Assembly: GCA_013368315.1 (NCBI GenBank)
Contig: JAACJM010000042.1
Location: 1-64,000 of the forward strand
Reading direction: 5' to 3'
DNA length: 64,000 nt
Source of the DNA: Tetrapyrgos nigripes
Lineage: Eukaryota; Basidiomycota; Agaricomycetes; Agaricales; Campanellaceae
The notes below the pieces were generated by a model. It did not search any database, was not told where the DNA came from, and was given only the letters and a program-made list of their open reading frames with translations. Position 1 is the stretch's first letter, and each line of letters starts with the position of its first letter. A program made the position numbers and the translations under genes. Positions 1 through 64,000 of this stretch are shown here, one piece after another.

Positions 1-276
1 TAGACTCATAGTACGGAAACAACCAGGTCAGCAGGTCTCCCGACGTTGCGGGGAGAGCTTGAGAATGACCTGAATTGAAAAGGCCTGGATCCCTTTTCAT
101 TCACTTTATAAATTCAAAGCCGGTACCCCGCCGTGATACCTTTGATGTAGAGAGCCTCCATACAGCTCCAGACAGCGAGATGAATATCATTTTGCAAACG
201 TTAAAAGGTCCGGAGCTCGACAAGGGAGATTCAGGTCAGTCTCGGCTTCGACGTGAAGGTCACGAGAAAGGACATC

Positions 277-1028
277 ATGCCCGCCCAATCCTGGCTCCTG
301 AAGTCGTTCCTCATCTCGATAACACTAGCATGGATCAGTGAGATTTCCTCAACACACACAGAGATAACCAAACCTAACATTTTTCATGTTCCACAGCTCA
401 AGCTTCAACCGTAACGTTCAACAACGTCAATATCCCCCCTGACAACACCTATGCCATTGAGCCAATCACAACTAGCACCTCCATCTCCAACTTCGTCTCT
501 TACAGTGAAGCAGGTGTCAAGAGTGACTCTGACGGTAGCGAAACCACGTATATTCGCGAGGTCGTTGTCAGCGAGGAGTACTTCCCAGATGGGAGGGTCC
601 TCACCCTCCCTACTCCCGTTTCCGCAGAAGGTACGGTGTTCAAGGTTATCTCCAGAACGTACTTAACCGTATTCCTAGCTACGCTCGTTCAATCCTCCGG
701 CGGGTTCTGGATCTCGCAGGTGGCTACCGGGACTGTATATGAAATTTTAACTACTGGGAGCACCACGGTGTTTAGTCCAGAGGGTATAGCGACGAATACT
801 GATTATCAGACTTGTTCGTTGGGGTCGGATGGGAAGTACGCGTGTGTTGAGGGACTGTTCCAAGAGACGCTGAGCTACACGGCCACTGCGAGTGATTTGG
901 TTTTTACGAATGTTGGGGAGCTCAAGAATGACAATCACGCTGTCGGAAGTATGACTCGGATGATAATGGCGTGGCAGGCTGTTGTCATATTGAGCGGAAT
1001 CGTGATTGGAGGGATCCTTGTGCTTTGA
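277..1028 (+). CDS. Small secreted protein with hydrophobic C-terminal tail, function unknown
   Basis: Two exons, 277-337 and 397-1028, joined across a 59-nt GT..AG intron, give about 230 residues. The start is the ATG at 277; it opens a hydrophobic signal-peptide-like segment (SWLLKSFLISITLAWI) that the first exon exactly encodes. The mature part is rich in Ser, Thr and Val with acidic patches and only a few cysteines. The last 20 or so residues (AVVILSGIVIGGILVL) are hydrophobic and reach the C-terminus, as in GPI-anchor signals or tail anchors. A cell-surface, possibly GPI-anchored, protein is inferred. I do not recognise a family. Gene structure is well supported because the reading frame passes smoothly through the splice; the anchor type is inference. 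Confidence 0.7.
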
Positions 1029-1770
1029 TGTGTATATGCTTCTGGTGCTGGGGACTTCGTTACTCATGATCGAATTCCTATAATTACTCGTTCTGTGTGC
1101 TATCAAGTCCTCAGGTAGCACCCGGACAATGATAGCCCTTTAGAATCACGTATTTACTGACTTGCTGATCTACGCAAATGCACTGAGTAATATACTAATG
1201 TATAACCGGCGAAGGGCCGGTGGGTAGCAGGCTTTCCGAGTGCTCTTATGAGCAAGGATGTGTTCCGAGTCCAATCACCCAAAATATAAGTCAAAAACAA
1301 AATATTTTCCCTGCTACTCTAGATCAATAAATACGCGCTGTACTTACTGATACTAGTTGTACACCCGGACGTCAACGACAAAGTATCCAGTCGCAGTTTT
1401 CCTCTTTGCCTTTCACTTCTGGTTAGACGCTCTGAAAGCTTAACGTGGATGTAGTGACACAGCTTTCGAGTATGATTTGCACTCGCTCTCAGCGATATCT
1501 GCCATCGGATCAGACCCATATCGTAACTTGAACCAAGAAACCACTTACGAGGAAATGTGGGCCATCGCTGACGCGTGGCATAGATTCGAGGCCTATTGAA
1601 GCAACGACTTTCAACTGTGATGCTGCTGAGCTCTGAGTTTGAATTCCAGCCAAACAGCAAAAGTTACTGCGACAATACGGGAATTACCGAAATGCGGATC
1701 AGATTAAAAAAGATAACCGAACCGGTGGACCATTTCAGCATAGCCACATAGCAAATGGTGGGTTTGTAAG
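1029..1770. other. Gene-free interval
   Basis: No convincing coding region or RNA gene is seen. The open frames on either strand lack splice-consistent continuation and have low-complexity composition. Confidence 0.5.
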
Positions 1771-2736
1771 ACGAGTCCCTTAAAAGGCAAGGGGGACCGA
1801 AAATTTTGATTTCGTACACTACGTCGAAAAAATTTTTAACGACCTCTGGGACCCGACCGACCGACCGCTACCTACTAAATATGGAAGGTATGCCTATATA
1901 TGGAAGGTGTAACGTGATACTGACCTTCCATTTTTGGCTTACCCTTGGCTCGGCGCTGTGCGCCTCGCAGGGAAGCCCTAATCCTAACGCGCTGGGGTGA
2001 CCCCACGGGTATCTAGACAATGGTACTCGGGTGGCGGGTGTCGGGCCAACTAGTGAAAAGCAGGGGTTTGGGGGGTCGTGGGGGGTCGCGGGTAGGGGTC
2101 TCGCGGGTAAGGGTACGGGTATGGATTTCAAACCCGTGCTGACCGTAAGGCAGACCCGCCGTACCCGCCATCCAAAATTTTGTACCCGTAGTTTACCTCA
2201 ATATATTCATTACTTTGAGTACGTTCTGTGTAATTCTTTAGTACATATTTCAATAATAGTATTTTGCCACCACGACATCCAAATATGGGTAAGTGACACG
2301 TCGCTGTTCACACGCCGGAAAGCCTTGATCACTGTGGCTGAATGCTTGAACAAAGCAAAACTGATGTATCCCACCTTCAAAAAATAATATTCCATAGCGA
2401 GTAGTTGGATTTAGATAGTTACATTATATATATATACTTGTGAACTGACGGGTTACCCGCCAGGGGTACAAACCCGTACCCGTACCTGCCAAACCCGTCA
2501 AAAACCCGTACCCTTCTGACGGGGCCAAATGGCTCAATCACCTTCCAAGACAGCTCTGGATGACAAGAACTAAGTCAAGAACTATAAAAGGACCCATAAT
2601 TACATTGATACAAGCCTGTAAACCATAAAAAATTTCACACTTCCAAAATTTTTTAACGACCTCAATGACCCGACCGACCGACCCCCGGAGTGTACCGGTC
2701 CGCAATCCCGGGTCCCCCTTGTTAAAAGGGCCTCGT
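1771..2736. mobile_element. Degenerate terminal-inverted-repeat element (non-autonomous)
   Basis: The left end (1771-1798, ACGAGTCCCTT..GGCAAGGGGGACC) matches the reverse complement of the right end (2711-2736, ACGAGGCCCTTTTAACAAGGGGGACC). The match continues weakly to a shared GTACACT at the same offset. Just inside each terminus lies a block of about 40 bp, AATTTTTTAACGACCTC followed by GACCCGACCGACCGACC, in direct orientation. The interior is rich in GGGTACGGGT/ACCCGTACCC words near both ends (about 2000-2170 and 2450-2520), as in subterminal repeats of hAT-like elements. No transposase frame and no clear target-site duplication were found, so superfamily is unassigned. Confidence 0.5.
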
Positions 2737-3624
2737 AACGTCGAATCCCATATCTCTGTGACTCAAAAGTTTCACCCAATGTCAACACAATAGTCAGGGT
2801 TGGTTTCTGGAATTTCGGGAGTTTCCCTAGGAGTATAAGTGATTCATACTGAAACTTTTTGTGTAGTTTTTGTTAGAGTAAGCGAAAACTGCTTATGTGA
2901 GGTGTAAGAGATAATAGAAAAGTTAATTCCTATATGAGATAGATATGGACCACATAATGGAGCTGAGTTTCATTACTGGCTGTTATAGCTTTCACTGAAT
3001 GTTACTTGCTAAAATTGCCTAGGGAATAGTACCTAAGTTATGCTTTTATACTATGTACTAATGAATATGTGTGATAACTGCATAGGTGTGCATAGCTTGA
3101 GTGCTGCATAAAGCTGTAATAAAGCTGTAAACATGAGTAATAAGCTGTAACAAAGCTGTATCTTAGAAAGCTGTTCAATAGATGTATCAAATGCTGTAGT
3201 AAATGGATTGATGTAATGATATAGAATTCCAACAGTTTTATGTACATGTGTACTTACTAGTAACCCTTGAGTGCTAGCAACATACATATCTAGTTATCTG
3301 GCTGTATTCCATTGCTTTCAAAGAAATGTTCACTGGGAAAGGGCCTCATATCTTGCCATGTGAAGCACTGGCACCTTTCCCTAGTGACATGCCTGAGATC
3401 CAGAGGAAAACAGGTACATGCACCCACAGTTCTTAAACCTGTGGGTGGCTTGGCAGCTCTAGTACTACCTCAGTATGTTTTGAAATTCATTTGCCTTCTT
3501 GCAACCCTTGATAAGAGCCTAAAATGATAACTTTGGATGTATCTGCGATAGGAATCACGAAATTACTTCAAGTACTAGCTGCAGTCGAGCGAACACCAAC
3601 GTGCACCAACTTTGACCCGGCGCG
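2737..3624. other. AT-rich gene-free interval with degenerate short repeats
   Basis: No gene is recognised. Between about 3113 and 3215 the unit AAAGCTGTAA and variants recur in direct orientation (AAGCTGTAAT, AAGCTGTAAAC, AAGCTGTAAC, AAGCTGTATC, AAGCTGTTC). The segment 3320-3530 is less AT-rich and may be a transposon remnant, but carries no intact frame. Confidence 0.4.
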
Positions 3625-5646
3625 TTAATTTTCGGGGGTGCCGTCATCGATGAACTGATCGGATCCCCCAGCATCCGAGTCTTCTCTGCCCTCTTCAGCG
3701 TCCCCTTCTGATTCCGTATCGTAGTATATACGCCTGCGTTCCTTACATAAGAGCGCAAAATCCTTCCCAGGTAGACTGGCCAGAGCTTCAAACCTCGCCA
3801 TCAAAGGAAGCTCATCCCCAAAGTCTTTAAACGCTGTCTTCAGTCTAAAGAACTCCAGCTCGGACGAGATGGAATCCTCGTCTCCTCCGTCGACCTTCTC
3901 GCCCCTCTGAGAATTACTACTGGAACTCGACCGTCCGGAAGAGGAAGATATCCGATTCCCAGTGGAAATAGTACGCGTACGCGTATCGAGCATATCGCAT
4001 ATGAGCCGCAGGAAATCATTGGTAATGGTAAGGACGGGGTTTTGAAAGGATAAGAGATGAGTTAGGTGGTCGAGTCCGACAGCTGTAATACGTATGAGAC
4101 ATGAACAAAGATATGGTACGAAAGACAATTGACCCGACTCACTCGTTGAAGAAAGATTTTGAAGTACTTGAGCAGGATCCAAATGACGACCACCCCGGTA
4201 TGTTGCTTCAATTGTGAAACTCGTGAGTTTTGGTGTCAAGCGAAGGACTTCAAGCATCTCGGAAGTGGATATTGATATCCTGAGGAATAATGATTGGAGA
4301 GAGCACAAAGACTGTGATATCATGGTCGCGAACGCCGTTTGGGACCATTTTGGCTTAACCGACACGAAATCGTTGTACTCCTCGTTGTTATACGAAAGCG
4401 AGAGCGAAACCAATTTTGGGAGATTGAGGATCGAGAGGATGTGGGTTTCAAACTCGGCAGGGGTGTCTAGTGGAACACCCACGCAGATATCCAGACGAGT
4501 AAGATTCTCCAGCCGAGTTGGCGTTACCACACCTCCCTGCGTCCCAACCATCGACCCTTTATACCTCAGTATGTGCAAATCAGCCAGAACTGGAAAGTGT
4601 TCCAAAACAGAGAGTGTATCATCGAAAAGAACGTCCAACGTAACCGAGCTCAATCAAGTCAAGTCAAATAACTTTCCCTGCCCTACATCCTGCCATCCAG
4701 CACTGATGCCATCCAAACTAGGAATAACCAGCCTACGAAGAGGAGCAGAGTTAAACATACTCCCAATATGGAAAGTCCAGGGACGCATCTCTTCACTGTC
4801 TGGATCTACCGCAATGGTCAGGTTTTCCAAAAGTGGAAAACACGTCTCGGATACCCAACCCCATTCCGCGAGATGCATAAGCATCGAGGGATCGAGGGAG
4901 AGGGTTGCAGATTTCCATCTACAACAATACTCGATGAGGAGCTCGATGAGTTCCTGCAGGTCCATATGAATATCGGCCAGTGGACCTGGGGTATGTGGTG
5001 GAAGAGGTCCCCAAAGGAAGGCTCTAAGACGCAATGGGCAAGGCATCGAGCGTGTTAGCCACGTCCTCAAAACATTCTCGATTCGATATGCTGACGTGTC
5101 GTAAAGACAGTCAAACCGAATGGTGATGTCAGACCACAAATCCGGTTGTCCACAAGCCACGTCTCTCCAAAAGGAGCAGGTACCAGCGATGTTGAGGACC
5201 GGCACAGACATGAAAGTAGTCCGCTTGGATTCTCTACGCGGTAATGAGAAGATACTTGTCACGTCGTCGATTTCGTCTGAGTTGTCGGGCTGAGAACACG
5301 ATAACGAGAAAATTGTAGCCAAAAGCTCGACAGGAAGTTTGCGTATTGGAGCAAGCAAAGCCTGTCGAAGTTCTTTCGACTTCATTGCGAGGTCTCTTTC
5401 CTTTTCCAGCGCAGCGAGGGTACCCCGAAGCCGAGCGATTTCCTGGTCGTATAGTTCTATGTCTATTTCAGTTTCTGCTATGCTTTGAGCGACAAAGGGG
5501 ATGTCGTTCTCGGAAAGTGTACCCTTTTGACGATGATTGAGAAGGAAAGTGTCAGAGGGTGGACCTGAGCATCTTGGAAGTCGAAAACGGCAATGGGTGC
5601 ATAGCAAAATATTTTCGCTGGCGTCAGTACCAGTGGAAGCCGACAT
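3625..5646 (-). pseudogene. F-box/LRR-like protein interrupted by one in-frame TGA
   Basis: Starting at ATG 5646 (the in-frame TTG upstream is not needed), the product begins with a CxxC-containing N-terminus (LCTHCRFRLP), a coiled coil (ETEIDIELYDQEIARLRGTL) and an F-box core, PIRKLPVELLATIFSLSC. Leucine-rich C-terminal repeats and an acidic tail ending DQFIDDGTPEN follow. This is the usual layout of agaricomycete F-box proteins, which act as substrate adaptors of SCF ubiquitin ligases. The frame is continuous over about 675 codons except for TGA at 4654-4656, inside an LRR strand (FDLT-stop-LSSVTL) where a CGA-to-TGA transition would explain it. I tested nearby GT..AG pairs and none removes the stop while keeping frame. 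It may be a pseudogene, an allele, a read-through case or a sequencing error. Confidence 0.75.
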
Positions 5647-5905
5647 GTGCAAGACACTGGAAGCTCTGGTTAGTCATCCACGTCAGAGAATGCCAAGTGC
5701 TTTGTATACCGAAACTAAGCGTACGTTGAGCAGCGAGCTGACGTTGAGTTTGCCAGAATGGTTTCCGCTAGCAGATAAAGATTTATTTTGCACATGCTAA
5801 AGGCAACAGCGTCTAAAACAAACAACAGGAAACAAGAAACTGGCTACTAGTACTACTTTAACTAAGTACATACACGAAAACGCTGGCTATGTCTCTTCCA
5901 AAAAC

Positions 5906-8149
5906 TCATTCTCCCACACCCGGAGAGCTCGAACTCAGCTTCAAGGAACGACACGAAGACTGGGATAACACCGATCGGCTGCCTTTCTTCTTCGGAAAAA
6001 GAACCGAACTCGCACTTCTGTACTCCCAACTCGACTCCTGTCTCAACTCTTCATCCGTCTTCAGAGAGGGCAGCTCCGACCGATTTCTCAACAGCATCGA
6101 AAATCCAGTAGCAAACCCTCCCGCACCCCGACCACACCGTAAAGCTTGCCATTCCTCTGAATAACAAACATCAAAGGAAACATCTTCGTCAACCGTTAGG
6201 TAGACATATTCGAGCTGTTTCGTAACCCTTGCATGGGCAGCCCTCCATCTAGAGCCTAAAAATGCTGATAAGGCTTTGACTTGCGTTTCCTCTAGGGTCT
6301 GGAGGCATAAGTCTGCATGCAAGTGGACGAGATTTGGAGCTAGAAGTCTAACCGTCGGGTCGTTTGGATTTATGGTGAGGGCTTGAAGTAGAGGCTCTAG
6401 ATCGATTCGTCCACAGCACTCAAGAGTAATGTGAGTAATTGTTCTGGAAACACAATCCAGTAAAAACTTCAAAGCATCGGTGTCGAGGTTGTTAAATACA
6501 TTTTTCAGGTGGATCTTGGTCAAAGGAGGACCAGCATAAAGTCCAACGGCACTCGAGCTCGAGATTCTCTCCACCAACCCCATAAGCACCCCGCCCATGT
6601 CCACGTCGTCATCAACTGGGTAGTCGTCATCCGGAGTGAGCAAGATATTCAATTCTCCCAGCTGGGGAAAAATGAAAGGCTTTAACATCAGTTGTGCGCA
6701 GCTTGCCCCTTCTTTCAAGAACATGACCTGAAAGACTTTCAGACGAGGTAGCTCGCACAATGGTACCGCATCCCTCAAGATGACATCTCGACCAAGCTCC
6801 TCTTCAGACCATCCGCCAACCATCAACTTGACCTTCTCCAGTTGCTTTGCACTCATCAACATCGTCCGAATTGTTCTCGCGTACTTTGTTCCTACCATTT
6901 TCAAATCGACGGCTACGAGTTGATTCCACGGGAGAGGAAGGGCGTCAAGAAGTGGAATAATATCCCCCGGTTTTCTTCCATTCCATGGGGATTGGATAGA
7001 GAGATGGGTAAGGCGCGGGGTAAAGTTAGTAGCTTCAAGTTCGGCTCCATTTGTATCGTCATCGTCATTGTCACCACTTGCATTTGTCCGGGGTCCACAA
7101 GTGTGTGATAAAATGGATAGAAAACCAAGACGGTTCACCAAAGCCCGAGGCGACGCCGACTTAGTTTGTGCAGCTTCACTGCCATGCTCAAAACTCCGAC
7201 CCGAGCCTCCATTAATAATCACCAGCTCAAACTTCCTTAGCAGTGTCCTAGGAGGCAAAGGGGTCGGCATTTCCACGAACAAATACGAGATGGGCAACTC
7301 TAGCTTTACTTCGCAAAGTTGCTCTATAGAAGGCACCAATGCCCAAAGGATATTCCTCGGTACTGAGATATCCAGAACAGGATAACGTCTCAACAGCTCG
7401 GGGTCATCGTCAAACTGCCTTCCTTGAAGAGCACCGTTTCGAAGAGTGATGTTTATTGGAACGAGAGAGGCATTTGATGTTTGGGAGTTGGTAGAGACTG
7501 AGGAAGGACGACTTTTGGAAAAGTAGGCTGCTATGCCTGTGATTATGTAGTCGTAATCATACGCACCTCCGGAGCCAGAGGCGCCCAAATCCGTACTTGA
7601 CTCTAAGCCAACACCAACACCAACACCAACGTCGCTGCTAGACAAGCTGCCACCAATCCCAGGCCAGCCGGCACCGAGACATTGACCTGCACTTGGAAGA
7701 CAAACCTCCCAAACCTCCTTCATCACAAACGGCATACTAAAGTCCAAATTTCTCCAACACCAACGTACACCCTTCACGATACCTTCCCATTTTTTGCATA
7801 TCCTCATCAAGGTATACGCAGGAAGGATGGCGAGAGCGCAAAGCTCATCCCTCTTCTCGTCAGTTGTCGCGGTAAAACTCTCCTTCTTCTCTCCTTTGAC
7901 GTCGACAACTTGAGTTGGAGGCAGAGGTAGCTCTGAGTCACTCTCATCGTCCTCTTCTGATTCTGGCTGCGTTTTGGAGGAGGCGGCAGCAGCGATTGAG
8001 GAGGTAGAAGGTAAAGACGAAGGTGGTAAAAGGTAAGGGTCATCGCAGAAATATACGAAGGACCGCACGAGGAGTTCGTCAGGCAGCTTTTGTATGAAGG
8101 CGGGGTCAAGAGAGAGCTTCGTTGTTGTCTCTGAGTCGGAGTCGGTCAT
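5906..8149 (-). CDS. F-box/LRR-like protein
   Basis: A single-exon frame of about 747 residues. The start is the ATG at 8149 (MTDSDSETTTK); the frame stays open upstream but has no better ATG context. The F-box lies at about residues 12-35 (AFIQKLPDELLVRSFVYFC). It is followed by an acidic, Ser-rich insert (SEEDDESDSELPLPP) and LRR-type strands (LTHLSIQSPW, LVAVDLKMVG, LTKIHLKNVF, ITHITLECCG). An SCF substrate-receptor role is inferred from the family; the substrate is unknown. It lies in tandem with the interrupted F-box gene at 3625-5646 on the same strand, 260 bp away, but the two proteins are not close copies. Such genes are numerous and fast-evolving in agaricomycetes. Confidence 0.75.
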   Translation of the reverse strand: MTDSDSETTTKLSLDPAFIQKLPDELLVRSFVYFCDDPYLLPPSSLPSTSSIAAAASSKTQPESEEDDESDSELPLPPTQVVDVKGEKKESFTATTDEKRDELCALAILPAYTLMRICKKWEGIVKGVRWCWRNLDFSMPFVMKEVWEVCLPSAGQCLGAGWPGIGGSLSSSDVGVGVGVGLESSTDLGASGSGGAYDYDYIITGIAAYFSKSRPSSVSTNSQTSNASLVPINITLRNGALQGRQFDDDPELLRRYPVLDISVPRNILWALVPSIEQLCEVKLELPISYLFVEMPTPLPPRTLLRKFELVIINGGSGRSFEHGSEAAQTKSASPRALVNRLGFLSILSHTCGPRTNASGDNDDDDTNGAELEATNFTPRLTHLSIQSPWNGRKPGDIIPLLDALPLPWNQLVAVDLKMVGTKYARTIRTMLMSAKQLEKVKLMVGGWSEEELGRDVILRDAVPLCELPRLKVFQVMFLKEGASCAQLMLKPFIFPQLGELNILLTPDDDYPVDDDVDMGGVLMGLVERISSSSAVGLYAGPPLTKIHLKNVFNNLDTDALKFLLDCVSRTITHITLECCGRIDLEPLLQALTINPNDPTVRLLAPNLVHLHADLCLQTLEETQVKALSAFLGSRWRAAHARVTKQLEYVYLTVDEDVSFDVCYSEEWQALRCGRGAGGFATGFSMLLRNRSELPSLKTDEELRQESSWEYRSASSVLFPKKKGSRSVLSQSSCRSLKLSSSSPGVGE

Positions 8150-10074
8150 GACAATGTATTGGGTGCTTTGATAGGGGAAGACGATAGACTTAAAAGCCGC
8201 TCTTGGAAGAGATTGACACAGGGGCAGATGCTGAAGACAGAAACTTGCATGAGACGAGCCTTGGTGATATTCAAACAAGACGTACTCGTATCAGCCAGCT
8301 TATATGGACTGCGAAGAACGTCCTGGTGGCTGACGAAACTGAGGGAGACTCTACAGATGAGCGTAGCAGAGAGCAGGGTCGAGACAATAGTTGGTTCAGG
8401 TCAAAATCGAACTAGACACGCGACTTCCATTGTTCTGGAGTAACTGTGTTATTGTACCAATTTGGTCAAAAAAGAAAACAACAACAACAACAACATACGC
8501 AGAGAATAATCACAATGACAATGACAGCATACCACCAGAAGCACGGACTCGCCGCCGAAATAGATTCCAGTTTGCCAGTGACGACGGCCCTGAGCCCGTC
8601 TCCAGACTTAGGCCGCCCGGTATTCTTCTTTCTTCGTCCGTCCTCGTCTCCTGGACTATTACTGAGAGTCCTAGTCCGTCCTCATCCCGCGGAGCATGAT
8701 AGCACGCGAGCAAGATGCGGTTTTAAGCTCAAGCCTATGGCCAAGGAAAGGGAAGGTTCGCGGGTTCCGATACTGATCTTCGAGGTCGCGTTGTATTGTT
8801 TCTGGCCCTGGCCCCCATATGCATCGTCTGAATCAAACCAAGACGTGACGTAGCGTATGTCGGATTGACGGTATCTGACTATCTTCCAGATTTTCGGGAA
8901 TAGTCCGGGTGTTTCGCAATCTGGCTATAGATCATCACAAAGGACAGCGGAATCGGGATCAAAGTAAGTAGTGTCCTAGAGCTAGTGATTGAGATGAAGC
9001 TGACGCAGCAGTGAAAGGGAAGCGAGGACTTACCAGCATTGACCGGTACAGCAAGCAGCAACTTCTGACCATCCAAACCTTTCCGAAAGATGCGCACACG
9101 AGTTGCAAAGCCTGGAAAGAATAAGAAGGCACCCGTGGTCAGTAAAAGAGAAGAAGAATCTATTTTCTGGAGGACAGTATAGCAGTGACAGCGTGGACTG
9201 AAACTTACCTTACTGCGAACCCGCGAAGTGCGAAGTCGAAGCCGCAGTTCTTCGTCCCTTCGTCCCAATCTTCGTCGTTTTCATCATTACTGAATCTCCT
9301 TTGAGTAAACTTCGAACCCATTTGCAAATGGAAGTTGGAACGGCCCAAGTCTCATCTCCGGCTTGCATAATTCCGAGGCGTAACGCGTATTGCAGCCTAT
9401 GCCTATTGCTATCCCAGCCAATCTCAGCAAGACGGATAGATAGCTCGAGTTTGGAGGAGGCTTAATCTAACCCGATCTGCTCGAGTTATCGACGTTAGCT
9501 CGGTTTGGAGATACCATATTGATAGAAGAGCCAAGAGACCCACTTTAACGATGAGACAAGGTGCCGCCTTTCTCTTATCAGGCTCATCATGATCTAGGAT
9601 ATCCTAGGTCCACCGTCTTCCTCCTTGTTCGCACTATGCGTCTTGTAAGGAACTTTGATGCATTTGTTCCTAGGCCTTCTCTGGTCCGTTTTGATGTTCT
9701 GGGCGTGTCTGGGCATCTTTCTTGGATCCTAGCGCCACGAAACCTCTGGTTTGGAAGAAGATGAAGATAAAACACGGCCTATATGACTAGTACTTGCTGG
9801 CACAGAGACGAAGGAGTAATGTTTAAGTAATGCGATAGTGGAAGTCAAAGAGCAAATGAAAATTGACGGTTCATTGAATCATACACCGACTACCGCCTGG
9901 TCACGCTTATTCTACACAGCGACAAGCGACAGTGGCCACTGGCCAGTCATTCTATGGTCTATCCTACAAATATCCAAGCAGGTGCTTATGTATAGCTTTC
10001 TTTCGGGATAGATCCCCTCGCGCATGTAGTTCGTCAGTCTAAGCAACACGAATAAACCCATTCAAGGCTCCCGC
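8150..10074. other. Gene-poor interval
   Basis: A CAA-rich tract (8477-8495) lies near the F-box start. On the minus strand at 8930-9290 there are donor and acceptor-like sites around a short coding-looking block (ATRVRIFRKGLDGQKLLLAV), but I could not assemble an open reading frame from an ATG. Nothing else is recognised. Confidence 0.4.
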
Positions 10075-12098
10075 TTCACCACCCATCCACATCCCTATTC
10101 CAAGTAAGATATCTATCAGGCAACCAATCCGGTTGAACCCATTCCTCTTCGGTAATCTCGGATGAGATGAGGCCTACGACAGCTTCGGCACTGCGCATGC
10201 AAATATGTCAATATGAGAGATTATATATCATTTCTTGAGGAAACAGGTTTAGACTTACGCAGAGAAAGCTCTAGGCATTCCATGTCCCGTAAACCCAGCT
10301 GCGATAAATTGACCTGCATACAGATCTTCATTGCTTTGGAATTTGTCCAACACAGGGCCAACCTGAAAGGATACTAGTTAGCCAACCACTCGTAAGACAT
10401 TGTGACCAAAACCGGAGACACGCAAGATCACAGAAAGCAACATAACATCCAGAATAAACTCACAAAAGGATCTCCCATACTCGTATAACCCATTATCCCA
10501 GTCCACTCCATCTCCGGCTCCTTTCCTTCCTCAAACATCCCTTTCTCGTACAACCACGGTAAAAACTCCGTCAACTTATCCCCAATCTCTCTATTCACAA
10601 CCGAATCATCCGTAACATACTGTTCTTCTCCTCTCCCATCCATCACTTCTCTCGCCCCTCCCAAAATGACCAGTGGGTGTTCCCACTCAGTCCCATTCCT
10701 CTCTTTCGGCACAGGCCTCGCAAACCAATAGTTATGTTGAGCACCTCCCCAGGAAGTTCTCCAGACTTCTGGAAGGGGTTTAGCTGCACGTGTAGCGATG
10801 ATTTGGCCTCGAGTGGGTATGATACCTGCGGGACCGTGATAATGGGGGAGAAGGTAAGATGTGTAGGCGTTAGTTGCGTGGAGGACGAAGGAGCATTGGA
10901 CTGGCCCTCGGTGGGTGGAGAGGCTCCAACGGCGAGAGAGAGACGATTCTGCATGTATTACAGGCGGAGAGATAGGTGTGACAGCCGTGACTGGCGTTTT
11001 AGTGTGCAAGTTGATGGAAAAGTTGGACGTCTTCGATTTGGCGAGATAGTAAAGCTGGGTGACGAACTTGAGAGGCCAAAAGTTGTGTGCTGTGAATTTG
11101 ACTGCAGGGTATGAGGCACCGTACGTCTGAAAAATGCGCTAAACCTTTGTGTGTCGATTACTTTAGCATGAAAAAACTTACCTCCTTCACTTCTTCCGCA
11201 GTCAACCACTCGACATCACTAACATTCAGCCCGGCCCCTTTAGCACCTCTGTAATTGTCTTTCGCTTGTTCCACAGCCCCGTCAGATTCTAGTAATTCTA
11301 GATGTCCACCATGGACGATGTCGACTTTATCTTCTAGCCCGTGTTCTTGAAGAATCTTGACCATTTCACGAGCGGTGCGCATTTCTAGTTCGAGCGACTT
11401 GACGGCTTGTTCTGTACCGAACTGGGACTGGTAGGACCGGAAATTGAAGAAAGAGTACGGTGTGAGATGGCCTCCGTTACGTCCTAGACATAAGGTCAAT
11501 TTGCCGTTACAAAGAAAAAAGTGTATCAGCCTACCCGTTGCCCCAGAGCCTACCAAAGACCAATATCATGAGCTGACGCTCTTCCACAACGCGAAACTGA
11601 GATGAATAACTCACAAAATTCCCTAGCTTCCAAAACCACCGCACTCAACTTTCTGCCTTCATCCTTCCACTTTCTGCCGAGAGCATTAGCTAAATGATAC
11701 ACAGCTGAGATACCCGTCATTCCCGAGCCTATGACGCATACGTCGGCCTCTTCAGTCAGAGGACCTTCACTTCCTTCGTCTGCGAGAGGATTGGCATTCG
11801 GTGTGTTAATCCAAAACGATTTGGTGGAATTTGCGACGGGTAAAGTTGCTCTCGGATAGTCAAATACCTATACAAATCATTCGTTGTAATCAATATCCGC
11901 AATAATTACTGACAAGTCAAGGAGTTGACGGTGTCGAGTACTTACAAGTTGTTCTGCCGTATGGAAGACTGACTGTGTCAGGTCCTGCTCATCTTTGGCC
12001 AAAATAGGTCCATTAAGTGGAACAGAGGATGCTTGTAAAGCTATAGAAAGAAGGAAACCGATAGTCCACACCTCGTTCCGGCGTAAATGAGGCGACAT
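10075..12098 (-). CDS. FAD-dependent oxidoreductase, DAO (D-amino acid oxidase-like) family, probably secreted
   Basis: Begins at ATG 12098 with a signal-like segment (TIGFLLSIALQASSVPLNG) and ends with TGA at 10075. About six exons separated by short introns are visible: 12098-11946, then 11867 downward, a tiny exon encoding CSGATG, and others. The FAD-binding Rossmann motif is DVCVIGSGMTGISAVYHLA. It is followed by AREFCSGATGRNGGHLTPYSF, a hallmark of fungal DAO-fold oxidoreductases, and a C-terminal FAD-contact segment FIAAGFTGHGMPRAFSAAEAVVG. Members oxidise amines or amino acids with FAD; the substrate cannot be read from sequence. The signal-like N-terminus suggests export or the secretory pathway. 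The family is secure; exon edges other than those stated are approximate. Confidence 0.85.
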
Positions 12099-12435
12099 GG
12101 TGGAAGTTGCGGTCTAAGGCATTGCCGGCGCCGGGCGGCAGGCAAAAATGATGATAACGATGCTCGCGTGCCACCAAGACTTGCCCGAGTCGCGCCAAGA
12201 TCGCGTCGGGAGCGGTCGCAATCGCGGATAAAAGGGCTTCAGGTTCATTGGCTGTTGTACGGCTTGAAGAACAGAAAATTTTAAAGCGAGTACGTATTGC
12301 TATGATACTGTGTTACTACTAACCCAGAGTGTGGCATTCGTTGAATATCAATTTCTGAGAATGGTCTAGACCGCAAGATCCACCCAAGTCGCATGGTTTC
12401 AGCGATTTCGACGTATCCTGACATTTAGAATGAGC

Positions 12436-12504
12436 TCGAGGTTCCTATGTAGTAACAATCGGTACATTAAGAACATTTTGTACGTCAGTCTCTAGGAACC
12501 TCGA
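12436..12504. repeat. Perfect 12-bp inverted repeat with 45-bp spacer
   Basis: TCGAGGTTCCTA at 12436-12447 is the exact reverse complement of TAGGAACCTCGA at 12493-12504. The total span of 69 bp is too short for a typical MITE; it may be a relic or a structured transcript. Confidence 0.6.
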
Positions 12505-12595
12505 AACAGAATTCTTGGTTTCAAGTTATCCACCGGGACATACGATCAAGTGGACCGTATGTCGAGATCTCTTTAGTTGTCCTGCGTAGGAGATC

Positions 12596-12616
12596 ATGAT
12601 GATGATGATGATGATG
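12596..12616. repeat. (ATG)n microsatellite
   Basis: Seven consecutive ATG/GAT triplets within non-coding sequence. Confidence 0.9.
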
Positions 12617-14550
12617 CTAGTATGCAGTTCATTTGAACCTTGTTACTAATCCAGGCATCATGATAGTCGGCGACGAGTCCGAGTCGCGTCACACTCTGTT
12701 GCAATCATTTGTTCTACTATCGACTCACTGTGCTATAAGGAAGATTCGTTGATTTTCTAAGTGGGTCAAGACCCAGCTACGTCCGACTCCTCCCGAAGGA
12801 CCTTCCCTGCATGACGACCATGTCGATTCTCGAACCCGACCCAGTGCCGCCGTACTAGTGCCAAACCTGTGGCCACCGTGACGACTGTTTCGGTATTTGA
12901 ATGCGATGTACTACACATCTGTAATTATCCGTCCCAAATTTATGCCATACAGTAAAAGATATTTTGAAATTCTGAGCACACAAGCATACGAAATAAGTAT
13001 ATATATACCCACTGGACATACCCCCGCAACAAACGGGCGATTCTGCAGGAAACACAGCCGGGAAACCGCCTGTATCGCGTGAAGTCGTAATTGAAAACAA
13101 AGAGTACCTGGGTAGCGCGAGCGCATGCATATGCACTAGAATGTATACAGACCTGACCTGAGCCCGGCGGTAAACGATAGATATGTATAGAACGAACATC
13201 TTGATTGAAAAGCCCTTCAATAACCGTTAGAGCGCGTGTACGCCACTATGTATACTGCTGATACATTTTAAGAGGTCTTCGATGTTATTCTCTCAGAATC
13301 CTTACTCTCGAAACATCAACTTGAATCAGTATGTTGCCCGAGTATTCGTCATTTTATCCACGGTGGCTTCTCAGATCTCAGCGCTCAGCCTCCGGGAATC
13401 CAGTGCCACCTGAGCCGTTCGGGACAGTCTCCCGTATGTTGTGACTGTTCGTAGAAACATCAATGCATCTCTCCGAGTTATACATACCGAGACGGAAATA
13501 ATTGACGCCGGTGTATATGGGGCGTTAGACTCATAGAAGCCAGAAGCCCAAGTCCGTGGTAAATACCAAATATATCCCACCGATTCGAACGAATCTTGAT
13601 ACAGTGTTCTTCTGACCTGACCCTCACTGTCGGACATCAGCTGTGGGCCTGTGGCAGAAATAATATCCGAGCTCAATAATATATCGGTGGTGATTCGGAC
13701 ATCCAGACACTGATCATGAAGCATCCTCAGCAACAGTATCTTCATGAATGGTTCAAGAATAACGACCCTCTAATGGCCAGTGGCCAACCAGTGGCTACCC
13801 ATGGCTTTTTTCACGGAGTTTGTCTTGAAGTTCTTGTACTTATTGGGTTACTATAACGAGGAACGACTCCGAGGAATTAGTGATTCTGTGATGAGTCCTA
13901 CTTGGGGTAAATCTTACCATTTTCGTCAACTTCTGAACTTGGCCAAGGCTCAATAGCGAATGTTCACCTGCTCTCTGGGCAGCATATGCCCTGATCATCT
14001 TACTAACGTGACCGCTTCGAGCCTGAGATTGCGATCGGGTATGGTTTGTACTGTATTACTAGGTAAAGAAGGAAGTGTAGGTACGCACGTAATAAGCACT
14101 GCATCAACGCTTCAACACTCGCCGGAGCACTGACATGCGCAGCGAGCGATTTTAGCGAAAAGAGTACTCAACAAGGAGAAAACGATGCGCCGCAGCACGG
14201 CAGTGGTACATATTGAGCAGCGCTCGATACTGGACCGTAGCTGACGTCGCCGATAACAATTTCGCAGATTTCTTTTCAGTAAAGGTTAATGTGGCTGGTC
14301 GTCAAGTTGTCGTGCATAGAGTCAGCCACCCCGGTGTTGTCATCTAGAGTTGACCGAGTCAAGTAATTAGACAAATATCTTTACTTTTACTTTGCTTCTT
14401 CCTCGACGAAGTTTACACGACTGGGTAGCTTCTGCTTTGCCTCGAAGTAGGAAATTCGGATGTGAGTTAAAGTTTAAAGGGAAGACCACTCAGGATTCTG
14501 AGGACATGACAAAGTAAGCAGCAAAAATGAGAAAAAGGATCCACATCCCA

Positions 14551-15039
14551 CTACAAAATCTGAACGCTCTGGAAGTATTCGCGAGGACATGGATGGGCTA
14601 GACCTTTCAAAGCTTCAGCTTCACCGCCGATGTACTTAAAAAAGGAATTTTCTCCGCGGCGTTTGCGCCACGAGGAGACCACGTGGAAATAAATCGGCCA
14701 GCGATTTTGACCCTTCTCCTCCTCCAGGTCCGTGACGCGTATACCAGAGTAGTAGCAGCTCTTGCTCCTGGGATTCAGTAAGTACTTCATTTGGTCTTCT
14801 GACAATACCTTCTGAAGCTCTCTGAGTTTTGAAGCATAGCTAGTCGGGAATGATAATAAGTAACCAGCAAGCCAGCAAGGCTGCAGTAAGCTTTGCGAAC
14901 GTTCTGGTGACATGTACATGTGTCCCTCGTAGTTTTTTCGAAACATAGGGCCGTCATCGTTTGTTCCGAATTCTGGGAACCGGTTGCCAAAACAGATGTT
15001 GAAAGCAAACTCATCTCGCCTCACATTATCCGATTCCAT
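14551..15039 (-). CDS. Hypothetical protein, single exon
   Basis: A 162-residue frame starting at ATG 15039 (MESDNVRRDEFAFN) and ending ...REYFQSVQIL. It is rich in aromatic and charged residues (CWLAGYLLSFPTSYASKL, YIGGEAEALKGL) and has neither a signal peptide nor a membrane segment. The composition is that of a folded protein rather than a shadow frame, and no gene overlaps it. I recognise no family. It could also be a fragment of a longer gene whose other exons are lost. Confidence 0.4.
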   Translation of the reverse strand: MESDNVRRDEFAFNICFGNRFPEFGTNDDGPMFRKNYEGHMYMSPERSQSLLQPCWLAGYLLSFPTSYASKLRELQKVLSEDQMKYLLNPRSKSCYYSGIRVTDLEEEKGQNRWPIYFHVVSSWRKRRGENSFFKYIGGEAEALKGLAHPCPREYFQSVQIL

Positions 15040-15683
15040 CGAAGCCCAGTCTGCTGTTCACCCTTGAAAATCAGTTACATCTCCGCCGACACTAAATACT
15101 CTTTTTGAATTACTGTATGGTTGCTTTTCGGAGTCTGGCTGTGCGAGCTTCGCTGAGTCTTATGTTAAAGTTGCTGCTAACAAGATCATTGCCAGGGCAG
15201 AGTTGGGTGTCGTCCCAGCGTTGGGCGAAACGATATCAGCTTCCCTGAACGCGTACGACAGTCGGATCCATTACTAGGCGGATATCGCGGATAAATCGAC
15301 CTGGATCCCGCGAGATACAGATAGGCCCACAAAGAAAATCTCTAGCGAGTCTTGCCCTTCTGACTACAAAAGAGATCATATCTCCACCACAAAAACAAGA
15401 GGAAGTACTTCTCGATGATGAATTTGACATATGTAAAGGGACGGGCTTCTAAAAGCAAATCGTACCTCCAGTGCGCGACCGGATCGTGGGAGGTCGGCCG
15501 GACTCATGTATGCGACCTTTATGGCTGGATGTTTTGAAGAGTCCGGTAAAATCGTGTCAAAAAAGCACCCGCAATCATTCAAAATGGACCCTCGACATTT
15601 GATTGCAATAATCCTATACTTTGCGGTAGAGGGTATAAGACTTTGCTTGTTTCCTTTCCAGAGGTTTCCAAGTTACTCTCGAA
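15040..15683. other. Gene-free interval between divergent genes
   Basis: Lies between the minus-strand orphan and the plus-strand monooxygenase and presumably holds both promoters. No motif was recognised. Confidence 0.4.
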
Positions 15684-17733
15684 ATGAGTTCTGGATCTAG
15701 GTTGAGAGTTGCCATTTGGTAGGTCCCCTGGCTTTGTCTTCCATTACCCATGACATTACTCATGACAAACGTCGTTCCTTTCCTTTCGAAATGACATGAC
15801 AGTGGTGCTGGTATAGCGGGATTGACGTGTGCTCTGGCACTGTCGGAATATCCAGATATAGAAATCGATGTCTTCGAAAGCGCTGGGAAGCTCGCCGAAG
15901 TTGGGGCTGGTATCGGCCTATTTCCACGTAAAAAAGAGGCTTCTAGGTATATCTTTCAATGAAGCTAAGACCTCTTCCTTCCAGGTCCTTGGCAAATCAT
16001 CCGGAGATTGGGTCTCGAACAAGACCTCCTAAAGACGACCGAGTCCAGGCTCTTAGAAGGTCGAGGTATGATCATATCTAGCTCGTACTTCGTTGTTTTA
16101 ACTAATGACCGTGTCAGTTCCAAGCTTCCGGTATCGTAAAAGCGATCAACGTGAAGGAGTGGAATTCTTTAGGCTTTACACTCAAGGTCAGTCCGAGTCC
16201 TTTTCCTGACCAGCATTTTCACCAACCCTTCTGTTGGTTGTAGGAGCCTTAATCTTTCTCCATCGCGCAGACTATCAACAAACCCTCCTACACCACCTTC
16301 CAAAATCATGTCGAACGCACTGTTCCAAACGTCTACTGTCGTATCGACAGTCTCACAACCGTCACGGCGTGGATCTTTTCTTTGAAGACGGCACTTCCTA
16401 TTCTTGTGATGTCCTAATAGGCGCTGACGGACTCAAATCGGCTGTTCGAAGATGTATGCTGCACGAGAAATCTGGGATTGCTCAAGCAGAGGGTAAGTGG
16501 GAGGAGTCTATGGAATTACTGCGTTCAGTGGACCCAATATGGAGTGGCCAAAATGCTTATCGAGCGTTGATACCCGCCGAGAAGTTGAGGGCTCGAGCAC
16601 CATCTCATTCGGTGTTCACGGCTCCGATGCAGGTGGGTTTGCTTATTTCCAGAATAAACATTGTCTGACGTCTGCTTTTCGCTAATGAAGTACTTGGGCA
16701 AGAATGGTGTGAGTACAAGTCGCTCTTCTGATTTCTAGCATTCACCGTTCTCATTCTCATTTCTTTCAACTGCAGTATGTCATCAGCTACCCCATTTCTG
16801 GCGGGAAAATGATCAACTTTGTGGCCTTTGATATGAGGCACGAACTCGAGAACACAAAATTCAATGGTCCGTGGGTGTCTACCTCAAATAAGTCCCGGTT
16901 TGCTTCCCGTTTTGCCGATTGGGAACCGGAGGTACAGACGTTAATGGAGGTAGGTATTTTTGTTTACGAAGTTGATTGTTATACTAAATCGATCCTATCT
17001 ATCCTTAGTGTGTGGAAGAGCCACTGCAGTGGGCTATACACACGATACCGCCGATGAAGTCTTTTATTTCGGGGCGAGTCACTGTTATGGGCGATGCTGT
17101 AGGTCTTCTACGTCATACAGTAAAGTTCTTTCTTGTTTCTGTCAATTTTGACGTTTTGTATTTAGGCACATGCTATGACACCCCATGAAGGCTCAGGAGC
17201 AGGCCAGGCTATTGAGGTAGGTGTTGCCAGTTCCATTTCTGCCACTGAATTCCCAAGGACGGAGGAGAAAACTCGTTCTTACTTCGCACCTTCGATGAAC
17301 TTCGACTAATCTCATCTTTCATGACTATTAGGATGCTTATCTCCTCGCCACCGTCCTCGGTCATCCACGTACCAACTCAACCAACGTCCACCGCGCTCTC
17401 AGTGTCTACGACTCCATCCGCAGACCCTTAGCCTACGATGTCATGGAGCATTCCCGGATGAACGGACGTTACTTCTCACTAAACATCGATGGCGTGGACT
17501 TTGATTCAAACAGAGTCGGTCCGAGAGAACAGTTGGAGAATCTACGATATGTAGCGAGGATGTTTGAGAAGAATTGGGAGTGGGGTGAGTCCGTGTTTCT
17601 ATCTCTATCATTTGTCTCAAGAAGTATGACCTTTCTGACTGACTCGGGTTGGCTGGTTATGATTTATTTAGCATGGACAACGTCGATAGATGGGATGGTG
17701 AAAGAAGCGGTTCGTCTGATGGAGTGCTCGTAA
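15684..17733 (+). CDS. FAD-dependent monooxygenase (salicylate hydroxylase-like)
   Basis: Starts at ATG 15684 (MSSGSRLRVAI) and ends at TAA 17731-17733, with about ten exons and short introns. The first intron splits the codon before GAGIAGLTCALALSEYP, the Rossmann FAD motif. EVGAGIGLFPRPWQIIRRLGL follows, then the DG motif CDVLIGADGLKSAVRR and the GD motif VMGDAAHAMTPHEGSGAGQ. Together these identify a class A flavoprotein hydroxylase, which uses NAD(P)H and oxygen to hydroxylate aromatic or related small molecules. The C-terminus ends WAWTTSIDGMVKEAVRLMECS. No signal peptide is present, so a cytosolic location is expected. The substrate is unknown and no neighbouring pathway genes point to one. 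Confidence 0.88.
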
Positions 17734-20066
17734 CGCCAGCCTCTTCCTCCGGCAAATGAAAACGCCACAAATTTTCCGTCCCTTCAAGAAATTAACTTAA
17801 AGAACTCACGAGCCATTTTTTTTCAATGAACAACACGCACCAGGTTTTCTTTGTCTTTTCATCTTTCATCGATATCTGCGGATTCCATGCTAGCTACTAT
17901 GCTTCCATTGTACCATTTCTGACGCATTATACCGTTGTATCCCTATTGGACATTCGCACTCGTACCTTCATACCTCCATGCCATGCATTTATGTTTCACG
18001 ATTTTCGCCTTCGTTCGTCACATCGTCTTTCAGCTGTGGCAAATTTTTCTAAAAAAGGATTTACTTCCCACTTATCTACTTACGGTCCTGTCAATGATGC
18101 TATTTGTCGTAGTATGTAGATCTTGATTGTTAATTTAGGCAGCCTGTGCGCTATTCATTTACTTGGTAAAGTCTTGCCTCACACATTGACAACGGACACG
18201 TACAACCGCGACACTTTCTCCGCCGACAGGAACAGATGGCAGTAAGCCTCTATCAAAAGTATGAGAATCTGAACGTCATGAAATGAAATGACGCATACAA
18301 TGATATGTACATATCGCAACTATAAGGTCTTGCTTGCTCCAGCGTCGGTACGACGGTGCCGATCGGGCAGGTACCGTCCTCCCCAGGTCCGGTGTGGCGT
18401 CTTATATTATGATCAGCAAGGGCGCAAAGCTGCAAGCTGGAAGGCCAGTGCCTAAATTATATCAATACAATATTAGCTTGTAAGTACACCCTACTACCAT
18501 ATGTGGTACCCAAAAGTGCCAAGTTCTAACTGTAATTACTTCTTACTTGAAGTTGCTACATACTACACCTGACTGCAAGTTGAAGTTTGACGCGAGCCTA
18601 ACGTGCTGAAACCGCCTAATCATGATGCATGATCATGGAACTCTCGAGTGCTAGCCTGGAGGTCATATTCAAGGTTCGGTCCGAACTCAGCCTACATGAA
18701 AATCGGACATAGGACGCGGCGTCATTCGACGATTTGGTTGCGTGTCGGTTGGATCGTCTGGAATCCGAAAAGAACGCAAAATCATGATCACTCCTCAGGC
18801 TTCTCTGAAGAGTTGAAACACGGATTGTTATACGAATGTGTACTATATGGCACCGTAATAGTACACTGGCAGTATAAGTACAGAACGTGTCTCCGATCTC
18901 AAGAAGTTCATAATTAAGTAAGTGATAATACCGGGCCAATGTCTTGAAAGCTTCGAAAAGAGCGATTCCGACGTCGACCGGACTTGAAGCCTGTGTACCT
19001 GTGCATCATGTTACTACTTCATGATGTTGCTACTAGTAACACATGTGCCACTGGTATCATGACACATCAGAGGTGCAATCCACTCACAAGCCAAGAGATC
19101 CAGAACGACCGTCGGACAACGAACAAGGGGCACTGCAGCTGAGTTTTAACCCAAGATAAAGTTGATCAGCAGCCTATACTTACTATAGTCTGCAGAAAAG
19201 AAGGGTAAAGATGGTAAGCAATAGTAAGTAGTCATAAAATCGCTCCCGGCGATGCGTATGTGCATGCGCATGCTGAGCGTCGAGGTCCTGATTTGAACAC
19301 CTCTGTACTGTTCCATTTACATCGCAAGATTTTCATCTTGATCATTAATTAATCATGAATTTGTAGCTTCGAGGCTTCGAACCGGACCATGAAAGTTCTT
19401 CACGATCAGTAGACGCGAGTGGTCGAGGGACGTTCAAGTTGTTGGCAGGAAGAAAGTTAATAAATTAACCTACGCAGCCCAGTCAACTTGCAATGATGAA
19501 AGGTCATGGGAGATGCGTCAAAAGCACCTGGACATGAATCCCTAAACGCGAGTCTGGTTTATGGCTCGGTATCCCCAGCATGATACATACATAGCTAAGC
19601 TATGAACTGATGAAAACTGGTGGCGCCATACAGGCTGCATTCAGAAGGTCATTGAAGATAGCACAGCTACCGACCGATATTAGGAATTCAAAGACGCCTA
19701 ACTGCAAGCGAAGAAAAGAGGTCCACACGGACTACCACGTTCAGACCGGGCACTCGATATTGCAGCCTTGGAGGAGTTGTATACCCGATATACAAGCACT
19801 AGTATACGTACTCTCGGGGAGAGATCGTGAACGCGGCACGAGGTTATGTTGGAGAATCGGGTGCAGTTCGTCCGGGGACCGAGGCTTTGATTTCACAACA
19901 AAGTGAAGCACAGAGAGATATCCGTACATAAGTAGACCATCGCAGGTAGACTCGCAAGCCAGTCGGTTGGTCCGCAAGCTAAGCGAAGAAGTGACAGCGG
20001 AGCTCGAATTATGGCTTGCTTCCCAACCGACTGCATCACGAACTTCGAAGACGTGTATTGGAATAA
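17734..20066. other. Long gene-free interval
   Basis: No supported gene on either strand; many short frames but no domain, splice pattern or repeat structure of note. Confidence 0.45.
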
Positions 20067-20333
20067 TAGACAGTTTGCGCTTTTCGGTCTCGTGCGATAT
20101 CCGCGTTGCGCTTTTCAGACGCGACCGAGTGTATTTTTGGGTATACTCTGCTGCAGCGAATATTCTTCCATGGATATAGGGCTTGTAGGGGGCTATAGAG
20201 CTCAGCGGGTCGTTATATGCCCCTGAGGGATCAGTCCCAAGCGCAAAACAAGCCTTATATGCACCGTCATTTTTGGTCGGTCCGAAAAGCGCAACGCGGA
20301 TTTCGCACGTGGCCGCGTAGCGCAAACTGTCTA
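20067..20333. mobile_element. MITE, about 59-bp terminal inverted repeats, likely TA target duplication
   Basis: The left terminus (TAGACAGTTTGCGCTTTTCG.. at 20067) matches the reverse complement of the right terminus (..CGCAAACTGTCTA ending at 20333) over roughly 59 bp at about 85 percent identity. Both share ATCCGCGTTGCGCTTTTC. TA at each outer edge fits a Tc1/mariner-type target duplication. The 267-bp length and lack of a coding frame indicate a non-autonomous miniature element. The family name is unknown. Confidence 0.8.
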
Positions 20334-20931
20334 ATGTACTGTAGTTGCAAATAAGACAATCAATGGTACTGTGCAGAATTAAGACAAAATTTACACTGAA
20401 GGGGGAGTACGAGAGGGTGTATAGTAGCCATTGTAAGGAGCTGATGGATTAGGGTGTTGAGGGTACCTCTGCTGGGGTGTAGGTGTGGAAGGGGGTTGGA
20501 AATTTTATTGTTGACTTAGAAAGTGACTGGGGAGAAAAGAAGATACATTGCGACGTTTCGGTACTCGAGACAGGAAGCAGACAAGAAGCAGATTTTTCCA
20601 AGTCCAAACTCACACACCAAGCTCCCAAAACGACGCCCAAAAATGCCAGCCGTTCTGACGAACGACCGGCGGAGTTCGAAACAGAACGGATGGAACCGAG
20701 CCTACATCGCAGGCTGCACTTGGGCTGCAACTCATCCTAAGCATGATCCCGAGTAAATCAACAGGCACCGGGAGTCAGGGCCGCTGGCGGAAATCATGAG
20801 TCCTGGGTAAAGCAGAAAAAGAAATAAAGTCTCACCATCTTCCGTCGGTCAAGCCCAAGTCTGAAAAGTCGAACCACTCAGCAAAATAAAATACATGGTG
20901 AGATTCTCCTTCTCCTTACCTGACTCAATTG
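20334..20931. other. Gene-poor interval with unresolved minus-strand coding signals
   Basis: On the minus strand a proline-rich stretch (QQRYPQHPNPSAPYNGYY, followed by TPSRTPPSV and a stop) at about 20391-20480 looks coding. I could not join it to an upstream exon with acceptable intron lengths and frame. No gene is called. Confidence 0.3.
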
Positions 20932-21147
20932 TCATGGTGACATGTTCTCCATTCCGAGCTCCTCTTTGAGCGCGTCATTCAGCTTTTGCAGCTGGACAGT
21001 CACTGCTGTGTTACCGCCTTGCGCAGCGGTCGTACGGGCGTGGTAATTCTTCAAGAACTTTTCTAACCGTTTGTCCACCTTTTTAGTTGAGATTGACATA
21101 GCAGAAACAGGCTGGAGCCTAATGGGTGGGTTCAGAGGAGGGTCCAT
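20932..21147 (-). CDS. Small conserved-looking protein with C-terminal helix, function unknown
   Basis: A single exon of 71 residues starting at ATG 21147 (MDPPLNPPIRLQPVSAMSIS); the in-frame codons upstream are less likely because they encode a Phe-rich run within the shared promoter. The body (KKVDKRLEKFLKNYHARTTA, then VTVQLQKLNDALKEELGM) is strongly helical and charged, like small subunits of multi-protein complexes. I cannot assign it to a named family. It is divergent from squalene synthase with 185 bp between the starts. Confidence 0.5.
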   Translation of the reverse strand: MDPPLNPPIRLQPVSAMSISTKKVDKRLEKFLKNYHARTTAAQGGNTAVTVQLQKLNDALKEELGMENMSP

Positions 21148-21177
21148 TGAGGGGAGGAGGAAAAAGAAAATGCGAAA

Positions 21178-21208
21178 CACGTGCTCTCAGGGCCGAGATG
21201 GTCACGTG
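21178..21208. promoter_or_regulatory. Two CACGTG boxes in the shared ERG9 promoter
   Basis: CACGTG occurs at 21178-21183 and 21203-21208, 25 bp apart, between the divergent 71-residue gene and ERG9 (start 21333). The second sits within GGTCACGTGGTCACGTCC. CACGTG is the E-box recognised by bHLH factors; in fungi the sterol regulator SREBP/Sre1 belongs to this class. A sterol-responsive site is a reasonable inference but not shown. Confidence 0.4.
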
Positions 21209-21332
21209 GTCACGTCCAAATTTTTTTGTGACGTCCCTTTTTATCGTACGACTGCCAAAATAAATTTAAAAGTTTTGGGGACGTTTCAAGAAGCGGCTTT
21301 CCTCGCAACCGTCATCATCTCTCCTTACCGCC

Positions 21333-23109
21333 ATGGCTCTCTCTGCTTGGATCACTCTCCTCTTCACTCATCCTGTGGAATTCAGGGTACTCCTTCAGTA
21401 CTACCTCTACCATGAACAAAAACGCGACATCACTGCCATGAAGGAGCATGAAACATCAGGCTGGGACAGGAAGACGATGAGGAAGTGCTGGGACTTTCTG
21501 GACAAGACGAGTAGAAGTTTCTCGGCCGTCATTAAAGAACTGGACGGTGACTTGGCGCGGACAGTAAGTTTGACAGTCTCTTTCACCACCGGAATGATGC
21601 TAAACATAAATTTACTTTTCCAGGTGTGTTTATTCTATCTCGTATTGCGGGGCCTGGATACCATTGAGGACGACATGACGATACCGGACCACAAGAAACA
21701 ACCTATGCTTCGGCAGTTCCACAAACTTACGGTTACGCCTGGTTGGACGTTTCACGAGTGCGGTCCGAACGAGAAGGACCGGCAACTACTTGTCGAGTAT
21801 GACCAAGTTGTTGCCGAGCTGCTTCTGCTTCGGTCAGAGTACGTAGCCCACTCTTCTCTTCGACTTTGTTGACTGACTCTTGACTTCATAGCTACCGGGA
21901 TATTATTCTCGACGTCACAGAAAAAATGGAGACCGGTATGGCTGACTTTGCCCATAAAGCCGCCACGACAGGCTCCATATACCTTGACACCGTCGCCGAC
22001 TACGAACTCTACTGCCACTACGTTGCCGGTCTCGTCGGAGAAGGTCTCTCTCGTCTCTTCTCCGCCTCCCAAAAAGAAGTCCCCTGGCTCGGTGACCAAC
22101 ACGAGCTCTCAAATTCTCTCGGCCTCCTGCTCCAAAAAACCAACATCATCCGAGACTACCGCGAAGATTGCGAAGAGAACAGGTTCTTTTGGCCTCGAGA
22201 AATCTGGGGTCAAAAACAGTTTGGCTTCAAAGAGATGAGGGAGATGTACGCTCCTGAGGCGCAGGAGCGTGCGCAATGGGTACAGAGTGCTATGGTCCTG
22301 GATGCAATGAGGCATTTGACGGATGCGTTGGATTACCTGCGGCTATTAAAGAATCAGAGCGTGTTTGCGTTCTGTGCTATTCCTGCCAGTATGGCTATTG
22401 CAACGTTGGAGTTGTGTTTCATGAACCCCGACATGTTCCAGAGGAATATTAAGATTAGGAAGGCAGAGGCTGCTTCGGTGAGTTGTCTTTCTCCAGCTTT
22501 TGTTTTCACTTTGACATTGAAGCTGATGCGTCGTCCTTGACAGTTAATCATGCGCTCGATCAACCCAAGAGAAGTCGCCACAATCTTTAGGACATACTGC
22601 CGGAAGATCCACGCTAGAGCTCTTCCCGAAGACCCCAACTTCCTACGGATATCTGTCGCTTGCGGAAAGGTACGTCTTCCCTCTATGACCGTCAGTATAT
22701 CTCTCCAACTAACTGACATCATCTCACCCAGGTTGAACAATGGTGCGAACATAACTACCCCTCCTTCGTCCAAGTCCCCTCTACCGCCGGTTCACCACCG
22801 ACCTACAACCCCGAAGACGCCCGGTCAAGAATCATCGTACTCGACCAGGAAACAGATCAGGCATTACAGAAGAAGAGAAGGGTCCTGGATATTAGGAGAA
22901 AAGTCGGCGGTGACGGTACCGGTGCTCGTCAAGCTGCTGGGGCAACAGGATCCGAGTGGGAGATATTCATGTATATCGCTGCTATGGTGGTTCTGGTGTT
23001 GGTGCTGACGATGAGTGTTGTTTGGGTGGTGTTGTGGTTGACCGAAGACACCATGCCTACTTTGAATCTACGGAGCCTATGGGAGAATCGCGCTGCTGTT
23101 AAGATATGA
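21333..23109 (+). CDS. ERG9: Squalene synthase (farnesyl-diphosphate farnesyltransferase)
   Basis: Five exons (21333-21563, 21624-21838, 21892-22477, 22544-22669, 22732-23109) give 511 residues with all junctions in frame. The enzyme joins two farnesyl diphosphates to squalene with NADPH, the first committed step to ergosterol, on the ER membrane. The aspartate-rich motif DTIEDD is at residues 89-94. The second, LLQKTNIIRDYREDCEENRF, is intact, as are WDFLDKTSRSFSAVI and YLDTVADYELYCHYVAGLVG. A C-terminal membrane anchor (EIFMYIAAMVVLVLVLTM) lies near the end. The length is slightly above that of yeast Erg9, mostly in the linker before the anchor. The start is in good context (GCCATGG). This is the most secure call of the window. 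Confidence 0.97.
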
Positions 23110-23603
23110 GGTGGTTGTGGTGGTCGCATGGAATTCTCTTCTCATTCACTCTCACTCACTCGCAAGAACGACAGCACGTATACATATCTTATTCCTCCTT
23201 GCACATTTTACACTCACGTTAATGATTGGATTATACCTCTTTAAAACTGGTTACTCTCTGGACTGTATCAAATGTACTTTTACACATTTTTTACATATGA
23301 AAACGACTTTTCGGTTGTTACTTGGAGAAGGTCGTGCTCTGTATGTATGTGGTCAGTCTGGTACCGAGACTACTACACAGAACGAGTCCAGAACTGTCGA
23401 GAACGTGGCTCGGCAAACTACGAAAGAAGTACCTGCGTAGAATCTAGCCAAATTGATTTTTCATTTTACCATCGCCCACAACCAATCTACAACCATCATT
23501 TTCTTCAGAATCTTGAATCAGACCACTCTCTTCTTGTTCATATCCAACCAGGCTTGTGTTATCTGATCTGTCTACTCATCTATATCATACTGTCTGCACG
23601 CCA
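23110..23603. other. Intergenic interval (ERG9 3' side / next promoter)
   Basis: Pyrimidine-rich, no gene recognised; holds the ERG9 3' UTR and the promoter of the downstream Zn-cluster-like gene. Confidence 0.5.
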
Positions 23604-26600
23604 ATGGAGTCTGAGCTGGCCGACTCTGTTTTGCTTGACAAGTTCGCAGCAGAATATCGAAGAAAAACCACCCGTGATGAAAGAGAAGACTGGTTTAAGG
23701 AGCACGGAAGAAGCTTTGTACGTTTTTCTTCCTCATAACCAGCTTTACTGGCGGCAGAAATTTGCTCTGAACATGAGCTTGAAATGATCGATGAGTCAAT
23801 GGGCGAACTGACCTCCATTTTCTTTTTCTTTTTTCTTTTTCAATCTTTGAATCCGATTCTGATATCAACATGTTCAACGCTCTGTTCTCTTCCCTTTCCC
23901 TCCCTCTCTTCACATCCTTCATCTTTCACAAATCTTTCATCTCAGATCTGCGATACCTGCAAAACCCAAAAACGTGGCTCCCAGTGCTCCAAGACGGATA
24001 TCAAAACCTTTGCGAGTACTGCTCGTTGTAGTCCTTGTTTCACGTTTAGGAACAAAAAATGCTCAAGCGAGGACGAGGCGAAACGGTATCGTATCAAGAA
24101 AGCGTTGAATTTCACAGATGCGTTATATGATTCAATGGTCTCCGGGTTGGAAAGACGAGAGCAGTCGGAGAGGACTGCGAGCTTTTTGGTGCCAGTGGAG
24201 TCATTGCGTACTACTAGTGAAAGACGACAACGCCGAGACCGTACGCGGAATGGAAGCTCGGAGGCTCGGAGCTCGGGGAATAAACCCTCCCCAGTGAACG
24301 TGCCAGTGGCATCTGTGTCTGCGCCTTCAAACCCATCTCCATCCCGGCCTGCAAATGAAGATCAGGCTGGTCCCGGGATGGCGTTGCCAGATGGATCATC
24401 CCTCACTACGTCTAGAGGACCATCCAATCCCGCTTCTACGAGCCACAGCATCACTTCCCGCAACAAAACCAAAGCCAAAGCCAACTCTACTACGCCCGGC
24501 GCTCCTACTTCCACTCCCACTGCTAAAACCCCCATTACCTCTACCTCTCCAGTTATCACCACCACCAGGAAGTCTCGCACCCGCACTGTTACTACTATTC
24601 GTACTCGAGCAGCTGCACAGGTTGACCCTGGACCACCGCTGACCTCTGAATCTAAAGACTCAGAGCCGGATCCAAGCCCGAAGAAGATGAAATTGGATCA
24701 TAAGACGGCTGTCAGTGTCAGTCCTCGCGCTAGTGGTACCGGTGCTACTACGAGTCACCCTGCTACTAGTTCAGGATCCCCTTCTTCGTCGATATCCAGA
24801 TCTATTGCGCCTCCGTCTGAATCTTCCCCAGGCCGTTCTTCGTTTCTGTCGCCACCCTCATTGGCAGAATCATCGCCGACGATGGTCCCGGTTTCCGTTT
24901 CTACATTGAACTCTGAACGCAAATCTCAGGAGGACTCGGGCATGCAGCCTCCGGGTCATACATCGGCGTCGATTCCATCAGATCTTCCCGTTACAAACGC
25001 TCAGGGTCAGATCATTAGTGCCACTACCACTACTACTCATATCACAACTTCGCCTGCCAGTGCATCTACTACTACTTCAGCTTCAGCAAAAATCAGCACC
25101 GTGACGACTCGGCACCGTGATAGCAATCCCATAATTACCGCCAACTCCAGCCTGCTTGAGCTAGAATGCGGGCCATCTCAGACGGAAATAGAAACACCAC
25201 ACCCACACAGACCAGCGAATACCCCTAGTGGCAGCACTAGTTATGGAGACGCTCCCAAATCGGAATCCCCGGGTCGCAAAAGAAAACGCACCGATTTGGT
25301 CTCGGTTTCGTTATCATCGCCTTCATCTCCGACTGGTGTCGGTACAGGTGCAGGTTTGTGTGTAGATGCGGGTGAAGGTATTCGGATTGACGCAGACACA
25401 AGCGCCAGTCGCGATCCTGATAGTGCTCGTGTCCCTGTTCCTACTCTATCTAGTGTGATCATCGCCACCGATCAGTTCATTCATGCCAGTCCAACGAGCC
25501 CGCAGGCACCAACGATTCCTGAATCTGTTGCTACTCTGCCAGCACTTGCTCCAGGAACTGGTCGGACTTCTTCGTCTGCTGATCAGCTTATGGAGGTGGA
25601 GATGGGTCGTCATGATTTGGAGTCGTTACCGTCGTCTTCGTCTCCTCCGACAGGTGCAGGCGTATGTGCAGATCATCCGGATGCTGATGAAGGCCCAGGT
25701 GTTCAAGTTGATGCGAGTCCCAGCCTTGATAGTGCTTGTGTCCCTCAGGTTCCCATATCTAGTGCCATCGCTTGTGATGAGCTGATTGCCATTGATGCTA
25801 GTCGAACAAGTCCGCAGGCCCCAACGATTCTTGAGTCTGCTCCTACTCTGCCAGCAGCTGATTCTGATTCCACTCCTTTTTCTGATCAACTGATGGAGGT
25901 GGAGATGGAGCAAAATACGGAGAGAAATACAGCAATGACATCGATGGAAGTAGATTCGATTTTGCCGCCAACACCAGATCCAGTAAGGCTGCAAGAGGTT
26001 CGTGCCGTGGAGATTCAGACTCACTACGACCAAGAGCAATTCGACTCGATCCTTGCTGCAATCTCAGCATTGAAGGAAGATCTTGCTAAGAAAGAGGCTC
26101 GGAACAATGTCCTGAACAAACGCATTGAAGAATGGGAAACAAAAGTCGGGAAGCAGTCAAGAGTCATCAATGGACTTCGGTTTGATTCGTTAATGAAAGA
26201 CGTGCGGGTACAAGATCTTGAAAAGAAGGTGAAAAATGAGGAGAGCATTTGTGTCGAGTTGGAGGACAGGAATAGGGAGCTTGTGGAAGATGTTAAGTAT
26301 TATCGAAGGAGGGAATATCGTCGGAAGAGATTGATCGCAGAAATGAGGACTGTGGCCCTTGAAGCTTATGAGGGACTCTACAGGGTACAGAAACATCTGG
26401 AATTGAAAGGTAAGCAGTTCCTTCGTGATGAATTTGAGATTGGGCTCAACCAACTCTTACTGAAACAGGCGGCAATCATGGTCGCTTAGTACCGGACGGG
26501 TTGGAGCAAGGCGAAATCTTTGAGACTGGTGACGGGAAGGCACTGGTCGATGTTTGCATACAGACAGATGAGGCTAAAAATCGGCGAGATTCAGTTGTAG

Positions 26601-27379
26601 AACACGTTGAAATAAAGTCTGAACAGCCAGAGCTCGAGGCGATGACTCCAGCGGAAGTTCCAGTGACCAGTAAGTTGTACTTTTATTCCTTTATGAGCAG
26701 GGGCCCCATTATGATCTGTTTAGGTCCTGAAGATATATATGCGCCTTCCTTAATTGCTGAGAGGGAAAAAGCCGAATTTTCATTTATCAGCATGATGAGG
26801 ACCGAAATCTCGCAGCTCAGAAATCAGATAATGATGAATCGCACTGGCAGCCCTGAGGGAGAAACGGGAACCAGCCCCGAGCAACTCTACCAAATTCTTG
26901 GAAAATGGGATCAGGATCTCCTCGAAATTGCCAAGCGTCGTCTCGAACTAGTGGAGATTTTTACAGATGAGATCGGTGGTGAAGAATCTTCCACTGTTGG
27001 GCATCATGATGAAAGCGTTGAACGAATGCCGACAAGAACAATGTCCGGTGGAATTTCGTACGATGAAGAGGAAGAGGAAGAGGAAGCCGCCGTGATGGGG
27101 GTTTTGACAGTGGATGAGCGCACGCCAATGGCATCTTCAGTGGCCGCATCTCACGGAGAGACGTTGGGGATGGACTCGAGTATTTCTGAGGTTCGCAAAA
27201 ACTCCGCAGAGAAGAACGAGGTACCGGTCGACGAGATGGATGATGATGAATACCTGGTGCTGGCCTATCCGGACGACGATCTTGATTTACCAGATAATGA
27301 TGGAGACCGTGACTTGACTCAGGATAGCGGAGGAGTTTCAGCCGAAGACACGCCAATTTCCGAGTCGGTATTAGGCTGA
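23604..27379 (+). CDS. Large Zn2Cys6-like protein with Ser/Thr/Pro-rich middle and C-terminal coiled coil
   Basis: Starts at ATG 23604 (MESELADSVLLDKF). Proposed exons are 23604-23717, 23946-26409, 26469-26669 and 26724-27379, about 1,144 residues. Six cysteines (C40, C43, C52, C66, C69, C77) give CX2CX8CX13CX2CX7C, close to fungal Zn2Cys6 clusters and flanked by basic residues. Residues 110-700 are low-complexity Ser/Thr/Pro with NLS-like patches (PGRKRKRTD, PKKMKLDHK) and an internal duplication. A coiled coil follows (SALKEDLAKKEARNNVLNKR onward). The tail is acidic (YDEEEEEEEAAV). A nuclear regulator is inferred. The 228-nt first intron is unusually long here and its 5' part looks coding in another frame, so the exon 1/2 junction is uncertain. 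Confidence 0.7.
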
Positions 27380-29042
27380 ACGTCAACACAGTGTTGAATA
27401 TTGACGGGGAATCTTTTGAGGATGGGTTGCTATGATTTTTTCTCCTTTGTAGTGCATGACAAGTTCTGTAGTCACAGCTTTACGCGTTTTTTGTTCTTAC
27501 ATAGCCACTCTACTTGTTCTTTTCAACGCTCGTCATGGTCTCAATGCTCAGCTGCTCTCTACCCTCTGTTTTTCACGGCTCGTTTTCACCTGATATGTCA
27601 TACAATCATCACTAGGCATGGATATCTGCATCTTTAATCCAGGCAACCATCGGATAATTGACAACTACACAAGGGGTAGTTCAAGTTCGCACGCAGAACG
27701 CGGCGCGCGTACTAGCAGTGCTCAGGACTACTCTCCTTGATATCTGTCTTGAGTAAGTGCTTCTGTGACTTGTGCATGGAATGTTGGGAGATCTGAACAG
27801 ACATGCAGGCCTGGGTCATGGTTAAACTCTCTAGTTGCAACTCCTGCTACGACTTGTTCGTAACTTATCATTATGGACGTCCAGTAAGTCATTGCAACTG
27901 CTTTTACTCTGCTTCCTCAAGCTCATCTTACAAATGCACCCCAAGCTATCCTGCCCAGTGTCATCTATCTACCAAACGTACTCTTCGAGACGGTCAGACT
28001 GACGGTCCTGTTGTGCACTTTCACGCTATCCAAACGTGTATAACGTCCCAGGACGTGTCCTCGGTCGTGATGCAAGGCTCTGCAGCACTGCAATTCCTAC
28101 AGAAGGCGGAAACTTGGCGGGTTGGAAGAGCTGAGTAAGGAATGGTTGAGGGACGAGGTCTCGAGGTCTCGAGGTAAAGTCGTTCTTTTTCTCAGTTGTT
28201 TTTTGCATTTCTTTGCATGGTCTTTTTCTTCCTCCCTTCTTTGGCCTCGGACTTCCCCTTCCTTCTTCCTTTCCTCGTTTCGAGCTCTCATCTTTCTATG
28301 TCTTTGTATCAGATAACTCACCTCACCCTACCCTCCTCAGGCTCTTTCGAAGACCTTCTTCCTTTCGGCTGTCATTTCCCTACCAAGGCACGTTAACCAA
28401 CCTCAATCACACTAGTTCTCGCCGTAATGCGTATTTTTCAATCTCAGGCTCGTCGCAGTGTGCTGCTTGTACTTTACTTGTACTATTGGTTATGGCCCTG
28501 CGGCGAAGCTTCGAAGAGAAACTTCCAAAATGAATACAGGCACTCGGTTTGGGCCCGTTCCGTGCAACAACACCATGGTTCAGGTGGTGCCAATGTAGTC
28601 GTGTCTGGCACTCTTGAAGACAAGAGGCGAAGGAGATGCGATGATGTGTTACACGGTGGAGAAGAGTGAAGGAGAGGACGGAGAGCTGGCACATGAGCAA
28701 AGAGAAAGGAGTGCTTGGATCGATGTGACAAGAAAGGAGGCCAGACAGGGTGATATAGGAAGACAGACTGTAATCCGAGTCGTCTAGGCCTTGCACAACC
28801 ACTGTCCGGGCCTCAAGAATGGGGACGAGTCACTTACGACAAGCTTTCTACCAGCTTGTTCTTGCAAGCGAGGCTACTCGAGCTGGCGATGGCATTTAGG
28901 CAAGTGAGTGTCCATTAAACCGATTATTATACTATGGTTATGGTTTACAATGCTAATCGATACATTTCGTTGCTAGTCCTAGAATCCGTCTTTACCAAGA
29001 TCTTTCCCGTCTAACGATGGTGCTACAGGGCAAGGTTGGAGT
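27380..29042. other. Gene-poor interval, CT-rich tract
   Basis: Apart from a doubtful short frame at 28427-28669, no gene is recognised. A pyrimidine-rich tract runs from about 28175 to 28340. Confidence 0.4.
28427..28669 (+). CDS. Possible small protein with N-terminal hydrophobic segment
   Basis: An 80-residue frame from ATG 28427. A hydrophobic segment (RRSVLLVLYLYYWLWPCGEA) resembling a signal or anchor is followed by a polar part (YRHSVWARSVQQHHGSGG) and a basic/acidic end. There is no family resemblance and no independent support; it may be chance. Confidence 0.2.
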   Translation: MRIFQSQARRSVLLVLYLYYWLWPCGEASKRNFQNEYRHSVWARSVQQHHGSGGANVVVSGTLEDKRRRRCDDVLHGGEE

Positions 29043-29787
29043 TTATTGCCTTCAGAGGGTCAAGGGTAAGACAACGTCAGTCCCACGTTCCTCGAAACCA
29101 AAAACCAAGACGAAGAAGAAAGGAGCCAAGAAATGACTTGAGTACGACAACTTACAACAAGCTCAACGTCAAATCACCCTTCACCGAAGCCTTCAACTCC
29201 ACCTCTACATCCAAGTTAATATCCAACCTCAACTTCAACGGTGCATCGTTCTTATTCCCTCCTCCTCCTCCTGCTCCACGCTGCACTCCTCTCTTCCCTG
29301 GTGCATCCATATCCCCAACTCCCGCGTTTCTAGCTAGTTGTCCTCCATGGTGATCGCGTTCCAGGCTACCGTTAGACGAGTTGTCGTAGTCGTCATCGGC
29401 GTATCCATCGTCGTATCCGTCACTGTCGTACCCGCCATACCCATCGTCCCGATTCCCATTCCAAGACTCCGAGGTACTCCCGTCCCGAATAGCACCTCTT
29501 CTTCTCACTCTAGCCCCTGCGGTGCGGTGTTGACCGCGTCTGGGTTGGATGATGTAGTCCTCATCTGCGTCGTCGCGATCTTCGTGGTTGTGGTTGTGAT
29601 TGTGGTAGTTGGAACGATCACCGTGACCGCCCATGGGGCTAGGACTCGCTTCATAGCGAGGTTTATCATCCTCGGCCTCGGGTTGGTTGCGGTGGGCGGG
29701 AGGTGGAGAGTTGGATGGAGAGGAAACGTCGTCTGGGCGGGTGTCTTGGGCAGAACCTGGGCGTTTGGTGTCGGAGTAGTCGGACAT
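29043..29787 (-). CDS. Disordered protein A with C-terminal alternating beta motif
   Basis: Exons 29787-29156 and 29049-29043 (minus strand) flank a 106-nt intron, giving 212 residues; without splicing, 211. Residues 1-180 are low-complexity and highly charged: NHNHNHEDRDDADED, an Arg-rich patch (GARVRRRGAIRDG), and Asp/Tyr/Gly runs (GYDSDGYDDGYADDDYD). The C-terminal segment reads LKLRLDINLD, VEVELKASVK, GDLTLSLL, with hydrophobic residues at alternate positions, i.e. an amphipathic beta pattern. The donor GTAAGT overlaps the TAA that would end the unspliced frame. Splicing to GCAATAA replaces it with Gln and a new stop. The same motif and intron phase recur at 30393-30966 and 33995-34820. 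Function is unknown; the motif may drive homotypic or heterotypic assembly (inference). Confidence 0.75.
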
Positions 29788-30392
29788 GAGAAAGTTAGTT
29801 CGTTAAGCTGTCGTATGAGAGAGTCGTTACTAAGTTTGGGTTTAGAGAGTGCGAAGAGTTGTTAGTGTTGGATGTGGATAGTGTTATTACTTTGGGGATC
29901 CAAAATACGGGTTTAAAGAATTTATACAAACAAACGCCATAGATGATGGAATCACACAGAATAACATGAGTCGTCGTGGGGCATAGGTGGCTACACTTGG
30001 CTACAATGAATATGAATATACGACAATGACGTCGACTGAGCTCATTGCGCGAAGAGATCCACAACCATTGAAGCTTGAAGTACTGAAGGACATCGTCGTG
30101 CCAGTATTCTGAACAGTCTGTCTCTGAAATCAAACCAGGCTTTGGTCATAAAATGATACATTAAGAGGAGATACAAGGCGTTACTAGTGTTGCTATTAAT
30201 ACATGATAAGGAAAAGGTAGTCCGCAGTATTCAGTATGGACAGTACATCACTAGGAGGTAAGGATTGTAAAGTACTGATTGATAGTGAAGTGCACAACCT
30301 GTGAATGGTATCAGTCCTGGAATATCCGTAGGGAAGAGCGCCAAAACTCACAGCGTAAATTCTGAGTTTTGCTTCCAGTGCGACTGAGAGAT
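29788..30392. other. Intergenic interval
   Basis: Promoter side of protein A and 3' side of protein B, both on the minus strand. No further gene seen. Confidence 0.5.
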
Positions 30393-30966
30393 TTATCGAC
30401 TATTAAGGGGAAAAAGTCAGAAAAAGTGTTCTCGTCGAGACGAGGAAAGACAACACTCACAGTAAAGACAACGTCAAGTCACCATGCACCCTCGCCTTCA
30501 ACTCGACCGCAACATCCAAATTCAAATCCAACCTCAACTTCAACGGCTTGTCTCCACTATCTCCTTCATCATCGCCTCCTCCCTGAACCTGCTTACCACC
30601 ACCCGTCAAACCCCCAACAGCATTCCCAACACTATCAACAGCACCTTTACCTGTATTGGCTACTTGACCAACTTGATTCCCTACATCGTCGATTTCGCCG
30701 ATTCCAGGGAGACCGCCGCCCTGTCCTTGGCCTTGACCTCGTCTCTGTCCACGACGCCTGGGTTGTGGACCACGAGCAGGTGCAGCGTCCGAGTCATCTG
30801 CGCTCGACACACTGGCACTGCGTGGGTTTCTGCTGCGTGCGCGAGTACGGGAACGAGAGGCTTGACGGGAGCCTGGTTTGGAGCTTTGTTGTTCTTGTTG
30901 GGCTGGAGGAGGCCCGGAAGAAGGAGAGCGGGAGTTGGATTGGCTTCCAGGTCCTTTGGTATCCAT
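30393..30966 (-). CDS. Disordered protein B with C-terminal alternating beta motif
   Basis: Exons 30966-30461 and 30399-30393 (minus strand), 61-nt intron, 170 residues (169 unspliced). The start is ATG 30966 (MDTKGPGSQSNSRSPSSG). An Arg-rich middle (SRSRTRARSRNPRSASVSS, then RRRGQRRGQGQGQGGG) leads to LPGIGEIDDVGNQVG and a Gly/Val-rich linker. The C-terminus reads LKLRLDLNLD, VAVELKARVH, GDLTLSLL and is nearly identical to proteins A and C. The donor GTGAGT overlaps the unspliced stop TGA. Splicing to TCGATAA gives Arg and a stop. The branch site CTGAC sits 16 nt before the acceptor. It is transcribed away from the LEA-like gene at 32033, so the two may share a promoter region. No known function. 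Confidence 0.75.
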
Positions 30967-32032
30967 AATAGCTTTCCGTTACTCGTGTAATTAAGAGGGG
31001 GGGAAAGTCGTAAACGGTGGGTGGTTTGATAGCAAGGTAGAAAGAAGGGTCACCGGATAGATTAATCTTGAATAAATGGTTTACAGCCCAAGTTGGGTTA
31101 AGTATAGTGTTTTGGGGATGGGGCTGTTTTGCGTAGTCGATGACGCGCAAGTGGATTGCGATGAGTTCATCGCGACAGGTCCATTATTCCACAAGTTTAT
31201 TTCGGTTTTTCTCGCCCCATTGGGCAGTATTGATGAGATGCAGTTTGGATGCAGTACTAGTCTTTGCTGCTAGGATCCTACCATGCTTGGAACTTGCAGA
31301 TGGTAAACTTGCGTTTTTGAAGTAAGTCAGCTGCATACAAGAGAAGTTGAGCGAAGAGAGAAGTATAGAGAAGAGAAGAGAAAGACAGCGGCGGCAAATT
31401 GCGGCAAGTTTAGTACTACACGTCGTGAGCATGACGTCATGTTGATCTTTTGCGCTTCCCGGTCGCCAACGCAAGCTTTTCTCAAGTCTCTCCTACGGTC
31501 CAGACTACCAAAGACTGCAAAAGACTGCAAAAGACATCTGAATACCTTGGAACTATGGCTGGGCGTACGGATTGAGAGAAAAAAATGCAAACTGCGGATG
31601 GAGCTTTGCTTGGCGGTATCCAGTCCTTGTGGAATATCGATAATCCAGGCACAGTTTCAACACACTTCTGCCCCTATCCCTTTGGGCAATCTTTGGTAAG
31701 GCTCCGTGTCCTTCAGGTGCCTTTATCCTAACATAGCAGAACCTGAGCTGAACCCGTCACCAAGTTGTCTCCAACATCATACTCAACATCATGATGATAT
31801 CACTTTCCAGTCACTTTGGCGCCTTCCAATCTTCCAGGCTCCAATTTCTCCAATTCTCATGAACAAACCTTGAACAGTGACGGGTCTTTATTCTTGTATA
31901 GACTCTTTCAATTCCATTCTATGTGGCGCCACCCACTACGCAAAACCTACGCAAAATACTCCCAATGACCTAACTATGCCGCACGCCGTGCCATGCTTGC
32001 CTTCCTTAAGACCCTGATTCTGTTTTTGATCT
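30967..32032. other. Divergent intergenic region between protein B and the LEA-like gene
   Basis: About 1.07 kb between divergent starts; no convincing gene. It presumably holds both promoters. Confidence 0.45.
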
Positions 32033-33361
32033 ATGCCAGATTTCTTAAACACCAGGGTGAACTCTTCCACCTTCTATCTACGACAGAATCAGAGTAATCG
32101 ATCACTCGAACAACCACCACAACAACAACACCAAGCCCAACAACCCCCATCCCCACCACCCCAACGCCAACACCAACAACCACACTCAGGCTCAGACTCA
32201 GACTCAAACTCAGACGAAATGACCGACTACCAGCGCCAACGCCCCCAACCCCCTCCCCCTCCTCGTGCCTCAGGCTCTCAATCCAACGTCTTGGGTGACA
32301 TCCTTCCTACTGGACAAATATCTCCTTCCGAAGCTGGAGATGAAGACACGGGAGGAGTTCGACGAGGGCTTGGTAATGTTACTTCTGGACTTGGTCTCGG
32401 CGGCGGCGGAGGAGCAGGAAACAAAGCCCCCTCCCAATCGAGTATCTCAGCAGAGGAAGGCGGACGTACGGACGAAGAGAAGAAGGAAGACGCAGAACTC
32501 GCAAACCGGCTTTCTGCGTTGATTGAGGATGCAAATGAAAGGGTGGTGCCGTTGTGTAAGATGATTAGGAAGGTGAGTTGACTGTGTCGTTTGTTCGTAT
32601 CCTAGACCGCGAGAATGGCGAAGCTGACATTAACATCTCGTTCCTATGTAGCACATCGAAAACATGGAAGCCCGCAAAGAAGAAGACCGAGACGAACGCG
32701 AACTCGTCGAGGCCGTCAGACCCCTTCTCATCCAAGCTGAGAAAATCTTGAACGAGACTCTGGGTTCTGTCAAAGGCGCTGATCCAGAGAACCGTTTGAC
32801 CAATCGGGCGAAGAGACATAGGGATGCGCATACGGCAACTCCGGAGGAGCAGAGGTTGGCGGAGGCTTTGAAAGTTGTGAGTATCGTCTGTCTATCTTTC
32901 TTAATGAGGTGGAATTGACGGACGTCGTCCTCACTGTTTAGCTGACGGAAGAAGTCGGCGGTACCATCGAATGGGCCCGAGGCAAGCTTGATAGTTTCCC
33001 GAAAGCCAAGAGGGAATTGGGACCTTTGCTTGATGCGCTTGCACGTGTGTACCTTCTTTCCCTCCCTTTCTCCTCCTCTACGTGATATCTGACTTTTTTT
33101 ATGTTCGATGCATGTAGAACCCCTCACGCAGATCATCGCTGGAGTAGGCATGCTCCTGGCTGGAGTCCTAAACCTTCTCGGTAAGCTTCTTAGCGGGCTT
33201 GGGTTGGATAGCTTGTTGAAGGGTCTTGTGGCCGCTGCGGTGGGTATCGTCTCGTCCTTTCTGTGAGACGTTTAAGAGAGGAAAACTGATGTGTTTGTGT
33301 GATTTTACAGGGCTTGGATAAAATCTATGCTGGGTTGGGTCTTGGGAAGCTTTTCGGATGA
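32033..33361 (+). CDS. LEA-like protein resembling fungal DUF6987 family
   Basis: Five exons (32033-32572, 32652-32876, 32942-33044, 33118-33239, 33311-33361), all junctions in frame, 346 residues. The N-terminus is Gln/Pro/Ser-rich (PPQQQHQAQQPPSPPPQ). From about residue 150 it follows the fungal LEA-like pattern I recall as DUF6987. First come helical segments (ANRLSALIEDANERVVPLCK, ERELVEAVRPLLIQAEKILN, PEEQRLAEALKVLTEEVGGT). A hydrophobic, glycine-punctuated end follows (QPLTQIIAGVGMLLAGVLNL, then LGLGKLFG). Such proteins are thought to act in desiccation or stress tolerance or membrane association; this is family-level inference. It sits between motif proteins B and C, which suggests a shared process, though it lacks their C-terminal motif. 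Confidence 0.8.
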
Positions 33362-33994
33362 GTGATGAATGGTGCGGATATGCCAGTGTATGGACGACGT
33401 GCTGGCAGAACTGGAGTTCTTTTTTAATTCCTTGTTTTTGATGAGAAACGAATGGACAATGGACATGAGGAAGATGTAAAAATATAGCTACATAGTGAAC
33501 AAACATTGTTATGTATACGTACAGTACCTTCATATGAATACTTACTCAACTTGTGTTAAAGTCAAGTCGAATCCTGTCTAAAGTGTCTTCTACTTTCAGG
33601 GCAGTCAGTAAGAAGGGGATGGCTTTGAGAAGGCTTAGACCATATGTCCAAAAATGACTGCATCTCCATTCGGAGTCCTGACTTTTCCTGTACCTGACGA
33701 CGGTTATGACCTCGATGATGCATCAGAGTGCATCAATTTCTCTCATCCCATCCCTACTTTTGGTTAGGATATGATCTCATATGTGGAGCCACATATCATA
33801 ACTCCAACATTACCCTCATAAGCCCTACCCTTGCCTTTGCGTCACGACTTTAGTCTTCCCAAGTCTTTCCCATCCCTACCCAAAACCGTCGTACCGTCAT
33901 CTGAGTAACAAAACTCAGGCTGGTCCCTCCACGTTTAAGTCGTTCTCGACCAGAAACAGAAAGGCCCGCATCCTCCGAAGCAACCACTCCCAAT
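33362..33994. other. Intergenic interval
   Basis: 3' side of the LEA-like gene and promoter of protein C. No gene recognised. Confidence 0.5.
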
Positions 33995-34820
33995 ATGTCG
34001 TCTCCTCCACCCGCTGCGAACAACAACGCTTCAAAGAGACGTAGAGGACGAAGTCGGACTACACGCAGTCTCTCGGCTTCTGCTACGGGCGGAAGTGGAG
34101 ATGAGCTCTCTGATTCCCCGGCTCCTCCTGAGCAACAGCAGCAACCATCGACGCCAGGAGCGGGGACAGGGACGAAAAGAAACCGTCGTCGACCAGGGAA
34201 GAAGAACAAAGGAGAGTTGCCAGGTGTGAACGAGTCTCAGGACGCAGAAGCTGAGGCCGAGGGTGGTGGTGGTCTCCCTGGCGTCGACGACTGGCCTCAC
34301 GGGGACAACCCCGGCAAACCCATAGGCCCTCTCCCTGGCGTCGACGACTGGCCTCATGGCGACAACCCCGGCAACCCCATAGGCCCTCTCCCCGGTGTAG
34401 ACGAGTGGCCTCACGGTGATAACCCAGGGAAGATGGAGTCTCCTCACGGCGTAGATGATTGGCCCCATGGCGATAACCCAGGCAAGCTACAGCCTCCGCA
34501 TGGTGTCAACGATTGGCCTTGGTCCAAGACCGATCTGAGTAATCTTCCCGGAGTGCATGATTGGCCTTGGGGAGATTCTGTCGGAGACGAGATGATGAAG
34601 AGTATGCCGACGTTTGGAGTGGATAATTGGCCTCATAAGAGTGACGCGGATGATCAGGACCATGTTATCAAGTTGAGGTTGGACTTGAATATTGATGTTG
34701 CGGTGGAGTTGAAGGCGAGGGTGCATGGTGACATTGAGTTGGCGCTTTTGTGAGTATTGTCCATTTTTTTGGTTTGGTTTTTTGAGATCGGTGCTGACTG
34801 GGTTGCTTTACAGGATGTAA
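33995..34820 (+). CDS. Repeat protein C with C-terminal alternating beta motif
   Basis: Exons 33995-34749 and 34814-34820, 64-nt intron, 253 residues (252 unspliced). The start is ATG 33995 (MSSPPPAANNNASKRRRGR). A basic, disordered N-terminus (GTKRNRRRPGKKNKGE) is followed by seven imperfect tandem units. The first four are GVDDWPHGDNPG-like and spaced by LP or PH; the last three are shorter and diverged (GVNDWPW, GVHDWPW, GVDNWPH). The C-terminus reads IKLRLDLNID, VAVELKARVH, GDIELALL. The donor GTGAGT overlaps the unspliced TGA; splicing to GATGTAA gives Met and a stop. The branch site TGCTGACTG lies 15 nt from the acceptor. The Trp-Pro repeats are unlike anything I can name. Function is unknown. 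Confidence 0.8.
34273..34650 (+). repeat. Seven imperfect tandem repeats encoding GVDDWPHGDNPG-type units
   Basis: Units of about 48-66 nt within gene C. The first two differ by few bases (GGCGTCGACGACTGGCCTCA in both), implying recent duplication or homogenisation; the later ones are diverged. Confidence 0.85.
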
Positions 34821-35292
34821 TCTTGTCGGTTCGACGACGAGCATTTGTGTTCCCTCTTCATAATCACTTTTCCCAATATTCATCAGATTATGTTTTTTCA
34901 TACTATCACGATCTATGGACTGACTATCCTTACTCTAATTACGCTACATACCTCTCTCCTTGTAACACTAGTGGACTGCTCAAATTGTTTAGATAACTTC
35001 ATGCACAGTCGTCGGCGTAAGTACGAGCTATTAGTCGATGAGCAATTGATGACGTCGTTGAGTGGTACCAACGCCACTGACGACAGACTCACACTTCAAC
35101 TTACCTTTGGGAGCTTCTGAGTTGGTATAGTATGTATCAGGTCCATTGGACGCGACTGACGCGACTAGAAACGCTGAGAGGACCAACGCGTCTCAGGCAC
35201 GCGTCCCACATTTGAAATTGTAGGCAGCAGCCAAATCACGCTATGCACGTGATCGTGTCGCACGTATCCCTGTCTGAGTCTCCTCCAACGCC
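34821..35292. other. Intergenic interval
   Basis: No gene recognised. A GCACGTGATC word at about 35243 precedes the next gene. Confidence 0.5.
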
Positions 35293-38200
35293 ATGTCTCA
35301 CAACGACCTATTCAAGAAAGAAATCGACAGACTCAAGAAGGAAAGAGACGCGGATTTCGAAGAACTATGCAACGTAAAGAGAGAACTGGCGGAAGAAAGA
35401 GCACGCTTTGCTGAAGAAAAAACGCGCCTTGCTCGGGAGTTGATTGAAGAAAGGGTTCAGAATGATATTCTTAAGCGGCAGATGAAGGACTGGAAGGCTG
35501 CGTCGGAGTTGGAGGCACGTCCTAGTCAAGAACTTGAAGAAGATGAAAAGGTGAGCTTAAAACTCTATTAAGGTCGATCCTTTCCCAAGAAAGTGACCGA
35601 AGCGCCCATACAGCTCCGGTACCCTCCCGTTTCTGTGAATGAGCAGTTTCGTGTAGGAGAAGTGGTGCGCTAAGACCAACTACTAGATTGACGCGTAGCT
35701 GAAGGCATTGCGTGCGCAGGTTACGATGGGAAACTCTGCGGGAGAAATCCAGGTATGTGGTTACTCAAATTGGCTATTCTTCTGGACCGAAGCCTGATAA
35801 TCTTCGTTAGACTCTAAAGCGCTCTCACTCCGAGTCTCCAAGGACATCATTATCCGCCTTCGCTACACCAGACTCAGACTCAAACTACACGTCTCATGAG
35901 AACCCTTCCAAACGACGCAAGATCGTCTCCGAGTCTGGCTCTCAATGTTCCACTCAATCCACTCCGGAACCGAACCTACCTGACCTACCTAGGCCTGAAG
36001 CGCCTGCACCTAAACCTACACGTCTTCCCAGCATATACAGGGATACCCCTTTTTACGAGGTATGTACGCGTCTTTGACTTTGTGTTACACCAGAGTTATA
36101 CCAGAATACTCATATTATGTCTTTCTCTTTCTGACTGACTGACTACAACAGCGTCCTGGATACGTTCCAACTCGTCTTCCGACGCCTCGTACGCAGAGCC
36201 CGATCCCGAGCCCTTTTGATGAACCACGCATGCGCATGGATACTGGAAGTGTGGGAGGAGTAAATGAGCAGGAATATCCCGAGTCTGTTGAGCTGAGTCT
36301 TCTTCCAACGCCAGTCAGCATGTGGGGATCGTGGCCTGCAGACGACGTCGGCATTGGGCTGCAGGCGGACATGTCCAACGGGTTGGCAGAGCCGTCAACA
36401 TCCGAGTTTAAAGTATGTTTCTCTTTAAAACTCTGGAGCTTTTTCGTCTCACTCCCTTATCTTTTTCGCCTTTCTTGCCTGACGCATTACATTTATCCCT
36501 AGTCTCTGGCATTCCAGCCTGAGATACCCGCTGCTTCAACATGGACAGACATTCAAGCTTGCTCTTCGGCGTCGTTTGATCAGGTTGGCAGTCGAGTCAG
36601 CAAAATCAATCAATTACAATCTGCGCCGAGTGAAGTACGTCTGGTGTCCTAATATTCTACAAATCCTTCATATTGACGTGGAGTTTTGCAGGTAACAGAA
36701 ACGCAGCCCGTCCCGCCCGAGGCATCCACGTCGGTCACACATCTCCGTTTGAGTCAAGTTCAGCGTATGGTATCTCTTATCGAAGCGGAAGTCCAAGTTA
36801 CCCAACCATGGCCATATGCATCTGAGGATAGCTCAAGTGTAAGCCCCTGCCCCCTTCATCCTCACCTCACTTTTGCTTTCTTCATTTTCATGATTAGTGA
36901 CATTCCATTCCGCATATTTACAGACTCCCGCACCCGAGCCTCAGCTTGGACCGTCTTCAGGGGTTCTCACTCGAAGTAGAGCTTCTCGTACAGCAAGTAA
37001 ACAAGCCAGAGGTGCCACTTCCATTAAAGAGGCCAGCGCCAGCGCCAGTGCCAGTGCCAGTACCGGCACACGCAAATCGACGTTGACGCCAAAGCCTAAG
37101 ACCCGGGCGCGAGCTGGTGCTCAGGCCCCAAAGAAGGGTAGTGGTTCCCGGACCACAGAGGCTCAGGCACGGACTGTGAGTTACTCGCCTTGTCCCTGCA
37201 TTCTTCCCCGATAAGACCTCCTATTCTGACAGTAATCGTTATTTCCGAGTCAGGTTTCTCCTCCACCCGATGATTCACAGAACGTCTGGAAGACCGCTGT
37301 CCAGGAGATATACAAGACTATCCCTAGTGTCATCGTTGGCAACTCTGCGTTCGACACCGATTTTCATGTCTCGAGAAACTGGATGTGGATCCAGTACGGG
37401 GCTAATGAGAACACACTGGTCGCCGAGATTCCGGCATCTAAAAACCCTCACTCCCCTTCTGCCCTTCCTTCTGATCGATACATCCTCTTCCCCAACCACG
37501 AACCTAATCCCAATCTACCTCTAGGTCCAGGGGAGCCAGGGATCATTTTGACAAAGAGGGACGACTTTCTGGGCCATAGTGCGATTTCGATTTTCGTGAA
37601 ATATTCTATACTGGTTGCCAGTGGGAAGAGTCGTAGGGTTGTTTGGAGGTATATGGGGGAGTATAAGCCGAAGTTGCTAAGGTTGATGAGTGCTGAGGAG
37701 TTTGCGTGTCTTCCTAAGAAGGTCAGTTGGTCATTACTCTCCTACTATTCTCAGCGTTTATTCTTTGTCGTTTTCTTTTCATCACCAGACACAAACCTCC
37801 TGGGCAAAAGCTATCGCCTCGTCCAATTGGTCCTGTTTTGTCAGTATCCTCGTCAGGGTCCACGCACGAAGATACTCCAGACATCCTTCGTCTTCGTCTT
37901 CTTCGACTGACTCAGCGGAGATTGCTGATGAGGATCTGGATCTCGAAAAGTCAAGAAAGCGTGTCACCGCGCATACCTGTAAGGACAGAAAGGCAGATCT
38001 CTACAAGACGGTCGGTCTGAGATTGCAGGACATCATTGATGATTTTAGGAGTGGAAAAGAGGTTGGTGCTTATCTTTCTTCACGAATCACGAAGTATCTT
38101 ATACTGAGTTTTTACAATTATAGGCCCTCGACATTGTCATCTTGGAATGTAAAGAGTACGACGAATATTTTGCGAGAGATCTGAAGGACAAATGGGAGGG

Positions 38201-38456
38201 TCCAGGCAGTGGCTCCAGCTCTAGTATGTATATTACTAGTTTGTCGCTTGTCAGTGCTTGATGGTTGCTTGATGGACTGCTTAACTTGGGACATGCAGAT
38301 CACTGACGTCTTTCGTCTGTCGTCGTAGATGTCCAACCGTCCGTGGACGTAGCAGACAATGACAATCCCGATAGTGCTGATGGCTACAACAGTGGTAACG
38401 AGTCTGATATGACAGAGTATGATTATGATGACCCCAGTTTTGATTTTTTGTTGTAA
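35293..38456 (+). CDS. DUF6697-like protein with N-terminal coiled coil
   Basis: Starts at ATG 35293 (MSHNDLFKKEIDRLKKERDA), ends at TAA 38454-38456, with about a dozen short exons. The N-terminal 80 residues form a charged coiled coil. A long disordered section contains an NLS-like patch (ENPSKRRKIVSE) and a Ser-Ala microrepeat (about 37033-37065). The C-terminal globular region includes VWKTAVQEIYKTIPSVIVG, FLGHSAISIFVKYSILVASG and VVWRYMGEYKPKLLRLMSAE. The last resembles the YMG-Y core of the basidiomycete DUF6697 domain as I recall it. The end is acidic (MTEYDYDDPSFDFLL). A nuclear or cytoplasmic protein is likely; the family has no established function. Exon edges within the middle are approximate. 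Confidence 0.7.
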
Positions 38457-38857
38457 ATATATGCAGGATTTTTCATTGTTCAATGTTCTTTTCACGACTA
38501 CCTTGTTCTTTTTCATGTCTACCTCATTTGTCACTCCGTTATCTTAGCTGCAGCTTTATAGTGTTATTACTTATCTCTAAGCAACTCTGCTTATTTCATG
38601 TTTATTCCGCTCAAACGATGAATCGATGAAGACGGTCTGACCAACATGGACGCGATGCGACAGACACGCGCATACGCATGAGTCATGACCGGCTTTGAAC
38701 TTAAGTGACTCATGCATATGCTTCGCTTCTGAGAAGTCAGCTGTACAGTTTGATCCTTCGCTGCATCGACCACAGTCACCGTGATAGCACTGATACCGAG
38801 AGCACGTCCGAGTCCTCTTCAAGACTCTACTAACCTCCTAAGGACCTGTATCCCAAA
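38457..38857. other. Intergenic interval
   Basis: 3' UTR and promoter sequence only; no gene recognised. Confidence 0.5.
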
Positions 38858-40190
38858 ATGTCCGAATCGATGTCTGGACAACAACCTCTGGTTTGGCTTA
38901 TCACAGGTACGTCGAAACCTTAGCACATAAATGTCTAATGTACTCAACCAAAATTACAAAATAATTCTCTCTTCGTACATGCACATACACGTCATACAGG
39001 TACATCTTCAGGATTCGGCAAACGCTTCGTCATCTCTGCTCTTCGTCGAGGGGATTTCGTCATTGCGACTTCTCGTACTATGCAGAGCATTGAGAATCTT
39101 CCTAGTCAAATTCAAGACCACTTGAAGCTGCCACTGGGACGTCCAAATGATACTGAATTGGACGGCGTTGACCTTGACTCTTCCCTTTCAGCCCGTCTGA
39201 ATCTTATGGAACTCGATGTGAATTGGGACACAGAAGCTATACATGCAGCTGTTAAAAAAGCGCTGTCGATTCACGGTCGGGTTGATGTTCTGGTTAATAA
39301 CGCGGGTTATGCGTATAAGAATCTTGTTGAAGATGTTGGGTGAGTAGGTTACTCCTTCCGTCAGGAAGAAGCACTGTATCCGGTAGACCGAGTCATTGAC
39401 AGTCCATTATTTACAGGTCAAACGAATTTAAGACTCAATTCCAGACAAACTTTTTCGGTTTGATAGATGTCACCAATGCTGTCTTGCCCCAGATGCGACA
39501 GAGACGATCTGGGACCATCATTATGATGGGGAGTAGGAGTAGTTGGACTGCGGAGCTAGCGGTTAGTCAAATTTCAACTTCTAACTTTCATTGGAACAGA
39601 TTTTGACCCACAATGTTACTGTTACTGTATGAAGGGAACGGCGCTATACGCCGCTTCTAAGGCTGCAGTAAGAGGTACGAGAGATTAGCTACTCTCAGAT
39701 GCGGTCTCTGCGTGTTTCAAACTTCAATTTTGCTTTTTGTCCAGTTTACACGGAAACCCTAGCAACAGAGCTTGCTCCCTTTTCCATCCGATGCCTTATT
39801 ATCGAGCCAGGAGCATTTCGTACAGAAGGCATCCATTCCGTCCGACCATATACCCCTCCTCAATTCTCCCAACCAAACGGTGTAAACTCTGACCCCAGAC
39901 CAGAATACGCACCCGTTCGAGAACGAATAGACCAATTCTACAAAAATATCGACGGAAAACAAAAAGGCGATCCTGTTAAAGCGGTTGAGTTGATTGTGGA
40001 TGTGGTAAGAGGGGAGGGAAAAGCGAAGCAGGCGATGATGGCCCGGGAGGAAGAAGGCTTAGGCTTAGGCTGGCCTTTGTATTTGATTCTGGGAAAAGAT
40101 GCGCAAGATGGGGTGAGGGAGAAATGTCAGAAAATGTTGGACGTGGTGGAGGAATGGGAGGATTTGATTGGGTCGTTGGAGTTTGATTGA
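38858..40190 (+). CDS. Short-chain dehydrogenase/reductase (classical SDR)
   Basis: Starts at ATG 38858 (MSESMSGQQPLVWLITG) and ends at TGA 40188-40190, with five or so exons. The first intron splits the cofactor motif TGTSSGFG. NNAG is present (VDVLVNNAGYAYKNLVEDVG). The catalytic Ser lies in IIMMGSRSSWTA and the Tyr/Lys pair in GTALYAASKAAV. FRTEGIHSV follows. It is an NAD(P)-dependent oxidoreductase, probably cytosolic, about 300 residues long. Similar fungal SDRs reduce or oxidise small carbonyl or alcohol substrates; the substrate is unknown. It is intact in all catalytic positions. Confidence 0.88.
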
Positions 40191-40427
40191 AGCTCGTCTT
40201 GTTGCTATGATGACTGTGTTTTCTCTGTGTCCTTCAATCCTAGGACAAGATGCACCAAAGATGCACATACATGTGCAGGCCGAGATGACTAGTTGAGAAG
40301 AAGTTGGCCGCGGCCAATGACTGCAAGCGGAGTTTCGGAGACTCAACGCACGTTGTTCGCTTCAAACCTTATCTACCCCACTCTTCGTCTCCTTGTATCT
40401 TTGACCCCGGATTTACAAAAGCTTCAA

Positions 40428-41781
40428 AATGGTAAGCGAACGTTTACAGGTGCTCTGTAGCTCTAGTTGGGACGATTCCTACTGTCAAGCATCCATAGGG
40501 GGACGCTAAATGCGATGGATGGTGAGTCAGAGCTTGGGATGACCCATTCCGCATCCTGACTTATTTCCATGTTCATTGTTTTTCCAGGAATCTTATGTAC
40601 ATGTTTGAGCGCGAGATGGTCACTACTTCTTCTCGTGATGCTGAGCCTCCAAATACGACGTTGGCGATGAAGCTCAGTCATGTATTCCTGGGCCATACAT
40701 CCACATACGTGGATGTATGGCGCTAGAGCTCCGGAGCACGGTGTCTCGTATCTTCCATGAGACACTGCTGACCTTCGTCTCAATGACCAGGCTCCCAAAA
40801 AGGCTGGAACTGGAAAAAAGCCCGCTGCTGCTCCCTTTGGCTCAGGCAAGGCGACCAAGGCCAAAAAGAACCCTCTTTTCGAGGCAGCCCCCAAGAATTT
40901 TGGTATTGGTGCGTATTCTGGTGTTTTCGCATATGTATGTCCTTGACTGATGACTCTTGCAAATCAAGGTGGAGACATTCGAGCAACCGGGGACCTCACT
41001 CGTTTCGTGAAATGGCCTGAATACGTCCAGCTTCAGCGCCAAAAAGTCATCCTCAACCAGCGTCTCAAGGTTCCACCCGGTATCGCCCAGTTCAACCACA
41101 CACTGGATAAAAACACGGCTACACAGCTCTTCAAGCTTCTCAACAAGTACCGCCCAGAAACCAAGCAGGAGAAGAAGGCTCGTCTGACGACTACTGCAGA
41201 GGCTGCAGCTGGAGGCAAATCTGCTCCTAAGGATGTACGTGACGCCTTCGTCTCTTCTTCAACCTGTCATTCTCAATGATATGTTTCTGCAGGACACCAA
41301 GAAGCCTCTCTTCGTCAAATATGGTCTCAACCACATCGTCGCGCTCGTCGAGGCCAAGAAGGCTTCTCTCGTAGTTATTGCCCACGACGTCGACCCAGTC
41401 GAGCTCGTCATCTACCTCCCTGCCCTTTGTCGTAAGATGGGTGTACCCTATGTCATCGTCAAGGGCAAAGCCCGTCTCGGAACGGTGGTTCATAAGAAGA
41501 CTACTGCTGTTCTTGCCTTGCAAGATGTCAAGAGCGAGGACCAGAGGGAATTGGCTACGTTGGTCAGTGCAGCCAAGGCTAACTTGTGCGTCACTCACAT
41601 GTCTTTCATCTGTTATCCATGGTTGCTGATTGGTCTTTTCTTGCTCAGTACCGATAAATATGACGAACACCGTCGTCAATGGGGTGGAGGTATTCGTGGA
41701 ACCAAGTCTGCCCATATGGTCAGGAAGAGGGCCAAGGCTGCTGGTGCTCCCATCACTGCGGCTCAAGCCGCGCGTCTCTAG
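40428..41781 (+). CDS. RPL8: 60S ribosomal protein eL8 (L8/L7a)
   Basis: The first exon is the ATG alone (40428-40430), followed by a 360-nt intron to 40790. Coding then continues ([17 protein letters not shown]) through introns at about 40910-40969, 41234-41292 and one in the [14 protein letters not shown] segment, to TAG 41779-41781. The product of about 260 residues is typical eL8. It includes [39 protein letters not shown] and [20 protein letters not shown]. The L7Ae fold follows ([40 protein letters not shown]). It is a cytosolic large-subunit protein that binds rRNA. An ATG-only exon with a long first intron is common in highly expressed ribosomal genes and fits intronic regulation. Confidence 0.96.
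40693..40765 (+). other. Two perfect hairpins inside the first intron of eL8
   Basis: CCATACATCCAC (40693-40704) pairs exactly with GTGGATGTATGG (40709-40720) across a four-base loop. GTGTCTC (40741-40747) pairs with GAGACAC (40759-40765). They lie in the 3' third of the intron. No clear box C/D or H/ACA motifs were found, so no snoRNA is claimed. Confidence 0.6.
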
Positions 41782-42503
41782 GCTTCTGTCAGCACTTTAC
41801 CCTCTTCATGGTGTATTTCAACTGCACCTGATTAGCTGATACCTTTTACCATGGGTCTGGTTTGTATGCTTTACGGTTATGTTGCACATTGCTACTATGT
41901 TGTATGGATGGAAGGACGGATGTAACTGTTGTAATTCGTTGCTTTGGTCTTGCTCATCGTTATCTTCAATGAATTGTTGTTTGTCTGTCCGGTAATTGCG
42001 CACGCCATCACTGACGGGGACGTTGAGAGTAGAGTCTGTTGCTGTGCGGTCAAACATTAAGATTGCAACCCTGCCCACGACCGTCGGTTCTTCGCGTCTC
42101 ATTCGGAAGTTTCATGGTGTGAGTCTGTGAATGTTGTATGTACTAACCCGCAATGGCATGAAACAGCTTTGACCTCGAACTCCCACTCCACAAATCAACT
42201 ATGTATACAAGGAAAAGAAATGTATTCAGTCTATAGTCTATGGTGCGGGAGTATGATAAAGAACGATACGATAGCACGGTGATACACATATACAACGGGT
42301 GTGAAAGCGAATAATCATAAAGTCTAAGCAGATATATACCTGATAGATACAAATATCTCGAAGTGTACAAGAGATCGGAGACAATGAGTGGGATAATGCA
42401 CATCGGAATGAAAGTATCCGCGTAAGTATCTCGGCAAAAGTAAAGAATTAAAAAATGAGTGCTAGAATGAAGAATTGTAAAGAGATTGTAGGGTATCAAG
42501 CCC
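41782..42503. other. Intergenic interval between convergent genes
   Basis: 3' ends of eL8 (plus) and the NRPS-like gene (minus). No gene recognised. Confidence 0.5.
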
Positions 42504-45500
42504 TCAAGCTTTCAGTAAAGCAGACAATGACGATGCTTGCCTCTTCATGAGACCACGACTCATGCGAGATCCTGGCCAGCCTACGTAAATACCACCAGCT
42601 TCTGCAATCTCTCCAGAGGTAAGGAGGGTGTGTTCACAGAGCATAGAGCCATCTTCCATGGAAGCACCAGAGAGAAGTCGAGAACCAGTCCTCATCGCGC
42701 AACTGATAAGAAAAAGCCAAGGTCAAATCAAACCCACGGTAAATCGCAAAAAGAAATACAACGTACCCATTACCAATCTTCAATGGGTTCAGAGCGAATT
42801 TGCCGCGAGAGTTGATGTGAGCGACTACAGAGCAGTCGTCAATATTCACATCGTCACCGAGCTGCCAGAAGGAAAAGAAGCAAGGAAGATACTTCGTCAG
42901 CAAAAGGAATCGATAAGCAACTGACGACGACTCACCTCAACGAGATCAGGCTCAGTCATCAAGCCTGGCTTCCCACTAGGGTAGATAGCACAGTTCTTGC
43001 CGATTTTGGCTCCCAATAAGCGGACGTACAACACCATCCATGCAGTACCAGTCAAAGGAGCCATGACACTCCCACCATGCCCATGGCGTGCCAACTGAGA
43101 GAGTGTAAGATGTAACTGCCAGCGCTGGCAGTAGTTACTGTTGTCCCACTCGTACTTCCCAGGTTTTCTTCTTCCAATCACTATCCACTTCGTCACAATA
43201 ACCCAGAGGATGGCCAATACAGATTGCAGGTTGCTGAAGACGAGATAACATGCGAGGATAGAGCCAAAGACGATCCCGAATAATTCATTGCGTTCACGGT
43301 AGACGAAGTCGAGATTGCGATGGACGAGATTCATTAGTTGGGCAGCTGCGATGGGAGTAGCGGACCAGTAGGCTGCGGTGAAACAGGCCATGAAGATATT
43401 GGTGAGCAAAATGAGCGGGTAGGGCGTGACGAAGTAGGAAGCTTGACGTTTGTAGAAAGCGCGTCCGAAAGGAGTGATGGTGTCGTCGTTAGAGGATTCC
43501 TTGTCGGCACCTCCTTTACTGAGACAGATAGCTTCTCCTCCGGCTGTAGAAGGAAGCATTGACCTCGTCAGCAGAGTGATTGGAGGAAATAATCAGGGAC
43601 TCACAGTTTCCAATCCAGGTGGAGCCAGGTTCGTAGTTTGCGCCTCTGCGTCCGAGTGCACCAGAGCCCATGACAGTACGACTACCTACCCTGGTGTTAG
43701 GGAGGAGGACGACACGGTCGGCGATCATAGCTGTCAAAGCGAATAAACAGTGAGTATGGTCTGTATGGAGTATGAAGAGCTGACTGACCTCCTTTGCCAA
43801 TAGTAATCCTTCCTGTACCGTATCCATCAGTCGTGAATAACTCTGAACGTGATCCAAAGACAGCATCGTCTCCAATGTCGAGAAGCTCTGGGTCCAAGCA
43901 GTAAAGACCGGAACCAGGCCAGTAGATGCGTTTACCAATTCTGGCGCCCATAAGACGATAGACGATCTGACTCGTTGGTTAGCTCGTATATACTGCGTTA
44001 GAAAGAGAAGATACATACGGAGACAACTTCGTAGTGGTTCCCCACTATCGAGAATGCCTTCTTCATCTTGGGCTGAGACAACAATGTACCGTTGATGAAA
44101 CGTCTGAGTAAGGCAAGCTGGGAAGCCTCAGAGGCCGTGCACTCCTTGTTCAAACCAAATAGCCTCTTGACGATTACGCCGAGCACAACTTGGAGAACGG
44201 GTACCAGCGTATTCCGAGTCATACGGGAGAGGACATGGAAGAATACTCGTTTAGGAGCAGAGAACCAGAAAATGATCGAAACCATGGGAGGAACACCAGG
44301 TTGAACGAGTTCTGTGGTCTCGAACATGCCCCAGAGACAGAGGAACCAAGGAATATAGGCGATGACCGTGACGATAAGGAAGATAGGATAGGCAACGAAG
44401 ACTTTGAGAAGCCAGTGAGGTTGCCTTATGAACGACCGGTTATATTGGGCGTACTCAGGGGGAGAAGGCTGTTCAAGAGACGATGCATGAGGACCGTATA
44501 CAATCCCGCTAGGAAGAGTTGCTCCTGGAGAGATTTGGGTGTAGGTGTTGACGACTGCGTCGCGTCCAATGACGATGTTACCAAGACGGAAGTAGCCATT
44601 AGGCTCGACGCAGAAACCTCTGACGAGGGCGGAGTCGAGTCTGCAACCATCCTCAATGGTAATGAGGTCAAGCTCTCCCAGTCTAGTCTTGGGGTCAATG
44701 ACGACATTTTTACCAATTCGGGCACCAAGTAGTCGATAGTAGAGCCTCTCCAACGAAGGATGTAGTCGGAAGATGCCTTTTCCGCCAGCACTGATGATGC
44801 GATTAAGAAACAACGTCAGGGACAGTGAACAAAATATACATACATTAGAGCCTGGTTGACCATCCACCAGCGCAGATAGTAGGTAGACCACCTGGAACGA
44901 AAGGAGTCAAAAAAAAAGTTTTGAAAGACGTTGATAACCTACATGGGGTATCTTCCGGGAACATATCTTCCAATGATCACCCACTTCGTAATGATCCCCA
45001 AGATCGGAGCTGCTATTCGGACGATGAGCCGTGAAATAACAATTGAGCATAGAAGCGCTCCAATACGCTCCCAGAAGCTGGCTGAGATGTAGATGGATAG
45101 TCGCGAAAGCGTATACAAAAGGATGGTCCCTGATTATTTGCTCAGTAATTCACGCTTTACAGACATAGGATGAGGATGAAGAACTCACAGGTCAAAGCCG
45201 ACTTCAAAGGATTGAAGAAAAGAGTGGGAATGCTCTGGATAATAATGACTAGTGGATGTGTCTGACTGCGATGAGGACGAGGAGCTGATGCAAGAGTTTC
45301 GATATCGTCGCCACGAAGTGTATCGTCGTCAGATACCATAGTTCCGATGGTAGAAGGAGCACCGGACTTTGGCCCTTGCTGTGATTGTACGAGACTGGCG
45401 ATACCCTCGATGGTGCTGTTCGTGAAGATGGAAGGAACAGGGATGGTAGCGCCCGTTTTTTTGCGAATATGGTATGATAGTCGGCCAAGGAGAAGCGAGT

Positions 45501-47982
45501 TCCCACCAAGAAGGAAAAAGTCGGATTGAGAGGTGATTTTGAGCGCCTCGATACCTAAAAGCTCGGCTACGATGTCACGAATGACCAGAGCAGTGTCCGA
45601 CATTGCGCTGCTGTTCATGCGACTAACCTCTTCCTCCAAGGCAGCAAAGTCATAATTCCCTTCGGAGTCCCTGAAGAGAGGACCTTCTATGACGTGGACG
45701 TCGGGAAGAGAGTAGCCGGGGAGTGAACTGGAGAGTGAAGTGATGAAGAAGGAGGGCTCGACTTCAACGCCAGGTTTTGTAGAGACGAAGGCTTCGATAG
45801 TACCATCCTGTCGAGAACATACAGCAGCATCGGCGACACCTAGAAGAGATGATAGCGCAAGCTCGATATTGTTAAGGTTGACAGACACAGGCTGGCAAGT
45901 GATAGGCTCAGAGAGGTTCCCAGGATTTGGACCGAGGGTTGCTTCAAAATGACGTGAAAGAACCGGGACTGAGTCCGTCATCTGCCCCAGATCCAAACGA
46001 TTGGCAAGCTTGATTCGCAGAGGTTTACCCGCGCTGAAAGACAGTCAGATTCCAGGGATACCGGGACAGCGATAAGACAAACCTGTTCTTCGGCACATCG
46101 GACATGTACACGAGTAAGAAAGGCCATTTCGAAGGATGCAGATAGTCGCGAAGCAAATCCGTCAACTGATTGAGGCCAATTTTAGGTCGATCAGGCTGAG
46201 GCACAATAATCACTCCGATGGCTTCTTGCAAAACATCATGGTCAACTGCAAATGCCAAGGCAATCTTGGAATGCATAACCAACTTTAGCCAACCATGTCG
46301 GACTTCCGCAGACTTCACATACCTTCACAAACTCTTTAGCACCGGAGATAATCGCTTCCTCCACTTCGAAAGGGGAGATGACCTCGCCACCTTTGTTGAT
46401 GATTTCCTTGGAACGTCCGGTGATAAACAGATATCCATCATCGTCCATATAGCCCATGTCCCCAGAGTCGAACCATCCTTCGCTAGTGAATGCCGAAGTA
46501 TCGAGAGGGACGCTTGGATCAGAAGAAATTTCGTAACCTTCAAAGGTAGGGATACCCCGAACGGAGACAGCGCCCGTCTTGCCGCGCGGTAATTCTCGCT
46601 CCAAATTGGACGGGTCACGGATAGATAGATGAGGACCGCAGGCGATGCCCGAGCACCCTGGTCTCTCTAGTCGGTACGTAGTCGGAGGTGAGGCAATGGG
46701 CATACATCTGACGGGCAAACAATGAGTAACCACAGAAATCTCTTACAAATGACAAAGAATCAAATGAATAGGAAATAAACTATTAAACTCACTCCGTCAT
46801 TCCATAGGAAGGTAATACAATAGCGCCTTGAAAACGTTCGCGAATGTCCAGTGCTAAAGATGGAAGTAGTCCACCTGCGGCGTTACAGATCATACGGAGG
46901 CGCATATCCCGTGCAGGGTCAATGTCATCAGGCTGGGATGTAAGAATGGCATGGTGAATAGTAGGTGCAGCGTAATACCTGCCAATAGAATCGCTATCAG
47001 CTCGGATGCGGACTTGGACAAGCAGATAAGCGCTTACCAAGTGGCCTTCAACCTCGAAGCAACTGTCCAGAAAGCGATAGCATCAAAACCCGCACACATG
47101 ATAGCGGAGCCGCCAGACATCATTGGAGCGAGGAGGTTCCGTACGATACCGCCAACATGAAACAGAGGCATCATATTCACTTATGGAAGTGCAAATCAGT
47201 ACGCACGTTTTTAAAAAGAGAGGATTGGACTACTTACTGTTGATGTCCGTAGGTTGCAAATCCCAAGAATGAACAACAGCCATAGTACCGACGATGAGAG
47301 ACCGTAATGAGTAGGGAACAACCTTCTTCTTTCCACTGGTTCCCGAGGTGTGCAAAACGAGGGATTTGTCGCCGAGGGTATGAAGAGGTGTGGTAGCAGC
47401 GTTGTCCACTAAGACGAAGTCTGATGTCGCGTCTACCTCCTCACCCATGACACTCATATCAAAGAGACCTGCGGGGCCATTGGTCCTCCCATCAACGAAT
47501 ATAACGTCGCAATCCAATTCCATTTGAAGTTGACGTAATTCGAGGCGGTCCTCGACATCCTTGGTTGTGATCACGGCTTTGGCATTGAGACGGACGGCGT
47601 CCTCGCGAAGTTCGGCAGCTGTGCAGGAAGCATTTAGGGGAGCGCAAGTATGGTAGGCAGCGATGGAGAGTAGGGCAAGGGCGTTTTCGGGGCCCGTAGG
47701 AAGGATCAACATGATGCGGTCATTCGGCTGTAGCGGTCGAGAAGCTCGAGAAGCGGAACGCGGAAGAGAGAACTGGGAGATAAAGGAATGGATAGCCTCA
47801 TGAGTCAGAGGTGGCCTGGTTGAGTCGGGGGAATAAAGAGCAGGCGAAGACGTAGTACAAAGACAGTCAAGGAGGGTAGAAACGCGTCCAGAACGCGTAA
47901 TATGGCTGGATAAAAGGTCACCCAGCGAAAGATGAGATGCTTGAGATAAGTCATCCCTCAAAAAAGAGAGTGGGATCGACAT
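42504..47982 (-). CDS. NRPS-like enzyme: adenylation, thiolation and membrane/hexapeptide terminal domain (Pls-like)
   Basis: Starts at ATG 47982 (MSIPLSFLRDD; the frame above begins only with TTG). More than ten exons encode roughly 1,500-1,600 residues. The adenylation domain has LVLHTSGTSGKKKVVPYS, MNMMPLFHVGGIVRN, LPSYGMTE and GWFDSGDMGYMDDDGYL with TGRSKEIINKGGE. The thiolation domain carries DFFLLGGNSLLLGRL (phosphopantetheine Ser). No condensation or thioesterase domain follows. Instead several membrane segments (FVAYPIFLIVTVIAYIPWFL, LILLTNIFMACFTAAYWSA) alternate with left-handed beta-helix hexapeptide stretches (RIGKNVVIDP, RITIGKGAMIADRVVLL, KIGKNCAIYP). This order matches epsilon-poly-lysine synthetases and the NRPS terminal domain (TIGR02353). 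An amino-acid homopolymer or amide product is inferred; the substrate is unread. Confidence 0.85.
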
Positions 47983-50900
47983 AGTCGAGGTCAAGGGCAG
48001 GAAGTGCCAAAACACTGGCAAAAGAGCGACTGGGGTGAGGGTAGATATAAGAGTCTGAGAGAACCTTGGAAAAACTTCTTCGTCTATTAGTATAGAAATA
48101 CATACTCAAATAAGCGGTCGTCGCTCCAATCATTACCCTTCTCACGTACTTACGCGAGATCTCGTAAGATCTTCTATCTTCTTGGTTAGCATACGAAGTT
48201 GAATCGCAAAAGTTACAGCGATCTCACACCACAATAACCTGGAACTTCCCATGTCGCCTTCAAAGACTATAGTAGACTGTTCAAGAGCGAAAAGTCAGCA
48301 TAAAGTCTCTCATGTAGCTTCAGCACTGTTGTCCGTAACTCACTGTAAGTATAGCCTCGGGGATACATATTACTCCAACGCCATGCACTAATTCAAATTG
48401 TAGTATGTCTTGGCACTGAATCGAAGTTGTATGTGAGATCCACACCTATCTACACTCTCATGTAGTAAAACTACCAGTGTACGTCCATCCGACCGAGGAA
48501 GTAAGCCACAGGTAGGGTTAACCACTCAAAAACTCACTCTTCGTAAAACATTCATTCCAATAAATCACCACATTGACGGAGATATCCCTTTCCGGCCGGT
48601 ATCGGACGCATCTCTGATCGCTTAAAACAAACCGGCTAATACCTCGGTGGATAGTCTCCGGCCTGATGTTGGCGGCTAATAAGCAGTAGGTTAGACGGAA
48701 GCTAGACTAAGCTAAAGCACTGCGCCAGGCGCCACTACATCACATACCATCTAGTTTTTGTCTGGGCTCAAACATGTCAGGCTTGCCCGGCGAGTATTCA
48801 TCTACTTTAGAAGCTGTTAGAGAATCTAAATGGGAAGAACACAGTAGGTTACCCATGGAATTACACCGTAGCCCAGGTAGGCGCTCAGCTCTCAGCTCTT
48901 AGCGATACACGCGATGAAGGGAAAAGATTATCGCCAGTGGAGAAAGACGTGCGAGTGCGATGATTGCTTTTCCATCTGATCGCCTATGAGGACCAGCTCG
49001 GTGAAGATGGAGCCAGTACTCATTGGCACGTTGATACCAAAGGAACCTTCAACGAATTGAGCCGAACTAGCAGTTGTGTGAAAGCAAGGGAATACATACA
49101 TATGAACGCGGAAAGCCATCTCTATGCGACTACAATTCCGTCTGGTCGTGCTCATTGTGTTTCATTGTTCAACTTGATCTGACGGGGACATAAGCGTTCA
49201 GATATGAGAAAATGACAAGAAAAGAGCTTTTCACAGATCAGCATGCAACTGTCAAGCAACTATTGAGAATTTTACATGGAGAGCAACCTGAGAGATGTCC
49301 TAGTTCGGTAGGCGTTGTGTGCGTAGATGGCGGGTCCGGAGTAAGTCGCGGAAATTCTCACGATGCCGTTTTACATCGCCACTGCAGCTGGAGTGGCGCC
49401 GGTCTCGACACCATACCGCGAGCCCAAAATTTTCCTCCATACGGGACAGTGGAAAGTAGTATGACGGGCTGAATGTCGTTTAGGGCCGTATATACCGTAT
49501 TCACTCCAGGACGTCATATATGCATCCCGAAACTGCAGGAGTGACTCGTGAGTCGGACGGCCCCCGATTGTCGATGACTCAAAAAGATGGTGTTGATACA
49601 GTTAAAGGCTTGAAGCTAGTCAAATGGCCTCTGCGATACGTAGCTGTAACGACAAACCTCTCGATACTGGATTGACCTGATCTCCGTACCCACATACAAA
49701 CGGTATGGTTCACGACCTAACATTGTGGCTACTTCGGACGTGGGCCAGCCTACTTCGATTGACAATCTGTCAACTTAAACAAACCCAAAAGTCGAGAGGT
49801 CTGGAATAAAACGCAGTTTTTCCAGAAAAGTCTCGGAGGGCACAGAATACCACGTCTGGTTCATGCATTGATGTACGGGAGCAACAAATAGGTCCCGATG
49901 TACGTCGTGGCTCCCAGAGTTCTTGGCCTGGGGAAATTCAACAGTGATAATGATTGCGGCTCCAAAACAGTCAATCGGTCCGCGCTGGTTATACATTCTT
50001 AAGAAGAAGAAAGCCTTCTCCGCTTCTTGCAGAGCTTTCAAGATCCTTGGCTCTGTGGCTTGGCAACTCTATCGAATCAGAATTCTTTGAATGGGTTAGA
50101 AATGCAAGTTCGCCTTTGAATTCAGTCACTATCCGTCGGAAAACAGATTACCGCAGGCTTCCACCCGCAATATCTGTACATACAAGAATTCTTTGCAGGC
50201 TTCCTGACTCTGTGGTCAAGCTTTTTTGTTTTGAAGATTCTTTACAAAAATGTCTAATCATCGCTGTAAGCTCATACTCTAATTCTCATCTACCGCTCCG
50301 TGCTCAGGACCTCAGGGCTGTCCATTTTATTTCTCTACGCCCCCATTGCTTGCTCTCTGCGCATCCACATGGCTTCATAGTACCAGTTTCCGTGACTACA
50401 GTCTCCGCGACTCCTAACTGCTTCATTTCTCCCCTATACGTTCTCGATCTCTTAATTTACTGTGTAGTCCTCTTACTTGTTATATTGTTTTACTACTCGA
50501 CAGGTTTTATAACGTATTTCATATTGCATACTAATACTCATTCCAGCCCGGGAAACTCATTTCCATCTATGCTTTCCCCTCACAACTATACTCATGAGCC
50601 CCTCGGGTACGTATTCTATCATTCTTTCCATTTCTCATCCTTTACTCACGAGTTTCGTGGTCTTGATAGTTGCTCTGCGTTACCCACCCACCGCTCCCTC
50701 ACTTTGATTTTTAGTTACATATATATATGCGTCTGCCGAATCTCGTTACCCAGGAGAGTCGCCGTTTCAGGGCTCCCTATTAATTTCCTCGCGAGAATTT
50801 TCCCGAACGACTCTGCAAGATGATTAGAAGAAGAAAAAATTTGTACATTCAACGCTGCTGCGGGAAAGTGCTTGATTTCATAATACGCCGCATCTTAAGT

Positions 50901-51733
50901 ACGTATGAGAGGCTCACACCCTGCGAGAATCAAAAGCAGAATGTGCGCGAGGACTAGGAAATGCGAACCTGAGCAGCTATAGCTATTACGAAGCGCTAGT
51001 CGTGGGGATAAAGTTGATATTCAAATGGCAGACTGAGCAGTCTTTCTGACATCCAGTACTGAACACTACTGAAGCCAAATCCCAGGAGGATGGTTTTCTA
51101 TGAGTGTGAAGGCTCAGACTCCACTTGGTGAACACGATGACTCCCACGAAGATATGCATCAGAGAGTCAATCTGAGAAGCATATCATGATACCGCCTAAG
51201 TATGACAGTCGGGAGTGTGTTGACAGCTCGTATCAGGATTTTCACGGCCGTTCGCATACTTATCAGACTTGAATGAGGCTTTATGAGGCTTCGAGAAGCG
51301 CCGATAGCGTGAGTACGAACACAGATGATCTGCATCTGCCATCAAAAGACAATTGATCAGAAGCTAATAATTGAGAATGTAATTGCGCAGCGGTAAAGTA
51401 ACATCAATCCAAGCTTATTATCGCCTACGGTCCCGAAATCTCTGGAGAGAAATACAGTTTAACGTTTAACATATCCTCAATTGGAAGATTTTCTCTTCAC
51501 CACTAAACGCCATGTATGTGGGACCTTGATGTCATCTACTGGCTAGCTGCTAATCACTCTCACGAGCGTTTCACTTAACAGGTGGCATACACTTTGACCT
51601 CAATCCTGACCCTGTCACCTTCCCATTCCAAGCTGAACACCCTCCAAAGAAATAAAATTTGAGGATGGAAAGTCATCAGTGAGCCCAGCTTTAGGTGGCC
51701 CTACTACAAACCCCCACTCCAAACTGGATGAAT
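47983..51733. other. Long gene-free interval
   Basis: No supported gene. The longest plus-strand frame (about 49954-50823) starts at TTG, has pyrimidine-rich low-complexity composition and no domain. Nothing else is recognised. Confidence 0.4.
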
Positions 51734-53331
51734 CTATATGAGCTTTTCTTAAGTCACAACAAACTTTCTCGCATTGCCTTTAAGTCAACTTAAATTTGTC
51801 TTAAGTCTGTTGTACTACTGAGAATGTACTACTGAGAATTTATACACATTGTTAGGGCTGCAAGAAAAACTTAAGTCCCATCATAAGTCTATTATAAGTC
51901 CACAGTGTAATAAGTGTGTAAGACACAACAAAATCACCAACTTAAGTTCTGTCTGTGTTTAAGGGACTTAAGTCCACCCCTCAAGTCAGGGGGTCAAGAA
52001 AAGGAGGATGGACGATGCACTGTTTAGCATGTTGATGGTTGTGTAATGCTATCAAAGAAAAGGAAAGAGAACACCATCAGTCATACAGTCTAAAAAGTTG
52101 AGAAAGGTGAGGACAAGAGGGTCCTTCTCCATTGACGAGGGCAGTGAGGGCTACTACAGGTGATGTACAGGTGTGAGGGGGAAAAGAAACAGGAAGAAAA
52201 AGGCAGGAAAAAGTCAGTCAGTCAGTGTTGGTTGACATCCATGTCATGTCTGTCCACAACAAGAAAAGGAAAATAAAAGAACACCAAAGCTGACACCCAT
52301 ACTCAAAACCAAAACCAAACCCCAATGTAAAGAAAGACAAAAACAAACATGAAGAAAGAAACTCAGAAACTCACATCCCCACCCAAATACCCCTCCAACC
52401 CAGGCACACCAAACTGTGTGTCCTCATCAATCTCAGACATTTCTTCTAAACATGCTTGGACAATTAGGGAGATCCATGTTGAGGTGATGGTGGCTTGGGT
52501 TTGGACTGCTTGAAGAGCTTAAGGAGAATGTTGGGTGAGGGTGTCCTGATCAAAACAGGAAATGAAGGGAGTAGTCAATGTGATGATGTGTGAAGAAGGA
52601 AACCCAACAAGGAGCAAAGAAAAGAAAGGTCATCAGCATTCTCATTGTATCTTGAATCTAAATGTACACACAGCAGAAAAAAGGAAAGGAGGAGGTATTG
52701 CTCACCCCCAAGCCCATTTTTGTCCTGGTACCACACTCCTCTAACCTGAAACATCCCCAGCCTTACACACAAGCATGTTCTCAAGAAAGACCTTGAAGTG
52801 AGACCAGAGAGATCTGCTTGGCACTTCCACAACGAGACAACAAATAGCAGGTTTGATGAAACCTGGTATCGATGACAGTGAGAGAGATGTCTTCCTCAAC
52901 AACATGGGTATGCACCTTAAATATTGTCATGGAGAATCTTATGATGCTGCCTTGCACCACCCTTTCCAAGACCCTAGGATGACTTGAGGGACAAGCTCAC
53001 TGTCGACAGCAGTGAGGACACATATTTCCACCTTTTCCACATCCAGACATTGTTCAGTTTAGATTAGGTCTTGAGGGAGGTTATTGAGATGGTGGCAGTT
53101 GCAGTTAAAGAGGCAATCAATGTTACACATCACTGTGACAAAAGTAGACATGTCAGGTCACATTCGGTCTCATGGTCAGTTTCAATTTAAAGCCATACCA
53201 TTATCCAGCTACCACCATCATCCATATGGCAGCAGTGACAATGGTTGTGCTCTATCTGTGAGGGTCAGGATCAAGGTGTGTCTATCATTTCATATGATTG
53301 TTGTTTTCATACTAACATCCATTGTTCCTCT

Positions 53332-54664
53332 CTACATCAGGAAAGACCCTGTCTGTGGATTTCCATGGATTTCCATGAATTTCCATGAATAAGTAGAAAC
53401 TTTCAGCAATTTTGACAAATCCCCCAAATTCTGCAAATTGACCAGACTATTTTAGTCCCTTTCCAATTTCTGGAAATTAGTCAAGTTTAGCCAGGATTTG
53501 CAGAGATTCATGACTCTTTACTTCCTTTTGTTTCTTGCCAATCAACCATTGTAAACACATTTTCAAACAAGTAGTACAAGAAACAAGATATATTTAAGAA
53601 ACATCTAAGTACTGTACATTGTAGTCCACCCAACTAAGCTACATACTGATATCAACAAACCTACTCAACACCTCACCTCCAACCATACATCTCCACCCCT
53701 GAGAAACAACAGTTAAACAAAATAAACAGATCAGGAGCACAATGATACAAATAAAAAAACCCCACACAATGACCTGCTGCACCAATGACAACAGCAACTG
53801 CAAGAAATGTTAGGTCATGTCAAAGACACAACACATGAGTACATATTGAGCATGCAGGTGAAAAATGGCTAGGCACTGAATGGTAACAAGAGAGGTCAAT
53901 GAACAGAAACCTGGGCAGTACAAACAACAATCAAATACATCAGTGCAAAATGTAAGATGAAATGACTGTGAAACTTACCTTGTCACTTGCAAACAAAGAG
54001 AATACAAAAACTGTTGTCAATGTTCCATCCATCAAGATATCCATTTCCATGTGAACTGTACTGAAACAAGCTGAGGTTATCAACTGGCACTATGCAGGTA
54101 AAGATATTGGGACTCACCTCATACAGCAAAGACTACGAGAATGCACAGCAAACCATGTGTGCAGTAAATGGCACCTGTACAGAGTTATGCACTGTTGAGT
54201 ACCTGGTAGGTCAGCATGGTTGGGGAGGGGATGTTAGACAATCAGGCTGGGGGCAGGGATAGTCCAGATGGGGAAGAGCAAAGAGCTTGGGGAGAAGATG
54301 ATGGATAAATGCATAGGAACAATGCACAACTCTTCCAATCCAAAATTGATCATGTGGGTGCAACATCACTTCTAGGGTTAGGGTCAATAACTTATCAGAG
54401 GTTTGAGGCTGTTTTGACTTTTCCATCTTGCTGCTATTACAAACATCCCCCTTCTATCTGATGAAATATTGAATGTGCAAACCTTTGGCTGCATTCTGGC
54501 TTGATTCTGGCTTCTAAAAAGTCAGTAGACAGTACATGTTCAGTTTGAGTATACAAATCTATACAAATGTGCTCCATTTCTGGCTAATTCTGGGAAATCC
54601 TGGGGAATTCAGCAAAAGGGGTGGAAATTCTGGGAATTGGCAAATGGGGTTTTTCCTGATGTAG
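53332..54664. mobile_element. Nested inverted-repeat element inside the larger relic
   Basis: CTACATCAGGAAAGACCC at 53332 faces the reverse complement of GGGTTTTTCCTGATGTAG ending at 54664. ATTTCCA words repeat inside the left end (53357-53390) and related GGAAATTC words inside the right. Removing this 1.33-kb segment joins CATCCATTGTTCCTCT to ACTTCAACACTG. That junction resembles the uninterrupted copy near 54900 (CATCCATTGTTTTCCCC..CTCAACTTG), which supports insertion. No coding capacity. Confidence 0.55.
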
Positions 54665-54730
54665 ACTTCAACACTGCATTTCTTCATCATTATCACTATT
54701 GTTCTAATACTTCCTGAGCTGTTACACATC

Positions 54731-55140
54731 ATGCCACCTAGGAAGTTTACTCAGAAGTCCACTGCTACCACACCAACGACTGGGTCAATAACCCATGCAT
54801 GGAGTTGCATTGCCCGAAAGTATGCTGTGATGGGCAATGAGTGTAGATGGTACAGTTTCTAGGTCTCATCTATCTTCTAGGATGCTTGTGTATAATGTTA
54901 ACATCCATTGTTTTCCCCTAGATCTCAACTTGTTATTTCGAATTTTCTACTCTTTATCATTGTTCTAATCCTCCAGCCCAATATACACCACCATGCCACC
55001 TACCCCTCACAAGTCCACTCAGAATGCCACCATCATTGTGACAAAGTCCTCTTTCAACTGGTACCCTGTTGCTGCCACTGCCAACTCCAACCAACCTTTT
55101 ATTTGGCCAATGACCCACACACAAAGCTGCATTGCCCAAA
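54731..55140 (+). repeat. Tandem degenerate copies of a transposon-type reading frame start
   Basis: Two related segments, each beginning with ATGCCACCTA (54731 and 54993), encode similar peptides ending in THAWSCIARKYAVMG and THTQSCIAQKYVTIG. They are 262 bp apart and both lack long continuation. They look like duplicated fragments of a mobile-element gene. Confidence 0.5.
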
Positions 55141-55259
55141 AGTATGTTACTATAGGCAAGAGGTTTGTGGCAGGCTCACTATCATTACTCCTTCCCCATC
55201 AACACCTGTCTCCAGCTCTAGGCTTAGTTTGCCTCTATAGAGGATCAAAGGGCCTATTA

Positions 55260-55740
55260 CAGTGATTCCTGTAAATAATGGGAATGACGTTTTTTTTTGT
55301 TTTTTTTTTTCCGCACCTGCCACTGGTGATCATTGAGCTCTTTATTGTCTCTTTCCCATCTCTTTCTCTTTGCACAACCCCCCATCATGACTAGTGAAGT
55401 ATTCCAACAGACTGTAATAAAGTAGTGCAGAATAATATTGGATTTTATGTAGCTACTTCAAGCACTGGTGCTCTGATCAGTCTGCATACAAATAGATGTA
55501 AAGTAATGACTAATTGCTGAAATGGGCATCCTATGGCTGTCTGTAGGAGCTGCACAAATCTCAGAAGGATTCCACCTTGTCTCTTACATCCTCAGGGCTC
55601 TCTTCTTGAGCTCATAACTGATGTGCCACTTGCCGATGTAGGGGGTGGAAGACCAGAATTGGATGTGGGTCAAGCACCTTCCTTATTGGGTAGACGCAGA
55701 AAGAAAAAAAAGTGATTCCCATTATTTACAGGAATTACTG
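55260..55740. mobile_element. Mariner-type MITE with about 38-bp TIRs and TA duplication
   Basis: The left end (CAGTGATTCCTGTAAATAAT then GGGAATGACGTTTTTTTT) and the reverse complement of the right end (CAGTAATTCCTGTAAATAAT then GGGAATCACTTTTTTTTC) are nearly identical. Both are bounded by TA (55258-55259 and 55741-55742). At 481 bp with no transposase, it is a non-autonomous Tc1/mariner-like element. The near-perfect ends imply recent insertion into the older relic. Confidence 0.85.
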
Positions 55741-56828
55741 TAACATAGAATCAACTGCCTGGATCAGCTTCAACAGTGGAATTGTTCATAGCTGGCAAGG
55801 TATCTCACATCTGTACCTCAAGCTGAAGGCACAAAGGACTTTGACATTGATATTGACTTTTGACTTTGCTGACTTTGAGGTGTCAGATGATCAAGCTCAT
55901 GCATCAGTCTGGTTGACAACAGAGAAGGGAGCTTGAGGATGAGAACGAGGTATGAGGATGAGAAGCTGGAGATGGCTGTATGGATGGGTTTGCAAAGGCA
56001 GCATGCCTTTGAAAACATTGATGTGATGTGATGGTGCCTTGAACTGCATGTACTTGGTGAGTTGTCCATTACTGTCCACCTTTACCAGACTCTGATTCTT
56101 CTCATGTCCTGATTAGGACGCCAGCACATGTCAGGAATACCTAGTAAGATGCCTTGAAAGTTGGACTTAACTGTTAATCCTGCATCGTGAGTTTTCTTTG
56201 ACTTGAATTCCAAATTCAAGTCAGCCCTTAAGATTTAATTCCTCAAGAGCTTCAGGTAAGTTGCTCTTGAGATTAATCCTTTAGTTGAGTGAACTTAAGT
56301 TAACTTTGTCTAACACACGAGGTGGCCTTATTCTCATTTTAAGTTGAGCAGCTTGAGGTGACTTTAGAGAACTTAAGTCCAGTTAAGTGCTTATGCATGT
56401 TACTAGTAGTAGATTATGGTAGTACTAGTACAGGCACTACCTTAAGGTATCTTAAGCTGACTTCAGTCAGATGCGAGAAAGTTGTATTGAACTTAAGAAA
56501 AGCTAATATAGTTACAGAAACTGACAACTGCTTCAAACTTGTTGAGAATCTCCTTTTCCTCCATCCACTCACATTGTTCCGCCACTAATCACAGCTTCAT
56601 CTCAAACGCTACCCCAGCTCTTCGAATTCTCTCCAATGAAATATCACCGGTACCCTTCCATCAGTCTATCCATTCTGAGTATATGGAAGAAAGATACCAC
56701 CTTGTCCCCAGGTTCCTCACACAAAGCTCATCTCAGCAGAATCACTTCAAAAAATTTAAGTTTATTCGATCTTCTAGATCTTACGAACGATGGTCCATCC
56801 GTAATCTCCGACTCTAACACCGAGTCTT

Positions 56829-57520
56829 ATGCATACCGCTGATTCCCATTCGGACTCGGCGGAGGGCCATATAGATATCCCCGCTTCAAAACTCGAGTCT
56901 CCTCATGCTCCGAGTCAAACGGAACTCAAACTTCCATCAAATTTCCTGGCCTTGCGGACTTGGAAATACGCCGAGTGTATGCAGCTATGCAATTCTAGAA
57001 CTGAGACCGACATCAAATGTCCGTCGTGTCAGGAAGTCGCTGTCTATACCCATAGGAAGTTCCGAAGGATATTGATGGAGGAAATGGATAGAATGATCCT
57101 CTGGACGTATGAAAGGGTCGAAGATTGACGAGGTAAGTCCATCGAGTAATTTTTTGCGGGGTGGCTTTCCATGGTACCATTTATCTCCGATGGTAGAACA
57201 CGTCTTTCCTGTTGTTCTCGGAGCAATCGATAGCCTTCGCTTCCGATGACGACTTCTTCCGGACATCCAGTCCATTCCGAAAGCCAAAGACAATTGGAAA
57301 TCGATTGGAGTTCACCGGCGCTCTGGATCTCGATCCCTACTCGCAAAGTCACCTTGCTCAGGGCGATTCGTATGATTACGGGTACGCCTCTCGAGAAGGC
57401 GTTGTCCAATATCAGACACTTCAAGTTGGACCCCCAATTTCCTCAATTTCAGCACGCAACGTTACCGACTCCACCTTCTTCGATGGCGGCGCAATAGAGG
57501 ATACAACTCAGGGTCGTTGA
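56829..57520 (+). CDS. Doubtful small gene, two coding-looking blocks
   Basis: Block one (56829-57128) encodes a Cys-containing stretch (ECMQLCNSRTETDIKCPSCQ) and a basic helix (YTHRKFRRILMEEMDRM). Block two (about 57197-57520) encodes SIAFASDDDFFRTSSPFRK and continues to ...DGGAIEDTTQGR. A GTAAGT donor (57133) and a TAG acceptor (57196) lie between, but no frame joins the two blocks cleanly. It may be a decayed gene, or contain a small intron I could not place. Adjacent to the transposon relic. Confidence 0.3.
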
Positions 57521-58326
57521 AGTGGCCCTTGGTGAATTGGTGGATATGCGCTGCAGTCAGGGATGGTGTTTTCGGGAATATGTACATAACTCTCGCTATT
57601 ATTCTGGTATCCTAGCGCAACGTTAGTGGAAGGATGTCGGCTAGCGCTCAGTAATCGAAATTTTAAGAATGTAGACTATTACTTGCGGCATGTACGTTTT
57701 AATGGCCAAATTTTACGACAGGCTCTATTGAACCTCAATCAAGTAAGAGATTTGCAACCGGCTCATCAGAACCGAGCTACGTAGTCAAAGGGTACTTAAG
57801 TTCTGCCATGAAAGACAACTTGCACGAAAACTACTTACGCAAGGGTGCTGTCGAGTGGCAAACGCTTGCCGCGGAGCGGCACAGGATCTATTCGGGCTGA
57901 GTTCTAAATTAGTCTCTTTCATCCTTCCGCAAGCACAGAAGGTCATGACACTTCAGCTGCTGGCCTCATCGAACTGACGGCTCCCGATTTACACGTTTAC
58001 TACGTGATCCCCAAATTTCTTCAAGAGACGTGCGTTGGAATGCTGCTGCCTCAGCTGGGCCTCAGTAAACCATCTCCTGATATGTACGCGAAGTGTTGGT
58101 ACTCGTCCCCAGTAGTGAACTGTCCGGGCAATCAGTGACCAGGTAAGCCACTAACATCCATTGGCAGATTTACAACACGCTCCGTCAGTACTGCTTCATC
58201 CAGGGACGGAGTGCACATTTTGCATCACGAGAACACTCGTCTTGTGGCTCACGGAATGACTTCGGAAAATATTACGAAGGAGGCATATATAAACTCAGGC
58301 CTTCCTTTACTGCTCGCGTTTCACTC
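57521..58326. other. Gene-free interval
   Basis: Promoter side of the esterase gene; nothing else recognised. Confidence 0.5.
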
Positions 58327-59661
58327 ATGATGTCTGATGGTTCAAAATCCTGGTTATGGCGTACGATTTTCATCTTCATCTTGAGTTCGCTAGTCTTCGA
58401 AATCGGCGCTAAAGGAGATATCAAGCACGTAGTCCTTTTTGGGGATTCCTTCACCGGTATAAAAGTCTTCTTTTCTCTGTCGTGAGCTGACTCTTACTTG
58501 CCGAGTCGCATTTCTGCTCAGACCAGTCTCGGGCACATAGCATTTCCAATGGCACATTCCCTGGAAAGGATTATCAGGAAGTGTTTCCACCAGTGCGTAT
58601 CGTCATCGGATTTTGGATTGAACACTTATGCTGACTGGTCTATGGTATAGACAGACACTGCGGCAGACGGAGGAGTCCAGTGGCCATGGTACATTGCATC
58701 CTATTCCTTGCGACTAGATGAAGGTGCCAGCGCTGATGAAATTTTTTCTAGGTATCTGGGTCTGTATGGCAATTACACGATTTGGAATTACGCAACTGGA
58801 GGCGCCGTTTGTAGCAATGATCTGTAAGAGAGTTGATTCCATGCATTCCAGAAATCTGATGCTCTTGAACTTGAAGGACACCTGTCTCTGACGTTCCAGA
58901 CGTAGCTCGCGGTCAACAAGATTGGTTCATCCTGGATCATGTAATCGCCAACGGTACCTCGCACCAAAAGCTTCATCTCAATCCTGACCAGTTCGTCGTC
59001 ATTATCTGGATTGGCACAAACGACGTTGGAATCAACAGTTTCGTAACCGACTCTCAGAAATCCAACATCTCTTTAGCTGACCTCGCCCAGTGTCAAATAA
59101 ACGCTTTGAGAAGAATGCACTCCCTCGGTGCCAGACAGTTCATTCTTAATTCCCTCATCCCGCTGCAGATAACAAAGTTATACTCGAATTCTTCTGATCC
59201 TGTGATCTACTGGCCCGAAGAACACGATGGTCCCGCTTGGAACAAGAGGATGTTCAATTTCGTCACCACGCTGAACACCCTATTAAAATCAGGAATTAAC
59301 AATCTCAATGCTGAATGGAAGTGCTCGGGTACCGGCGGATTCGTAGAGTATTTCGACACCTACGGCTTCTTTGAAGAACTTTATTACAACCCGAATGCGT
59401 ACTACAATGGATCCATACCTGCTAATGTGACGAGTTGGTGTCATAAATGCCCAAATCCCCTTGATTACCATTTTTGTGGGATGTACGCCTTTTATTTCTG
59501 CCCACTGTCCTCATGAAGTAATTTCTTTCTACAGAGGTGATTGCACGGAAGACGAAAGAGATTCATACATGTGGTGGGATGAACTGCATCCTAGCGAGCA
59601 GACAGGGAGGAATGTGGCTCAGGAAATGTTCAAGAAGATTCATGGAACTAGTAGATTCTGA
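58327..59661 (+). CDS. GDSL/SGNH esterase, carbohydrate esterase family 16-like, secreted
   Basis: Starts at ATG 58327 with a signal-like segment (WLWRTIFIFILSSLVFEIGA) and ends at TGA 59659-59661, with about five exons. SGNH blocks are visible: the nucleophile Ser in VVLFGDSFT, Gly in YATGGAVCSN, Asn in VVIIWIGTNDVG, and the Asp/His pair in WWDELHPSEQTGR. About 370 residues with several Asn-X-Ser/Thr sites (GNYTIW, SNISLA, NGSIPANVTSW). CE16 enzymes remove acetyl groups from hemicellulose-derived sugars outside the cell, so a role in plant-biomass degradation is inferred. All catalytic positions are intact. The last intron splits HFCGI and GDCTEDERDSY. Confidence 0.85.
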
Positions 59662-59869
59662 TGTGTAACTATGGTCGCTACAGATTCTGATGCGCTAGGT
59701 TTGATTGAGAGCCGAAGTATAATATGGTAGATAGCATTGTAAGCCTAGAGAAAATATAGTGTTGTTTGAGGAATAAATAGATTATCGTTGATTTTAGAAC
59801 TCTGTAAGCATTCAAGAGATAGATAGATAGATGGAACTGAGATGTGATATTCCCAGCCTTAGGAGATAA

Positions 59870-60610
59870 GAACTTACCGTCGACGACTGTGAGACTTTGT
59901 GAAACGAGCAGATCACCCTGTTCCCTAAGGAAGACACAGCCTGGCGGGCTGAGGAGGTGCGCAATCAAAGCATCTTTGTCTGATATGCATAATGCAGATA
60001 AGTAGGTCAAAATGACTTCTTGAATTACGATTTCGTACCAGTGTATTCTTCCTATAATCAAAGAAGTCTGTGGGCAAGAATATAAGCGCAAGAGAGACTC
60101 AGACTTACAATGTTCGTGTAATTGCCGGTGGGGTTCCCATTCTGATCCACTATACGAGTCGCACGATAAGTGAGCTGCATGGATGAGTATACTTTCTTCA
60201 GTGGACAATTGAGCACTAGCACGACATAGATAACGTACAGTACTAGGTTCTACACCTGTCTCGACGTATGCTTTGATGTTGCTGATGATCTCTTCCCATC
60301 GAGCTTCCTAAACGACCATGGTGAACTTCAGGGCGAGTCAGATCATCCAGAACGACCGACAGTACCTTGCCCTCAACAACTTGCACCGTTCCGAGAATCA
60401 TTAAGTGCCCGCTGCTCGTCTTGTTCCTATGTCCGAATGGAATGAACAATCACGAATCGTAAATAGGACACGAAGAACGTACGGGATAGCGCTGAAATCC
60501 GGCAGGAGGTCTTCGCATGCTTGAGGATCTTCAGCCTGACGAGCCACACTTGCCGTCATCCAGGTTGGGATGAGAAGAAGGGAAGAAAGCAAGGCACTGG
60601 GGAAGAGCAT
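59870..60610 (-). CDS. Poorly resolved secreted or membrane protein gene
   Basis: Begins at ATG 60610 with a signal-like segment (MLFPSALLSSLLLIPTWMTA). Clean splicing then gives SVARQAEDPQACEDLLPDFS, AIPNKTSSGHLMILGTVQVV and EARWEEIISNIKAYVETGVE. A block reading DQNGNPTGNYTNI follows, reminiscent of the N-terminal part of basidiomycete membrane proteins with a DENGNPT-type motif. Downstream exons (..SDKDALIAHLL.., ..REQGDLLVSQSLTVVDG) can be read, but the junctions are ambiguous and the 3' end was not found. It may be intact with unusual splicing, or decayed at its 3' end. Coordinates are approximate. Confidence 0.4.
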
Positions 60611-61090
60611 GATGAAGATGAGCTTCAGAAGACCTCTCGCTGCCACCTTTTTATGAGTATCACTACAGGTTACTAACGTTTTACCCAGAGTAAGATTTCG
60701 AAATGCTATGACTGTGGGAGCTGAAACATCAGAATAGCAGGCACAAATTACAAGATGAGCGCGTCTCTACTTACAAATCTTACCAATGCTTGGTCGAATT
60801 TGGGTCGAATGCATGAAGATGCATAACAAGGGGTGATTAAGGCGACGAGAATCACTTGGGACTGATATCCGATCAGGACTAACCGCGGCATGATGATGGT
60901 TACCGCGGCTCTGGGTGAAAAGATAATTGTAGATTATGACCAAGGAGTTATGTACATATATCGTTGTGTTATGGAATGTCAACATCATGCTACTACGGCA
61001 AACTTGCATGGCACCGGTCAGATGAAAGGACGTGGCAGTGGATGCATTTTTAACTCACCTCCAACACTTCAATTGAACAGAAGATCATGG

Positions 61091-63244
61091 CTATGGCTGT
61101 GGCTCGATGGAGAACCAGCTGTTGAAGAGATTTTCCGGATCGTAATTCGCCTTGACACCTTGCAGCCTTTCATACTTTGCTCCAAAGAGTTGCTTTGATT
61201 TGTTTTTTCGACCACGAACTCGATGGTCTAAATTATCATCGCCTCTTTGACATTTGCCTTATAGAAGCATCAGAGAATCCAACTCGTTCTGCCGCCCAGC
61301 GGGTACTCACCAGGTTCTGCAACTCTAGCAACATCAAACTCGGTCCCATCTCCCTCAAGCAGCCTCAGAAGCTCTTCTGCCATCTTCTTAGCCCATGCCC
61401 AATTTTCTGGCGTATTCTCCTGCCAAGTTACCACAATAAATCCATTATTTGCCGATTCTCGAGGAAACGCCGTAGTCTCCAACGGAACAGTGTCCCTTTT
61501 CTCCAGTGGAACATACTCATACACCACTGTGACCACATAATTGTCTGCTTTGGGATCAATGCTACTACCCCTATTATGATTCGGCTTTAGATCAAACTCC
61601 CGGATCCTCCCGGCGACTTTACGGGTACGCACGACGTCAATTTCTGGTTGAAAAAAACCTCGCATGTATCGACAGTGCCCATGATCGTAATCTGCATTCT
61701 ATCACGCAAGAATTGGCATTCAGAGGAAAGGAAAACGCGAGAAGGACGAAGTAAATCAGTCTTACCATTAAACTGTTCATCTGTTCGTAAGGCACTTCAC
61801 CCGTGCTGTTCAATTTTGGTTCTATGAGAGTTAAATATGAGCAAAGACTCTGACTGGACGCCACTATCACCGACTCCAAAATACCTACCTTGATCAAGAA
61901 AACCTCTGTAGATCTCCTGCCCTTCTGACATTGTGCCGTTGAAGAATGGCACAACTATCACGTCGACAGTGGTACTAGTCTAAAGCGGGAAAATGTCGTC
62001 ATTGAAGACAACTATGACAGGGCGTCTGACCACACACACATACCTCTTCCGTTTCGGTCTGAGTATCACTTTTCGCTTGAAGACCGAAAAAGAGACATTG
62101 CTTCCCCGAAACTCCAGTCCCACTGGCCGGACTGTGAAGACCTGGGTCACCATCGACGTTCCTTGCTTCAGAATGCCACCACTTCCTCGTCTCATTCAAG
62201 AGCTGATTCAATTTCTCGAGATCAAGTGTAGAATCGGACGCTGCACTGGCAGAAGATGATAGAGAATAAGTCATAATCCCAGAAAAAACAGTTGGCTTCT
62301 GAGGGTGTAGTCTGTAAACAAATTCGGTAACGACACCGAAGTTTGAGCCTGCTCCTCTGATAGCCCAGAACAAGTCAGGATGTTCGTTGGATCTTGAGCT
62401 TGAAGTTACAACGGTGAAATTGGGAAGAACGATGGTAACCTGTAAGAGCAAATTCGGAGCGCATCAGGATCTGGTTCTATCGAGCAGACTGCGAACGAGA
62501 TACCTGCTCTAGATTATCAATGACAAGCCCATGTTCTCCGGTCAACCATCCAATTCCGCCTCCTAGTGTAAGTCTGGCGTGTTGGGGTTAGAATCCGAGC
62601 AGATGCTGATATGCAACAAGTACTTACCCTCCAACTCCTGTCTTTGGAAAACAGCCGGTTTTAGTGCGATAGCAAATGATGACACAAAGACGAATAATTA
62701 CATGGTTGACGGTTCCTCCAACCGTCGCCAGTCCGTATTTTATACTCTCCTTATCAACGTCTCTCCACACAGCACCTCCGCCAACGTATGCGAGTCTATG
62801 AACCGGATTAAGACGATATCGACGACGAGTATAATTACAAGACTTCACCGACCTTTTCTCCTCGTCGACGCGGACCCCAGTAAAATACCTGCTCAGATCA
62901 ATTACCATTCCTCCCTCGACTGAAGAAGCTCCCATATAACTATGCCCTCCTCCTTTTACTGTGAACTTCATCTTATTCGCTTTGGCGTACTTCATCGCCA
63001 TGACTACGTCTTCCGTGGTTTTGGGATAGGCGACGAGAGACGCATGACGAGATGCGTTGGTAGCCCAGCGGGAAATGGAAATGTCGTAGCCGGGATCAGA
63101 TGGAGTTATAAGGTCGCCTTGGAAGGAGGAGGAGCGAAAGGAGGAAAGGGAGAAATCGCGCGAAGGAGGACCTGGATTCGGAGACTTTTCCTCCGAGCTG
63201 TCTGTCTTGAACTGAAATCTGAGTTTTGAGGTGAAGAGATCCAT
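61091..63244 (-). CDS. FAD-linked oxidase, berberine-bridge-enzyme-like
   Basis: Starts at ATG 63244 (MDLFTSKLRFQFK) and ends at TAG 61091-61093, with about eight exons. PCMH-type FAD domain: VAYPKTTEDVVMAMKYAKAN, then VKGGGHSYMGASSVEGGMVI, whose His is the expected covalent FAD attachment site. LAYVGGGAVWRDVDKE, TVGGTVNHTGVGGLTLGGGI and FWAIRGAGSNFGVVTEFVYR follow. The C-terminal BBE segment reads GAKYERLQGVKANYDPENLF. The second covalent Cys of bicovalent members appears absent, so FAD is probably singly attached. Unlike most BBE-like proteins it lacks an obvious signal peptide. Substrates of such enzymes include sugars and alkaloid-like amines; which applies is unknown. The junction before the last BBE segment is unusual (see findings). 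Confidence 0.85.
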
Positions 63245-64000
63245 GCAAGATGGCTTGGGCTTGAAGGTAGTCTGGCCCTTGGCTAAGGTTTGATACTCGT
63301 CTTTTAGACTCTTTCAACGTAGATATAAATATTCCAAGGACGAGTGGATCGGACCTATATGTTCTACGGAAGATGCGGAGAATTCGCGGACCAGTATGGC
63401 TAGAAATACACAGTTTTAAATCATGCATAGCTCGCATACCGTCACTCATGACTAGTACAGCTGTATAAGTTATACACTCATAGATGCTAAAGGAACCTCC
63501 CTTTGGACGTACTATCTCCCATTACGGATCACTGGTCAGCATATAATCCTTGGTTGGGGCGCAAACTTACGAGAGGTGGCAGCACTCTTCAAAGAGAATG
63601 AGAGCGGACGTTGAGTATCTTCAAATATGCATGGTGCCCGTGCCATAAGAGTCAGGGTGACTGAAGTTTAACAGATGTTCACTAAAGTCGAAACCAACGC
63701 ACCAGGACAGCCGCGTGACAGTCACGGTGACGCGGATTGATGGTCACGTGGATGATTTAGGGCTGGGTCTGGTCAAGCCACTGCAACGCCGATTGCTTTG
63801 CGGAAGACAGTTGCTGAACATGTACAACCAAAATGCCACTTTATGATATGCCGGGAAAATACAGATGAATTAGGTGTACTGAAATTCAGGAGGCGAATAG
63901 TTACAGTGGATAAAGATACATGACAATTACACTGATAATAGGGCCGGCGACAAGCTCCAGGATGATATGCAGATGGGTAAAATTACGAGGGACTTGAACA
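63245..64000. other. Gene-free interval, upstream of the BBE-like gene
   Basis: A CACGTG word lies at about 63743 in GGTCACGTGGATG. No gene recognised up to the window edge. Confidence 0.45.

What the first reader, a model, noticed from the sequence alone, without database searches (positions are those of the whole stretch)
29043..34820. Cluster of three disordered proteins sharing one C-terminal amphipathic-beta motif, interleaved with a LEA-like gene
Seen: three proteins unrelated in their N-terminal parts (His/Asp/Tyr-rich; Arg/Gly-rich; Trp-Pro repeat) all end in nearly the same roughly 28 residues: LKLRLDLNLD, VAVELKARVH, GDLTLSLL. Hydrophobic residues occupy alternate positions for about 15 residues, then a Gly-Asp turn, then a second alternating strand. 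Each protein also has an Arg-rich patch upstream. Family knowledge: fungal signalling amyloids (HET-s and related motifs) are short terminal beta motifs shared by neighbouring, otherwise different proteins. Inference: this segment is an assembly or recognition module that lets the three proteins co-assemble, possibly with or on the LEA-like protein's target, in stress or dormancy. I cannot tie the motif to a characterised function.
Basis: partly seen in the sequence, partly recalled or inferred. Interest (0 to 1): 0.88.

Follow-up and report, generated by a model that had tools for sequence, protein, structure and literature searches.

The report
Fungal beta-tail proteins near DUF6987 genes
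A mushroom genome has a small, uncharacterised family of floppy proteins that end in one nearly invariant strand-like tail; the five copies found all lie close to genes of one other uncharacterised family, which suggests that the two kinds of protein may work together.

Summary
The observation largely holds. ORFs 29152-29787(-), 30457-30966(-) and 33995-34753(+) end in nearly the same 28 residues with strict hydrophobic alternation. But the N-terminal parts are not all unrelated: p2-p3 and p1-p2 align above shuffles, p1-p3 does not. This looks like one paralogous family.

New result: in the window's own 98-Mb genome, three tail queries each found the same five copies. All five lie 0.6-2.4 kb from one of the four DUF6987 (PF22485) genes above Pfam's cut-off, in three clusters, each with one head-to-head tail/DUF6987 pair. 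All five tail genes have a predicted intron at one position in the last Leu codon. DUF6987 copies are old duplicates (dS 1.56 or more), partly block duplicates, so the linkages are not independent.

The amyloid-motif reading failed the tests I could run, and 'LEA-like' was not supported. I favour the tail as a docking strand for the neighbouring DUF6987 protein, inferred, about 0.35. Linkage in other species could not be tested.

The parts
29043..29787 (-). p1, tail gene 1 (His/Asp/Tyr-rich body); exon 1 29787-29156, predicted intron 29155-29050, last exon 29049-29043 (spliced end LLQ-stop)
   Evidence: intron predicted from GTAAGT donor, CTGAC and AG acceptor, not from transcripts; other acceptors are possible
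29155..29238 (-). p1 28-residue beta tail
30393..30966 (-). p2, tail gene 2 (Arg/Gly-rich body); exon 1 30966-30461, predicted intron 30460-30400, last exon 30399-30393 (spliced end LLR-stop)
   Evidence: relatives P0005 and P0007 also end LLR
30460..30543 (-). p2 28-residue beta tail
30967..32218 (.). divergent intergenic region between p2 and the DUF6987 gene; holds one palindromic TGACGTCA, also present in 1 of the other 2 divergent regions
   Evidence: weak, no control made for this word
32219..33361 (+). DUF6987 (PF22485) gene, 284 aa; exons 32219-32572, 32652-32876, 32942-33044, 33118-33239, 33311-33361; most hydrophobic 19 residues start at residue 230
   Evidence: 288.3 bits, profile positions 3-200 of 200; introns predicted
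33995..34820 (+). p3, tail gene 3, body with 7 copies of V[DNH][DEN]WP; exon 1 33995-34749, predicted intron 34750-34813, last exon 34814-34820 (spliced end LLM-stop)
   Evidence: close relative P0001 of Dendrothele bispora
34667..34750 (+). p3 28-residue beta tail
38990..40184 (+). neighbouring gene (looks like a short-chain dehydrogenase, by eye) that is the best other match of a gene beside the C33b tail/DUF6987 pair; evidence of block duplication, not thought part of the mechanism
   Evidence: one direction searched genome-wide

Best explanation
p1-p3 belong to an agaric protein family made of a fast-evolving disordered body (Arg/Ser-rich patch, Gly/Pro-rich middle) and a near-invariant C-terminal amphipathic strand. 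The tail genes live in an old neighbourhood with DUF6987 genes, with one head-to-head tail/DUF6987 pair in each cluster. Most likely mechanism: the tail is unstructured alone and folds as a beta strand or hairpin when it docks on the DUF6987 protein, whose conserved C-terminal hydrophobic segment may anchor it to a membrane. The disordered bodies are thereby gathered on one scaffold, where the Arg/Ser patch could be controlled by phosphorylation. Shown: family, tail constraint, shared predicted intron position, gene linkage in one genome. Inferred: docking, membrane anchoring, phosphorylation.
For: Five tail copies in 98.46 Mb and four DUF6987 genes over the cut-off; all five tail genes are 0.6-2.4 kb from one, in three clusters. 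One random gene falls that near with chance about 2.5e-4 (a simple estimate made after seeing the pattern). Each cluster has a divergent tail/DUF6987 pair. Tails keep 19-28 of 28 identities between pairs while 0.27-0.79 of synonymous sites differ. DUF6987 cores are 74-87% identical at dS 1.56 or more, with a 19-residue hydropathy peak of 1.94-1.96 in 4 of 4. Self-pairing of the tail's charges is no better than shuffles in 7 of 7 tails, which leaves room for a different partner. AlphaFold gave no regular structure for tail or whole protein alone.
Against: No binding evidence of any kind. C42 and C33b also share a third gene, so the linkage may be inherited block duplication and the clusters are not independent. 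Numbers are unequal (5 tails, 4 DUF6987), and p1 and p3 are not in divergent pairs. Divergent promoter regions share no more words than random stretches. In Dendrothele the four tail proteins are recorded with four different longest-contig lengths, so clustering there is not shown. AlphaFold confidence was low with shallow alignments (14 and 5 rows), so absence of fold means little.
Confidence: 0.35

Rival explanations
1. Homotypic assembly: tails of p1, p2 and p3 stack on each other as a beta sheet or fibril, so the three proteins co-assemble.
For: Strict alternation over 20 residues and near-identity of the tails; disordered bodies. It resembles designed alternating peptides such as KLD-12 (recalled; the literature search failed).
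Against: The best charge pairing over all registers is matched or beaten by 3880 to 4997 of 5000 shuffles in 7 of 7 tails, so the polar face is not self-complementary; low Gly/Asn/Gln; AlphaFold monomer gave no hairpin (multimers not tested).
Confidence: 0.22
2. The linkage is only history: an ancestral neighbourhood was duplicated, and tail and DUF6987 proteins have separate jobs.
For: C33b's short-chain-dehydrogenase-like neighbour has its best other match in the window; divergent promoter regions share no more words than random stretches.
Against: DUF6987 dS is 1.56 or more, yet the tail/DUF6987 neighbourhood is kept in all three clusters, and outside them only weak matches were found: C38 and C60 below the DUF6987 cut-off and one E 0.18 tail match in a repeat.
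Confidence: 0.28
3. The tail binds a lipid surface (droplet, ER or plasma membrane) as an amphipathic strand and targets the disordered body there, without a protein partner.
For: Amphipathic strand at the C-terminus; DUF6987 has a hydrophobic segment that could serve the same membrane.
Against: 18 of 31 tail columns, several polar, are invariant in the six variants aligned, more than lipid binding would seem to need; nothing tested directly.
Confidence: 0.12

Closest known systems
Uncharacterised proteins of Dendrothele bispora and Lentinula (P0001, P0002, P0004, P0005, P0007, P0009, P0010)
   Same: Same tail at 77-90% identity over 58-65% of the 48-residue query and a similar overall layout; P0001 is a close relative of p3.
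   Different: Named only hypothetical or uncharacterised in the sources; no partner gene visible to these tools.
Fungal amyloid signalling motifs (HET-s, sigma, PP) - recalled
   Same: Short terminal beta motif shared by several proteins of one neighbourhood.
   Different: No listed NLR match nearby, no N-terminal copy found, low Gly/Asn/Gln, no Pfam match at E<=1.
Designed ionic alternating peptides (KLD-12, RADA16) - recalled
   Same: Alternation of hydrophobic and charged residues.
   Different: Charges are in blocks and pair with themselves no better than shuffles; followed by a Gly-Asp turn and a second short strand.
Septal-pore disordered proteins of ascomycetes (SPA/SPP; PMC10023807: outline, section 11 and found passages read)
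   Same: Disordered regions biased to arginine.
   Different: No sequence relation tested; those are ascomycete proteins and no shared tail is mentioned in the parts read.

Membership tests
DUF6987 (PF22485) | Score above Pfam's curated cut-off (26 bits) | tested here: met
   Window gene 288.3 bits over positions 3-200; C33a-minus 293 bits; the other two over the cut-off by exons.
LEA proteins | Match to a Pfam LEA family | tested here: not met
   At E<=1 two of the four spliced DUF6987 proteins were scanned and matched only DUF6987, FUSC and CENPH, the latter two below cut-off.
Fungal amyloid signalling motifs (HET-s type) | Profile match to a described motif | tested here: not met
   0 Pfam families at E<=1 for p1-p3, for q1 and q2, and for 4 of the 11 homologues, P0001, P0004, P0005, P0008. 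That Pfam holds such motifs is recalled.
Fungal amyloid signalling motifs (HET-s type) | Same motif at the N-terminus of an NLR, gene nearby | tested here: not met
   5 tail copies found, all C-terminal. None of 90 listed NACHT matches lies in C42:1-64000 or on C33; the only one on C42 is at 295 kb (90 of 231 candidates scored).
Fungal amyloid signalling motifs (HET-s type) | Forms infectious or templating amyloid | not testable with these tools
   Needs purified peptide.
Beta-tail family defined here | 28-residue C-terminal tail and intron inside the last Leu codon | tested here: met
   Tail in 5 of 5 genome copies; intron predicted at the same position in 5 of 5, without transcripts. Of 11 database relatives 2 end LLR, 7 end LL and 2 have longer predicted ends.
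Beta-tail family defined here | Neighbouring DUF6987 gene in other species | not testable with these tools
   No fungal genome other than the window's own could be searched; viral and prokaryote collections gave no confirmed tail match, viral contigs no DUF6987 match.

The most novel reading that the evidence does not exclude
A fungal two-component assembly system: membrane-associated DUF6987 scaffolds, each paired with head-to-head genes for disordered client proteins that carry one universal C-terminal beta-strand plug, so that diverse client bodies can be swapped onto one scaffold.
Probability: 0.25. Interest if true: 0.72.

Novelty: new variant of a known kind. Interest (0 to 1): 0.5.

Why it matters
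DUF6987 appears in one paper of the library searched, as an entry in a table of fungal biofilm proteins (passage read), and the string LKLRLDLNLD in none. The genomic pairing gives DUF6987 a first candidate partner and a simple test. If true it would be a new way for fungi to gather disordered proteins at one site.

Tried and rejected
Amyloid signalling motif: rejected as membership. Self-complementary charge pairing: tested, no better than shuffles. Viral or bacterial origin: in viral contigs 67 stretches matched a tail pattern and in genome contigs 120, none confirmed; DUF6987 in viral contigs 20, none confirmed. PDB relatives: best E 1.4 for p2 and 0.18 for a DUF6987 protein, both taken as chance. 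Bodies without tails: a q2 N-terminal query found only itself, not even the other four bodies, so this says little. Further tail variants: a query of made-up variants found the same five plus one weak match (19.6 bits, E 0.18), taken as chance because the place is an Arg/Asp-type repeat. Shared promoter words: 8-mers 9 against a control mean of 6.9 (32 of 200 controls as many), none of 10-12 bases (controls drawn from the window only). AlphaFold: mean pLDDT 51.8 and 66.0, DSSP gave nothing; inconclusive. Fold search was not run on these models because of low confidence.

Literature: paper searches that worked were made; six later ones failed, so absence from print is claimed only for the terms.

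Full report
What is there. The window is fungal DNA. p1 (29152-29787, minus), p2 (30457-30966, minus) and p3 (33995-34753, plus) are open from ATG to the tail. The tails are alike and strictly alternating. The two further genome copies are called q1 and q2 here. All five carry a donor (GTAAGT, GTGAGT three times, GTGCGT) at the same phase-2 position inside the last Leu codon. With the acceptors I chose, the last exon holds one residue and the stop: LLQ, LLR, LLM, LLR, LLR for p1, p2, p3, q1, q2. These introns are predictions; other acceptors are possible for p1-p3 and q2 (which printed only early stops). In four of five the donor itself makes an in-frame stop if the intron is kept, so spliced and unspliced RNA would give almost the same protein; q1 would gain a few residues. 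Two database relatives (P0005, P0007) end LLR, in agreement; seven end LL; two (P0001, P0009) have longer predicted ends.

One family. Outside the tail, p2-p3 and p1-p2 align above all shuffles, while p1-p3 does not; p1 exceeds the shuffles with none of 11 relatives, p2 and p3 each with 10 of 11. One protein search worked: 11 proteins at E<=0.01 among 13 candidates, from Dendrothele bispora (4), Lentinula (3) and four records without a name. Their alignment with p1-p3 suggests a common layout: Arg/Ser patch, RRR patch, GGGLPG, acidic or Gly-rich linker, tail. The bodies fall on the disordered side of a charge-hydropathy line and the tails on the folded side, in 5 of 5.

Genome-wide. The window is contig C42:1-64000 of a 98.46-Mb, 587-contig genome. 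Three tail queries each returned the same five places: three in the window, C33:343564-343674(+) and C33:381707-381823(-). PF22485 gave 15 matches by exon, 12 over the cut-off. With gene models they make four genes: C42:32219-33361(+), C33:342498-341613(-), C33:344718-345566(+) and C33:383159-384103(+), called D42, D33a-minus, D33a-plus and D33b. Below the cut-off were one exon of these genes and two other places, on C38 and C60. A whole-protein query found the same four genes plus the weak C38 match. Distances from tail gene to nearest DUF6987 gene run from 0.6 to 2.4 kb. The pairs p2/D42, q1/D33a-minus and q2/D33b are divergent; p1 lies behind p2, and p3 follows the window's DUF6987 gene on the same strand. 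The searches score only the best candidates and ignore introns, so more distant members could be missed.

How independent is the linkage? 351 open frames of the C33 region (49.6 kb of C33:338500-388400; 299 bases before 378500 were not returned) were matched against the window. Besides tails and DUF6987, antisense frames included, only a short-chain-dehydrogenase-like gene and an F-box-like family matched. The dehydrogenase-like gene's best matches outside itself are in the window (searched in one direction). So C42 and C33b are probably parts of one duplicated block. Synonymous divergence of the DUF6987 copies is 1.56 or higher, one pair beyond estimate, so the neighbourhood has lasted long. 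The three window tails differ less from each other (0.27-0.43 of synonymous sites) than from the C33 tails (0.52-0.75, 28 codons only), which fits later tandem duplication in C42. I therefore count the linkage as one ancestral event kept in three clusters, not five independent events.

Mechanism. A 20-residue amphipathic strand with ten hydrophobic side chains needs a partner surface. Self-pairing of its charges is poor. The gene family constantly near it has a conserved hydrophobic segment. I commit to docking on DUF6987 at 0.35, with historical linkage (0.28), homotypic assembly (0.22) and lipid binding (0.12) as rivals. AlphaFold of p2 with 14 sequences (pLDDT 51.8) and of the tail with 5 (66.0) gave no secondary structure by DSSP; this neither supports nor excludes a hairpin.

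Known or new. No Pfam family matched the tail proteins scanned. The string LKLRLDLNLD occurs in no paper of the library, and DUF6987 in one, as a table entry among fungal biofilm proteins (one passage seen). LDLNLE with 'fungi' gave one rice paper, listing only seen. I read the outline, section 11 and passages of PMC10023807 on septal proteins; it shows that disordered, Arg-biased regions matter at septal pores of an ascomycete, which is a lead for localisation, not evidence here. One search was otherwise seen as a listing only.

Verdict. A real, conserved, uncharacterised family with an unexpectedly tight gene neighbourhood; the amyloid reading is unsupported; function open but now testable.

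Noticed in passing
window 44001-48105, minus: AMP-binding, phosphopantetheine and weak hexapeptide (below cut-off) matches in neighbouring frames: perhaps an NRPS-like or reductase-type gene.
   Followed up: no
G000, whole genome: NACHT domains are abundant: 90 matches at E<=0.001 with 231 candidates, many with long open frames and several per contig, for example C177, C11, C40.
   Followed up: no
window 33995-34753: p3 carries 7 V[DNH][DEN]WP repeats; P0001 of Dendrothele has similar repeats.
   Followed up: partly
window 29155, 30460, 34750; C33 381707: In 4 of 5 tail genes the predicted splice donor doubles as an in-frame stop, so intron retention would change only the last residue.
   Followed up: partly
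window 30967-32218 and C33:382166-383158: A palindromic TGACGTCA lies in 2 of the 3 divergent tail/DUF6987 intergenic regions.
   Followed up: partly
window 35293-37907: A coiled-coil-like frame followed by a DUF6697 match, downstream of p3; no match to it among the C33 frames compared.
   Followed up: no
window 3628-5673 and C33:351050-361750: F-box-like genes (Pfam match below cut-off) in both regions, 25-41% identical; probably a large family.
   Followed up: no
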